DNA of 44,802 nt, taken from the NCBI GenBank assembly GCA_019359115.1, contig JAHHHW010000114.1, positions 1 to 44,802 of the forward strand, written 5' to 3'. The notes beneath the pieces were generated by a model that searched no databases, was not told the DNA's origin, and saw nothing but the letters and a program-made list of their open reading frames with translations. Shown here piece after piece: positions 1-44,802 of the stretch (positions within the stretch are counted from its first letter, which is position 1; each line of letters begins with the position of its first letter). Source of the stretch: Pelatocladus maniniholoensis HA4357-MV3 (GTDB lineage: Bacteria > Cyanobacteriota > Cyanobacteriia > Cyanobacteriales > Nostocaceae). A program made the position numbers and the translations under genes.

Positions 1-58
1 CACCTTCTAAATATGTATCAAGTATTTTTTGACGAAAGTCGAGGGAATATGGTTTCAT
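1..58 (-). mobile_element. IS630-type transposase, N-terminal end only
   Basis: The complement of 1-58 encodes the first 19 residues of a transposase, MKPYSLDFRQKILDTYLEG, before the window ends. This matches the opening helix of IS630/Tc1-type cyanobacterial transposases, a helix-turn-helix DNA-binding start. A good ribosome site (AAGGAG) lies just upstream of the ATG at 58. The outer end of the element probably lies near position 110, where the reading frame of the neighbouring gene remnant begins. The rest of the gene is outside the window, so intactness cannot be judged. Confidence 0.75.
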
Positions 59-110
59 TTTTCTCCTTGAGGAGATGCACAGCTTTATCTTAATAAATGT
101 ACTTCATTAG

Positions 111-287
111 ACCGGTAAACGCTATAGCCAACAGCAACAGCAAACCCTGCAACGCTATTACGATGCTAATCAGTTACTGCTCGATTGCTTGAATAGCAAT
201 TGTGAGGTGACAACTGCTATCAGGCAGGAAATTGAAGCAACCTTATTATTGCCGACTAAGGAACTTGAGGACAGGGAATGGCAATAG
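111..287 (+). pseudogene. 3' remnant of a NACHT-type NTPase gene
   Basis: An open frame of 58 codons with no start codon runs from just after an in-frame TAG at 108-110 to a TAG at 285-287. It contains NQLLLDCLNSNCEVTTAIR followed by an acidic EIEATLLLP stretch. This resembles the conserved C-terminal tail of cyanobacterial NACHT-domain NTPases, where a LL-DCLNSDC-V---R-EIE-TLLLP pattern recurs. It directly abuts the end of the IS630-type element, so the simplest reading is that insertion of the element or a later rearrangement removed the rest of the gene. Family assignment is from memory of the pattern. Confidence 0.55.
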
Positions 288-627
288 AACTGAGGTTATT
301 TACCTACTGCTGTTTTTTAGAGTAGAGTACACAGATGAATAAGTATTTTGAAATTGTGAAATCGAGCGATCGCTTGATTATGCCTAAAATGTAGCAAAAT
401 CATCTAAGTGAGTTCTCCAAAATTTGACAAAATTCACCATTTGTGGGGATGTCAGTATTTAGTGAATCAGTAAAATTTATGCCAACAGGTTGAGTTACAA
501 AACTTTTTATTTGGCTTAATATTTGAGATACTGCAAAAAGCTAGGCGTGTTGTGCTGGGCAAGAATTTGGAATGCGCGCTCTTCTCAACTGTCCTGCTTG
601 ATAAATCTGCAACAGGAGTTTGACTGT
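288..627. other. intergenic region upstream of glgX
   Basis: About 340 bp between the NACHT remnant and glgX. It holds a HIP1-like GAGCGATCGC near 363 but no convincing gene. A TTGACA at 424-429 has no well-spaced -10 partner. The glgX frame stays open upstream to 523, but that extension does not resemble the family. Confidence 0.6.
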
Positions 628-2778
628 ATGTACTTCTCACTCTGGCCTGGTAGACCATATCCTCTGGGAGCAAACTGGGATGGCAAGGGTACTAATTTTG
701 CTATATTCTCAGAACATGCGACTTTAGTTGAATTGTGTCTATTCGATCAAAAAGGTCGAGAAACCCGGTTAGAAATTAAAGAAGTGACTAACTTCACTTG
801 GCATGGTTATGTGCCTGGAATTGGCCCTGGTCAAAGGTATGGTTTTAGAGTTCATGGCCCTTTTGCGCCGGAAGAAGGACATCGCTTTAACCCCAACAAA
901 CTATTAATTGATCCCTACGCTAAGGCAATTGATGGCGATGTCCGCTTTGGTGAAGAAATATTTGGTTATCGTTGGGATGATCCAAATGAAGATTTAGGTT
1001 TTTCTGAACTTGACGATGCTCATCTAGTTCCTAAATCAGTTGTTGTTGATCAGTCTTTTGATTGGGAAGGAGACGAATTGCTACGAACTCCCTGGCATGA
1101 GACTGTGATTTATGAAACTCATGTCAAGGGCTTTACTAAACTACACTCAGAAATTCCCCCAAAGCTACGTGGAACCTATGCTGGACTGGCTCATCCCGCC
1201 GCGATTTCTCACTTGCTATCCTTGGGTGTAACGGCAGTAGAATTAATGCCAATCCATCATTTTTTGGCCTATCCCGGACATTTAGTAGATAAGAACTTAA
1301 AAAATTACTGGGGCTACGATTCTATTTGCTACTTGGCTCCCTACTCTGGTTATAGTGCCAGTGGTTCTCTAGGACAACAGATGCGGGAGTTTAAGCAGAT
1401 GGTGAAGGCATTACACAATGCTGGCATTGAGGTGATCTTAGATGTAGTTTACAATCACACAGGTGAAGGCAACCACATGGGGCCAACTTTATCCCTACGT
1501 GGTATCGATAATGCTTCTTACTACCGTCTGGTTGATGGCAATTACCGTTACTACATGGACTTTACAGGTTGTGGTAATTCTCTTAACGTCCGCCATCCCC
1601 AAGTGCTAAAACTGATTATGGATAGTCTACGCTACTGGGTATTGGAATGCCATATTGATGGTTTCCGTTTTGACTTGGCATCGGCGTTAGCTAGAGAATT
1701 ATACGCGGTTGACCGTCTGGCAGCTTTCTTTGATATTATCCACCAAGATCCAGTAATCGCAGATGTGAAATTAATTGCTGAACCTTGGGATGTGGGTGAA
1801 GGAGGCTACCAAGTAGGCGAATTTCCTCTGTTATGGTCGGAGTGGAATGGTAGGTATCGCGATACTGTACGGGACTTTTGGCGTGGAGAAGACAGCCGCA
1901 TGGCAGAATTTGCTTATCGGTTTACAGGCAGTTCTGACTTATATGAGTTTAATGGCCGCAGTCCCAGCGCTAGTGTTAATTTTATTACTGCCCACGATGG
2001 CTTTACTCTCCATGACTTAGTTAGCTACAACGAAAAGCATAACGAAGCCAACGGCGAAGATAACCGAGACGGGGAAAGCCATAATCGTTCGTGGAATTGC
2101 GGTATTGAAGGTGACACTAATGACCGGGAAGTAACACAACTGCGGCGAAAGCAACTGCGGAACTTCTTGACTACGCTGTTTCTTTCCCAAGGTGTACCCA
2201 TGCTAGTAATGGGTGACGAAATGGGGCGATCGCAACGAGGAAACAACAATCCGTACTGTCAAGATAACGAAATTTCCTGGCTGGATTGGGATTTACAAGA
2301 AGAAAACGAAGCGCTGTTAGACTTTACTCGTCAATTAATTGATTTACGTCGCAGACATCCAGTCCTGCGAAGACGCAAATGGTTCCAAGGTCGAGCCATT
2401 CACGGCTCTGGTGTCCATGATATTTTGTGGTTTAACCCCGATGGTGGTGAAATGACAGAGGAACAATGGAACGATGGTTTTACAAAAGCGATCGGCATTT
2501 TCCTCAATGGCGAAGAAATCGCCACACCAGGGCCAAGGGGTGAGCGGATTATCGATGAAAACTTTTTATTATTCTTCAACGCCCACTACGAAATGGTGGA
2601 ATTCACAATTCCTAAAGGACTACAGGATTGGGAATGGCTCACCATTATTGATACTACTAAACCCCGCTTTGTGCAACGCGGTAAACGTTACATCGAAGAT
2701 AAACCTGTACAAGTAGAAGCGCGATCACTTGTGATGTTGCAACGTATGGGCAGAGTTTCTCACGATGATGAAGATTAG
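628..2778 (+). CDS. glgX: Glycogen debranching enzyme GlgX (isoamylase type)
   Basis: A 716-residue GH13 enzyme that hydrolyses alpha-1,6 branch points of glycogen in the cytoplasm. The start chosen is MYFSLWPGRPYPLGANWDG, with CAGGAG 10 bases upstream; an upstream extension to 523 is open but unlike the family. An N-terminal CBM48-like domain (about residues 8-110) is followed by the catalytic barrel. Visible motifs are DVVYNH (about 272), GFRFDLAS with nucleophile Asp349, AEPWD with acid/base Glu385, and TAHDG with Asp457. The length fits bacterial GlgX/TreX. It leads a same-strand series with treZ and treY, as in archaeal and actinobacterial treX-treY-treZ loci, so it probably supplies linear maltodextrins for trehalose synthesis. 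No frameshift is seen. Confidence 0.93.
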   Translation: MYFSLWPGRPYPLGANWDGKGTNFAIFSEHATLVELCLFDQKGRETRLEIKEVTNFTWHGYVPGIGPGQRYGFRVHGPFAPEEGHRFNPNKLLIDPYAKAIDGDVRFGEEIFGYRWDDPNEDLGFSELDDAHLVPKSVVVDQSFDWEGDELLRTPWHETVIYETHVKGFTKLHSEIPPKLRGTYAGLAHPAAISHLLSLGVTAVELMPIHHFLAYPGHLVDKNLKNYWGYDSICYLAPYSGYSASGSLGQQMREFKQMVKALHNAGIEVILDVVYNHTGEGNHMGPTLSLRGIDNASYYRLVDGNYRYYMDFTGCGNSLNVRHPQVLKLIMDSLRYWVLECHIDGFRFDLASALARELYAVDRLAAFFDIIHQDPVIADVKLIAEPWDVGEGGYQVGEFPLLWSEWNGRYRDTVRDFWRGEDSRMAEFAYRFTGSSDLYEFNGRSPSASVNFITAHDGFTLHDLVSYNEKHNEANGEDNRDGESHNRSWNCGIEGDTNDREVTQLRRKQLRNFLTTLFLSQGVPMLVMGDEMGRSQRGNNNPYCQDNEISWLDWDLQEENEALLDFTRQLIDLRRRHPVLRRRKWFQGRAIHGSGVHDILWFNPDGGEMTEEQWNDGFTKAIGIFLNGEEIATPGPRGERIIDENFLLFFNAHYEMVEFTIPKGLQDWEWLTIIDTTKPRFVQRGKRYIEDKPVQVEARSLVMLQRMGRVSHDDED

Positions 2779-2807
2779 GAATAGGGGATAGGGTATGAAT
2801 CAGTTAA

Positions 2808-2860
2808 CAGTGACCAGTTTAATTTGATAACTGATAACTGATAACTGATTAGTTATCTTC
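2808..2860. repeat. STRR cluster (TGATAAC heptamers)
   Basis: The glgX-treZ spacer holds three perfect tandem TGATAAC heptamers (2825-2845), preceded by related CAGTTAACAGTGACC. Flanking G-rich (2775-2793) and C-rich (2876-2893) tracts are roughly complementary and could fold the whole spacer into one stem. Confidence 0.8.
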
Positions 2861-2925
2861 CCACACTCCCCACATTCCCCTATCCCCCATTCCTCATAAC
2901 TAAACACTAACTATCAACAATCAAT

Positions 2926-4755
2926 ATGTATATCGGTTCTCAATATTTAGGCGATCGCACTTGCAAGTTTACTCTCTGGGCGCCCTTAGAGGGTAATGTT
3001 GCTGTTCATCTTGTTTCCCCAGAAGAAAAAATTATTCCCCTGCAAAAGGATGAAAGGGGGTATTGGCAGGGAACTGTCAATAACGTTGAGCCTGGATGTC
3101 TTTATTTTTACCAATTGGATGGTCAAGTTGACCGAGCTGATTCCGCTTCCCATTTTCAACCCCAAGGAGTTCATGGCCCTTCGCAAGTTGTTGACCACAG
3201 CAGCTTTAGCTGGACTGATGCCGAGTGGCAGGGAATTCCACTTGAGCAAATGGTCATTTATGAATTACATGTCTCTACTTTTACTGAAGAAGGTACATTT
3301 GAGTCCATAATTCCTCGGATTGCCGAATTGCTGGAATTAGGTATCAATGCGATTGAAATTATGCCCGTTGCTCAATTTCCAGGCGATCGCAACTGGGGCT
3401 ATGATGGTACTTTTCCCTATGCGGTACAAAATTCCTATGGTGGCGTTGATGGCTTGAAAAAATTAGTAGACGCCTGTCATCAGCAAGGAATGGCTGTAAT
3501 TTTAGATGTTGTCTATAACCATCTTGGCCCAGAAGGCAATTATCTTTGGGGATTCGGTACTTATTTTACTGACCATTACAAAACACCTTGGGGTAGTGCA
3601 GTTAATTTTGACGGGTCTTACAGTGATGGGGTGCGGAATTACTTTGTGCAGAATGCGCTGTACTGGCTAGAAACTTTCCATATTGACTGTTTGCGTTTGG
3701 ATGCAGTCCACGCTATCTATGATTTTGGCGCTAAACATATTTTGGCAGAGATTGCCGAAGCAGTTGCTGAACTTTCGCAACGAGGATATAAACGCTACCT
3801 GATTGCCGAAAGTGATTTAAACGATCCCCGCATTATCCGTTCTCCCGAAGTTGGTGGTTACGGGATTGACGCACAATGGAGTGATGATTTTCACCATGCT
3901 TTACATACTGTACTTACAGGAGAAAATCAAGGATACTATAAAGATTTTGGTCAATTAGAACAACTGGCCAAAGCATATCGCGAAGGTTTTGTTTACACTT
4001 GGGACTACTCTCCCCATCGTCATCGCTATCACGGGAATGAAGCAAGCGGTTGTTTTTCGCAGCAATTTGTAGTGTGTTCTCAAAACCATGATCAGGTAGG
4101 TAATCGGATGATGGGCGATCGCCTTACCTCCTTAATCTCCTTTGAAGGGTTAAAATTAACTGCGGCAGCTGTTTTGCTGTCTCCTTATGTTCCTTTGTTG
4201 TTTATGGGTGAAGAATATGGTGAAACTGCACCTTTTCTCTACTTTGTCAGTCACAGTGACCCTGACCTAATTAAAGGGGTGAGGGAAGGTAGAAAGGCAG
4301 AATTTGCTGCATTTTTTGAAATTTATGGTCAAGAAGCACCAGATCCGCAAGCAGTAGAGACGATGAAGCGATCGCGCTTAAATTGGGAAAAGCGTCATGA
4401 GGGCAAAAACCGGATGTTATGGTTGTTTTACCAAAAATTACTCAAACTGCGGAGAGAAATTCCTGCACTTGCTAATTTGGATCGCCATAACTTAGAAGCA
4501 TCGGTAATCGAACCAAACAAGGTTTTACAGCTGCGGCGGTGGTGTGAAAATAATCAAGTATTATGCTGGCTGAATTTTAGCCAAGAAGTTGGTAAGATAA
4601 AAGCAAATATACCTAGTGGTCCCTGGAAAAAACAACTGGACTCGGCTGATTCTGCTTGGGGTGGTGACAACTCCCAGTTACCCGAAATACTAGACACTGA
4701 ATCCCAGTCAACTTTTGCACTTAATCCTGAAAGTGTAGTTGTTTATTGTCAGTAG
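2926..4755 (+). CDS. treZ: Malto-oligosyltrehalose trehalohydrolase TreZ
   Basis: A 609-residue GH13 enzyme that releases free trehalose from maltooligosyl-trehalose, the second step of the TreY-TreZ pathway. The N-terminus FTLWAPLEGNVAVHLVSP is the usual beta-sandwich. The barrel motifs are DVVYNHLGPEGNYL (from about 194), LRLDAVHAI with nucleophile Asp259, LIAESDLND with Glu295, and QNHDQVGNR with Asp389. AVHAI after the nucleophile and ESDLND around the acid are characteristic of TreZ rather than branching enzymes. It sits 147 bp after glgX and 102 bp before treY on the same strand, and the three form a likely operon. The spacers are filled with short repeats, not obvious promoters. Confidence 0.94.
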   Translation: MYIGSQYLGDRTCKFTLWAPLEGNVAVHLVSPEEKIIPLQKDERGYWQGTVNNVEPGCLYFYQLDGQVDRADSASHFQPQGVHGPSQVVDHSSFSWTDAEWQGIPLEQMVIYELHVSTFTEEGTFESIIPRIAELLELGINAIEIMPVAQFPGDRNWGYDGTFPYAVQNSYGGVDGLKKLVDACHQQGMAVILDVVYNHLGPEGNYLWGFGTYFTDHYKTPWGSAVNFDGSYSDGVRNYFVQNALYWLETFHIDCLRLDAVHAIYDFGAKHILAEIAEAVAELSQRGYKRYLIAESDLNDPRIIRSPEVGGYGIDAQWSDDFHHALHTVLTGENQGYYKDFGQLEQLAKAYREGFVYTWDYSPHRHRYHGNEASGCFSQQFVVCSQNHDQVGNRMMGDRLTSLISFEGLKLTAAAVLLSPYVPLLFMGEEYGETAPFLYFVSHSDPDLIKGVREGRKAEFAAFFEIYGQEAPDPQAVETMKRSRLNWEKRHEGKNRMLWLFYQKLLKLRREIPALANLDRHNLEASVIEPNKVLQLRRWCENNQVLCWLNFSQEVGKIKANIPSGPWKKQLDSADSAWGGDNSQLPEILDTESQSTFALNPESVVVYCQ

Positions 4756-4757
4756 TC

Positions 4758-4855
4758 TTTTGTCATTAGTCATTTGTCCTTTGTCATTTGTAATTCTAAT
4801 GAGCAATAGCTAATGACTAATGACCAATGACCAATAACCATTGACTAATAACTAA
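4758..4855. repeat. Inverted STRR array between treZ and treY
   Basis: The left half carries TTTGTCATTAGTCATTTGTC-type units and the right half carries the complementary class, TAATGACTAATGACCAATGA and relatives. The heptamers therefore face each other and the transcript could form a long imperfect hairpin. The array ends three bases before the treY start codon. Confidence 0.8.
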
Positions 4856-4857
4856 TC

Positions 4858-7692
4858 ATGGAAATACCAGTAGCAACATACCGGATACAGTTTACCCCTA
4901 GCTTTGGTTTTGATCAAGCCAAGGCGATCGCTTCTTACTTAGCAGAACTAGGAATATCTAATTTATACGCATCCCCAATTTTAACTGCCAGAAAAGGTAG
5001 TACTCACGGTTACGATACTGTTAACCCCAACGAAATTAATCCCGAATTAGGCGGAAAAGAGAAGTTTTTTGAATTAGTTGAAGAACTCAAGCATTTTAAT
5101 CTCGGTTGGGTGCAAGATATAGTACCCAACCATATGGCATTTGATAGTCAAAATCACATGCTTGTAGATGTTCTGGAAAATGGTTTTGACTCTCAATATC
5201 GAGAGTTTTTTGATATTGATTGGCATCATCATTATCCAGAAAATCAAGGCAAAGTTTTAGCACCTTTTTTAGGTAAATTTTGTGGTGATTGTTTAGAAAG
5301 TGGTGAACTCAAGCTCCAATATGATCACAGTGGTCTAACTATCAACTATTACTCACTAAAATTTCCCATTCGGATTGAATCTTACTCTCAAGTTTTTACC
5401 TACGATGTAGGACGTATACGAGATAAATTAGGTAGAGATCATCCTCATTTTATGAAATTTCTGAGTATTCTCTACATGTTGAAATACATTCCATCAGGGG
5501 AGGAAGGAAGAGAACGCTACGACCAGATTATTATTACCAAACGCATGTTATGGGAACTGTGGAATGATAGTCCCGAAATTAAAGAATTTATCGAAGATAA
5601 TATTCGTAAATTTAATGGTGAATCGGGAAACCCTGAAAGTTTTAATCATTTAGAAAACCTCCTCAATGAACAATTTTTCCGTCTTGCTTATTGGAAAGTT
5701 GGAAATGAAGAACTCAATTACAGACGTTTTTTTACTGTTAATGATCTCATTTCACTCAAAATAGAAGACGAACAAGTTTTTCATGCTACTCATACCTGTA
5801 TCTTAAAACTAGTTGAAGAGGGAATAATTAGCGGTTTAAGAATTGACCATATTGATGGTCTTTATGATCCGGCACAATATCTCAATCGACTACGAGAACA
5901 TGCTCCTGATGTTTATTTAGTTGTAGAAAAAATCCTTGAACCCCATGAAGAATTGCCAATAAATTGGCCAATTCAAGGTACAACTGGTTATGATTTTCTC
6001 AATCAAGTAAATGGCATTTTCTGCCAACAATCAACAGAATCCGAGTTCAATTCTATTTATCAGCGCTTTTTAGGGAGAAAAGTTGATTGTGAGGAATTAA
6101 TTGACCAAAACAAAAGATTAATTATTAGTAGACACCTAGCAGGAGATATTGATAATTTAGCTCACTTACTGAAGCAAATTTCTGGTCGCTATCGCTATGC
6201 TAGTGACTTTACAATGTACGGCTTAAAAGCTGCTTTAGTAGAAATTTTGGCATTGTTTCCTATTTATCGCACCTATATTAATGGCGCAGGAGCTAGCAAA
6301 GCAGATCGGGAATATATTCAGCAGGTAATGACACAAGCTAAAAAGAATATTCCCAACTTCCTCAACGAATTAAGCTTTATTGAAAAGTTTCTCATCCTTG
6401 ACATTGATGAAGACCTCTCCCCAGAAGATCAGGAACAATGGTTGCATTTCTTGATGCGTTTACAACAATTTACTGGGCCATTGATGGCGAAAGGCGTAGA
6501 AGATACAGTTTTATATGTCTATAATCGCCTAGTCTCGCTCAATGAAGTCGGTTCTCATCCCACAGATTTTGGTATTTCTCTAGAAGATTTCCATACTTTC
6601 AATCAACAGCGTGCTTCTCAATGGCCCCACGCCATGAATGCTAGTTCTACCCACGATACCAAACGTGGTGAAGACATGCGCGCTCGAATTAATGTACTCT
6701 CGGAAATTCCCGAAGAGTGGGAAATTCATCTCAAAGAGTGGCGTGAGATTAATGCTCCCTACAAAGAAACTGTAAATAAACAGGATGTACCAACTCCCAA
6801 CGATGAATACTTTTTCTATCAATCATTGATAGGGGCGTTTCCCTATAAAGACGAAGAGTATCCAGGCTTTGTTGAGCGGATACAACAATATATTATTAAA
6901 GCTATCCGTGAAGCCAAAGTCCATACAGCTTGGCTTAAACCAGATACAGCCTATGAAAATGCTTTCACTAATTTTGCCGATCGCGTCTTGAAAGATCCTC
7001 AGAATAATCCATTTCTGGAAGCTTTCCGTCCGTTCCAACGCAAAATCCAACACTACGGCATTTTAAATTCTCTCTCCCAGACGTTAGTGAAGGCAACTGC
7101 TCCAGGTTTACCAGATTTTTATCAAGGATCGGAACTTTGGGATTTAAGTATGGTAGATCCGGATAACCGTCGTCCGGTAGACTTTGAAATCCGACAAGAA
7201 TATCTGCAAGACATCAAAACCAAAGCAGCACAAGACATGTCAAGCTTAATTGCAGAGTTGCTGCAAACCCCAGAAGATGGACGAGTGAAGCTATTCTTGA
7301 CTTATCAACTTTTACAAGCACGGCGAAAATACTTAGATGTATTCCAATGGGGAACCTATGTCAAATTGTCGGTAGCAGGTAGCTTGAAAAGCCATGTTGT
7401 AAGTTTTGCTAGAGAATTACCAGACACGAAAATAATTGCGATCGCTCCTCGTTTCCTCACCTCCTTAGTTAAAGAAGGCGAGTATCCTTTGGGTGAACAA
7501 GTATGGCACGAAACCCGCATTGTTCCCCCTGCTGGTTCCTCTGATATTTGGTATGACGCCATCACTGGACAGAAAGTACAAGGCGAAGATACCCTGTGGT
7601 TGCGGGAGATATTACAACAGTTCCCTGTAGCGTTGTTGGTTAATCAAGTAGAAACATCAACAGTAGAAGGTAAAAATCAGGAAGCAGAATAG
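4858..7692 (+). CDS. treY: Malto-oligosyltrehalose synthase TreY
   Basis: A 944-residue GH13 enzyme that isomerises the reducing-end alpha-1,4 bond of maltodextrins to the alpha,alpha-1,1 bond of trehalose. The N-terminus YRIQFTPSFGFDQA, then YASPILTARKGSTHGYDTVN, is diagnostic. Catalytic motifs are IVPNHMAFD, GLRIDHIDGLYDP (Asp330), VVEKIL (Glu357) and SSTHDTKRGED (His599, Asp600). GTTGYDF and PGLPDFYQGSELWDLSMVDPDNRRP are also typical. The length is close to other cyanobacterial TreY proteins. It follows treZ on the same strand. treH, which I recall next to treY and treZ in Anabaena, is not downstream here; the next gene is ccdA. Confidence 0.95.
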   Translation: MEIPVATYRIQFTPSFGFDQAKAIASYLAELGISNLYASPILTARKGSTHGYDTVNPNEINPELGGKEKFFELVEELKHFNLGWVQDIVPNHMAFDSQNHMLVDVLENGFDSQYREFFDIDWHHHYPENQGKVLAPFLGKFCGDCLESGELKLQYDHSGLTINYYSLKFPIRIESYSQVFTYDVGRIRDKLGRDHPHFMKFLSILYMLKYIPSGEEGRERYDQIIITKRMLWELWNDSPEIKEFIEDNIRKFNGESGNPESFNHLENLLNEQFFRLAYWKVGNEELNYRRFFTVNDLISLKIEDEQVFHATHTCILKLVEEGIISGLRIDHIDGLYDPAQYLNRLREHAPDVYLVVEKILEPHEELPINWPIQGTTGYDFLNQVNGIFCQQSTESEFNSIYQRFLGRKVDCEELIDQNKRLIISRHLAGDIDNLAHLLKQISGRYRYASDFTMYGLKAALVEILALFPIYRTYINGAGASKADREYIQQVMTQAKKNIPNFLNELSFIEKFLILDIDEDLSPEDQEQWLHFLMRLQQFTGPLMAKGVEDTVLYVYNRLVSLNEVGSHPTDFGISLEDFHTFNQQRASQWPHAMNASSTHDTKRGEDMRARINVLSEIPEEWEIHLKEWREINAPYKETVNKQDVPTPNDEYFFYQSLIGAFPYKDEEYPGFVERIQQYIIKAIREAKVHTAWLKPDTAYENAFTNFADRVLKDPQNNPFLEAFRPFQRKIQHYGILNSLSQTLVKATAPGLPDFYQGSELWDLSMVDPDNRRPVDFEIRQEYLQDIKTKAAQDMSSLIAELLQTPEDGRVKLFLTYQLLQARRKYLDVFQWGTYVKLSVAGSLKSHVVSFARELPDTKIIAIAPRFLTSLVKEGEYPLGEQVWHETRIVPPAGSSDIWYDAITGQKVQGEDTLWLREILQQFPVALLVNQVETSTVEGKNQEAE

Positions 7693-7724
7693 CATAAATT
7701 ATCTCGTCCCACAATTTATTGCAA

Positions 7725-8010
7725 GGCGCTAATGGGGAGCATCCCTCATGTTCAAAAAACCCGCCTGCGATTGAAATCGCAGTCTCATGGCGAAAGTCTG
7801 CTTTAAGCAGACTACTACTCGTCAAGTTTAAATTGATGGATAAGAAAGTTCGTAGTAAGGACTTAAGTCCTTATTTTTTAAGCACGCGCATTGCTTACTA
7901 CAAACCCTTAATTCAAACTTGATGACCTACTACTACTTGATTTATTTGAGTCGTCTTCAGACGACTTGTGCTATGAGCAAAGGGTTTAAACCCTTTGCTT
8001 TGCTCTGAAC
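7725..8010. repeat. Composite array of short palindromes
   Basis: The treY-ccdA spacer contains five distinct palindromes in a row. They are GCGATT-GA-AATCGC (7767-7780), AGTCTGCTT/TAAGCAGACT (7795-7813), AAGGACTTAAGTCCTT (7857-7872), AGTCGTCT-TC-AGACGACT (7949-7966), and a perfect 22-bp GCAAAGGGTTT plus its complement (7977-7998). Direct links such as TTTATTTGAGTC join them. Related modules recur at 8814-8831 and, in reverse order, at 11374-11465. No coding function is apparent. Confidence 0.85.
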
Positions 8011-8078
8011 AACCCCACCCCATAGCGTAAATTAAGCTAAAATTCAAGCAGTGCAAGGACTTTCCATTTATCTAGCCC

Positions 8079-8813
8079 ATGCTTGAAAATCTGCAAACCC
8101 AATTTTACGAACTAGAACAATTCGCCAACTCCCTTGTCTCTAATCAGTTGACGCATCTAAGTTTATTAAGCGTTGGTATAATTTTTTTTGCCGGACTAAT
8201 TACCAGTCTGACGCCGTGTATGCTGTCTATGCTGCCGATTACTATTGGCTACATTGGCGGTTATGAAACAAAAAGTCGTCTACAATCAGCCGCCCAATCT
8301 ACTTGGTTTGCTTTAGGATTAGCAACCACTCTTGCAAGTTTGGGAATAATAGCAGCTTTAGTTGGAAAAGTCTACGGACAAATCGGTATCGGTTTGCCAA
8401 TTATTGTAAGTGTGATAGCTATCCTAATGGGGCTAAATTTACTAGAAGCTTTGCCCTTGCAAATGCCCTCTTTTAGTGGTACTGATTGGATTTCTCAAGA
8501 ATTACCTCAAGGTGTACGAGCCTATGCGCTCGGTCTGAGTTTTGGTTTAGTCGCCTCTCCTTGCAGTACTCCTGTTTTAGCAAGTTTACTAGGTTGGGTT
8601 GCTAATACACAAGACCTAATTTTAGGTGCGGTTTTGCTCATTTCTTACACCGCAGGACATGTAGCACCATTAATTTTAGCAGGTACGTTTACTGCTTCTA
8701 TAAAAAAAATACTAGAATTACGCCGTTGGTCTAGTTGGATTAATCCAATTAGCGGAGCTTTGTTAGTAGGATTTGGTGTTTTTTCCCTCGTTTCTCGTAT
8801 TCCTTTTAGTTAA
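8079..8813 (+). CDS. ccdA: Cytochrome c biogenesis protein CcdA (thiol-disulfide transporter)
   Basis: A 244-residue polytopic membrane protein of the DsbD/CcdA family that passes reducing power across the thylakoid or plasma membrane. It keeps apocytochrome c cysteines reduced for heme attachment (System II). Hydrophobic segments run from about residue 28 onward. The two redox cysteines are in TSLTPCMLSMLPI (Cys47) and LVASPCSTPVLASLL (Cys162), each followed by the family's proline. It lies upstream of ccs1 on the same strand, separated by 92 bp containing a palindromic repeat, which fits the CcdA-Ccs1 pairing of cyanobacteria and plastids. Confidence 0.92.
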   Translation: MLENLQTQFYELEQFANSLVSNQLTHLSLLSVGIIFFAGLITSLTPCMLSMLPITIGYIGGYETKSRLQSAAQSTWFALGLATTLASLGIIAALVGKVYGQIGIGLPIIVSVIAILMGLNLLEALPLQMPSFSGTDWISQELPQGVRAYALGLSFGLVASPCSTPVLASLLGWVANTQDLILGAVLLISYTAGHVAPLILAGTFTASIKKILELRRWSSWINPISGALLVGFGVFSLVSRIPFS

Positions 8814-8831
8814 AGTCTGCTTAAGCAGACT
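8814..8831. repeat. AGTCTGCTTAAGCAGACT palindrome
   Basis: An 18-bp perfect palindrome begins at the ccdA stop codon and is followed by ACTTGATTTATTTGAGTC, the same linker seen near 7935. It belongs to the palindrome family at 7725-8010. It may act as a transcript-end or attenuating hairpin between ccdA and ccs1. Confidence 0.75.
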
Positions 8832-8905
8832 ACTTGATTTATTTGAGTCTACGCTCCTACTAACAACCAATTACCAACCAAAAACTGACTACTAACAATT
8901 TACAA

Positions 8906-10330
8906 ATGACTTTAGACAATACAAATAATTCAGTTTCTGAAAGTTCACCTGAAAAATCTACAGAAAAATCCAATTTTTGGTCGATTATCGTGCAATCCTT
9001 ACGGCAGGATTTTTTACCTGTACTGACAGATTTACGTTTAGCGATCGCACTCTTACTAATTATTGCCCTATTGAGTGTTACTGGTACTGTCATTGAACAA
9101 GGTCAATCACTGGATTTTTACAAAGCTAATTATCCAGAACACCCAGCTTTATTTGGTTTCCTATCTTGGAAATTTCTTCTCACTGTGGGATTAGATCATG
9201 TTTATCGTACCTGGTGGTTTTTTGCTTTACTCATCTTTTTTGGTACTAGCTTAACTGCTTGTAGTTTTACTCGACAGTTACCAGCTTTAAAAGCTGCGCG
9301 TCGTTGGAAGTTTTATGACCAACCACGACAATTTACTAAACTAGCATTGAGCGCAGAATTAGATCATGGTTCTGTTGATTCTTTGATCCAAATATTACAT
9401 AAGCGCAGCTACAAAGTTTTTCAAAAAGAAGATCAAGATCATATTCTTTATGCTCGTAAAGGAATTATCGGACGCATCGGCCCCATCATTGTACATATTG
9501 GTATTGTCACGATTCTTTTAGGGTCAATGTGGGGAGCAATGACTGGGTTTATGGCCCAAGAAATAATTGCTAGTGGTGATACATTCCAGGTTAAAAATAT
9601 TATTGATGCAGGACCTTGGGCTGCAATACACAAAGCTAAAGATTGGTCTGTGCATGTGAATCGTTTTTGGATTGATTATACTCCTAGTGGCAGTATTGAC
9701 CAATTTTATTCAGATTTATCTGTTTTGAATAACCAAAACCAAGAGGTTGATCACAAGATAATTTATGTTAATCAACCTCTGCGTTATCAGGGTGTGACTT
9801 TTTACCAAACAGATTGGGGAATTTCTGCTGTGCGGGTGCGGGTAAACAAAAGTCCAGTTTTTCAAATTCCCATGGCGCCACTTAACACTAATGGTGGGCG
9901 CATCTGGGGAACCTGGATTCCGACAAAACCAGATTTAAGTGAAGGTGTCTCTTTGCTAGCCAAAGATTTACAAGGAACAGTACTAATTTATGACGCCGCA
10001 GGTCAACTTTTTAACACTTTGCGGACTGGTATGGCTACGGAAATCAATGGTGTGAAACTAACAGTTTTGGATGTCGTTGGTAGCACGGGTTTACAAATCA
10101 AAGCCGATCCAGGAATTCCAATGGTTTATTCTGGGTTTGCTTTGTTAATGTTGGGTGTGGTGATGAGTTATTTTTCTCACTCACAAATTTGGGCGTTGCA
10201 AACAGATGGACACCTGTATGTAGGTGGTAAAACGAATCGCGCCAAGGTAGCATTTGAACAGGAAATTTTAGGAATTTTGGATCGTCTGAGTCAAGAACCA
10301 AAAGATCAAAACAAAGCGATCGCATCTTAG
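8906..10330 (+). CDS. ccs1: Cytochrome c biogenesis protein Ccs1 (ResB/CcsB type)
   Basis: A 474-residue membrane protein of the System II heme lyase, which with CcsA (not in this window) carries heme to the lumenal side and attaches it to apocytochromes c. The N-terminal region has a first membrane helix ([26 protein letters not shown], about 42-67), a second near [20 protein letters not shown], and a third at [21 protein letters not shown] large lumenal domain follows, with [18 protein letters not shown], then a last helix ([20 protein letters not shown]). These are hallmark ResB/Ccs1 features. The protein follows ccdA as expected. Confidence 0.92.
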
Positions 10331-10378
10331 AAAGGTTAGGGGATCGGGGATTGGGGAACAGGGGACAAGGAAGAATAA

Positions 10379-10801
10379 CTATTGATCTTTAGATTTCACG
10401 TGACGAACTTCAATTACTGTATGCACGTTACCACGTGGTGCAAAATCTGCTTTGAGAGTGATTTCTAAAGGATCGCAAGCAGCGACAAAATCATCCAAGA
10501 TTTGATTGGCTGATTCTTCGTGAGAAATGTAGCGATCGCGGTAACTGTTAATGTAAAGCTTGATAGCTTTTAATTCTACCACCAGTTGATCAGGTATGTA
10601 GTTAATATGAATGGTGGCAAAGTCTGGATAGCCGGAAAATGGGCATTTACAAGTAAATTCCGGCAATGTGATATCAATGTTATAACGTCGTCCTATGCGC
10701 GGATTAGGAAATGTAATTAGTTGTCCTTCCGCGATTTCGCGTTCGCCATACTTTATTTCTTGACTTGGCTGTGACACACTTTCAGATAAAGAATTACTCA
10801 T
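10379..10801 (-). CDS. queF: 7-cyano-7-deazaguanine reductase QueF
   Basis: A 140-residue type I QueF that reduces preQ0 to preQ1 with NADPH in queuosine synthesis. The start MSNSLSESV at 10801 is preferred. The frame extends 12 codons upstream, but that part is encoded by GGTCAAT-type repeats. Key residues are in FTCKCPFSGYPDF (catalytic Cys53 and Asp60) and YRDRYISHEESANQ (His94, Glu95), with RGNVHTVIEVRH near the end. No preQ1 riboswitch is apparent just upstream. It is convergent with ccs1. Confidence 0.93.
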   Translation of the reverse strand: MSNSLSESVSQPSQEIKYGEREIAEGQLITFPNPRIGRRYNIDITLPEFTCKCPFSGYPDFATIHINYIPDQLVVELKAIKLYINSYRDRYISHEESANQILDDFVAACDPLEITLKADFAPRGNVHTVIEVRHVKSKDQ

Positions 10802-10882
10802 AATAGAAATTAAAAAATAGCAATGGTCAATGGTCAATGGTCAATAGAATATCCTCTGGACAATCGACACTTGAGTTTTAAC

Positions 10883-11287
10883 TTAGAATTCTTCTGATTG
10901 CCAGTCTGGGCAATTATCACCATCCCAACCATAAGGATGCATGCCACAGACTAATAAATTACCACCATACGCTTGACCGTGGTAGTGGCAGCAACCAATG
11001 CAAGCAGGATTTTTTTCGGCTGAGGGTTCAACTGGATAGGGAAAACCGGGATCTAAATCATCACCGATAACATCTTCCAATTCCCAGTACATGTCCAAAA
11101 ATGGTTCAGTCAATTCCTGGAAATACTGATCTATTTCGATAGCGATCGTATTTTGCAGTTCTTCGGTAACTTCTTCTGTAACTTCAACAAAAGCGTCTAC
11201 CATTTCACCTATTCCCAGGAAAAAGCCTTCGACTTCATCGCTTAGTGTTTGTACCATTTCCCAAAAATCCTTTTGCCAATTTTCCAT
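10883..11287 (-). CDS. Conserved hypothetical protein with Cys/His-rich C-terminus
   Basis: A 134-residue acidic protein. Residues 1-75 are predicted helical and rich in Glu and Asp, with a VEVTEEVTEEL run. The C-terminal third has CIGCCHYHGQAYGG, then a further Cys in LLVCGMHPYGW and another in DGDNCPDW, a pattern suited to a metal or cluster site. There is no signal peptide or membrane segment. I recognise the type as a cyanobacterial hypothetical but know no function. It lies between queF and the phasin-like gene on the same strand, with its own spacer on both sides. Confidence 0.8.
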   Translation of the reverse strand: MENWQKDFWEMVQTLSDEVEGFFLGIGEMVDAFVEVTEEVTEELQNTIAIEIDQYFQELTEPFLDMYWELEDVIGDDLDPGFPYPVEPSAEKNPACIGCCHYHGQAYGGNLLVCGMHPYGWDGDNCPDWQSEEF

Positions 11288-11373
11288 ATAATTAACGCCT
11301 TAGTTGGTAGGGGAGCATCTCAATTTTGCAAAAAGACGTGAACAAGGGGAGCATCCCAATTTCTCAATATATC

Positions 11374-11465
11374 GCAAAGGGTTTAAACCCTTTGCTTCAG
11401 ACGACTCAAATAAATTAAACAGTCTGCTTTAGCTATTTCAATCGCAGACGGGTTTGAACTTGCAA
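11374..11465. repeat. Inverted, partial copy of the composite palindrome array
   Basis: The order here is the reverse complement of 7725-8010. First comes the perfect GCAAAGGGTTT palindrome (11374-11395), then TTCAGACGACTCAAATAAAT, then AGTCTGCTTTAGC, then TTTCAATCGCAGACGGGTTT. Several of the inner palindromes have lost one arm. Confidence 0.8.
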
Positions 11466-11732
11466 GGTGTAAATCTGGAAAATGAAATTTATTCATGTCT
11501 TAATGTCTTAGTGTTTCAAAAATTATTTTTTCACCAAAGGCACTAAAGACACAAAGCGTTTTCTCAAGTATGGGTTCTTAAGCTTAAACTAGACATCTTG
11601 AAGCAGTTTCCTAAAGAGTAATATCTTGCAAAAATTAAATATTCATCTAACGTTAAAATGCTACCTAACTGACAGCAACGAACAACACCTAGATAAACTA
11701 GGTTTTAACTAAATTCTACGCTATATAGTAAT

Positions 11733-11768
11733 GGGTTGATCTCAGCAAAACAAAGCTAATATCAACCC
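11733..11768 (-). terminator. Hairpin after the phasin-like gene
   Basis: GGGTTGAT (11733-11740) pairs with ATCAACCC (11761-11768), with an inner AGC/GCT pairing. It lies 15 bases past the minus-strand stop codon. There is no strong U tract, so it may be an RNA-stabilising hairpin. Confidence 0.55.
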
Positions 11769-11783
11769 AGCATAAATTTATAA

Positions 11784-12173
11784 TTAATTATCACGTTGCA
11801 AACGCTTTAACTCGTTTTCTAAATCCAGAACTTGCTGGCGTAGTTGCTCGACATTCTCGTTATCGCCTTGGACATCTTTCGCCGTTGGCTGCTCGTCTTC
11901 TTCTATAATTTCAATGCGGCGCGGTTCAGATGGAGTCGTTGTTGGTGCTGCTGTGCCATCAGCTGCTTGCTGCTGGGCTTGCTTCATCATCTCCTCAACG
12001 AAACGGCGAGCTTCTTCTGTGGTCATTTCGCCCCGTGCTACCATTTCGTCTGCTAGCTTTTGGATTTGCGATCGCACCTCAGATAACGTTCCGCCTGCTC
12101 TCTCACCTGCGTAAGAAGCTAACCCAACACCAAGGTAAAAAGCTTTTTTAACAATATCTCCAAAACCAGCCAT
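11784..12173 (-). CDS. Phasin-like / PHA granule-associated-type protein
   Basis: A 129-residue helical protein starting MAGFGDIVKKAFYLGVGLASYAGERAGG. A short amphipathic or hydrophobic N-terminal helix is followed by a region with TTEEARRFVEEMMKQAQQQ, typical of phasin-related proteins. A Pro/Thr-rich linker (about residues 74-85) then leads to a C-terminal coiled coil (VEQLRQQVLDLENELKRLQ). Such proteins coat storage granules or membranes; the exact role in cyanobacteria is uncertain. The start has AAAGG close upstream. The ATG lies only about 25 bases after the SRP RNA on the same strand. Confidence 0.7.
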   Translation of the reverse strand: MAGFGDIVKKAFYLGVGLASYAGERAGGTLSEVRSQIQKLADEMVARGEMTTEEARRFVEEMMKQAQQQAADGTAAPTTTPSEPRRIEIIEEDEQPTAKDVQGDNENVEQLRQQVLDLENELKRLQRDN

Positions 12174-12198
12174 TACAGCCTTTACGCTCCTAGAAATA

Positions 12199-12297
12199 GG
12201 GCGACCCGGAGATTACGCCTACTGTAAGCATCCCGTGTTGCTGCTACCTTCCGGTCCTGACAAGATTTGGGCGTTACAGTCGCATAAGTCCAGGTCT
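12199..12297 (-). ncRNA. ffs: SRP RNA, small bacterial (4.5S) type
   Basis: The minus strand carries the universally conserved SRP domain IV sequence GGACCGGAAGGTAGCAGCAA, with a GGAA tetraloop and the asymmetric loops that bind Ffh. The ends pair: AGACCTGG at the 5' side (12297) with CCGGGTCGCCC at the 3' side (about 12199), giving a roughly 99-nt hairpin. Exact ends are approximate. It sits between the YciI gene and the phasin-like gene, all on the minus strand. Confidence 0.95.
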
Positions 12298-12333
12298 AAA
12301 AATAAGCATAGCATGAAATATTCTATATGTGTG

Positions 12334-12600
12334 TTATTCGACTATAATTTTCCATTCATATAGTTTGTAGCTAACACAATCGTTTATGATCAACGGGTCA
12401 TTGGCTACAATTGCCTGCGCTTCTGCCATAGATGCAGCTTCAAACACCATCATCCCGCCTCCCATCTTTGCCCAGTAGCCAGTTTTAGCATTGTGTCCTT
12501 TAGCAATCAAATCTTTTACGTAAGCTTTGTGAGCAGGTATATATTGGTCAAAAATAGATTTATCAACTTTGCCCTCTTCAATCTTGACAAAAATCGGCAT
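12334..12600 (-). CDS. YciI family protein
   Basis: An 88-residue ferredoxin-fold protein starting MPIFVKIEEGKVDKSIF. GGAAG lies about 10 bases upstream of this ATG; longer starts at 12618 and 12663 exist but fit the family less well. The family's conserved His is in IPAHKAYVKDL and the conserved Asp in AIVANDPLI, a proposed active-site pair. GGMMVFEAASMAEAQAIV is the typical core. Its biochemical role is unknown. The next gene on the plus strand (12711) is divergent. Confidence 0.85.
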   Translation of the reverse strand: MPIFVKIEEGKVDKSIFDQYIPAHKAYVKDLIAKGHNAKTGYWAKMGGGMMVFEAASMAEAQAIVANDPLIINDCVSYKLYEWKIIVE

Positions 12601-12710
12601 GTACTTGTCACTTCCCATTACAAAACATTTCCTACTCAAGTTATGATAGTTTTTGAGTAGCATTTGAGTAGCGATTCAATCAAAATTTTGGGCATAACGA
12701 TTAAACTCCC

Positions 12711-13274
12711 TTGCAAAAATCACAAACTCTTTTTTTCATAGCCCTGCTACCACCACAGGAAATTCAGGATTATGCTAACCAAATCAAGCAGTGCTTTGCT
12801 CTTAACTACGCCAGTCGTCACGCCCAAAAATCTCCGCCTCACATTACCCTACAACCACCTTTTAAATGGTCTGATCAAAACCTACTAGTATTAGAGGCGT
12901 GTTTGCAGGAATTTGCCAGCACTCAAAACCCAATACCAATTACGCTAAGTGGTTATGGTGCGTTTATTCCTCGCGTCATCTATATCAATGTGATCAGAAG
13001 TCCAGAACTATTGGCTATGCAAGCGAATTTAATGACACACTTAGCCAACCAATTGGGAATAGTTGATCAAGTATCTCAAACTCGACCTTTCGCACCTCAC
13101 ATGACAGTGGCGTTTAGAGATTTAACACGTCAGAACTTTAAAGCTGCTTGGCCAGAGTTTGAAAAGCGTGAGTTGTATTTTGAATTTACAGCAAATAATT
13201 TAATGCTACTGCGACACGATGGTAAGCGGTGGAATCTGAAAGCAGAGTTTTCGTTTGTAATTGGCGATCGCTAA
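12711..13274 (+). CDS. 2'-5' RNA ligase / cyclic phosphodiesterase-like protein
   Basis: A 187-residue 2H phosphoesterase. The two HxT motifs are PPHITLQPP (His44, Thr46) and FAPHMTVAF (His130, Thr132), spaced as in ThpR/LigT proteins that open 2',3'-cyclic phosphates or ligate RNA in vitro. The start is a TTG at 12711: an in-frame stop lies three codons upstream and no ATG intervenes before FFIALLPP, which is the conserved first strand. The in vivo substrate is unknown. Confidence 0.85.
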   Translation: MQKSQTLFFIALLPPQEIQDYANQIKQCFALNYASRHAQKSPPHITLQPPFKWSDQNLLVLEACLQEFASTQNPIPITLSGYGAFIPRVIYINVIRSPELLAMQANLMTHLANQLGIVDQVSQTRPFAPHMTVAFRDLTRQNFKAAWPEFEKRELYFEFTANNLMLLRHDGKRWNLKAEFSFVIGDR

Positions 13275-13385
13275 CTGTTAATTGTTGTGAAATGCTTAAA
13301 ATTACAGCCAACTACTTTTCAAACAATCTCTGAGAGTAACGATACACTTGTAAAACATTGTCTAATTTTTACATGCTTCCTCAAC

Positions 13386-14306
13386 ATGCCTCATCTGACA
13401 TCGACTAGTGCGATTCGTTCTCAGATTGCTGAATTTGCTCAAAGCTCTACTTTGTGGATAGATACAGAAGTCGCGGATTATAGAAGTAATCATCCCAGAT
13501 TGTCACTTATTCAAGTACTAGACGAGGTAACAGATATGAGTGGCGATCGCATTTATCTTTTAGATGTATTAGACTCTCCAGAGATTGTCGCTGATTTCAT
13601 TAGTCAAATCATGACGAATTCGGCAATTGAAAAAGTCTTTCACAATGCCAGTTATGATTTAAAGTTCTTGGGTAATAAAAAAGCCAAAAATGTCACTTGT
13701 ACTCTAGAAATGGCAAAAAAGATTCCTTATTATATCTTGCCATTACCTAACTACCAACTTAAAACTCTTGCTGCCAAATTATGCAAATTCTTATATATTA
13801 ACAAACAAGAACAAACCAGCGACTGGGGACAGCGACCTTTGAGTGAAGGACAGATAGAATATGCTTATTTAGACTGTATTTATCTGGCTCAAGTGCATTT
13901 ACGCTTAATAGAATTAACTCAAAAAAGTAATCCTGAGCCAAAAACAGAAGACTTAACTGAACTCGCAAAAAAATATCAAGAGGTTGAACAAAATTGGAAA
14001 ATAGTTAAATCAGAATATGAGCATTTACAAGAGCGAATCAAAAAAACTATGCAAGCTCAAAATTTGTCTGAAACTTCTGATTTAAAGTTAAATACTTCTG
14101 AACGTACAACAATAAAAGTTGCATTAACAGAATTAGTCAAATTAATACAAAGCAAAGGTATTGAACTAGATTTACCCATTACATTGACGCAGAAAATGCA
14201 AAAAGATTTGGGCGATAATCTTGAACAATTGTTGGTAAATATAGAAAAAACACAAACTTGGCGCTTAAGTATTAAAACTGAAGAAGGTATAGCTCAGGAT
14301 GAGTAA
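13386..14306 (+). CDS. 3'-5' exonuclease, RNase D-like (DEDDy)
   Basis: A 306-residue protein starting MPHLTSTSAIRSQIAEF. An upstream GTG at 13287 extends the frame but adds unconserved sequence. Exo I is WIDTEVAD (Asp, Glu), Exo II is VFHNASYDLKFLG (Asp), and Exo III is YAYLDCIYL (Tyr and Asp). The exonuclease domain covers about residues 10-185, like the catalytic part of RNase D. The C-terminal 120 residues are Lys/Glu-rich and coiled-coil-like, not an obvious HRDC domain. It probably trims structured RNA ends. Confidence 0.86.
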   Translation: MPHLTSTSAIRSQIAEFAQSSTLWIDTEVADYRSNHPRLSLIQVLDEVTDMSGDRIYLLDVLDSPEIVADFISQIMTNSAIEKVFHNASYDLKFLGNKKAKNVTCTLEMAKKIPYYILPLPNYQLKTLAAKLCKFLYINKQEQTSDWGQRPLSEGQIEYAYLDCIYLAQVHLRLIELTQKSNPEPKTEDLTELAKKYQEVEQNWKIVKSEYEHLQERIKKTMQAQNLSETSDLKLNTSERTTIKVALTELVKLIQSKGIELDLPITLTQKMQKDLGDNLEQLLVNIEKTQTWRLSIKTEEGIAQDE

Positions 14307-14535
14307 ATTCTGTAATATGATAATTTCGTTAAGAATGTTATAGCAATTCTCCTTAAACCACAAGCACATAAAGTCCAAAAATAAAAGAGAATAGGAGATG
14401 TTTTTACACATAATTTAGCATTGCTTTATTAATTAGATGTTTGTGAGCTTTTATTGTTAAATATAGAAAATACTGGAACATTAATAAAACTGATTAGCAC
14501 AATTTTTAGGAACATCTACTTATTTAGAATGACTT
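14307..14535. other. AT-rich spacer before the TPR lipoprotein
   Basis: Very AT-rich, with no hairpin or recognisable promoter that can be supported. Confidence 0.4.
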
Positions 14536-15372
14536 ATGAAATTGTGGTTAGAGGAGCAAAAATTGATAAGAATAACAGTTAGCATCGCTACACTTATGAC
14601 ATTTATAGCCTTTGCAACTGTTTCTTGTGCAAGGAGTAATGAGGTATTAGTAACAGAAATTGGTGTTAGTCCTCCCAAGACTCCAACATCAAAACCATCA
14701 AAAGCAGGAGACTTCTACACTCAGGGTCAATATAGACATATCAAAGGCGATGCTCAAGGTGCGATCGCAGCTTATACCGAAGCCATCAAACTTAATCCTA
14801 AGTATGCCGAAGCTTACAATGGGCGGGGACTTGTTCACTTTGATCTCGATGAGAAGCAAAAGGCGATCGCAGATTACAGCGAAGCAATTCGTCTATTTCT
14901 CAACTATGCCGAAGCCTACAATAACCGAGGTAATGCCCGTGCTGCAACAGGAGATATCAATGCAGCAATTTTAGATTATAACGAAGCCATTCGTATTGCT
15001 CCCAATTATGCCGAAGCCTACAATAACAGAGGTAACGCCTACGCCGCCTTGGGCAAAAGAAACGAAGCGATCGCAGATTACGATCAAGCTATTCGCCTCA
15101 ATCCTAAATATGCTGTGGCCTATAATAACCGAGGTAACGCCCGTTCCGCCCAAGGTGATAAACAAGGCGCGATTAATGATTTCGACCAAGCTATTCGCTT
15201 AAATCCCAATTTTGCCGCCGCTTATAATAATCGTGGTAATACTCGCGCTGCAATTGGAGACAAACAAGGAGCAAGTTCTGATCTCAAACAAGCAGCAAGT
15301 ATTTTTCAAAAACAAAAGAATACGGATTTATATCAACAAGTGATGCAAAATATCAACAATCTTCAGCGTTAG
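14536..15372 (+). CDS. TPR-repeat lipoprotein
   Basis: A 278-residue secreted protein. A basic N-terminus and hydrophobic stretch (about 11-29) end in the lipobox-like TVSC, making Cys31 the probable lipidation site. After a short Pro/Ser/Thr linker come about six consecutive 34-residue tetratricopeptide repeats. Each reads roughly YAEAYNNRGNARAALGDKQGAI..Y.QAIRLNP, and the DNA repeats are nearly as similar as the protein repeats, suggesting recent internal duplication. It is presumably a protein-interaction scaffold facing the periplasm. It lies upstream of the symporter pair, with no clear functional link. Confidence 0.85.
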   Translation: MKLWLEEQKLIRITVSIATLMTFIAFATVSCARSNEVLVTEIGVSPPKTPTSKPSKAGDFYTQGQYRHIKGDAQGAIAAYTEAIKLNPKYAEAYNGRGLVHFDLDEKQKAIADYSEAIRLFLNYAEAYNNRGNARAATGDINAAILDYNEAIRIAPNYAEAYNNRGNAYAALGKRNEAIADYDQAIRLNPKYAVAYNNRGNARSAQGDKQGAINDFDQAIRLNPNFAAAYNNRGNTRAAIGDKQGASSDLKQAASIFQKQKNTDLYQQVMQNINNLQR

Positions 15373-15424
15373 TCCACTTCTGTAGAATAATTATTTCCTA
15401 AGCGTTTAACAAATCATTATTATT

Positions 15425-15688
15425 ATGAACCAAAATAAGCGTCAGGCTTACTGGCGTGCCAACACAGCTTTGATTAGAAATCTTCTGCTTATTTGGGCAT
15501 TTGTATCAATTGGTTGCAGTATTCTGCTTGTGCAGCCATTGAACAATTTACGTATAGGTGGTTTACCTGTAGGCTTTTGGATGGCACAGCAAGGTTCAAT
15601 TTATATCTTTGTAGTGTTAATTTTTGTCTACGCCGTGCAGATGGATAGACTTGATCGCCAATACGGTATCAAAAGGAGAGGCAAATAA
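15425..15688 (+). CDS. Small subunit of sodium:solute symporter (DUF4212)
   Basis: An 87-residue membrane protein with two helices (about 19-38 and 56-74) and the family signatures QAYWRANTALI, LPVGFWMAQQGSIY and VQMDRLDRQYGI. DUF4212 proteins pair with an SSS-family permease, as here: the stop codon overlaps the next ATG as TAATG, indicating translational coupling. Confidence 0.9.
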   Translation: MNQNKRQAYWRANTALIRNLLLIWAFVSIGCSILLVQPLNNLRIGGLPVGFWMAQQGSIYIFVVLIFVYAVQMDRLDRQYGIKRRGK

Positions 15689-17379
15689 TGTCAGTTGAAG
15701 CTTGGACTACTTTATTTGTTATCCTTTCTTTTATTCTATATCTCTACATCGGTTGGCGAACCCGCGTTCAAGATAGCAAAGGCTTTTTTGTCGCCGATCA
15801 CGGTGTTCCCGCTCTTGCTAATGGTGCAGCAACGGCGGCTGATTGGATGTCAGCCGCTTCGTTTATTTCTATGGCGGGGTTAATCTCTTTTTTGGGTTAC
15901 GATGGTTCAATTTACTTGATGGGTTGGACTGGTGGTTATGTCTTATTGGCTTTGCTATTAGCCCCATATCTGCGGAAGTTTGGTAAATACACAGTTCCTG
16001 ATTTTGTTGGCGATCGCTATTACTCTAACGTCGCCCGTGTAGTTGCAGTTATCGCGGCGATCTTTGTCTCAATGACTTACGTCGCTGGACAAATGCGCGG
16101 TGTCGGAATTGTATTTAGCCGCTTTTTGCAAGTAGACATCAGTACTGGTGTTGTGATTGGGATGGTAATCGTTGGCTTTTTCTCAGTGTTGGGAGGAATG
16201 AAAGGTATCACCTGGACTCAGGTAGCTCAATATTCTGTATTAATCATTGCTTACTTAATCCCTGCTATTGCGATTTCTTTACTACTGACTAAAAACCCCA
16301 TCCCACAATTAGCCTTTGTCTTCAGTGATATTGTCCCAAAACTGAACCAAATCCAAGTTGACCTTGGTTTCCAAGAATATACGAAACCATTCGTAAATAA
16401 GTCAATGTTGGATGTTTTATTTACTACTGTTGCTTTAATGGTGGGAACTGCGGGACTGCCTCATGTAATTGTCAGATTTTATACTGTACCTGATGTAAGA
16501 TCAGCCCGTTATTCTGCGGGTTGGGCGTTGTTAATGATTGCTTTGTTGTATACAACAGCACCAGCTTTGTCAACTTTTGCCCGCTATAACCTCATTGATA
16601 GCCTACACAACAAAACAATTGAGCAAATCCATCAGTTTGATTGGGCGAAAAAGTGGGAGAATACAAAGTTACTCACCTTTAAAGACAACAATAATAATGG
16701 GCGAATTGAGTTAACACCAGATAAAAAAACCAGTGAGATTAGCATTGATCCTGATATTATCGTGCTTTCCACGCCAGAAGTCGCAAAATTAGCACCTTGG
16801 GTAATTGCTTTGGTTGCAGTCGGTGGTTTGGCGGCGGCTTTATCTACAGCATCAGGACTATTGTTGGTAATATCTAGTGCAGTCGCTCATGATATTTATT
16901 ACCGGATGATTAATCCTGGGGCCTCTGAATCCCGGCGAGTCATGGTTGGTAGAGTCATGGTTGGTTTTGCGATCGCGATCGCTGGTTATTTTGGCGTCAA
17001 TCCACCTGGTTTTGTGGCTCAAGTTGTGGCGTTTGCTTTCGGTTTAGCGGCGGCTAGTTTTTTCCCAATCATTATTTTAGGAGTATTTGACAAGCGGACA
17101 AACAGGGAAGGAGCGATCGCTGGTATGGTGGTTGGCTTGTGCTTCACTATCTTTTATATAGTCGGGGTGAAATTCTACGGAATGCAACCTTGGTTTTTCG
17201 GAGTCTCTGCTGAAGGAATTGGGACTCTTGGTATGTTAATCAACTTTGTCGTCACTTGGAGCGTTTCTCGACTCACACCACCTCCACCACTAGAAGTCCA
17301 AGAAATGGTTGAGGTGTTAAGAACCCCTGGTGATGAACCACCAGCAATTGCAGAACTGGATGAAGATCATCTTGATTGA
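15688..17379 (+). CDS. Sodium:solute symporter, large subunit (acetate/pyruvate-type SSS)
   Basis: A 563-residue permease with about 13 membrane segments. The N-terminus has GFFVADHGVPALANGAA and TAADWMSAASFISMAG, the hallmark SSS helix-1 region. VAGQMRGVGIVFSRF, GGMKGITWTQVAQY and GTAGLPHVIVRFYTVPD follow, all near ActP-type acetate transporters. A hydrophilic insertion (about residues 315-365, with FKDNNNNGRIEL) lies between helices. AGG precedes the ATG (AAAAGGAGAGG). The substrate is likely a short monocarboxylate, by family only. It overlaps its DUF4212 partner by one base. Confidence 0.9.
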   Translation: MSVEAWTTLFVILSFILYLYIGWRTRVQDSKGFFVADHGVPALANGAATAADWMSAASFISMAGLISFLGYDGSIYLMGWTGGYVLLALLLAPYLRKFGKYTVPDFVGDRYYSNVARVVAVIAAIFVSMTYVAGQMRGVGIVFSRFLQVDISTGVVIGMVIVGFFSVLGGMKGITWTQVAQYSVLIIAYLIPAIAISLLLTKNPIPQLAFVFSDIVPKLNQIQVDLGFQEYTKPFVNKSMLDVLFTTVALMVGTAGLPHVIVRFYTVPDVRSARYSAGWALLMIALLYTTAPALSTFARYNLIDSLHNKTIEQIHQFDWAKKWENTKLLTFKDNNNNGRIELTPDKKTSEISIDPDIIVLSTPEVAKLAPWVIALVAVGGLAAALSTASGLLLVISSAVAHDIYYRMINPGASESRRVMVGRVMVGFAIAIAGYFGVNPPGFVAQVVAFAFGLAAASFFPIIILGVFDKRTNREGAIAGMVVGLCFTIFYIVGVKFYGMQPWFFGVSAEGIGTLGMLINFVVTWSVSRLTPPPPLEVQEMVEVLRTPGDEPPAIAELDEDHLD

Positions 17380-17537
17380 GATTTAGGGAACGGGGAACGG
17401 GGAATCCCCAATCCCCTTAAGCGATCGCAACTCTCAAAACAATATAAATTTTTTGAGAAGTTAGTAGGCTGAGTCGAACTAAAAAGATAAGTATTTGTTA
17501 AGCTGAAGTCACTCGTTCCAGGAGTAGTTTCAGCACG

Positions 17538-18383
17538 ATGCATTGGTTATTGTCTGGCCCTTTAAGTGTAGAAAAATTAGCAGTTAACATAACAGATTTA
17601 CCAGCATCATTACAAGGTACAAAGCTGGTGCAGATGTCAGACTTACATTATGATGGTCTGCGACTGTCGGAAAAAATGTTAGAACAAGCGATCGCCACGA
17701 GTAATGAAGCGGAACCGGATTTAGTTGTACTAACTGGTGATTATGTTACAGATGATCCAACTCCTATTCACCAACTAGTATTGCGACTCAAAAACTTACA
17801 AAGTCGCCTTGGAATCTATGCTGTACTCGGCAATCATGATATACGCTATTATCGTTCTCGCGATGCAAAAGCAGAAATCATAAATGCATTCACAAATATC
17901 GGAGTCAAAGTCCTTTGGAACGAAATTGCTTATCCTTTGGGAGAAGAACTACCTATAGTTGGACTGGCTGACTTTTGGTCACGAGAATTTAATCCTGCAT
18001 CTGTGATGAATCAATTAGATTCCACAAAACCTTGTATTGTTTTATCACATAATCCCGATACTGCTGAATTTCTACAAAAATGGCGAGTAGATTTACAACT
18101 ATCTGGTCATACTCATGGTGGTCAAATTATACTGCCAGGTGTTGGACCAATAGTAATTTACTATAAAAAACTTGTTTACAGAACCCACCCCAAAGTAAAG
18201 CGATGGATACCATTTTTGCGAGGTAATTATGTGAAAGTGATGCGACATTGGGAATGGGCAAAAGGATTTCACAAAGTGGGAAAAAATCAGTTATATGTCA
18301 ACCGTGGTTTAGGAACTTATCCACCAGGACGCTTATTTTGTCCACCAGAAGTGACTGTTATTACTTTACAAAACTTAGTTTAA
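17538..18383 (+). CDS. Calcineurin-like metallophosphoesterase (YkuE/YaeI-like)
   Basis: A 281-residue enzyme with the full metallophosphatase motif set: SDLHYDG, LTGDYV, LGNHD, SHNPD and SGHTHGGQI. Members hydrolyse phosphoesters, and some act on membrane lipid precursors such as UDP-diacylglucosamine. The C-terminus GLGTYPPGRLFCPPEVTVITL is typical of the YkuE-like group. The N-terminus has only a weakly hydrophobic start and no clear signal peptide. It is followed by a strong hairpin (18410-18458). Confidence 0.88.
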   Translation: MHWLLSGPLSVEKLAVNITDLPASLQGTKLVQMSDLHYDGLRLSEKMLEQAIATSNEAEPDLVVLTGDYVTDDPTPIHQLVLRLKNLQSRLGIYAVLGNHDIRYYRSRDAKAEIINAFTNIGVKVLWNEIAYPLGEELPIVGLADFWSREFNPASVMNQLDSTKPCIVLSHNPDTAEFLQKWRVDLQLSGHTHGGQIILPGVGPIVIYYKKLVYRTHPKVKRWIPFLRGNYVKVMRHWEWAKGFHKVGKNQLYVNRGLGTYPPGRLFCPPEVTVITLQNLV

Positions 18384-18409
18384 ACATTTGGAATGCTCCC
18401 GCTAAAACT

Positions 18410-18458
18410 AAACTACCGCCAGTTATGACCGAACAACGTCACTAACTGGCGGTAGTTT
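18410..18458 (+). terminator. Perfect 16-bp hairpin downstream of the phosphoesterase
   Basis: AAACTACCGCCAGTTA (18410-18425) pairs exactly with TAACTGGCGGTAGTTT (18443-18458) around a 17-base loop. The stem ends in T-rich sequence but lacks a long U tract. It begins 26 bases after the stop codon. Confidence 0.75.
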
Positions 18459-19340
18459 ATAAATATCCTTAATAAATTTATACGAGTCGAGATTCAGATC
18501 AAAATTACTCAAATAAAGTGGACAAACCTCGCAACTACATATCCTTCCGTCTAGAGCATCCTTCATCAATTCCAGCTAGGCAGGCATTCTTGGCTGTGCG
18601 TTCAAAAACCTCCAAAACAACTAAATGAACTCAAGGCGAAAACACATTTAAAGGATGCAATGACTCAGAATTTGTTGCGATGAGACTAGAGCCGGAGGCA
18701 CAAACCCTAATCTAAGAAGCTGTGGTTGAAGTTTTTAACTGCTCTGTGCCTACTTTTTAAATTAGCATCACTTTTCTCAGCAAAAACTTTTATTTTACCA
18801 AATGTGATTCGTAGTAATTTTTCGCAATAATTGACTACAGATTTTGATATTATCAATAGTCTTTACATACATATAGCGCAATACGGTTGGTGTTATACCA
18901 ATTCTTCGTGAAGCTGCTCCCGAATTTTACCCCTCCCCAACCCTCCCCTTGCGAAGGGGAGGGTGCGCGTGAGCGCGGGTGGGGTCTTTGTATGCGTCTT
19001 CATATTAAATTGACAATCGTTTGTACCAGACGCGAAATTTCGCGTCTGGTACAGACCAAATTTTTATACCAAAAATCCTTAACACCAAGCGTATTGACAT
19101 ATAGCATTCAGATCCCCGACAACTCATGCGAAGTCCAGGATCTTGGAGTGAAACTTATGGAGAGGCAAGATTCAAGAACATGATCACCTTAAGCGTACGA
19201 CGGCTAATTTTCCAGCGCCCGTTTTGATCGAAATGTCCGCTAACAAGTCATTACTGATAATAAATAGCTAAAGTTAAAAAAGACAGTTGTTTATAAAATT
19301 CTTTGTGTTCTCTGTGTCCTCTGTGGTTCGTTAATCAAAC
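18459..19340. other. Long intergenic region with repeats
   Basis: No gene of family-like quality is seen in about 880 bp. Part of it (18550-18755) contains distant pairing segments (GCATCC/GGATGC and GGCACA/TGTGCC) but no recognised RNA. At 18893-18965 is ATACCAATT..GTGAAGCTGC followed by CCCTCCCC/GGGGAGGG inverted tracts. At 19022-19053 is a perfect palindrome. Just before the GTPase gene is a TTTGTGTTCTCTGTGTCCTC repeat of the kind common in cyanobacteria. Confidence 0.6.
19022..19053. repeat. 32-bp perfect palindrome (TGTACCAGACGCGAAA class)
   Basis: TGTACCAGACGCGAAA is followed directly by its exact complement. A version with a 24-base loop occurs at 22227-22276, and a related palindrome with core GACGCGATA lies inside pabAB at 23091-23114. 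Confidence 0.9.
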
Positions 19341-20798
19341 ATGACTTCAATATTGCCCTTACCAGATCCTCATCAAAGTAATGTATCTAATTGGGAAAAA
19401 GAATTAGATAATGCTATTTTTAGCTTTGAAGATATTCAGGCAGAACTGAACTACAAACAAGCACAAACAGCGCTGCGGAATTTAGTAGCGAATCTAGACC
19501 TTTCTCCTGAAGAACAAGCAGGACTGGAAACAGAAATTAATGATCTTGAAACCATGCTAGGCAAATTAGACAGCATGGTAGTACATATAGCTGCTTTTGG
19601 GATGGTTGGGCGGGGTAAGTCTTCTTTACTGAATGCTTTGGTAGGTCAAACTGTATTTGAAACCGGGCCTTTGCACGGTGTGACTCGTAACGCCCAACGA
19701 GTAAATTGGACTATCACCACTGAAGCAATTGGGGAGACAGAACACGCTTTGCGAGTTACCCTCTCTGGAAGTGGCCAATCGCGAGTAGAATTGATTGACA
19801 CACCAGGATTAGACGAAGTTGATGGTGATACCCGCGCTATTTTGGCGGAACAGATCGCAAAACAAGCAGATTTGATTTTGTTTGTGATTTCTGGTGATAT
19901 GACCAAAGTTGAACACGAAGCCCTTTCACAGTTGCGGGAAGCGGGTAAACCGATGTTGCTGGTATTTAACAAAGTCGATCAGTATCCAGAAGCAGACCGG
20001 ATGGCAATTTACCATAAAATTCGTGATGAACGAGTACGGGAATTACTTTCGCCAGATGAAATTGTCATGTCAGCAGCATCACCACTAGTACGGACGGTAG
20101 TTCGCCGCCCTGACGGTAGCAGGGGTATGCAAATGCGTCAAGGTAATGCTCAAGTAGAAGAGTTGAAGCTGAAAATTTTGGAAATTTTGCAGCGCGAAGG
20201 TAAAGCTTTGGTTGCTCTTAATTCGATGCTGTATGCTGACAATGTGAATGAACAATTGGTGCAGCGTAAATTGATGATTCGGGAAAATGCTGCGAATCAA
20301 TTGATTTGGAAAGCAGTGATGACAAAAGCAGCTGCGATCGCCCTTAATCCTTTAACAGTAGTTGATATTCTCAGTGGTGCAGCGATTGATGTTGCTTTGA
20401 TTTTAGGTTTATCTAAACTCTACAGTATTCCGATGAACGAATCAGGAGCTGTAAAGTTACTCAAAACAATAGCTTTAAGTATGGGTGGTATTGCTGCAAG
20501 TGAATTATTGGCAAATCTCGGTTTAAGTTCACTCAAAACCTTACTGGGTATCTCTGCACCCGCCACAGGTGGCGCATCTTTTGCACCTTATATATCCGTA
20601 GCACTGACACAAGCAGGTGTCGCTGGTGTTTCTTCCTATGGAATTGGACAAGTTACCAAAGCTTATTTGGTGAATGGCGCAACCTGGGGACCAGATGGAC
20701 CGAAGGTGGTGATTAATAAAATTTTGGCAACACTTGATGAGGGTTCGATTTTAAATCGAATTAAGGAAGAATTGCGGGCAAAAATTAAGCGAGTTTAA
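19341..20798 (+). CDS. Era/dynamin-like GTPase with DUF697-type C-terminus
   Basis: A 485-residue protein. The GTPase domain has G1 GMVGRGKSSLLN (87-98), a likely G2 Thr in HGVTRNAQ, G3 DTPGLDEVDG (Asp153) and G4 NKVDQ (210-214). A helical N-terminus (1-80) precedes it. The C-terminal region (about 325-440) is hydrophobic and Gly-rich (ALILGLSKLYSIPM, SMGGIAASELLANLG), as in DUF697 proteins thought to sit at the membrane. Its role is unknown. It is followed by the long leader of the patS-like gene on the same strand. Confidence 0.85.
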   Translation: MTSILPLPDPHQSNVSNWEKELDNAIFSFEDIQAELNYKQAQTALRNLVANLDLSPEEQAGLETEINDLETMLGKLDSMVVHIAAFGMVGRGKSSLLNALVGQTVFETGPLHGVTRNAQRVNWTITTEAIGETEHALRVTLSGSGQSRVELIDTPGLDEVDGDTRAILAEQIAKQADLILFVISGDMTKVEHEALSQLREAGKPMLLVFNKVDQYPEADRMAIYHKIRDERVRELLSPDEIVMSAASPLVRTVVRRPDGSRGMQMRQGNAQVEELKLKILEILQREGKALVALNSMLYADNVNEQLVQRKLMIRENAANQLIWKAVMTKAAAIALNPLTVVDILSGAAIDVALILGLSKLYSIPMNESGAVKLLKTIALSMGGIAASELLANLGLSSLKTLLGISAPATGGASFAPYISVALTQAGVAGVSSYGIGQVTKAYLVNGATWGPDGPKVVINKILATLDEGSILNRIKEELRAKIKRV

Positions 20799-21612
20799 GT
20801 TTATGCTTGATGTACTTGACCAACGAAGCTTTTAAATATCTGTTTGAGGACACCAGAGGGCGAGAGCAATGGAGATGCGATCGCCTTTCTCTATTAATAT
20901 TTCATCTCATTCAATGGGACATGTGAAGAATTTATCTCATATTTTTGATGAGATTTACTTATCAAAGAAAATTTTATTTTTGTGATGTATAAAATTTGAA
21001 TTTTAATTGGCAATTATCAGCCTACGCATAAGCCATTTGACTTATGCATAATAACATCATGGTTTAACTTTATATCAGCTAAATTTAGGTATTTCAATAT
21101 CCGGATTTGTTTTATAAATTTTGTAGAGAATGAATACAGAACAATCCATATGCTAAAAATCATCAAGAATAGGTTATCAGTTTATGAAAAATAGTATGAT
21201 TTGAATTGTGTTAATTTTAAAGCCAGTATTTTTAACATAAAAAGATAGTTTGTTTTTTCACTTTTTGAACAAGTATTACTAATATGATTGGATAAAAAAG
21301 ATCAGGAACAGGTATAAAAAGCATAGATGATGCAAAACTTAAATATTCATTATCAATCTGCTAAAAAGCCTTACAGATAGTATCCAAAGCTATTTTTGTC
21401 TAAATACAACAAAATATAAAGACAAGAAAAATGATACAAAAATACTGTTTAAAAAAACACAATAGATAAAACAGTCAATATGATCTATTTATTACATGAT
21501 CTTCTGTAACTAATCATCACACTTGAGATGAATATCAAAAAATGCAGTTGTTAATCTTGAATTAACTATTTTTTGAAACAATGAACACCAAGTATAGATA
21601 AGAGAAATAACA
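20799..21612 (+). other. Long AT-rich region upstream of patS
   Basis: About 810 bp without a gene of detectable size. It holds a weak hairpin after the GTPase gene (ATCTCAT/ATGAGAT, 20934-20954), another at 21026-21047 (GCATAAG/CTTATGC), and a TCCGGA promoter-like element at 21100. The GC content falls sharply after about 20900. The length and base composition suit a regulatory region with a long untranslated leader for the small gene at 21613. Confidence 0.6.
21100..21129 (+). promoter_or_regulatory. Possible DIF+-type developmental promoter
   Basis: TCCGGA (21100-21105) is followed after 18 bases by TAGAGA (21124-21129). TCCGGA near -35 is the motif I recall for HetR-dependent, heterocyst-development promoters (DIF+ class) in Anabaena. 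It would start a transcript about 475 bases upstream of patS. The -10 match is imperfect, and no start site is known here. Confidence 0.4.
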
Positions 21613-21654
21613 ATGCTATTTGATCCTTCTAGTGAACGTGGTAGTGGTAGATAA
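21613..21654 (+). CDS. patS: PatS-like heterocyst inhibitor peptide (13 aa)
   Basis: ATG CTA TTT GAT CCT TCT AGT GAA CGT GGT AGT GGT AGA TAA encodes MLFDPSSERGSGR. The last six residues are identical to the C-terminus of Anabaena PatS ([17 protein letters not shown], where the RGSGR pentapeptide is the active signal). Thirteen residues also equals the length from the internal Met of Anabaena PatS. An in-frame TAG seven codons upstream fixes this ATG as the only start. An AGAGA about 8 bases upstream could serve as a weak ribosome site. The PatS-derived peptide is known to bind HetR and prevent neighbouring cells from differentiating. tsaE, called hetY in Anabaena and, as I recall, also next to patS there, lies 11 bases away on the opposite strand. 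Confidence 0.88.
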   Translation: MLFDPSSERGSGR

Positions 21655-21665
21655 ACAAATAGCCC

Positions 21666-22142
21666 TCAGCTACCAAGATAGTGTTTGAAAACAGCTAAAA
21701 TTTCTGCATTCATAACAAAATTATGGGAAGTAATCTCAACTTGACGATTTCCTTGATCTTCATGACTCAAATGCAGACTAAGATAACTATGTGGCTGATA
21801 GGACATTCTGTCCGCCCATTCGATCGCCACTATTCCCGGCGCAACTTCAAAACCTTCCCAATAGGTTTCTAAGTTTAAAGTTACTACTTCTTGCGGTTCA
21901 AGGCGATACAAATCCAAATGGTAGAGAGGAAGCCGCCCTGTGGTATATTCATTAATCAGAGTAAAAGTGGGACTGACAATCGGTTCGGTGATACCCAAAC
22001 CTTCACCAATACCTTGTACCAAAGTCGTTTTCCCAGCACCCAAATCACCTTCCAACAAAATGACACTATTAGCACTCAAGTATTTACCGAGAGTGACACC
22101 AAGCGATCGCGTCGCCTCTGCACCAGTGAGAAAAATTTTCAT
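21666..22142 (-). CDS. tsaE: tRNA threonylcarbamoyladenosine synthesis ATPase TsaE (HetY)
   Basis: A 158-residue P-loop ATPase of the TsaBDE machinery that makes t6A37 on ANN-reading tRNAs. The Walker A motif is EGDLGAGKTTLVQG (31-44), followed by SPTFTLINEY, LYHLDLYRL and VAIEWADR, all typical of YjeE/TsaE. The start MKIFLTGAEATR (22142) is preferred over a Met four codons upstream. In Anabaena the homologue is named HetY because altering its level affects heterocyst development. It is tail-to-tail with patS, 11 bases apart, with no terminator in between. Confidence 0.92.
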   Translation of the reverse strand: MKIFLTGAEATRSLGVTLGKYLSANSVILLEGDLGAGKTTLVQGIGEGLGITEPIVSPTFTLINEYTTGRLPLYHLDLYRLEPQEVVTLNLETYWEGFEVAPGIVAIEWADRMSYQPHSYLSLHLSHEDQGNRQVEITSHNFVMNAEILAVFKHYLGS

Positions 22143-22152
22143 AGCTGATATC

Positions 22153-22200
22153 ATGTCCGCTTGAACACTTAATATTATCCGTTAAGGTCGGTAATGAGTA
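22153..22200. repeat. TGTCCGCTTGAA dispersed repeat, copy 1
   Basis: TGTCCGCTTGAACAC..TATTATCC..GGTCGGTAATGAGTAATTG matches a second copy at 32611-32665 that has the same order of blocks (TGTCCGCTTGAATAC, TATTATCC, GTCGGTAATTGG). Only these two copies were seen in the window. Confidence 0.7.
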
Positions 22201-22226
22201 ATTGATAATTGGGTTATTACCAAAAA

Positions 22227-22276
22227 TGTACCAGACGCGAAATTACCCTGCGGGATCTTGCTGCGCGTCTGGTACA
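22227..22276. repeat. Stem-loop repeat (TGTACCAGACGCG class)
   Basis: TGTACCAGACGCG (22227-22239) is inverted at 22264-22276. The 24-base loop contains a small CCCTGCGGG hairpin. It lies between tsaE and pabAB and is related to the perfect palindrome at 19022. Confidence 0.85.
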
Positions 22277-22365
22277 AAGATTTCGGGTAACGCATAATTA
22301 ATTTCTGGAGATGTCTGTTACTTTGACATTTTCGATCACCATAAATATTCTGCTGTTACTTTTTC

Positions 22366-24660
22366 ATGCGAACATTAATTATTGATAACTATGACTCTTA
22401 TACCTTTAATCTGTACCAAATGATTGGGGAGGTAAATGGAGAATTGCCTCTGGTGATTCGTAATGATCAGCTTAACTGGGATGAAATTAAAGAGATTGCA
22501 TTTGACAATATTGTGATTTCTCCAGGGCCTGGTCGTCCAGAAAAATCAGCAGATTTTGGAGTTTGCCAACAAATAATTGAAAACGTGAATATCCCCTTAC
22601 TGGGAGTTTGTCTGGGACATCAAGGACTTGGCTATTTACATGGTGGTAGGGTGATTCATGCTCCGGAAGTTCGACATGGTAGAATCAGTAAAATATTTCA
22701 CAATGGTTCTGAATTGTTTCAAGGCATTCCCAATCAGTTTTCAGTGGTACGTTATCACTCTTTGTTAGTTGCTGATGAACTACCTGAATGTTTAGAAAAG
22801 ATTGCTTGGACTGAAGCAGGACTGGTGATGGGATTGCATCATCGGTATTTACCTTTTTGGGGTGTGCAGTTTCACCCAGAGTCTATCTGCACAGAATATG
22901 GGCAAAAATTGCTCGAAAACTTTAGAGATATAACGCTGCGATTTAAAGATCAACTGTTACAAAGTTCAGCAAAGAAGTATTTTACAAAATATAGATCTGT
23001 TAGTTCTGCTATAAATCATCCTGACCAAAAACAGTCCAAGAAGTTTCAATACGATTCGGATAAGACAAATCGATCTACATTAAACCCACCAGAGACGCGA
23101 TATATCGCGTCTCTACAATCCCAAAATTATAACGAAAAATCCTTAACCGAACCTTATTGCGAGAAGTTTGAACTATATACACGCAAGTTAAATATCTGCC
23201 CAGATACAGAAAAAATATTTATACATATTTTTCGGGATGCACCAAATGCCTTTTGGTTAGATAGTAGCCCTGTGGAACCCGGTTTATCTCGCTTTTCGTT
23301 TATGGGTGATGGGAGTGGGGCAAACAGTTTATTAGTACGATATTATACTCATGACCAAGAACTCACGATCGCCCAATCAGGTACGGTAATCCGTCGTAGC
23401 GAAAGTATTTTTAAATATCTCAAGCGAGAACTAGATTATCGGCGTTGTCAATCGGATGAACTACCTTTTGATTTTAACTGTGGGTTTATTGGCTATTTTG
23501 GCTATGAACTTAAGGTAGAGTGCGGATCGCAATTAGTGCATTCTTCTGTTTTACCTGATGCTATTTTTTTACTTGCCGATCGCATGATTGCGATCGATCA
23601 TCAACAACAGTGTCTTTATTTGCTGCAACTAGTCAAAAAAGGACAAACACAAGAGGTAGAAACGGCAAAAACTTGGTTTGACACTATCCAACAACAACTC
23701 GAAACCCTTGCTCCTCTCCCAAAGATTGTACACCAGAGAAATCAACAGCCAATTAAGTTTCATTTGCATCGCACTCACCAAACTTACATTCAAGATATTC
23801 ATCAATGCTTAGACGAAATTCATGAAGGAGAAACTTATCAAGTTTGTCTGACGAATCAGCTTCACACCGATGCGACTCCTGATCCATTGACTTTCTATCG
23901 CACATTACGTCAAATCAATCCTGCTCCCTACTCTGCATTTTTGCATTTTGGTGATCTTGCGATCGCCTGCTCATCTCCAGAACGGTTTTTAAAGATTGAT
24001 CGAAAAAAATGGATAGAAACTAAGCCCATAAAAGGAACGCTACCGCGAGGAAAAACCCCAGAAGAAGATTTTATCCTGCGCGAAAAATTACGCAACAGCG
24101 AAAAAGACCGGGCGGAAAATCTCATGATTGTGGATTTGTTACGCAATGATTTGGGACGAGTCTGTGAAGTTGGTAGTGTCCACGTACCAAAATTAATGGA
24201 TGTAGAAACCTATGCAACACTACATCAGTTGGTAACAACAGTACGGGGGCGGTTACGATCAGACTTACAAGCGGTGGATTGCATTCAGGCCTCATTTCCA
24301 GGAGGATCGATGACTGGCGCGCCCAAAATCCGCACCATACAAATTATTGATCGCTTAGAACAAGAGGCGCGAGGAGTGTATTCCGGAGCGATCGGCTTTT
24401 TGGGTTTGAATGGTTCGGCTGATTTGAATATTGTCATTCGGACTGCTGTTTTGACTCCTGATCAAACCTCTATCGGTATCGGTGGCGCAATTATAGCACT
24501 TTCTAATCCTGAGATGGAGTTTCAGGAAACGCTACTCAAAGCGAAAGCTTTAATCCAAGCTATGGTACTGACGATGCAGGGAACGTCTGAGCCAGATATG
24601 TATTCCATTCTAGGATTAGAAACAACAACTGCTGATATTTATGAAAAATTAATTGCATAA
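22366..24660 (+). CDS. pabB: Fused aminodeoxychorismate synthase PabA-PabB
   Basis: A 764-residue fusion. Residues 1-190 are a class I glutamine amidotransferase with LLGVCLGHQGL (nucleophile Cys82) and VQFHPES (His170, Glu172). A linker (about 195-265) leads to a chorismate-binding domain with DEIHEGETYQVCLTNQ, SSPERFL, TKPIKGTLPRG, DLLRNDLGRVC and FPGGSMTGAPKIRT. The Lys in PIKGT marks PabB rather than TrpE (PIAGT). The product, 4-amino-4-deoxychorismate, leads to p-aminobenzoate and folate. The domain order resembles plant and fungal ADC synthases. The linker carries codons from a palindromic repeat (see 23091). There is no lyase domain, so PabC must be elsewhere. Confidence 0.92.
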   Translation: MRTLIIDNYDSYTFNLYQMIGEVNGELPLVIRNDQLNWDEIKEIAFDNIVISPGPGRPEKSADFGVCQQIIENVNIPLLGVCLGHQGLGYLHGGRVIHAPEVRHGRISKIFHNGSELFQGIPNQFSVVRYHSLLVADELPECLEKIAWTEAGLVMGLHHRYLPFWGVQFHPESICTEYGQKLLENFRDITLRFKDQLLQSSAKKYFTKYRSVSSAINHPDQKQSKKFQYDSDKTNRSTLNPPETRYIASLQSQNYNEKSLTEPYCEKFELYTRKLNICPDTEKIFIHIFRDAPNAFWLDSSPVEPGLSRFSFMGDGSGANSLLVRYYTHDQELTIAQSGTVIRRSESIFKYLKRELDYRRCQSDELPFDFNCGFIGYFGYELKVECGSQLVHSSVLPDAIFLLADRMIAIDHQQQCLYLLQLVKKGQTQEVETAKTWFDTIQQQLETLAPLPKIVHQRNQQPIKFHLHRTHQTYIQDIHQCLDEIHEGETYQVCLTNQLHTDATPDPLTFYRTLRQINPAPYSAFLHFGDLAIACSSPERFLKIDRKKWIETKPIKGTLPRGKTPEEDFILREKLRNSEKDRAENLMIVDLLRNDLGRVCEVGSVHVPKLMDVETYATLHQLVTTVRGRLRSDLQAVDCIQASFPGGSMTGAPKIRTIQIIDRLEQEARGVYSGAIGFLGLNGSADLNIVIRTAVLTPDQTSIGIGGAIIALSNPEMEFQETLLKAKALIQAMVLTMQGTSEPDMYSILGLETTTADIYEKLIA
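23091..23114. repeat. 24-bp palindrome inside pabAB coding sequence
   Basis: AGAGACGCGATA followed by its exact complement, the GAGACGCG-type repeat frequent in Nostocales intergenic DNA. It reads in frame as PETRYIASL (about residues 242-250) in the linker between the two enzyme domains and keeps the frame open. Confidence 0.85.
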
Positions 24661-24721
24661 ATCAAGAGCTAAAAAGAGGTAAGCGCCTTTGGTTTAGGAT
24701 TTACCCTGATGGCTGTTATGA

Positions 24722-26092
24722 TCATTTGCTGTGTTGCGCTCCACTGTACCACCGCAATAACACCTTTGCTAGTCGTTGGGGGTCGTGACGCACACAACCT
24801 GTTTCATCTTCGTACATGACGTTAGCTAAAACAATCCTTCGCCCTAATTTGGTGACATCTTCGCGATCTAAAAAGACGGGATGGGACTGTTGTTGTGCAT
24901 AACGTATGAGGGCGCGTTCTGAAGGAGATTTCTTGTGTACCAGCACAGCATTAAATAAACGTTGACCATCGCAAGCAGCATCAATTGCGCGAATATGATC
25001 AGCAACACTAAATCCTTGGGTTTCGCCTGGTTGAGTCATAATGTTGCAGACATAAATGCAGGGTGCTTCAGAAGCTGCGATCGCATCGGCAATTTCTGGT
25101 ACTAACAGATTAGGAATGACGCTAGTATACAGACTACCAGGCCCCATAATTATATAGTTAGCTTCCTTAATAGCCTTAATTGCTGCGGGCAAAGCAGGAG
25201 GATTTTCAGGGAGACAGCCAATCTTAACAATATTACCTCCAGCTTCGGTAATTTTAGACTCTCCTTCTATGCGACGACCATCAGCTAACTCAGCCCACAG
25301 ACGCACATCACTCAGAGTCGCTGGTAAAACTTGTCCCCGGATAGCAAGTACCTTAGAACTAGCAGCAACAGCTCGTTCCAAATCTCCGGTAATTTCACTC
25401 ATCGCAGTTAAGAACAAATTACCAAAACTGTGACCAGTCAAACCATCGCCGACTTGAAAACGATATTGAAATAGTTCTGTAAGTAATTTTTCTTCATCCG
25501 CCAGTGCTGCTAAACAATTGCGAATATCTCCAGGTGGTAAAACCCCAAATTCCCGACGCAAGCGCCCGGAAGATCCGCCATCATCAGCGACAGTAACAAT
25601 AGCAGTAATATTAGCGCTGTAACGCTTGAGTCCTCTGAGTAATGTAGAAAGTCCGGTTCCACCACCAATTACAACTATTTTCGGCCCTCGATACAATCGG
25701 CGATGGGCCAGCAGCATATCTACTAATTCTTCTTCATTATCAGATCGTAGCGCTTCAGCAATTGAGCCTACTGTACGAGTTTGTCCCCAAAGTAGCAACA
25801 ATAAACCACCCAGCAGAACTAAAGGCCCACTGATATAGTTGGGTATAACTTCGGCGATTGTTCCTAAAAAACCCCTCACTAACTCTAGCGCCCAGAAAAT
25901 CGGCGTTAATTTAATCCAAATTGCCAAACCCAGCGATGCGAGTAATACACCTCCAATACTAATTAAAAACCAACGTTTCACCGAGAGTCCTGGTGATAAC
26001 CATTTGAACCACTGATTAACTCGGTGGGGAGTGCGACTGCGCGACTGCTTTTGCAAAGTTTTAAGGGCTTGTCTTAAAAAACCAAGTGACAT
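24722..26092 (-). CDS. YvcK/CofD-like protein (gluconeogenesis factor family)
   Basis: A 456-residue protein. The N-terminal 130 residues hold two membrane helices (about 39-60 and 72-105), a feature of cyanobacterial members. The YvcK domain starts at [19 protein letters not shown], then has [18 protein letters not shown] and [14 protein letters not shown], typical of proteins that bind UDP-GlcNAc-like nucleotide sugars. [16 protein letters not shown] and [17 protein letters not shown] follow. It is related to the F420 enzyme CofD, but CofD activity is not expected. It is linked in other bacteria to growth on gluconeogenic carbon and to cell shape. Confidence 0.87.
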
Positions 26093-26442
26093 ACCTAAAA
26101 AGGAGCGATAGTAAAAACTAAATAATTAACAGAAAATTTACAACTACCTGGTCAATATCCCAAATGTGGGATTATCACATTTTTGATCACAAAAAAGAGT
26201 GTAGTACCGTTTCACAATTAGTCTGATAAATTTGGTGGGGGACAAGGGAAGGGGGACAAAAAATACAAGAAGGACAAGGGGGAAAGAATAAAACTACACT
26301 TTTCCCGCCTTTAATTTTTGATCTTTGACTTTTAACCTTTACCCAAGCGTATTGCCTACACTCTTAGTAGATCGAAAGCACCCTGTCAAAGTTGCCAATC
26401 TGCGCCTGAACACAAAATTTTGGTTGAGTTGATTAAAAATTC
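26093..26442. other. Divergent spacer between yvcK and ruvC
   Basis: Contains G-rich repeats (GGGGGACAAGGGAAGGGGGA near 26236; AAGGACAAGGGGGAAAG near 26270) and a T-rich segment. No confident promoter elements for either gene could be assigned. Confidence 0.5.
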
Positions 26443-26937
26443 ATGGAAAAGAGAATTTTAGGATTAGATCCAGGATTAGCAAAGTTGGGATTTGGAACAA
26501 TTATCCACAAATCAAACCAACCTCAGCAGCAAGATATCTCAGTAGATATGCTAGATTTCGGTGTTATTAGTACAGAGGCTGGTACAGAAATGGGACAAAG
26601 GCTACGCACATTGTACGAAGATTTACACACTTTGATAAAGGATTTACAACCCGATTTAGTAGCAATTGAAAAATTATTTTTCTATCGCATGGGCAATACT
26701 ATCCTAGTTGCTCAAGCACGGGGTGTCATCATGTTAGTTCTAGCCCAGTACAATCTTCCGTACTTAGAATTTACCCCAGCTCAAATTAAACAAGCATTAA
26801 CCGGATATGGCAATGCAGAAAAATATGAAGTTCAACAAGCCGTAGCGCGTGAATTAAATTTAGATTATATCCCTCATCCAGATGATGCCGCAGATGCTTT
26901 GGCTGTTGCTTTGACAGCTTTGTTTCAGTATTTATAA
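26443..26937 (+). CDS. ruvC: Holliday junction endonuclease RuvC
   Basis: A 164-residue resolvase that cuts Holliday junctions made during recombination and repair, with RuvAB. The acidic active site is complete: Asp9 in [14 protein letters not shown], Glu76 in VAIEKLFF, and Asp148 and Asp151 in [13 protein letters not shown]. Length is normal. A U-rich hairpin follows about 45 bases downstream. Confidence 0.94.
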
Positions 26938-26982
26938 TGTATAAAAAATCAAGGGGACTTGATCACTGTACAACAGACATAA

Positions 26983-27014
26983 AAAAGCCGCAAAACAAGT
27001 GTTTTACGACTTTT
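26983..27014 (+). terminator. Terminator after ruvC
   Basis: AAAAGCCGCAAAAC (26983-26996) pairs with GTTTTACGACTTTT (27001-27014), allowing two G-U type mismatches, around an AAGT loop and ending in a T run. It could also serve the converging arsS transcript. Confidence 0.7.
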
Positions 27015-27156
27015 AATGTGGTGTGAGGAGCTTAACTACATCCCATCATAACGATGATTCACCAATCTCAACGCATTCGTAACAGTTTTTGTAACAAGAT
27101 TTTTGTGATTAGTTAGTGGTTGTTAACGATCGCTTACTCTACCTATCTTCTAATAT

Positions 27157-28143
27157 CTACACCAAAGAACCGCCACAGCTAGAACCACACCCAGCAGTAC
27201 AACCGTAGCAATAAGCTGCTGTTTGGATTTCATCAATCAAATCTAAGCTACCAACTGCTAGTAATTTGGCGAGCGCCAGATTTTCACCATCGTGAGTTTT
27301 TGCAGGTAAATTCATCATCTGGTTGAAGTCGCAATCATACACATTACCGAGATAATCAACAGACAGTTGATCACGGCACATCAAATTTTCTACAGTGTTG
27401 GGGTTGAAATTTGACTCTAAAAACTGCAAATAAGGCGCGTATAATTTCTTGCGTTCTAAATGTAGTTTAGTTCTACCTACTGGTAGGTTAGTAATAGTGA
27501 AAAGATTGTTAAATATAATCCCAAATTTTTCTTGTAAAAACACTTTGTAATCTTTTTCTAGTTTGACTTGATCTGGAGTTAAGGAAAATTTTTCGCTGGA
27601 AGCTAATTGAGGATTATACACTAAATCTAAAATCAAACTTGGTTCTTTGCCATAACCAAGCTTATTCAGCCATTGCAGCGCTTTGATAGAACTATCATAC
27701 ACACCATTACCACGCATTTTATCAACATTATCTGCTAAATAGCAGGGTAAAGAAGCAACCACTCTTACTTGATTTTGAGCAAAATATTCTGGTAAATCAC
27801 CAAATCTATCTTCAAAATAAATAGTTAAATTAGACCTAACTATCACCTCTTTTTTGGCTAATTTTGCTGCTTTAACTAATGGCTTAAATCCATAATTCAT
27901 TTCTGGCGCACCCCCTGTCAAATCGACAATTTTAATCTGGGAAAATGTGCGAATAACTTCAATCAATTGTTGGCAGATTTCGGGAGAAAGTTCTTCTGTA
28001 CGTTTTGGCCCTGCTTCTACATGACAATGACTACAAGCCAGGTTGCAGCGCTTTCCTAAGTTAATTTGTAAAACGGTAATTTGTTGTTTTGTTAAAGGTG
28101 AATAAAGTTTATGTTTGAAAGGTGTTATGGATGTTTGAATCAT
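27157..28143 (-). CDS. arsS: Arsenosugar biosynthesis radical SAM protein ArsS
   Basis: A 328-residue radical SAM enzyme. The cluster motif is CNLACSHC (Cys33, Cys37, Cys40) and the SAM-binding glycine motif is LTGGAPEMN. The C-terminus has NLMCRDQLSVDYLGNVYDCDFN and ends CYGCTAGCGSSCGGSLV, a Cys-rich tail typical of this family. ArsS is thought to transfer the 5'-deoxyadenosyl group of SAM to dimethylarsenite, giving the arsenosugar precursor. ArsM, which makes the methylated arsenic, lies about 530 bp upstream on the same strand. Confidence 0.9.
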   Translation of the reverse strand: MIQTSITPFKHKLYSPLTKQQITVLQINLGKRCNLACSHCHVEAGPKRTEELSPEICQQLIEVIRTFSQIKIVDLTGGAPEMNYGFKPLVKAAKLAKKEVIVRSNLTIYFEDRFGDLPEYFAQNQVRVVASLPCYLADNVDKMRGNGVYDSSIKALQWLNKLGYGKEPSLILDLVYNPQLASSEKFSLTPDQVKLEKDYKVFLQEKFGIIFNNLFTITNLPVGRTKLHLERKKLYAPYLQFLESNFNPNTVENLMCRDQLSVDYLGNVYDCDFNQMMNLPAKTHDGENLALAKLLAVGSLDLIDEIQTAAYCYGCTAGCGSSCGGSLV

Positions 28144-28250
28144 AATTAGACTTATCTTGAAAATAGGGATTGGAAATTGGAGAGCGAAGATACACTCGCG
28201 TTCGAGGAAGAGATTTTCATGCTTGGTTGTGGGATTTTCTGATGAGTCAA

Positions 28251-28470
28251 GTTTTCGACTCGTAAATCAGGTTTTCAACTCGTAAATCAGGTTTTCAACT
28301 CGTAAATCAAGTTTTCAACTCGTAAATCAGGTTTTCGACTCGTAAATCAAGTTTTCGACTCGTAAATCAAGTTTTCAACTCGTAAATCAAGTTTTCGACT
28401 CGTAAATCAGGTTTTCGACTCGTAAATCAAGTTTTCGACTCGTAAATCAGGTTTTCGACTCGTAAATCAA
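28251..28470. repeat. 20-bp minisatellite, 11 copies
   Basis: Eleven uninterrupted 20-bp units of GTTTTCGACTCGTAAATCAG run from 28251 to 28470. Only position 7 (G or A) and position 20 (G or A) vary between units. A degenerate twelfth unit (GTTTTTGATT) follows. The period is not a multiple of three and every frame has stops, so it is non-coding. It lies between arsM and arsS, upstream of arsS. Confidence 0.95.
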
Positions 28471-28500
28471 GTTTTTGATTTTCCTGTAAGAGTTTAAACC

Positions 28501-28671
28501 CTTATACCAATTTCCTGTGAAGCTGCACATTATTTTGACCCCTCCCAACCTCCCACCCCCTTTCATCCCCAGGGCTGTTTCATTCGTAATGGTAAGGATT
28601 TTGTCAAGAGTTATGAGCTAAAAATTTGAGGAGTTGGTGAGCAAAAAATGAGCGCTTGAACTTCCTATTAT
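28501..28671. repeat. ATACCAATT/GTGAAGCTGC repeat and spacer
   Basis: ATACCAATT, GTGAAGCTGC, then TTTTGACCCCTCCCAACC repeats the order of blocks at 18893-18950. A short AGAGTTTAAACCCTT palindrome precedes it. Downstream to arsM nothing else is evident. Confidence 0.6.
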
Positions 28672-29640
28672 TTAACAGCAACCACCGCCATCATAATGCC
28701 ATGTGGAATCAGTAAGAATTATTTCGTCTGCCATAGAAGCAGCAAAATTAGCGGCAGTTTTATCACATACTACTGCTGGAAGACCACGTTGTAAAATATG
28801 ACCTGCACCATCATCAAAAAATTGTTCTGAACCTGCATAAATTGCTGTTTTGCCAGTAAAAATACAAGCCCCATCTTCAGGAATAGGCACTTTGAAAGAT
28901 ACTGAATCAAGACTTTCTAAAAGTAATGGTTCTGACAAATTATAAGTTTGACAATCTAACAAACGATAAGGGCGACGACTGCGAATTTCTACTTGACCAA
29001 AACCAGCATTGATGATGCGTTCAATATATTCTGCATAAGTGAGAGCGCCAGATAAACACATCGCCCGTAAACGCTCATCTTGTTGTAAATGTGCTGGTAT
29101 AGGAACAGTCGCAATCGGATCACTCATCTGCAAACGTCCACCTGGTTTTAGTACCCGATATGCTTCTTGCAAGGCGCGGGTTAAATCTTCTGGTTCAAAA
29201 ATATTAAAAAGGCAATTTTGAGCTACAACATTTACAGAAGCATCATCAACAGGTAAATTAAAAGCATCCCCAGCACGAATATCTACGAAGCTAGGATCAA
29301 ACCAAGGGTTTTCTGTAGCTGCAATTTCCAGGTTACGTGTAGCAGCTTGGCGCATCTCTGCAACCGGATCAACAGCAATCACAGCACCAGAACGTCGGGA
29401 AAAATAGGCAAATTGTAAGGCTTCTAAGCCTCCACCAACACCGACATACAGTACATTAGGCTGGTTTGCCAGTTCTGTTGCATGAACAGTTGTACCACAA
29501 CCATAATTCATTTCCTGCATTGGTTGAGGAATTTTTAATCCAGGTAGTTGTAGAGGTGTACTTTGCACACAACAAAGTCCTACTTCCGGTGTTTGGGCAA
29601 CTTGACTGTAAAATTGTGCTGCGGTTTCAAGATAAGTCAT
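28672..29640 (-). CDS. arsM: Arsenosugar biosynthesis arsenite methyltransferase ArsM
   Basis: A 322-residue SAM-dependent methyltransferase. MTYLETAAQFYSQVA is the preferred start; a TTG six codons upstream is possible. The SAM site is VLYVGVGGGLEALQFAYF, with acidic VIAVDPVAEM, then NVVAQNCLFNIFEPEDL and VLKPGGRLQMSD. Cysteines likely to bind As(III) occur in VGLCCVQ, MNYGCGTT and the C-terminal GGGCC. It methylates arsenite, supplying ArsS. Unlike an ars resistance operon, no ArsR, ArsB or ArsC gene is adjacent. Confidence 0.9.
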   Translation of the reverse strand: MTYLETAAQFYSQVAQTPEVGLCCVQSTPLQLPGLKIPQPMQEMNYGCGTTVHATELANQPNVLYVGVGGGLEALQFAYFSRRSGAVIAVDPVAEMRQAATRNLEIAATENPWFDPSFVDIRAGDAFNLPVDDASVNVVAQNCLFNIFEPEDLTRALQEAYRVLKPGGRLQMSDPIATVPIPAHLQQDERLRAMCLSGALTYAEYIERIINAGFGQVEIRSRRPYRLLDCQTYNLSEPLLLESLDSVSFKVPIPEDGACIFTGKTAIYAGSEQFFDDGAGHILQRGLPAVVCDKTAANFAASMADEIILTDSTWHYDGGGCC

Positions 29641-29976
29641 TATTTTGGATGATCTCAAGTGTGTGTTAGGTTTAGAACCAGCCTTGTGATCCTAATATAT
29701 TTGAAACTCTATTTGATGAGTTTTTGCTGAGATTAATGTTGCTTTGCGGAACATTTTTACTTAGATTTCTGTCATCACTGATTTGTCTTGTCAATTTTAT
29801 TTTGATTTTGATGAGTTCGTTGTCAGCACTTTAGTGCTTGAATTGATTAAGGCTTTAGCCCTAACTACAAATTTAATTTCATTTAATTTAACAACATTGT
29901 TGATACTTGAATCTTTTTTTACTGAGTGTTTTGTGTAAATGCTACAATCCTCCTAAATTAAAATTGGGATACTTCA
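29641..29976. other. Divergent spacer with palindromic repeats
   Basis: Between arsM and the phosphohexomutase. It contains AGCACTTTAGTGCT (29825-29838) and AAGGCTTTAGCCCT (29849-29862), palindromes of the same style as those at 7725-8010. No promoter could be assigned. Confidence 0.65.
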
Positions 29977-31413
29977 ATGCCAGTTGCAGCTAAATCAATT
30001 AAGTTTGGTACCGATGGCTGGCGCGGCGTGATTGGCGATGATTTCACTTTTGAACGTCTAGCCCTAGTTGCGCCAGTTGCCGCAAAAGTACTATTCAATA
30101 CCTACGGTAAAAAAGTCGGCGATCGCACAATTGTAGTCGGTTATGATCGCCGCTTTATGGCAGAAAACTTTGCCCAAAAAGTTGCTGATGTTGTCTCAGC
30201 AGCAGGGTTTGATGTTTTGTTTAGCGAAACCTTTGCACCAACGCCAGCTTTTAGCTGGGCTGCAAAGCAACACAATGCTTTGGGAGCGCTAGTGATTACT
30301 GCTAGTCACAATCCAGGACAATATTTGGGATTAAAAGTTAAAAGTGCTTTCGGTGGTTCTGTACCGCCAGAAGTAACCCAAGAAATAGAAGCGCTTTTAG
30401 AAGAGGAAGTACCAGTTGCCTCTACTCCAGGTAAGATAAAGCAATTCAATCCCTGGGAAAGCTATTGTCAAGAGCTAGAAAGTAAAGTTGATATAGGCAA
30501 AATTCGTGAAGCTATAGCCTCTGGAAAGCTGACAGTATTTGCTGATGTGATGCATGGTGCTGCTGCTGGTGGACTAGGAAAACTATTAGGCGATGCAGTT
30601 AAGGAAATCAATAGCGATCGCGATCCGACTTTTGAAGGTGGAGCGCCAGAACCTTTACCTAAATACCTTTCCCGTCTGTTCGGGGTAATGAAAACACACC
30701 GAGAACACAACCCTACAGGTTTAACAGTGGCGTTGGTGTTTGATGGTGACTGCGATCGCATCGCAGCTGTAGACGGTGCAGGCAATTTTTTGAGTTCGCA
30801 AATTCTCGTCCCAATTTTAATTGACCACTTGACCCTGCGACGCAATTTCACAGGAGAAATAGTCAAAACCGTGAGTGGTTCTGATTTAATTCCTCGTGTC
30901 GCAGCATTGCACAAACTGTCAGTATTTGAAACACCTGTTGGTTATAAGTACATTGCAGACAGAATGCTAGCAGCCCAAGTGTTACTGGGTGGGGAAGAAT
31001 CAGGAGGAATAGGTTACGGTAGCCATATTCCCGAACGTGATGCACTATTATCAGCATTATATGTACTCGAAGCGATCGTCGAATCAGGCTTAGATTTAAG
31101 CGATTATTACCGTCAATTGCAACAACAAACAGGCTTTAGTTCTGCATACGATCGCATTGACTTACCCCTAGGAAGTATGGAAGTGCGGAGTCGTCTTTTA
31201 CAACAATTGCAAACAGAACCATTAAAAGAAATCGCTGGAAAAACAGTCACAAATTGCCAAACAATAGATGGTTATAAATTCCGCCTAGCTGATGATAGTT
31301 GGTTGATGATTCGTTTTAGTGGTACAGAACCAGTTTTACGCCTCTACTGCGAAGCTTCAACCCTCGAACAAGTACATCAAACCTTAGCTTGGGCAAAACA
31401 TTGGGCAGAATAA
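29977..31413 (+). CDS. Phosphoglucomutase/phosphomannomutase family protein
   Basis: A 478-residue alpha-D-phosphohexomutase. The N-terminus KFGTDGWRGVIGDDF, the phosphoserine loop ITASHNPGQY (Ser110), the metal loop FDGDCDRIAAVD, the sugar loop GGEESGGIGYGSHIPERD and the phosphate site RFSGTEPVLRLY appear in the usual four-domain order. The exact sugar (glucose, mannose or glucosamine phosphate) cannot be decided from these motifs. It is followed by rdgB on the same strand after an STRR spacer. Confidence 0.9.
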   Translation: MPVAAKSIKFGTDGWRGVIGDDFTFERLALVAPVAAKVLFNTYGKKVGDRTIVVGYDRRFMAENFAQKVADVVSAAGFDVLFSETFAPTPAFSWAAKQHNALGALVITASHNPGQYLGLKVKSAFGGSVPPEVTQEIEALLEEEVPVASTPGKIKQFNPWESYCQELESKVDIGKIREAIASGKLTVFADVMHGAAAGGLGKLLGDAVKEINSDRDPTFEGGAPEPLPKYLSRLFGVMKTHREHNPTGLTVALVFDGDCDRIAAVDGAGNFLSSQILVPILIDHLTLRRNFTGEIVKTVSGSDLIPRVAALHKLSVFETPVGYKYIADRMLAAQVLLGGEESGGIGYGSHIPERDALLSALYVLEAIVESGLDLSDYYRQLQQQTGFSSAYDRIDLPLGSMEVRSRLLQQLQTEPLKEIAGKTVTNCQTIDGYKFRLADDSWLMIRFSGTEPVLRLYCEASTLEQVHQTLAWAKHWAE

Positions 31414-31418
31414 TATTT

Positions 31419-31520
31419 AGTCATTTGTTATTTGTCTTTTGTTCTGCTCTCTGGAAAGGAAAGCTAAGTAAAGATACGATACCTCTATAATCTTCAGCCT
31501 CATGACCAATGACCAATGAC
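31419..31520. repeat. STRR spacer before rdgB
   Basis: TAGTCATTTGTTATTTGTCT on the left and CATGACCAATGACCAATGAC on the right are oppositely oriented heptamer runs. The second run contains the rdgB start codon. Confidence 0.75.
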
Positions 31521-32094
31521 TAAATTACTCGTAGTAGCCACAGGAAACCCAGGTAAATTGCGGGAAATGCAAGCTTACCTATCTAATTCTGGTTGGGAAT
31601 TAAAACTCAAACCAGAAGAATTGGAAATTGAGGAAACAGGTGAGACATTTGCTGCTAACGCCTGTCTGAAAGCATCACAGGTTGCAAAAGTAACAGGTAA
31701 CTGGGCGATCGCAGATGATTCTGGTTTAGAAGTAGATGTTCTCAACGGTGTACCAGGTGTGTATTCTGCCCGTTATGGCAAAACCGATGCTGAACGCATT
31801 GCTAGATTATTACGAGAGTTAGGTGACCAGGTGCAGCGCCAAGCTCAATTTGTGTGTGCAGTGGCGATCGCTCGTCCTGATGGTGCGATCGCTTTACAAT
31901 CAGAAGGTATTTGTCGTGGTGAAATTCTCTATAGTCCTAGTGGCGATGGTGGTTTCGGCTATGACCCGATTTTTTACGTCCCTCAAATGCAAAAGACCTT
32001 TGCTGAGATGACACCAGAGATGAAGCGTAGTATCAGCCATCGCGGCAAGGCTTTTGCAAGCTTACTTCAAAAATTGCCGTATTTACAAGCATAG
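31516..32094 (+). CDS. rdgB: dITP/XTP pyrophosphatase RdgB
   Basis: A 192-residue HAM1-type nucleotidase that removes inosine and xanthosine triphosphates from the nucleotide pool. VVATGNPGKLREMQ, ETGETFAANACLKA, AIADDSGLEVDVLNGVPGVYSARY, and GFGYDPIFYVP..KTFAEMT..K..ISHRGKA are all family motifs. The ATG lies inside an AATGACC heptamer array, so the first codon is repeat-derived (ATGAC of the array, then TAAATTA). Confidence 0.93.
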   Translation: MTKLLVVATGNPGKLREMQAYLSNSGWELKLKPEELEIEETGETFAANACLKASQVAKVTGNWAIADDSGLEVDVLNGVPGVYSARYGKTDAERIARLLRELGDQVQRQAQFVCAVAIARPDGAIALQSEGICRGEILYSPSGDGGFGYDPIFYVPQMQKTFAEMTPEMKRSISHRGKAFASLLQKLPYLQA

Positions 32095-32149
32095 CTGGTA
32101 GGTGTTAGTTGTTAGTTGTTAACCACTAACCACCAACAACTAACAAAAC

Positions 32150-32506
<357 letters not shown>

Positions 32507-32582
32507 TTAGTAGCTTCTATCTATATAACCAGATCCTTTGTCCAAAGCTTTAACTGATAACGCAACCCATAATTGTCAAAAA

Positions 32583-32596
32583 GTGTCGATACATAC
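32583..32596 (-). promoter_or_regulatory. Weak NtcA-like site upstream of glnB
   Basis: On the minus strand GTATGTATCGACAC resembles the NtcA palindrome GTA-N8-TAC with one mismatch (CAC for TAC). About 23 bases downstream is TATCAG, a poor -10. NtcA control of glnB is established in other cyanobacteria; this site is inference. Confidence 0.3.
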
Positions 32597-32610
32597 AAAA
32601 TACTGAATAT

Positions 32611-32665
32611 AATGTCCGCTTGAATACATATATTATCCACCAGTGTCGGTAATTGGTAATGGGTA
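32611..32665. repeat. TGTCCGCTTGAA dispersed repeat, copy 2
   Basis: Second copy of the repeat at 22153-22200, with TATTATCC and TCGGTAATTGGTAATGGG. It is upstream of glnB. Small open frames that begin in or near it (32653-32928 plus, 32706-32990 minus) look spurious. Confidence 0.65.
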
Positions 32666-33111
32666 ATTGGCAAAGTTCCATATTAATTTATCACTATTTT
32701 GTAGCTTATGTAACAGAAGTAAATTCTTGTTCGCTAGATGTAAAAGGATTTGAGCGTTGGAATGTCCTGTTTCCAATTCCATATTTTGGGAACTTGGCAA
32801 CTGTTATTTTAGTCCATGCCTTAAACTTGGCTTCATTTATAGATGAGTATTTCATTATGTTTGGTGGTGTGCGTTCACTAAGTGACTCTTCTGGAGTATC
32901 GCTCAAAGTTGGATTTAATTCCCAGTAATTTTTACTAAAAAAGTGGACTTGCAAACATAAATCACAAAAAACAAATAAACTCATAACCACTTTTCGGTAA
33001 TCTTGGGGTTATCAGATCACACAACTTTATATAGAATTTACGGAACACTAACCATACAAATGTGAGAATACTATCTATTCTGCTTTCGTTAATCCCCAAA
33101 ATTGTTGAGTA
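32666..33111. other. Intergenic region upstream of the secreted protein gene
   Basis: About 450 bp. Open frames on both strands overlap each other and neither resembles a known family. GTGAGAATACTATCTATTCT near 33062 may lie in the promoter region of the next gene, but no box was assigned with confidence. Confidence 0.45.
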
Positions 33112-33480
33112 ATGAACAGAAAATTAGCTCTCTTTTTGCTTTCTAGCCCCGCACTGTTTGCGTCTATGCTGTCTATGGTGATGATGACTCAACCAGCACG
33201 CGCAAATCAAACAGTGAATTCAACCCAAACCCATGTTTCTTGTCTGGAGTCTCCCCACTCTGCAACTCGCCGTCTGGTATGTACACGGGTAAGTAATACT
33301 CCTGCTGCACTACCCAAACCAGAAATGAAGTTGGCTCAAAATAACAATTCCAGTGACATAGTTGAAATGAATTTTAGTGAAGAAGAAAGCGATACAGCCA
33401 TAAGTTTATTTGGCTGTGATTGCCCATCTTGCATCAATGCTTTACGCCAAATGCGCGGTCAAACTCCCATGCCAGTGTAG
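33112..33480 (+). CDS. Small secreted hypothetical protein with C-terminal Cys motif
   Basis: A 122-residue protein. MNRKLALFLLSSPALFASMLSMVMMTQPARANQ is a clear Sec signal peptide with an ARA-N cleavage site (after about residue 31). The mature part has two early cysteines (HVSCLESPH and RRLVCTRV) and ends with LFGCDCPSCINALRQMRGQ, a conserved-looking CxCxxC motif suited to metal or disulfide chemistry. It lies upstream of convergent psaK, separated by a hairpin. No function is known to me. Confidence 0.75.
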   Translation: MNRKLALFLLSSPALFASMLSMVMMTQPARANQTVNSTQTHVSCLESPHSATRRLVCTRVSNTPAALPKPEMKLAQNNNSSDIVEMNFSEEESDTAISLFGCDCPSCINALRQMRGQTPMPV

Positions 33481-33508
33481 CAAATTCATCTTGAGCGCAA
33501 CAAAAAAA

Positions 33509-33534
33509 GAGTCAGAGAGTGAATTCTCTGACTC
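33509..33534 (+). terminator. Hairpin terminator
   Basis: GAGTCAGAGA (33509-33518) and TCTCTGACTC (33525-33534) form a 10-bp stem with a GTGAAT loop. An A run lies on one side and there is no long T run. It is between the convergent secreted-protein gene and psaK and could serve both. Confidence 0.7.
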
Positions 33535-33623
33535 ATAATCGGAGACAAAAAATCATCAACCCAGTAGCTTTAACCGTAAATTATGAATACGGCAAATCAC
33601 TTGTGTTGCTTCTGGAACAAAAA

Positions 33624-33884
33624 TTAAAATCTTCCCAGGTTGTGTAAACCCAAGATCACACCTGCTCCCAATATATGACCGAAAGCGGTAGTAGCCAGTA
33701 AGGCTGGCGCTCCAAAACCGCCAAAGAACTGGTTTGAAGGCAAAGCCGGTTCTGCATTGGGGTACTTGATGGTGAATTTACCAAAGAGAATGGCAAGGAT
33801 ATTGCAGATAATCATGGTCAACCCAACTGCTGGACTCCATTGCAGAGGTGTGGTTGCAGCCGCTAGTAAAGTAGATGTCAGCAA
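33624..33884 (-). CDS. psaK: Photosystem I reaction center subunit PsaK
   Basis: An 86-residue two-helix subunit at the edge of photosystem I, which binds antenna chlorophyll and contacts IsiA or phycobilisomes. LQWSPAVGLTMIICNILAILFGKFTI is helix 1, and GFGAPALLATTAFGHILGAGVILGLHNLG holds helix 2 with its conserved chlorophyll-region sequence. The start is a TTG: AAGGAG lies 9 bases upstream and no ATG fits the N-terminus MLTSTLLAAATTPLQWSP. Confidence 0.94.
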   Translation of the reverse strand: MLTSTLLAAATTPLQWSPAVGLTMIICNILAILFGKFTIKYPNAEPALPSNQFFGGFGAPALLATTAFGHILGAGVILGLHNLGRF

Positions 33885-34027
33885 CTGAATTTTCTCCTTA
33901 CAATTGTGATTGCGTTAAAAATACCATGTGAACTTCTTACCAAAAAAAAACAATCCAAAGTTGAAATCTGCATTAATAGTTAACATTTTTTTTAATTACT
34001 TTACAGTCTATGTCTATGGATCAAAAA

Positions 34028-34336
34028 TTATTTGATTAATCTATATGTTCGTGGCGTTTTTCCTGTCCAACGTTTAAATGCACGATGAAATGCACTCGAT
34101 TCTGAAAAACCAAGTAGAAAAGCAACATCGTCAATCATGATATTGGGCTTTTTGAGATGTCGTAGAGCAAGTTGTTTGCGTGTTTCATCCAAAAGTTGCT
34201 GATAAGATGTACCCTCAGCTTGCAATTCTCGCTGAAGATTACGAACGCTCATGGCTAAAGTGTGAGCGATCGCCTCAATTGAAGGCTTCTCCCATATACA
34301 AGTTAGTATGGCAATCATGCGATCGCCTTTATTCAA
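34028..34336 (-). pseudogene. Truncated AraC-family regulator (DNA-binding domain only)
   Basis: About 100 residues covering the two helix-turn-helix units of an AraC protein: AIAHTLAMSVRNLQRELQAEGTSYQQLLDETRKQLALRHL and IDDVAFLLGFSESSAFHRAFKRWTGKTPRTYR. The usual 200-residue ligand domain is missing. The upstream sequence instead encodes, on the other strand, a fragment of a membrane protein. The remnant looks like the tail of a gene cut at about 34300. It could still be expressed as a bare DNA-binding domain. Confidence 0.7.
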
Positions 34337-34535
34337 GCCTTGGGTGGGATGGATGGGACTTGCGACTGTCCCTTTTTGGATTTTAGGTCAAACAGAACTG
34401 TTTGCTACTGTTATATCCCAGACTCCCATGTTTGAAACTACACCAATTGGGTTCATGATGTGGGAACTCTGGTTGATTGTAATTGGTATCTTCACTATTA
34501 CGCGCAACGAGCAAACGCCGACGCTTGATAATTAA
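34320..34535 (+). pseudogene. Fragment of a small-membrane-protein gene (DUF4386-like)
   Basis: The open frame reads MRSPLFKPWVGWMGLATVPFWILGQ and then IGFMMWELWLIVIGIFTI. Two hydrophobic segments resemble the C-terminal end of four-helix DUF4386-type proteins. There is no preceding N-terminal half; instead the AraC remnant adjoins on the opposite strand. Family assignment is tentative. Confidence 0.45.
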
Positions 34536-34679
34536 TACTTAAACTACGTCTGACTTGAAACCTATGGGAAAAGTATAGAATTTGAGAGTAAAATCTGATT
34601 AAGAAAAAACTATGGGTTTCAAGTTAGATGCGGTTTATTATCTATTTGAACAAATAATATTTATATTAACAATTAGATT

Positions 34680-35108
34680 ATGAATATTGAAATTTTTAAT
34701 CAGTTTCCTTTGATAACTCTATTATTACACTGGCTGGCTTATGCTTTTTTAGGATGGTATTTATCTGTTCATCATATTGTTTGGCTTGTAGGAGTATTGG
34801 TAGTTGCTTTGGTGTTAGCTTTAGTTGGGCGGAGTATCACTTGGTTAAATCGTTTGTTGGATTATGGTTCTCAAGTTTTAATTGTTACCGTTGTGTTGAG
34901 TATGTCGGTTATTGTAGTAGCAATTTTGCCAATATTTTTTACTTTTATTGTTACACCATTAGCAACTACAGTTTTAGCAGAAATAGAACTCCGTTTTGCT
35001 GGTTTTAGCAAACGAGACGCATTATTGTTTTTAACTTTATTAGCTGCGTTGGGTTTGGTTGTAGGTGAAACCATTGATTTAATTTTCTTACCTAGTAGTA
35101 GATATTAA
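34680..35108 (+). CDS. Hypothetical integral membrane protein
   Basis: A 142-residue protein with four hydrophobic segments: FPLITLLLHWLAYAFLGWYL, IVWLVGVLVVALVLALVG, GSQVLIVTVVLSMSVIVVAILPIFFTFI, and DALLFLTLLAALGLVVGETIDLIF. Conserved cyanobacterial proteins of this kind are known, without function. It is followed closely by a strong terminator. No signal peptide. Confidence 0.7.
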   Translation: MNIEIFNQFPLITLLLHWLAYAFLGWYLSVHHIVWLVGVLVVALVLALVGRSITWLNRLLDYGSQVLIVTVVLSMSVIVVAILPIFFTFIVTPLATTVLAEIELRFAGFSKRDALLFLTLLAALGLVVGETIDLIFLPSSRY

Positions 35109-35149
35109 TGATCAATATTATCTGAATTTTATCAAATTCAGAAAACAGG

Positions 35150-35180
35150 AACCCCGATTTTTCAAAAATTTGGGGTTTTT
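35150..35180 (+). terminator. Rho-independent terminator
   Basis: AACCCC (35150-35155) pairs with GGGGTT (35172-35177). The inner AT-rich bases extend the stem, and it ends in TTTTT. It lies about 40 bases past the membrane-protein stop. Confidence 0.85.
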
Positions 35181-35622
35181 ATTAAGCTGATGTGCATTTA
35201 AACTAGGATTTTTGAGAGCTATACTGCTTACTGTGTCGAGATTGCTCGCTCGATTTAAATGCTGAACAGCTTATTCCCGAAGCATTTAGGAATGCCATAT
35301 ATGAAATTAGGTAGCGATCGCTTCCCATCTTTCCCTATTAGTACTTAATCTTACAAATATTTTCTATAAATTTAATTGTAACATTATGTTAAATAATGCG
35401 TAATAACTTCATTGATTTGAGGAGTATTACTAGAGAGATGACAAATAGACGTATTTTGAAGGTTAAATTCATCCTATTGATAGAAATCTAGCTATAATAT
35501 TTAATTTTTTGAGTTATGTTTGATTGTTTGAGTTTTCACATCATGACAGTAATCTAACTTTCTGCGGCGATGTAGCAGAAATCAATTCAATTCCATAAAG
35601 TATTGAAACGTGAGAACACAGC
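35181..35622. other. Upstream region of the response regulator
   Basis: About 440 bp, AT-rich after 35340, with no gene. It presumably holds the response-regulator promoter, but no elements could be defined. Confidence 0.5.
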
Positions 35623-36309
35623 ATGAACAAAGATTTATCAGATAATACACTGAAAATTTTGTTGATAGATAGTCATGAAATGTGTCTAAGTGGAGTATTC
35701 AGGTTACTACACTCACAGTACCCGGATGCAAAAATTGTGACTGCTAAAACTGCTGAAAAGATTTTAAATCAAATTTTGCAATTGCAACCTGACCTAGTTG
35801 TGATGGATATTTTTTTACCAGAAAAACAAGGAGTCGTAGCACGAATTAGTACGGGTATGCAATTACTCCAAGATATGCTTAATAAGTATCCTAAGCTTAA
35901 TATTGTAGTTCAAAGCGAACATGTAAAAAAACTAGTGCGAATCAAATCTACAATTGACACACACAAAGGAGGCTTTACAATAGCTGATAAAAGTCTTTCC
36001 AGTAAAGAAATGCTCATCAGAGTTAGTTGGGCTTTACAAGGACTAACCCATATCAAAGATCTTCAGTCTATCTACTCTGAATTAGAAATTAAACCAGAGT
36101 GTTTAAGACTGTTGACTCTAGCTTTTCAAGAAGGGTTACAAGATAAAGCGATCGCAGAAAATATCTGTGTATCAGAACGCATGGTGCGCCACTACTGGGA
36201 TAAACTACAAGACGCTTTAGGAATTGATTGTCACGAATTAAAAAACCAAGGCAAAAATATCAGAATCATAACTCAAATTCGTGCTAGGGAAGCCGGTTTA
36301 ATAGATTGA
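35623..36309 (+). CDS. Response regulator, REC plus LuxR-like HTH
   Basis: A 228-residue transcription regulator. The receiver (about 10-140) has KILLIDSHEMCLSG with a single Asp16 where most have two acids, the phosphorylatable Asp62 in LVVMDIFLP, and a Lys near 128 in ADKSLSSKEML. The C-terminal helix-turn-helix region (about 160-220) has LAFQEGLQDKAIAENICVSERMVRHYWDKLQDALG, a diverged LuxR/NarL type. No sensor kinase is adjacent. It is followed by a 12-bp hairpin. Confidence 0.82.
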   Translation: MNKDLSDNTLKILLIDSHEMCLSGVFRLLHSQYPDAKIVTAKTAEKILNQILQLQPDLVVMDIFLPEKQGVVARISTGMQLLQDMLNKYPKLNIVVQSEHVKKLVRIKSTIDTHKGGFTIADKSLSSKEMLIRVSWALQGLTHIKDLQSIYSELEIKPECLRLLTLAFQEGLQDKAIAENICVSERMVRHYWDKLQDALGIDCHELKNQGKNIRIITQIRAREAGLID

Positions 36310-36429
36310 AAAAATCTTGAATATTAATACTAATATATAACCAGCAAAAATCATTTTTTTTGATGGTTTGGCTAATGGTTCTACTAGTTCAGAATCAGAA
36401 AATTATTGTTTTTTGTCATTAAATCATGA

Positions 36430-36463
36430 CTTGCACTTAGTACGAATACGCACTAAGTGCAAG
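36430..36463 (+). terminator. Hairpin after the response regulator
   Basis: CTTGCACTTAGT (36430-36441) is the exact inverse of ACTAAGTGCAAG (36452-36463), with a 10-base loop. It lies 120 bases past the stop and has no T run, so it may be a processing or stabilising structure. Confidence 0.6.
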
Positions 36464-36660
36464 ATGCCATTTGAGATTAAAAGTATTCTTAAACCTGTTT
36501 TTTGAAAAAAATCAATATTTATCCGCGATAGCAAGGGTTATTTTAGTTACATCAACTTAACAAATTTTTTTGATGTAGTATGCAATGTAAGTACTTGCAA
36601 CTATACTCACTTTTAGTTTAAGCTTTGAGACTAATTAATCATTAATTATAAACAATCATT

Positions 36661-36713
36661 TGACATCCTCCCACTGGCTTTTAGCCAGTGGGATTCCAAA
36701 CATCACTGTTTGG
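36661..36713. mobile_element. IS200/IS605-type end, no transposase
   Basis: TGACATCCTC precedes a 10-bp hairpin (CCCACTGGCT/AGCCAGTGGG, 36670-36692). GATTCC then leads to a second small hairpin, CCAAAC..GTTTGG (36696-36713). GACATCCTCCC with a following palindrome and GGGATTCC is the arrangement I recall for ends of cyanobacterial IS200/IS605 elements. No tnpA or tnpB is present nearby, so it is probably a non-autonomous remnant. Confidence 0.6.
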
Positions 36714-36771
36714 TTTTCCTCTTTCGGTGAGTCGGCTTAATTGGAGGAGTTTCCCCACCCAAGTACTTATA

Positions 36772-36876
36772 TACAGCGTATTGCAGGTTTATGAGGTACA
36801 GACTATTCGGTCATAAATTATAAGAAAGTTTTTCACTCAATCAGAGATGTACCTCATTTACTTGAAAACTGCTGTA
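36772..36876. mobile_element. MITE-like element with imperfect 28-bp inverted repeats
   Basis: TACAGCGTATTGCAGGTTTA plus TGAGGTAC (36772-36799) is inverted at 36849-36876; the two arms match at 21 of 28 positions, with the perfect core ATGAGGTAC. The 105-bp unit has no coding capacity. TACAGCAGTTTTCAAGTAAA-like ends resemble transposon termini I recall from cyanobacteria. Confidence 0.6.
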
Positions 36877-37004
36877 AGTTTATTTGTTAGAACAAAATAA
36901 AAGTAGATTAAGAGAATAATAATCAATCTCAAAAAATTAACACAAAGCCAAAAATACGCAGGGCTATTTCATTGTTGGCATCACCCTGTCACATAACTCG
37001 TACC

Positions 37005-38798
37005 ATGTCCAGTAAAATTCAATTCCAATTAAATATTTACCAATACTGGTGTTGGTTGAGTGTCGTAATAATATTTAGTGCAACCCTAATCAAGCCACTA
37101 AAAGCCCAAGTTATTAAAACAACGCGAATACCAAACCACACAACTGCTCAAGTTCCAAATATTAGACCTGAACCTGGTAAACCTCCCTCAAATCAGACTT
37201 TACCAGAACAGTCACCACTACCACCTCCAGAAGAATTATTGCAACCCCCTGGTACAACAACTCCAACTCCAGAAACAATCCCAAGCGGTGAAATTCCTCA
37301 AACTATCATCGTGAAAAAATTTAAAATCACAGGTAGTACGGTTTTTAGTCCTGAAGATTTTGACAAAATTACTAAACATTTTACAAATCGCCCTATTAGC
37401 TTTAGACAACTGTTCCAACTTCGTTCAGAAATTACTCAATTTTATGTAGATAAAGGATACATTACATCTGGAGCTTATATTCCTCCGCAAAAATTGCAGA
37501 ATGGTGTAGTGGAAATTAGGGTGCTTGAGGGTGAGCTAGAAGACATAAAAGTTGTAGGTACTCAAAAACTTAACCCTAAATATTTGCAAAGTCGTCTGGC
37601 TATTGCTATAAACAAACCACTAAATCGCGATCGCTTGTTAGAAGCATTGCAGTTATTACAATTTAATCCCTTAATTGAAACCTTATCAGCAGAACTGTCA
37701 GCCGGATCTCGTCCTGGACAAAGCTTACTGGAAGTAAGAATCACAGAAGCCAATACTTTTAACGTACAGTTGATTTTGGACAATGGGCGATCGCCAGCTG
37801 TCGGCACTTTTCGTCGGCAAATACAAGTAAACGAAGCCAATCTGTTCGGATGGGGCGATAGCATTAGCGCTGTTTACGCCAATACAGATGGTAGTAATGC
37901 CTTTGACTTAAATTATACACTGCCCCTCAACCCGTACAATGGCACCTTGTCATTTAGCTATGGTTTTTCTGACAATAAAGTTACAGAAAGACCCTTTGAT
38001 GTTCTTGACATTCAATCAAACTCTAATTACTACGAATTATCACTGCGTCAGCCCATAATACAAAAACCTACTCAAGAATTTATCTTAGGCATAACAGCAA
38101 GTCATCGTCGCAGCAAAGCCACATTTTTGGATGACGAAGTACCTTTCCCAGGGACAGGTACAGATGCTGAGGGAAGAACACGAGTAACCGCTGTGCGCTT
38201 TTTTCAAGAATGGGTCTCTCGTGATAGCCTGCAAGTATTTGCTATGCGTTCTCAGTTAAGTGTCGGACTTGATCTTTTTGATGCCACCATCAACGAAACC
38301 TTCCCCGATAGTCGTTTTGTCGCCTGGAGAGGACAAGCGCAGTGGGTGCGTTTATTGGATCGCGACACTTTGTTAGTACTAAGAGGTGATGTACAACTAG
38401 CAGATAGACCACTCGTTCCCTTTGAACAAATTGGGATTGGGGGTTTAGATTCCGTGCGCGGCTATCGTCAAGATGCTTTATTGACAGATAACGGTATTTT
38501 TGCATCTGCGGAAGTACGAATTCCTGTTGTTCGCTTCTCAGGACGCAACAACTTTTTGCAGGTGGCTCCCTTTGTGGATTTTGGCAATGGTTGGAATGAT
38601 TCTGGTAGATCGGAATTTGAAGTTGAACTCGACAGCAATACCTTACTATCTGTTGGATTAGGGCTGCGACTACAACTTGAAGACAATCTCACCGCTCGCC
38701 TCGATTGGGGTATTCCTTTGATTTCAGTTACTTCCGAGGATAAAGACTCTTGGCAAGAAAACGGTTTGTACTTTTCCATCATTGTCAATCCTTTTTGA
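37005..38798 (+). CDS. Two-partner-secretion outer-membrane protein (TpsB/ShlB-type, Omp85 superfamily)
   Basis: A 597-residue outer-membrane protein. The start MSSKIQFQLNIYQYWCW is preferred; two TTG codons lie 11 codons upstream. A hydrophobic signal sequence ends at LKAQ (about 40). A Pro-rich linker follows, then POTRA domains (IIVKKFKITGSTVFSPEDFDKI; VEIRVLEGELEDIKVVG), then the 16-strand barrel with the conserved GIGGLDSVRGYRQD loop, and a C-terminal Phe. Such proteins secrete large TpsA adhesins or hemolysins, but no TpsA lies beside it. Confidence 0.88.
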   Translation: MSSKIQFQLNIYQYWCWLSVVIIFSATLIKPLKAQVIKTTRIPNHTTAQVPNIRPEPGKPPSNQTLPEQSPLPPPEELLQPPGTTTPTPETIPSGEIPQTIIVKKFKITGSTVFSPEDFDKITKHFTNRPISFRQLFQLRSEITQFYVDKGYITSGAYIPPQKLQNGVVEIRVLEGELEDIKVVGTQKLNPKYLQSRLAIAINKPLNRDRLLEALQLLQFNPLIETLSAELSAGSRPGQSLLEVRITEANTFNVQLILDNGRSPAVGTFRRQIQVNEANLFGWGDSISAVYANTDGSNAFDLNYTLPLNPYNGTLSFSYGFSDNKVTERPFDVLDIQSNSNYYELSLRQPIIQKPTQEFILGITASHRRSKATFLDDEVPFPGTGTDAEGRTRVTAVRFFQEWVSRDSLQVFAMRSQLSVGLDLFDATINETFPDSRFVAWRGQAQWVRLLDRDTLLVLRGDVQLADRPLVPFEQIGIGGLDSVRGYRQDALLTDNGIFASAEVRIPVVRFSGRNNFLQVAPFVDFGNGWNDSGRSEFEVELDSNTLLSVGLGLRLQLEDNLTARLDWGIPLISVTSEDKDSWQENGLYFSIIVNPF

Positions 38799-38826
38799 AC
38801 ATGATGGGTAGTGTCTTCCTACGCCC

Positions 38827-39576
38827 CTACAATCTACGATAAGCAAGGCGGAGACTCTGCACAAGAATAATTAAAGATGCGATCGCCATCAAGCCTCCCC
38901 AAAACCAGTAAGGTAAAAGTAATTGTTGCTGAATTTGGGCAGTATCAGATATCCCTAGAGGCCCTGCACTGTAGCTAAATAAATAATCAAGTTGGTGATA
39001 AGTACTTACACATGCTTGTACGCCCAAAAATTGCACCGCGAATCCCTGCATCCAACGTGGTGCTTTTAGACCAATACCTAGAATAATTAAACCCAATAAG
39101 GGAATTGCTACTAATCCAAATAGGGATCTGACCCAAATTGCCGTTGATAATACTAAAAAGCCACCTAATATTTTTAAACTCCACGAAGCAGTTTTGAAGC
39201 TACGGGAAGCCAAGATTAAAGCCGCACCAGCAATAGGTGGTCCCATTGGCCCACCTGCTGCAACTAAAGCACGACCAAGAGGCCCTAGTAATAAACTGCC
39301 ACTGTAGCTATAATATGCTACTCCAGATCCGTTGGGAAAAATCAGTAATTGTTGGAAGCTTCCTCCCAAAACTAGAGCCATTAAGCCATGACTGATTTCA
39401 TGAAACCAAGTCGCCAGGATAGTAAATGGGTATAAAATATACTCACCCACCGAAAATTGCCACAGGATGATTGTTGCGATCGCTGCTGTGATCAGCCAGG
39501 TAAGCCCCATGCGTTCAACCTCTGGTGGAGCTTCATTAGCTAATAAGGGTTGATGTTGTTTATTTGATTCCCTCAT
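38827..39576 (-). CDS. M50 family metallopeptidase-like membrane protein
   Basis: A 249-residue polytopic protein. WFHEISHGLMALVLGG contains HExxH, the zinc-binding active-site motif of site-2-protease-like M50 enzymes. SGVAYYSYSGSLLLGPLGRALVAAGGPMGPPIAGA is like the second conserved part. The start MRESNKQHQPLL has AAGGA about 10 bases upstream; a longer frame reaches 39666. About six hydrophobic segments are present. Whether it is an active protease is not shown, since a third zinc ligand Asp is not clearly placed. Confidence 0.78.
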   Translation of the reverse strand: MRESNKQHQPLLANEAPPEVERMGLTWLITAAIATIILWQFSVGEYILYPFTILATWFHEISHGLMALVLGGSFQQLLIFPNGSGVAYYSYSGSLLLGPLGRALVAAGGPMGPPIAGAALILASRSFKTASWSLKILGGFLVLSTAIWVRSLFGLVAIPLLGLIILGIGLKAPRWMQGFAVQFLGVQACVSTYHQLDYLFSYSAGPLGISDTAQIQQQLLLPYWFWGGLMAIASLIILVQSLRLAYRRL

Positions 39577-39699
39577 GGGTTTTTTTCCTTGGGTAGTGAT
39601 CCCAAAAGCAGAAGTTGCTTTTTTATCTATCCTAGCTGCTTGCTGAAAGTAGGAAATTGAGGACAAGGAAAGGGGGACAAAAGGGACAAGGAGGACATA

Positions 39700-40056
39700 T
39701 TAATCCAAAATCCCAAATTGTTTGACTAGTGACGTACTCCACACACTTGTTGGTACTTCTAAACGGATTTGAATTTGTGGTCCTGAACGAGCTAGGCGGA
39801 GGATAACTCCATCGGTAACTGACACTCTCACAATTGCTTGCCCATCTACATAAGTTCCATTCGCACCTAAATTGACGATTTCCCAGCCATGTTCCACTCG
39901 TCTTACTTCTATATGGCGACGGGAAACCACAGCACTATAGAGAACAACATGATTATCCGCCGCTCGTCCGATAAAAATGGCTGGTTCGTCGTCTGCAAAA
40001 GTCCAGCTTTGGGCTGGAATAGGTTGTAGTGGGTGCAGGAGGATAAGTGTAATCAC
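39700..40056 (-). CDS. FHA-domain protein
   Basis: A 118-residue single forkhead-associated domain, which binds phosphothreonine peptides. IFIGRAADNHVVL, SAVVSRRHIEVRR and VNLGANGTYVDG are the GR, SxxH and N motifs of the family. It uses a GTG start, with a TAG two codons upstream and no closer ATG. It lies next to a second FHA gene on the same strand, likely a pair serving Ser/Thr kinase signalling. Confidence 0.85.
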   Translation of the reverse strand: MITLILLHPLQPIPAQSWTFADDEPAIFIGRAADNHVVLYSAVVSRRHIEVRRVEHGWEIVNLGANGTYVDGQAIVRVSVTDGVILRLARSGPQIQIRLEVPTSVWSTSLVKQFGILD

Positions 40057-40098
40057 GCGCTAGGCTTGTATCAATTCTCCTCCACTATAGCTGACCCT

Positions 40099-41034
40099 TT
40101 AGGAGATTTGAAAGATGAATGTCACCAGATCTCCTTTGCCTAAGCTGATGCGATCGCCTGATCTTAAGCGATGTCTGTTTCCAGGTAATAAAGGCAAATT
40201 ATTAATGTAAGTACCGTTAGAACTGCCTACATCTTCAATATAGTAAGCGTCTCCCTCTACACGAATATCTGAGTGTATTCGCGAAACAATTTCTGAGTTG
40301 GGAAACCCAGAAACATCCACATCGGGTGGAATCCGATCATTAGGCTTACCGATATGAATTACAGACAGATTCTGTGGTAATTCAATTTGCCTATCGCTTT
40401 GGACGTGGACAAGCCGTGCAGTTACTTGCTGTAATTGCGTTCTCGAAGCAGTAGGTGGTGATGACACGGGTTGGGGCGATGGTGCTGGCGCGGGTTGGGG
40501 TGCTGGCTCACTTTCACTCTCTATTTCACTCTCTATTTCAGGTACTGGACTCTCTTCTTCGGCAACTACTGGTGGTGGGGCTGCAACGGTTGGAGGAGGC
40601 ACTGATGCTGGAGGTTCTGGAGGTGCTGGTGGTGGAGAGGGGCTGGTTTCCTCAGCATTAAAAGCTGGAATTGGAGGTGGTGGTGGGCTACTTTCTCCTG
40701 AAGGAAATGCTACAGCTGTTGGTGGCAAAGGTGGGGAGTCAGGCGTAGTGTAGCTGGCAGATCCACTCACTGATGCAGGTTGCGATTGTATAAGTGAATC
40801 AGGTGCAACTAACGGTTCTACTTCCACAGGAATGTCAGGTGCTACGGTTGCTGCTACTGGCGTTACATTACCTGTACGCAGTTGATAGCCACACTGTCCA
40901 CAAAAAGAAGCATCTGCCTGCACGGTTGCCCCACAACTAGGACAGTTAGTAGTCGCTGGTAACGGGGTATAGCAAGCTTCACACTGGGTAGCGCCATCAG
41001 GGTTGTGGTGATTGCAGTTAGGGCAGACGATCAT
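40099..41034 (-). CDS. Zinc-ribbon, Pro-rich, FHA-domain protein
   Basis: A 311-residue protein in three parts. Residues 1-50 have two zinc ribbons (CPNC..CEAC with Cys4, Cys7, Cys18, Cys21; CPSC..CGQC with Cys31, Cys34, Cys45, Cys48). Residues 60-205 are a low-complexity Pro/Glu/Ser linker (PPPPPIPAFN, SESEPAPQPAPAPSPQPV). Residues 205-311 are an FHA domain (HIGKPNDRIPP, SEIVSRIHSDIRV, EDVGSSNGTYINN). AAAGG is upstream of the ATG. It is probably a signalling scaffold. Its stop lies 42 bp before the GTG start of the single-FHA gene on the same strand, so the two are likely cotranscribed. Confidence 0.88.
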   Translation of the reverse strand: MIVCPNCNHHNPDGATQCEACYTPLPATTNCPSCGATVQADASFCGQCGYQLRTGNVTPVAATVAPDIPVEVEPLVAPDSLIQSQPASVSGSASYTTPDSPPLPPTAVAFPSGESSPPPPPIPAFNAEETSPSPPPAPPEPPASVPPPTVAAPPPVVAEEESPVPEIESEIESESEPAPQPAPAPSPQPVSSPPTASRTQLQQVTARLVHVQSDRQIELPQNLSVIHIGKPNDRIPPDVDVSGFPNSEIVSRIHSDIRVEGDAYYIEDVGSSNGTYINNLPLLPGNRHRLRSGDRISLGKGDLVTFIFQIS

Positions 41035-41211
41035 GGAAATTAAACCTTTGTTTTAGGTCATCGTACAATAGGGCTGACAAGCAGAGGCACAACTCTAGCT
41101 TGAAAATAAGGATCGGGGATCAGGGATCGCTTAAGAGGTTTTCATATCCTCGTTGTGGGCTATTGAGCGTGAGATTCTAGTTTCTGATTTTAACAAGTAG
41201 TTAAATTCAGT

Positions 41212-41282
41212 TATCAGTTATCAGTTATCAGTGATTAGATTATTTTTAATGTTGGTAACTGTTAAGTGTTCACTGTTAACTG
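41212..41282. repeat. STRR array overlapping the pgl 3' end
   Basis: CAGTTATCAGTTATCAGTTA heptamers, then GTTAAGTGTTCACTGTTAAC. The latter encodes the last codons of pgl on the minus strand (QLTVNT). Confidence 0.8.
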
Positions 41283-41990
41283 TTCACCTGCTGCTGCATC
41301 CAGTAGCCACCACAGTTCACCTTCGGGTTGAATGAGGCGGGATGGATAAGTAGAGTTATCTGCTTCTGGTGCGAAAACTTCAGCAAGCGCTGGTTTTTTG
41401 TTTGCGCCAGCAACTATGAAAATAACGCATCTGGCTGCATTAATAAATGGATAGGTAAAGGTAATGCGAGAATTACCATCTTTATTGCCTACGGTGATTA
41501 GGCGATCGCGTACTTTGAGTGCTTCTGTGTGTGGGAACAAAGAAGCTGTATGTGCATCATCACCCATTCCTAGCAAAATCACATCCAAAGCCGGAAATTC
41601 TCCAGGTGAAGAGCGAAAAAACTCTTGCAGTTCTTTTTCATGTTTAGCCGCAGATACTGCTGGATCACCCTCAGTGGTGGGTACAGCATGAATGTTAGCT
41701 GCTGGTATGTTGACGCGATCTAACCAAGCACGACGTGCCATACCTTCATTACTATCTGGATGATCGGGCGGAACGTAACGTTCATCCCCCCAAAATACAT
41801 GAATTTTATCCCAAGGGAGATTTTGGGTGGCGATCGCTTCGTACAATGGCTTAGGTGTACTTCCGCCAGATAAGGCAATGCTAAATTTTCCTCGTTGTTC
41901 AATAGCAGCCTGAATTTGCGAGAGGATCAATTCTTGAACTCGCGCTATTAAGGCTGTTTTATCTGGTAAAACCTCAATTTTTCTCTTCAT
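41262..41990 (-). CDS. pgl: 6-phosphogluconolactonase
   Basis: A 242-residue enzyme hydrolysing 6-phosphogluconolactone in the oxidative pentose phosphate pathway, the main NADPH source in dark-grown cells and heterocysts. SIALSGGSTPKPLYEAI, HVFWGDERYVPPDHPDSNEGMAR, and LLGMGDDAHTASLFPHT are the family motifs (sugar-isomerase fold). The last residues (QLTVNT) are encoded by an STRR, so the natural C-terminus has been replaced or extended by repeat sequence. Confidence 0.93.
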   Translation of the reverse strand: MKRKIEVLPDKTALIARVQELILSQIQAAIEQRGKFSIALSGGSTPKPLYEAIATQNLPWDKIHVFWGDERYVPPDHPDSNEGMARRAWLDRVNIPAANIHAVPTTEGDPAVSAAKHEKELQEFFRSSPGEFPALDVILLGMGDDAHTASLFPHTEALKVRDRLITVGNKDGNSRITFTYPFINAARCVIFIVAGANKKPALAEVFAPEADNSTYPSRLIQPEGELWWLLDAAAGEQLTVNT

Positions 41991-42189
41991 CGCTTCCTCA
42001 TTATATTGGCGACTTCCAGCATTACCATATCGAAATTACTGACTTTGTAAAGTCAAGGTCAAATTACCAAGCTTTGGATTTTGGACTCTGGACTCTGGAC
42101 TTCAGACAGCAGATAACACTTGTTTATTCAAATCAATTACGGCAATTTAATAAAATCTTGCCGAATCTTAATAAAAATCATCAGTAACA

Positions 42190-42240
42190 ATGACAGTTAT
42201 CAGTTAAAAGTTATCAGTTTTTTAACTATTCATTGATAAC
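42190..42240. repeat. STRR array overlapping the rph 3' end
   Basis: CAGTTATCAGTTAAAAGTTA and the facing TGATAACTG heptamer. The minus-strand reading gives the final rph residues QLSMNS. Confidence 0.75.
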
Positions 42241-42974
42241 TGATATATTTGATGCCAATCAGCGATCGCTTCTCGTTGGGAAGCTAATAAATTTTGAATT
42301 CCTTTTTCAGCAAAATCTAACAGTTGATTGAGCTGGGTACGGCTAAAAGAGCCTTCTTCCGCAGTTCCTTGGGCTTCAATAATTCCCAAGTGCTGATTCA
42401 TCACTACGTTAAAATCTACTGTAGCGGCAACATCTTCAACATAGTTCAAATCTAAAAAAGGCTCTTCCTGTAGTAATCCTACAGAAACAGCTGCTATTTG
42501 TCCAACCAGAGGCGATCGCTCTAAAACTCCTTGCTGCAATAATTTAGAAATTGCATGTGCTAGGGCTACAAACCCACCTGTAATTGCTGTTGTTCTAGTA
42601 CCAGCATCTGCTTGCAAAACATCTGCATCTATAGTCAGCGTACGTTCTCCCAGCAATTCTAAATCTACTGCTGCTCGTAAACTACGTCCAATCAAACGTT
42701 GAATTTCCTGAGTTCGTCCAGACAATTTCAAAAATTCTCGTTCTTGCCTTTGCTGAGTAGCAGTTGGTAACATACGGTACTCAGCAGTTAACCAACCTTT
42801 GCCAGTACCAGCAAGAAACTTAGGGACTCCTTCAATCACACTGACGGTACATAACACCTTAGTCTCACCATAACTTGCCAGAACAGAACCATAGGCAAAG
42901 CGAGTAAAGTCTTGATTAAAGGTAACAGGACGCAGTTCGTAAGGTTTTCGACCATCTGGACGCTGCCAAGCCAT
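42222..42974 (-). CDS. rph: Ribonuclease PH
   Basis: A 250-residue phosphorolytic 3'-5' exoribonuclease that trims tRNA 3' ends. [86 protein letters not shown] and VEAQGTAEE-like [12 protein letters not shown] are all present, and the C-terminus has the usual helix. The last residues come from an STRR. Confidence 0.95.
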
Positions 42975-43102
42975 TGCAGTAGCCTCAAATTTGATCAGAC
43001 ACTGCCTTCAGGGTATCGTTTTAGTTCGCAGTTTCAGGAAATTTAAATAAGTATCTAAGGATTGGGATTGGGGAGAATCCCCGATCCCCATTAAAAGCAA
43101 AA

Positions 43103-43663
43103 TTAACAAACAGCAAGCAGGTTCATGATAGTGTGTAGTACCATCTCTGGGGATTGGTCGCCGTTAATGGTTAGGAGGCGACGGCGACGGTCGTAATATT
43201 CTAGGATGGGAATGGTGCGATCGTAGAATAATTCAACACGACGTTGGACAATTTCTGGTTGATCATCTGGAAGACAACGCCCTAAAGCACGGCTGACCAT
43301 AACTGCTTGTGGTACTTGTAGATAAATTGCCCAGGATAATTGTTGCCCTAACTCATCCAACAAAAAATCTAATTCTTCTGCTTGAAACGCTGTCCGAGGA
43401 TAACCTTCTAACACCCAACCACGGTTAGCATCAGGCTGCTTGAGTTGATTCAAGATAAATTCAATAATCACCTCATCTGGTACTAATTCCCCTGTTGCTA
43501 TGTATGGTTGTGCAAGGCGACCCAAGTTGCTAAAGTTAGCGATTGCTTGACGCAATAGTTCGCCTGTGGAAATCAAAGGAATTTCAAGTTGATTACACAG
43601 CTTTTGCGCCTGTGTACTTTTTCCGGCTCCTGAACCTCCTAGAATAACTAATTTTACAACCAT
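43103..43663 (-). CDS. adk: Adenylate kinase (short form)
   Basis: A 186-residue nucleoside monophosphate kinase. The P-loop is LGGSGAGKSTQAQ, the NMP-binding segment is ISTGELLRQA, and GWVLEGYPRTAFQAEEL gives the AMP-binding motif with R. The region around GRCLPDD..VQRRVELF is the short LID replacement. The length matches short bacterial Adk proteins. AGGAG lies very close to the ATG. Cyanobacteria often have more than one adk; which one this is cannot be told. Confidence 0.88.
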   Translation of the reverse strand: MVVKLVILGGSGAGKSTQAQKLCNQLEIPLISTGELLRQAIANFSNLGRLAQPYIATGELVPDEVIIEFILNQLKQPDANRGWVLEGYPRTAFQAEELDFLLDELGQQLSWAIYLQVPQAVMVSRALGRCLPDDQPEIVQRRVELFYDRTIPILEYYDRRRRLLTINGDQSPEMVLHTIMNLLAVC

Positions 43664-44019
43664 AAACTCCTAGTCCTGTCAATTTCACAATTGTCTAAGT
43701 CTGTTTTGCGGTTCTAGAAAAAAATTAATATCCGAAGAATTCAGAAGTTTATCGGGATATTTCAGAGATTTTGCCTATTTTTTTCTTTGGTTTAAATTCA
43801 AAAATCAGTGTTCTAATTTTTACTAACAAATTCATAAGCAAAACCATAATTTAAATCTTCATAAACCTTGACTTGAGTACAGAGGTAGTGTTTGACTAAG
43901 AATGCGACTTGCCAAATAGACTACATCTCTTAAAAATAGTTTGATTATACAGGCAGACTTACTAGAATAAACCTCAGCGAAAACTCCTTATTCTATTGTA
44001 TTTTTTTTAATACTCAACT
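43664..44019. other. Divergent spacer between adk and the BtuR-like gene
   Basis: About 356 bp, AT-rich, with no gene or confident promoter. TTGACT at 43869 and 43893 has no matching -10 at good spacing. Confidence 0.5.
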
Positions 44020-44556
44020 ATGGTTGCCCAGCTAGAAAACCTCAACACAAATTTGACACTTGATCTACCATACTCAATAGAGGGACTCGTGCAAGTTTTC
44101 ACGAGTACACATCGTAGCTTTTTTACTAACGTCATGGCTCAGGCACTGAGAATCGCTGGTCAAGGTACGCCAGTTTTAGTAGTGCAATTTCTTAAAGGAG
44201 GTATTAATCAAGGTCATGAACACCCGATCCGATTGGGACAAAATTTAGATTGGATTCGCTGCGATTTGCCTCGTTGTATCGATACACCACACCTCGACGA
44301 AAGCGAAACACAAGCCTTACAAAAGTTGTGGCAACATACACAAAAGGTCGTATGTGAAGCTAAGTATTCTCTCGTTGTCCTGGATGAGTTAAGTTTAGCG
44401 ATTAACTTTAATTTGATTCCCGAAACAGAGGTTTTAGCCTTTTTGGTAAAACGTCCGGCTCATGTCGATATCATTCTCACAGGACTGGATATGCCCAAGT
44501 CGATTCTAGATATGGCAGATCAAATTACAGAAATCCGTCGCAGTCATCAGCCTTGA
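44020..44556 (+). CDS. BtuR/CobO-like P-loop protein with degenerate Walker A
   Basis: A 178-residue protein resembling ATP:corrinoid adenosyltransferases of the BtuR/CobO type. VLVVQFLKGGINQG, the Walker B-like VVLDELSLAINFNLI, VDIILTGLDMPKSILDMADQITEIR and the overall length fit. At the P-loop the family's GKGKTTAALG is replaced by VQVFTSTHRSFFTNVMAQ (about 25-42), lacking the GxGKTT core. Activity as a cobalamin adenosyltransferase is therefore doubtful; it may be a sequence-diverged regulatory or structural relative. Confidence 0.72.
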   Translation: MVAQLENLNTNLTLDLPYSIEGLVQVFTSTHRSFFTNVMAQALRIAGQGTPVLVVQFLKGGINQGHEHPIRLGQNLDWIRCDLPRCIDTPHLDESETQALQKLWQHTQKVVCEAKYSLVVLDELSLAINFNLIPETEVLAFLVKRPAHVDIILTGLDMPKSILDMADQITEIRRSHQP

Positions 44557-44560
44557 GGGG

Positions 44561-44725
44561 ATTGGATCTGAAAATCTTCAGCAAGCGGAGTGTATTTCAG
44601 TTTCTGAAGACGGTTTGCTCGATTATCAGGAGAACTTAAACACACTGGGAAAATTATTGACAAAGCAAGGTCAGATATTAGACATCTCCGACAACTATCA
44701 AAGCCTTTATGTGACTAGCTCTTAG
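44561..44725 (+). CDS. Possible small or out-of-frame ORF downstream of the BtuR-like gene
   Basis: After the BtuR-like stop, a different frame runs open for about 54 codons to a TAG at 44723-44725. It reads IGSENLQQAECISVSEDGLL, continues through a middle with DYQENLNTLGKL, and ends NYQSLYVTSS. The composition is protein-like, but there is no ATG, GTG or TTG at its start; the ATT at 44561 or a start upstream would be needed. It may be a gene remnant, a rare-start gene, or chance. Confidence 0.25.
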   Translation: MGSENLQQAECISVSEDGLLDYQENLNTLGKLLTKQGQILDISDNYQSLYVTSS

Positions 44726-44802
44726 GGTGCAAATGCAAGCATTGCGATTCAGCTAGTCTATACGAATAAATAAGGGTTTGAGATAATTCTTGTAGAGAAC
44801 AA

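Follow-up and report, generated by a model that had tools for sequence, protein, structure and literature searches.

The 13-codon open reading frame (ORF) described here is very probably the patS ortholog of a Fischerella-like heterocyst former, transcribed from a DIF1 promoter and encoding a peptide that inhibits HetR in neighboring cells. Orthology had been proposed in a preliminary description of the window, i.e., the whole 44,802-nt stretch of DNA that was analyzed, and is supported at the sequence level by the ORF itself, its conservation, its convergence with tsaE in a syntenic position, a DIF1 promoter motif and a HetR receptor with an intact binding pocket. Expression of the gene, and the processing, transport and HetR-inhibiting activity of its product, would follow by analogy with Anabaena. 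Coordinates of the features are collected in Table 1.

Table 1. Coordinates of patS, its predicted control elements and tsaE (window positions), and of three RGSGR minigenes elsewhere in the genome.
Feature	Position	Strand	Remarks
DIF1 motif TCCGGA, -35 element of heterocyst-specific promoter	21100..21105	+	513 nt upstream of ATG
Extended -10 element TGTAGAGAAT of DIF1 promoter	21122..21131	+	Same or similar element after TCCGGA in many listed loci, not all
Predicted 5' leader of patS transcript, ~476 nt	21137..21612	+	Start inferred from DIF1-to-tsp spacing of 35 bp
Inverted repeat GTTAAT-CTTGA-ATTAAC in leader	21550..21566	+	Before T-rich stretch; visible in seven aligned sequences of own genus (g1) and sister genus (g8)
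patS	21613..21654	+	13-codon ORF MLFDPSSERGSGR with C-terminal HetR-binding hexapeptide ERGSGR
tsaE	21666..22154	-	PF02367, E 5.6e-37; convergent with patS
Minigene C74 (L267)	G000:C74:6328-6425	-	MKFENDDRGSGR
Minigene C23 (L285)	G000:C23:1478-1650	+	MKFQAF...SDGRGSGR; frame continues past RGSGR
Minigene C147 (L417)	G000:C147:29202-29267 and just downstream	-	MNNNEGDRGSGRFNC

Translation of the window confirmed the ATG-to-TAA frame of 13 codons, which ends in ERGSGR directly before the stop. Since no ORF of at least 80 aa, the smallest size listed, lies in 20799-21665, the region is as empty as it had been described. A first-order Markov model of the window predicts 0.0001 occurrences of ERGSGR followed by a stop per window (both strands) and 0.015 per 6.7 Mb; one was observed in the window. 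The preliminary description had named lack of conservation in close relatives as evidence that would count against the gene. All four genomes of the genus carry the minigene beside tsaE, beginning with MLFDPSS (two genomes), MVFDPSS or MLYDPSS and each continuing with ERGSGR and a stop, and none of the four shows damage to the ORF, its start or stop, or the DIF1 motif. The last 24 nt of patS (AGTGAACGTGGTAGTGGTAGATAA) are invariant in all seven genomes aligned from the genus and the sister genus. Such retention bears on the possibility that patS is decayed or silent, its ORF persisting by descent while PatX and other RGSGR minigenes took over HetR inhibition. A sister-genus genome (G010, L103) has indeed lost the ATG frame, a one-base insertion after the start putting ERGSGR outside it, together with much of the leader, so that DIF1 lies ~142 nt upstream (the insertion could be an assembly error), and the window genome itself has further RGSGR genes, one of the PatX type and three minigenes. 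However, with every element intact in all four genus genomes and the end of the gene unchanged in all seven aligned ones, we consider decay improbable and retain the reading of an active patS.

The adjacency to tsaE that had been cited as context was borne out by the PF02367 match (Table 1). Since patS (+) faces tsaE (-), the two genes are convergent, and their stop codons are 11 nt apart. We take a TsaE of this kind to be the HetY of Anabaena. Beyond tsaE, a single 764-aa ORF (22366-24660, +) encodes a fused anthranilate synthase with glutamine amidotransferase and chorismate-binding domains. Rfam found only a bacterial small SRP RNA in the window (12200-12296, -; RF00169, 60.6 bits), and ARAGORN found nothing there.

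A search for small ERGSGR ORFs beside tsaE, which had been suggested as a check, was performed on a family sample of 145 genomes. tsaE was found in 143, and the stretch downstream of it was taken in all of them (maximum length 1.5 kb in 30 genomes and 2 kb in the other 113, among which two stretches fell short of 200 nt at contig ends). RG[STAG]G[RK] stands directly before a stop at 67/143 tsaE loci. When residues after the motif were allowed, a short ORF with RG[ST]GR was found at 88/143 loci, in 37 of 56 genera. Each of the 88 ORFs runs against tsaE, with no case on its strand; the opposite-strand counts for six scrambled pentapeptides were 0, 4, 1, 0, 0, and 2, and no scrambled version occurred on the tsaE strand. 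RGSGR has Glu immediately before it in 87 of the 88 and Met exactly eight residues ahead of it (the 13-codon position) in 64, with Leu at the following position in 59. The commonest family peptide likewise has 13 codons and starts with ML, e.g., MLVNFLDERGSGR, and aligns with the window peptide without gaps, the five middle residues differing. The N-terminus had been called unlike that of Anabaena; this holds for the middle five residues, but the peptide is less odd than claimed, an ML start and 13 codons being commonest in the family. Among named records, 13 of the 59 loci scanned (80 were returned, and the 21 left out were mostly from other phyla) have an ERGSGR that faces tsaE and ends no more than three residues from a stop, e.g., MLVNFLDERGSGR in Atlanticothrix and Dendronalium. 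No short RGSGR ORF occurs in the tsaE-flanking stretch of the other 55/143 family genomes, so that in many lineages patS is either dispensable, placed elsewhere or overlooked. In some of these 55 a DERGSGR ORF lies at another place, and both such loci read in genus g42 are preceded by TCCGGA.

The motif upstream of patS is consistent with a DIF1 promoter followed by a long leader. This promoter class is defined by DIF1 at -35 plus an extended -10 element, according to the portion of the source available to us (PMC6133370), and the part of a second source on which we draw places the DIF1 of Anabaena patS 35 bp upstream of a transcription start at -580 and describes expression as (pro)heterocyst-specific and hetZ-dependent (PMC7377430). 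TCCGGA is aligned in 7/7 genomes of the genus and sister genus. Across the family it occurs within 1 kb upstream of 48/88 patS loci, against a median of 5 for 180 permuted hexamers, and at 500-670 nt in 35 of those 48 (counted from the locus list); the exact hexamer is absent from the 1 kb upstream at 40/88. Counts near 48 were reached by CCGGAT (50) and ATCCGG (46), which are shifted registers of the same site, and by CGATCG (41), GCGATC (40), and GATCGC (38). Hexamers of the CGATCG type resemble the HIP1 repeat. The inverted repeat near the end of the leader was rejected as a general patS feature, GTTAA..TTAAC being found in the last 130 nt of 7/88 loci (6/684 control windows).

The predicted leader exceeds the ORF in length and contains conserved blocks of its own in the alignment of the two genera, where third codon positions in the last 24 nt of patS are also invariant; even so, a conserved non-coding RNA or leader with an incidental RGSGR frame is hardly credible, considering that across 37 genera Glu precedes RGSGR in nearly every ORF and Met keeps its place in most, while the codons of the motif vary between genera. 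The conserved object is thus best read as the coding sequence of PatS.

Loss of hetR from the genome had been named as a finding that would undermine the assignment; HetR (299 aa) is present. All six residues reported, in the available part of the source, to contact PatS6 or affect its binding (R223, E253, E254, D256, D270, and D278) are kept (PMC4649674). The protein is identical at 296/299 positions to the HetR of 3qod/4izz, and 4IZZ is Fischerella HetR according to the same partial source (PMC4649674), which makes the organism Fischerella-like. One nifH scored above the cut-off, a threshold also passed by 3/14 control genomes. A second nifH is split into G000:C89:7506-7637 and 30153-30851 (profile positions 1-44 and 41-273), the parts lying ~22.5 kb apart on the same contig and strand, which is suggestive of an interruption element. 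Judged from hetR, the nifH above cut-off and the near-Fischerella HetR, heterocyst formation by the host is very likely. The preliminary description had taken patS itself to mark a heterocyst former; that conclusion is very likely correct for this organism on the grounds just given, but patS alone is no proof. Both hetR and patS are reportedly widespread in filamentous non-heterocystous cyanobacteria, as Zhang is said to have found in 2009.

PatS is characteristically induced in proheterocysts; its overexpression suppresses heterocysts, and its deletion results in multiple contiguous ones. By the model that we favor, the DIF1 promoter probably drives patS in differentiating cells, through the ~476-nt leader, and the transcript would be translated into the 13-residue peptide, which would be trimmed to ERGSGR or RGSGR. 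The trimmed peptide would then move to neighboring cells, bind the hood domain of HetR and release HetR from DNA, and neighbors with blocked HetR would not differentiate. In the portion of the structural report available, PatS6 is described as held through its arginines, serine and main chain, and the side chain of the first residue as irrelevant (XRGSGR; PMC4649674), which would let DRGSGR bind too; the affinity reported there for PatS6 is 12 nM.

The genome also contains an ORF at G000:C105:47207 (L352; MRAAISLLVTG...PYRGSGRDRDRQ...) with a hydrophobic N-terminus and prolines before the motif; RGSGR is internal rather than C-terminal. We infer that this gene is of the PatX type from the published descriptions, as given in the accessible parts of two sources (PMC5812504, PMC12756182). 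The three other genomes of the genus have similar ORFs (L346, L347, and L349). As an ORF ending in RG[ST]GR at the stop, PatX was not found in the window genome, where only the C74 minigene and patS have such an end (nine pattern matches, of which eight were read and the ninth is patS); the PatX-type gene was found once RGSGR was allowed to be internal. The same pattern gave 43 matches in the three remaining genomes of the genus, some of which were assigned a locus. ORFs with three or four tandem DDRGSGR repeats (L279 in G096, L281 in G069, and L340 in G021; e.g., MIFLNDDRGSGRIQNMTFSDDRGSGRIQTIVSSDDRGSGRIRISAFFY) look like a putative multi-copy peptide precursor, an arrangement seen in genus g19; none of them strongly matched the leader model of the minigenes described below.

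The motif search of the window genome also found another minigene, MKFENDDRGSGR followed by a stop, between two ORFs that we take to be psbA-like and CheA-like. It is kept within a bounded block in 4/4 genus genomes. A 291-nt query around it matched 16/145 family genomes, often at two places each, and 24 of the 27 matched loci have a short ORF of the RG[STAG]G[RK] type; the three in which no such ORF was found (L278, L282, and L293) are all weak, short matches. These minigenes have a promoter-like leader (TCCTGTT, about 15-17 nt, TGTAGA), a Shine-Dalgarno-like AGGGAG and then the short ORF; the leader resembles the patS DIF1 promoter in spacing and extended -10 element but differs in the -35. 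A promoter pattern that excludes the RGSGR codons, TCCTGTTN{14,22}TGTAGAWRDAATT, gave 22 matches in 18/145 genomes (reversed control, 0), and a short RGSGR ORF follows 20 of the 22, both exceptions being in genus g31.

A leader sequence model built from 17 copies gave 72 matches at E <=1e-4 in 40/145 genomes and 16 genera, with RGSGR within 200 nt downstream in 72/72 (44 by coordinates, 17 by locus reading and 11 by fetched stretches). Since the 72 include the 17 training copies, and close relatives of the training genomes supplied many of the remaining 55, these matches are not independent. None of nine sampled weaker matches (E 4.7e-4 to 0.0036) has an RGSGR ORF downstream, an unrelated one being present on the opposite strand at L440; another weak match, that of G030 (5.6e-4), is followed by such an ORF. 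Among 27 of 28 leader-located copies compared (L432 was read separately), the last four RGSGR codons vary synonymously and the first is always CGC, leaving the peptide unchanged. Outside the family, three genomes of a class-wide sample of 291 were matched (1.4e-4 to 8.6e-4), none with RGSGR, in a search with fewer candidates scored for each genome, which may have overlooked weak copies. There are one to three copies per genome, and the window genome has three minigenes sharing this promoter/RBS-like leader (C74, C23, and C147; Table 1). The ORFs are 12 residues long in one copy of the window genome and longer elsewhere, with DRGSGR, GRGSGR, ERGSGR or NRGSGR. Genus g39, where the Anabaena-type PatS occurs, contains none of the 72 matches. 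Across the 143 genomes, patS at tsaE occurs together with the minigene family in 31, the family alone in 9, patS alone in 57 and neither in 46.

We think it somewhat likely that many heterocyst formers carry these minigenes, beside PatS and PatX, as additional HetR-inhibiting morphogens with a trigger unlike that of patS, and that heterocyst spacing depends on redundant peptides absent from the Anabaena-type genus. These findings suggest that, in many genera, other RGSGR genes may hide the effect of knocking out patS. The sources of RGSGR named in the available parts of the literature are PatS, 'alternative PatS', PatX, and HetN (PMC5812504, PMC12756182, PMC7761841), and a full-text search for DRGSGR found no paper. 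In that comparison, which leaves aside the PatX survey of Elhai and Khudyakov (2018), a work that may describe more RGSGR genes, the minigene family is apparently undescribed so far.

Published reports on patS in related strains are in conflict, as far as the accessible portions of two papers go: patS is reported as not found in Mastigocladus UU774, PCC 9339, and NIES-3754 (PMC9284123), whereas PatS-like sequences, mostly of 65-115 aa, are reported in most Section V strains (PMC5812504). Since a 13-codon ORF is easily missed, the claim of absence, as worded in that portion, deserves a check at tsaE. A defined patS, with promoter motif and receptor, is now given for a Fischerella-like lineage.

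We take the 17-residue sequence beside tsaE in one family genome (G138) to be that of Anabaena PatS, and alr2300, the neighbor of Anabaena patS, to be hetY. The window gene resembles patS of Anabaena sp. PCC 7120 (asl2301) in its ERGSGR C-terminus, its tiny ORF, a DIF1 motif several hundred nucleotides upstream and HetR as receptor. It differs in length, with 13 codons from the ATG against 17 in Anabaena (PMC5812504, in the part available), in its middle residues (FDPSS against VNFCD) and in the position of DIF1, which lies at -513 in the window, at -639 from the 13-codon start in G138 and at about -615 in Anabaena (PMC7377430, likewise in part). PatX, according to the accessible part of PMC12756182, is an exported small protein with a signal sequence, carries HRGTGR in Nostoc PCC 7120 and is cleaved by PatP, and its RG[ST]GR peptide binds HetR; the likeness to the window gene lies in that peptide, and the 13-residue ORF has no signal sequence before it. 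HetN has an RGSGR motif in some strains (PMC5812504) but is a protein of full size that carries the motif internally (PMC7761841), as far as the available parts of these sources describe it, in contrast to an ORF of 13 aa. That the window gene is of the PatX or HetN type, with which it has RGSGR in common, can be given practically no credence, as its ORF could accommodate neither a signal peptide nor a protein the size of HetN and the PatX-type gene of the genome is a separate locus; among the known systems, PatS is the one that it matches.
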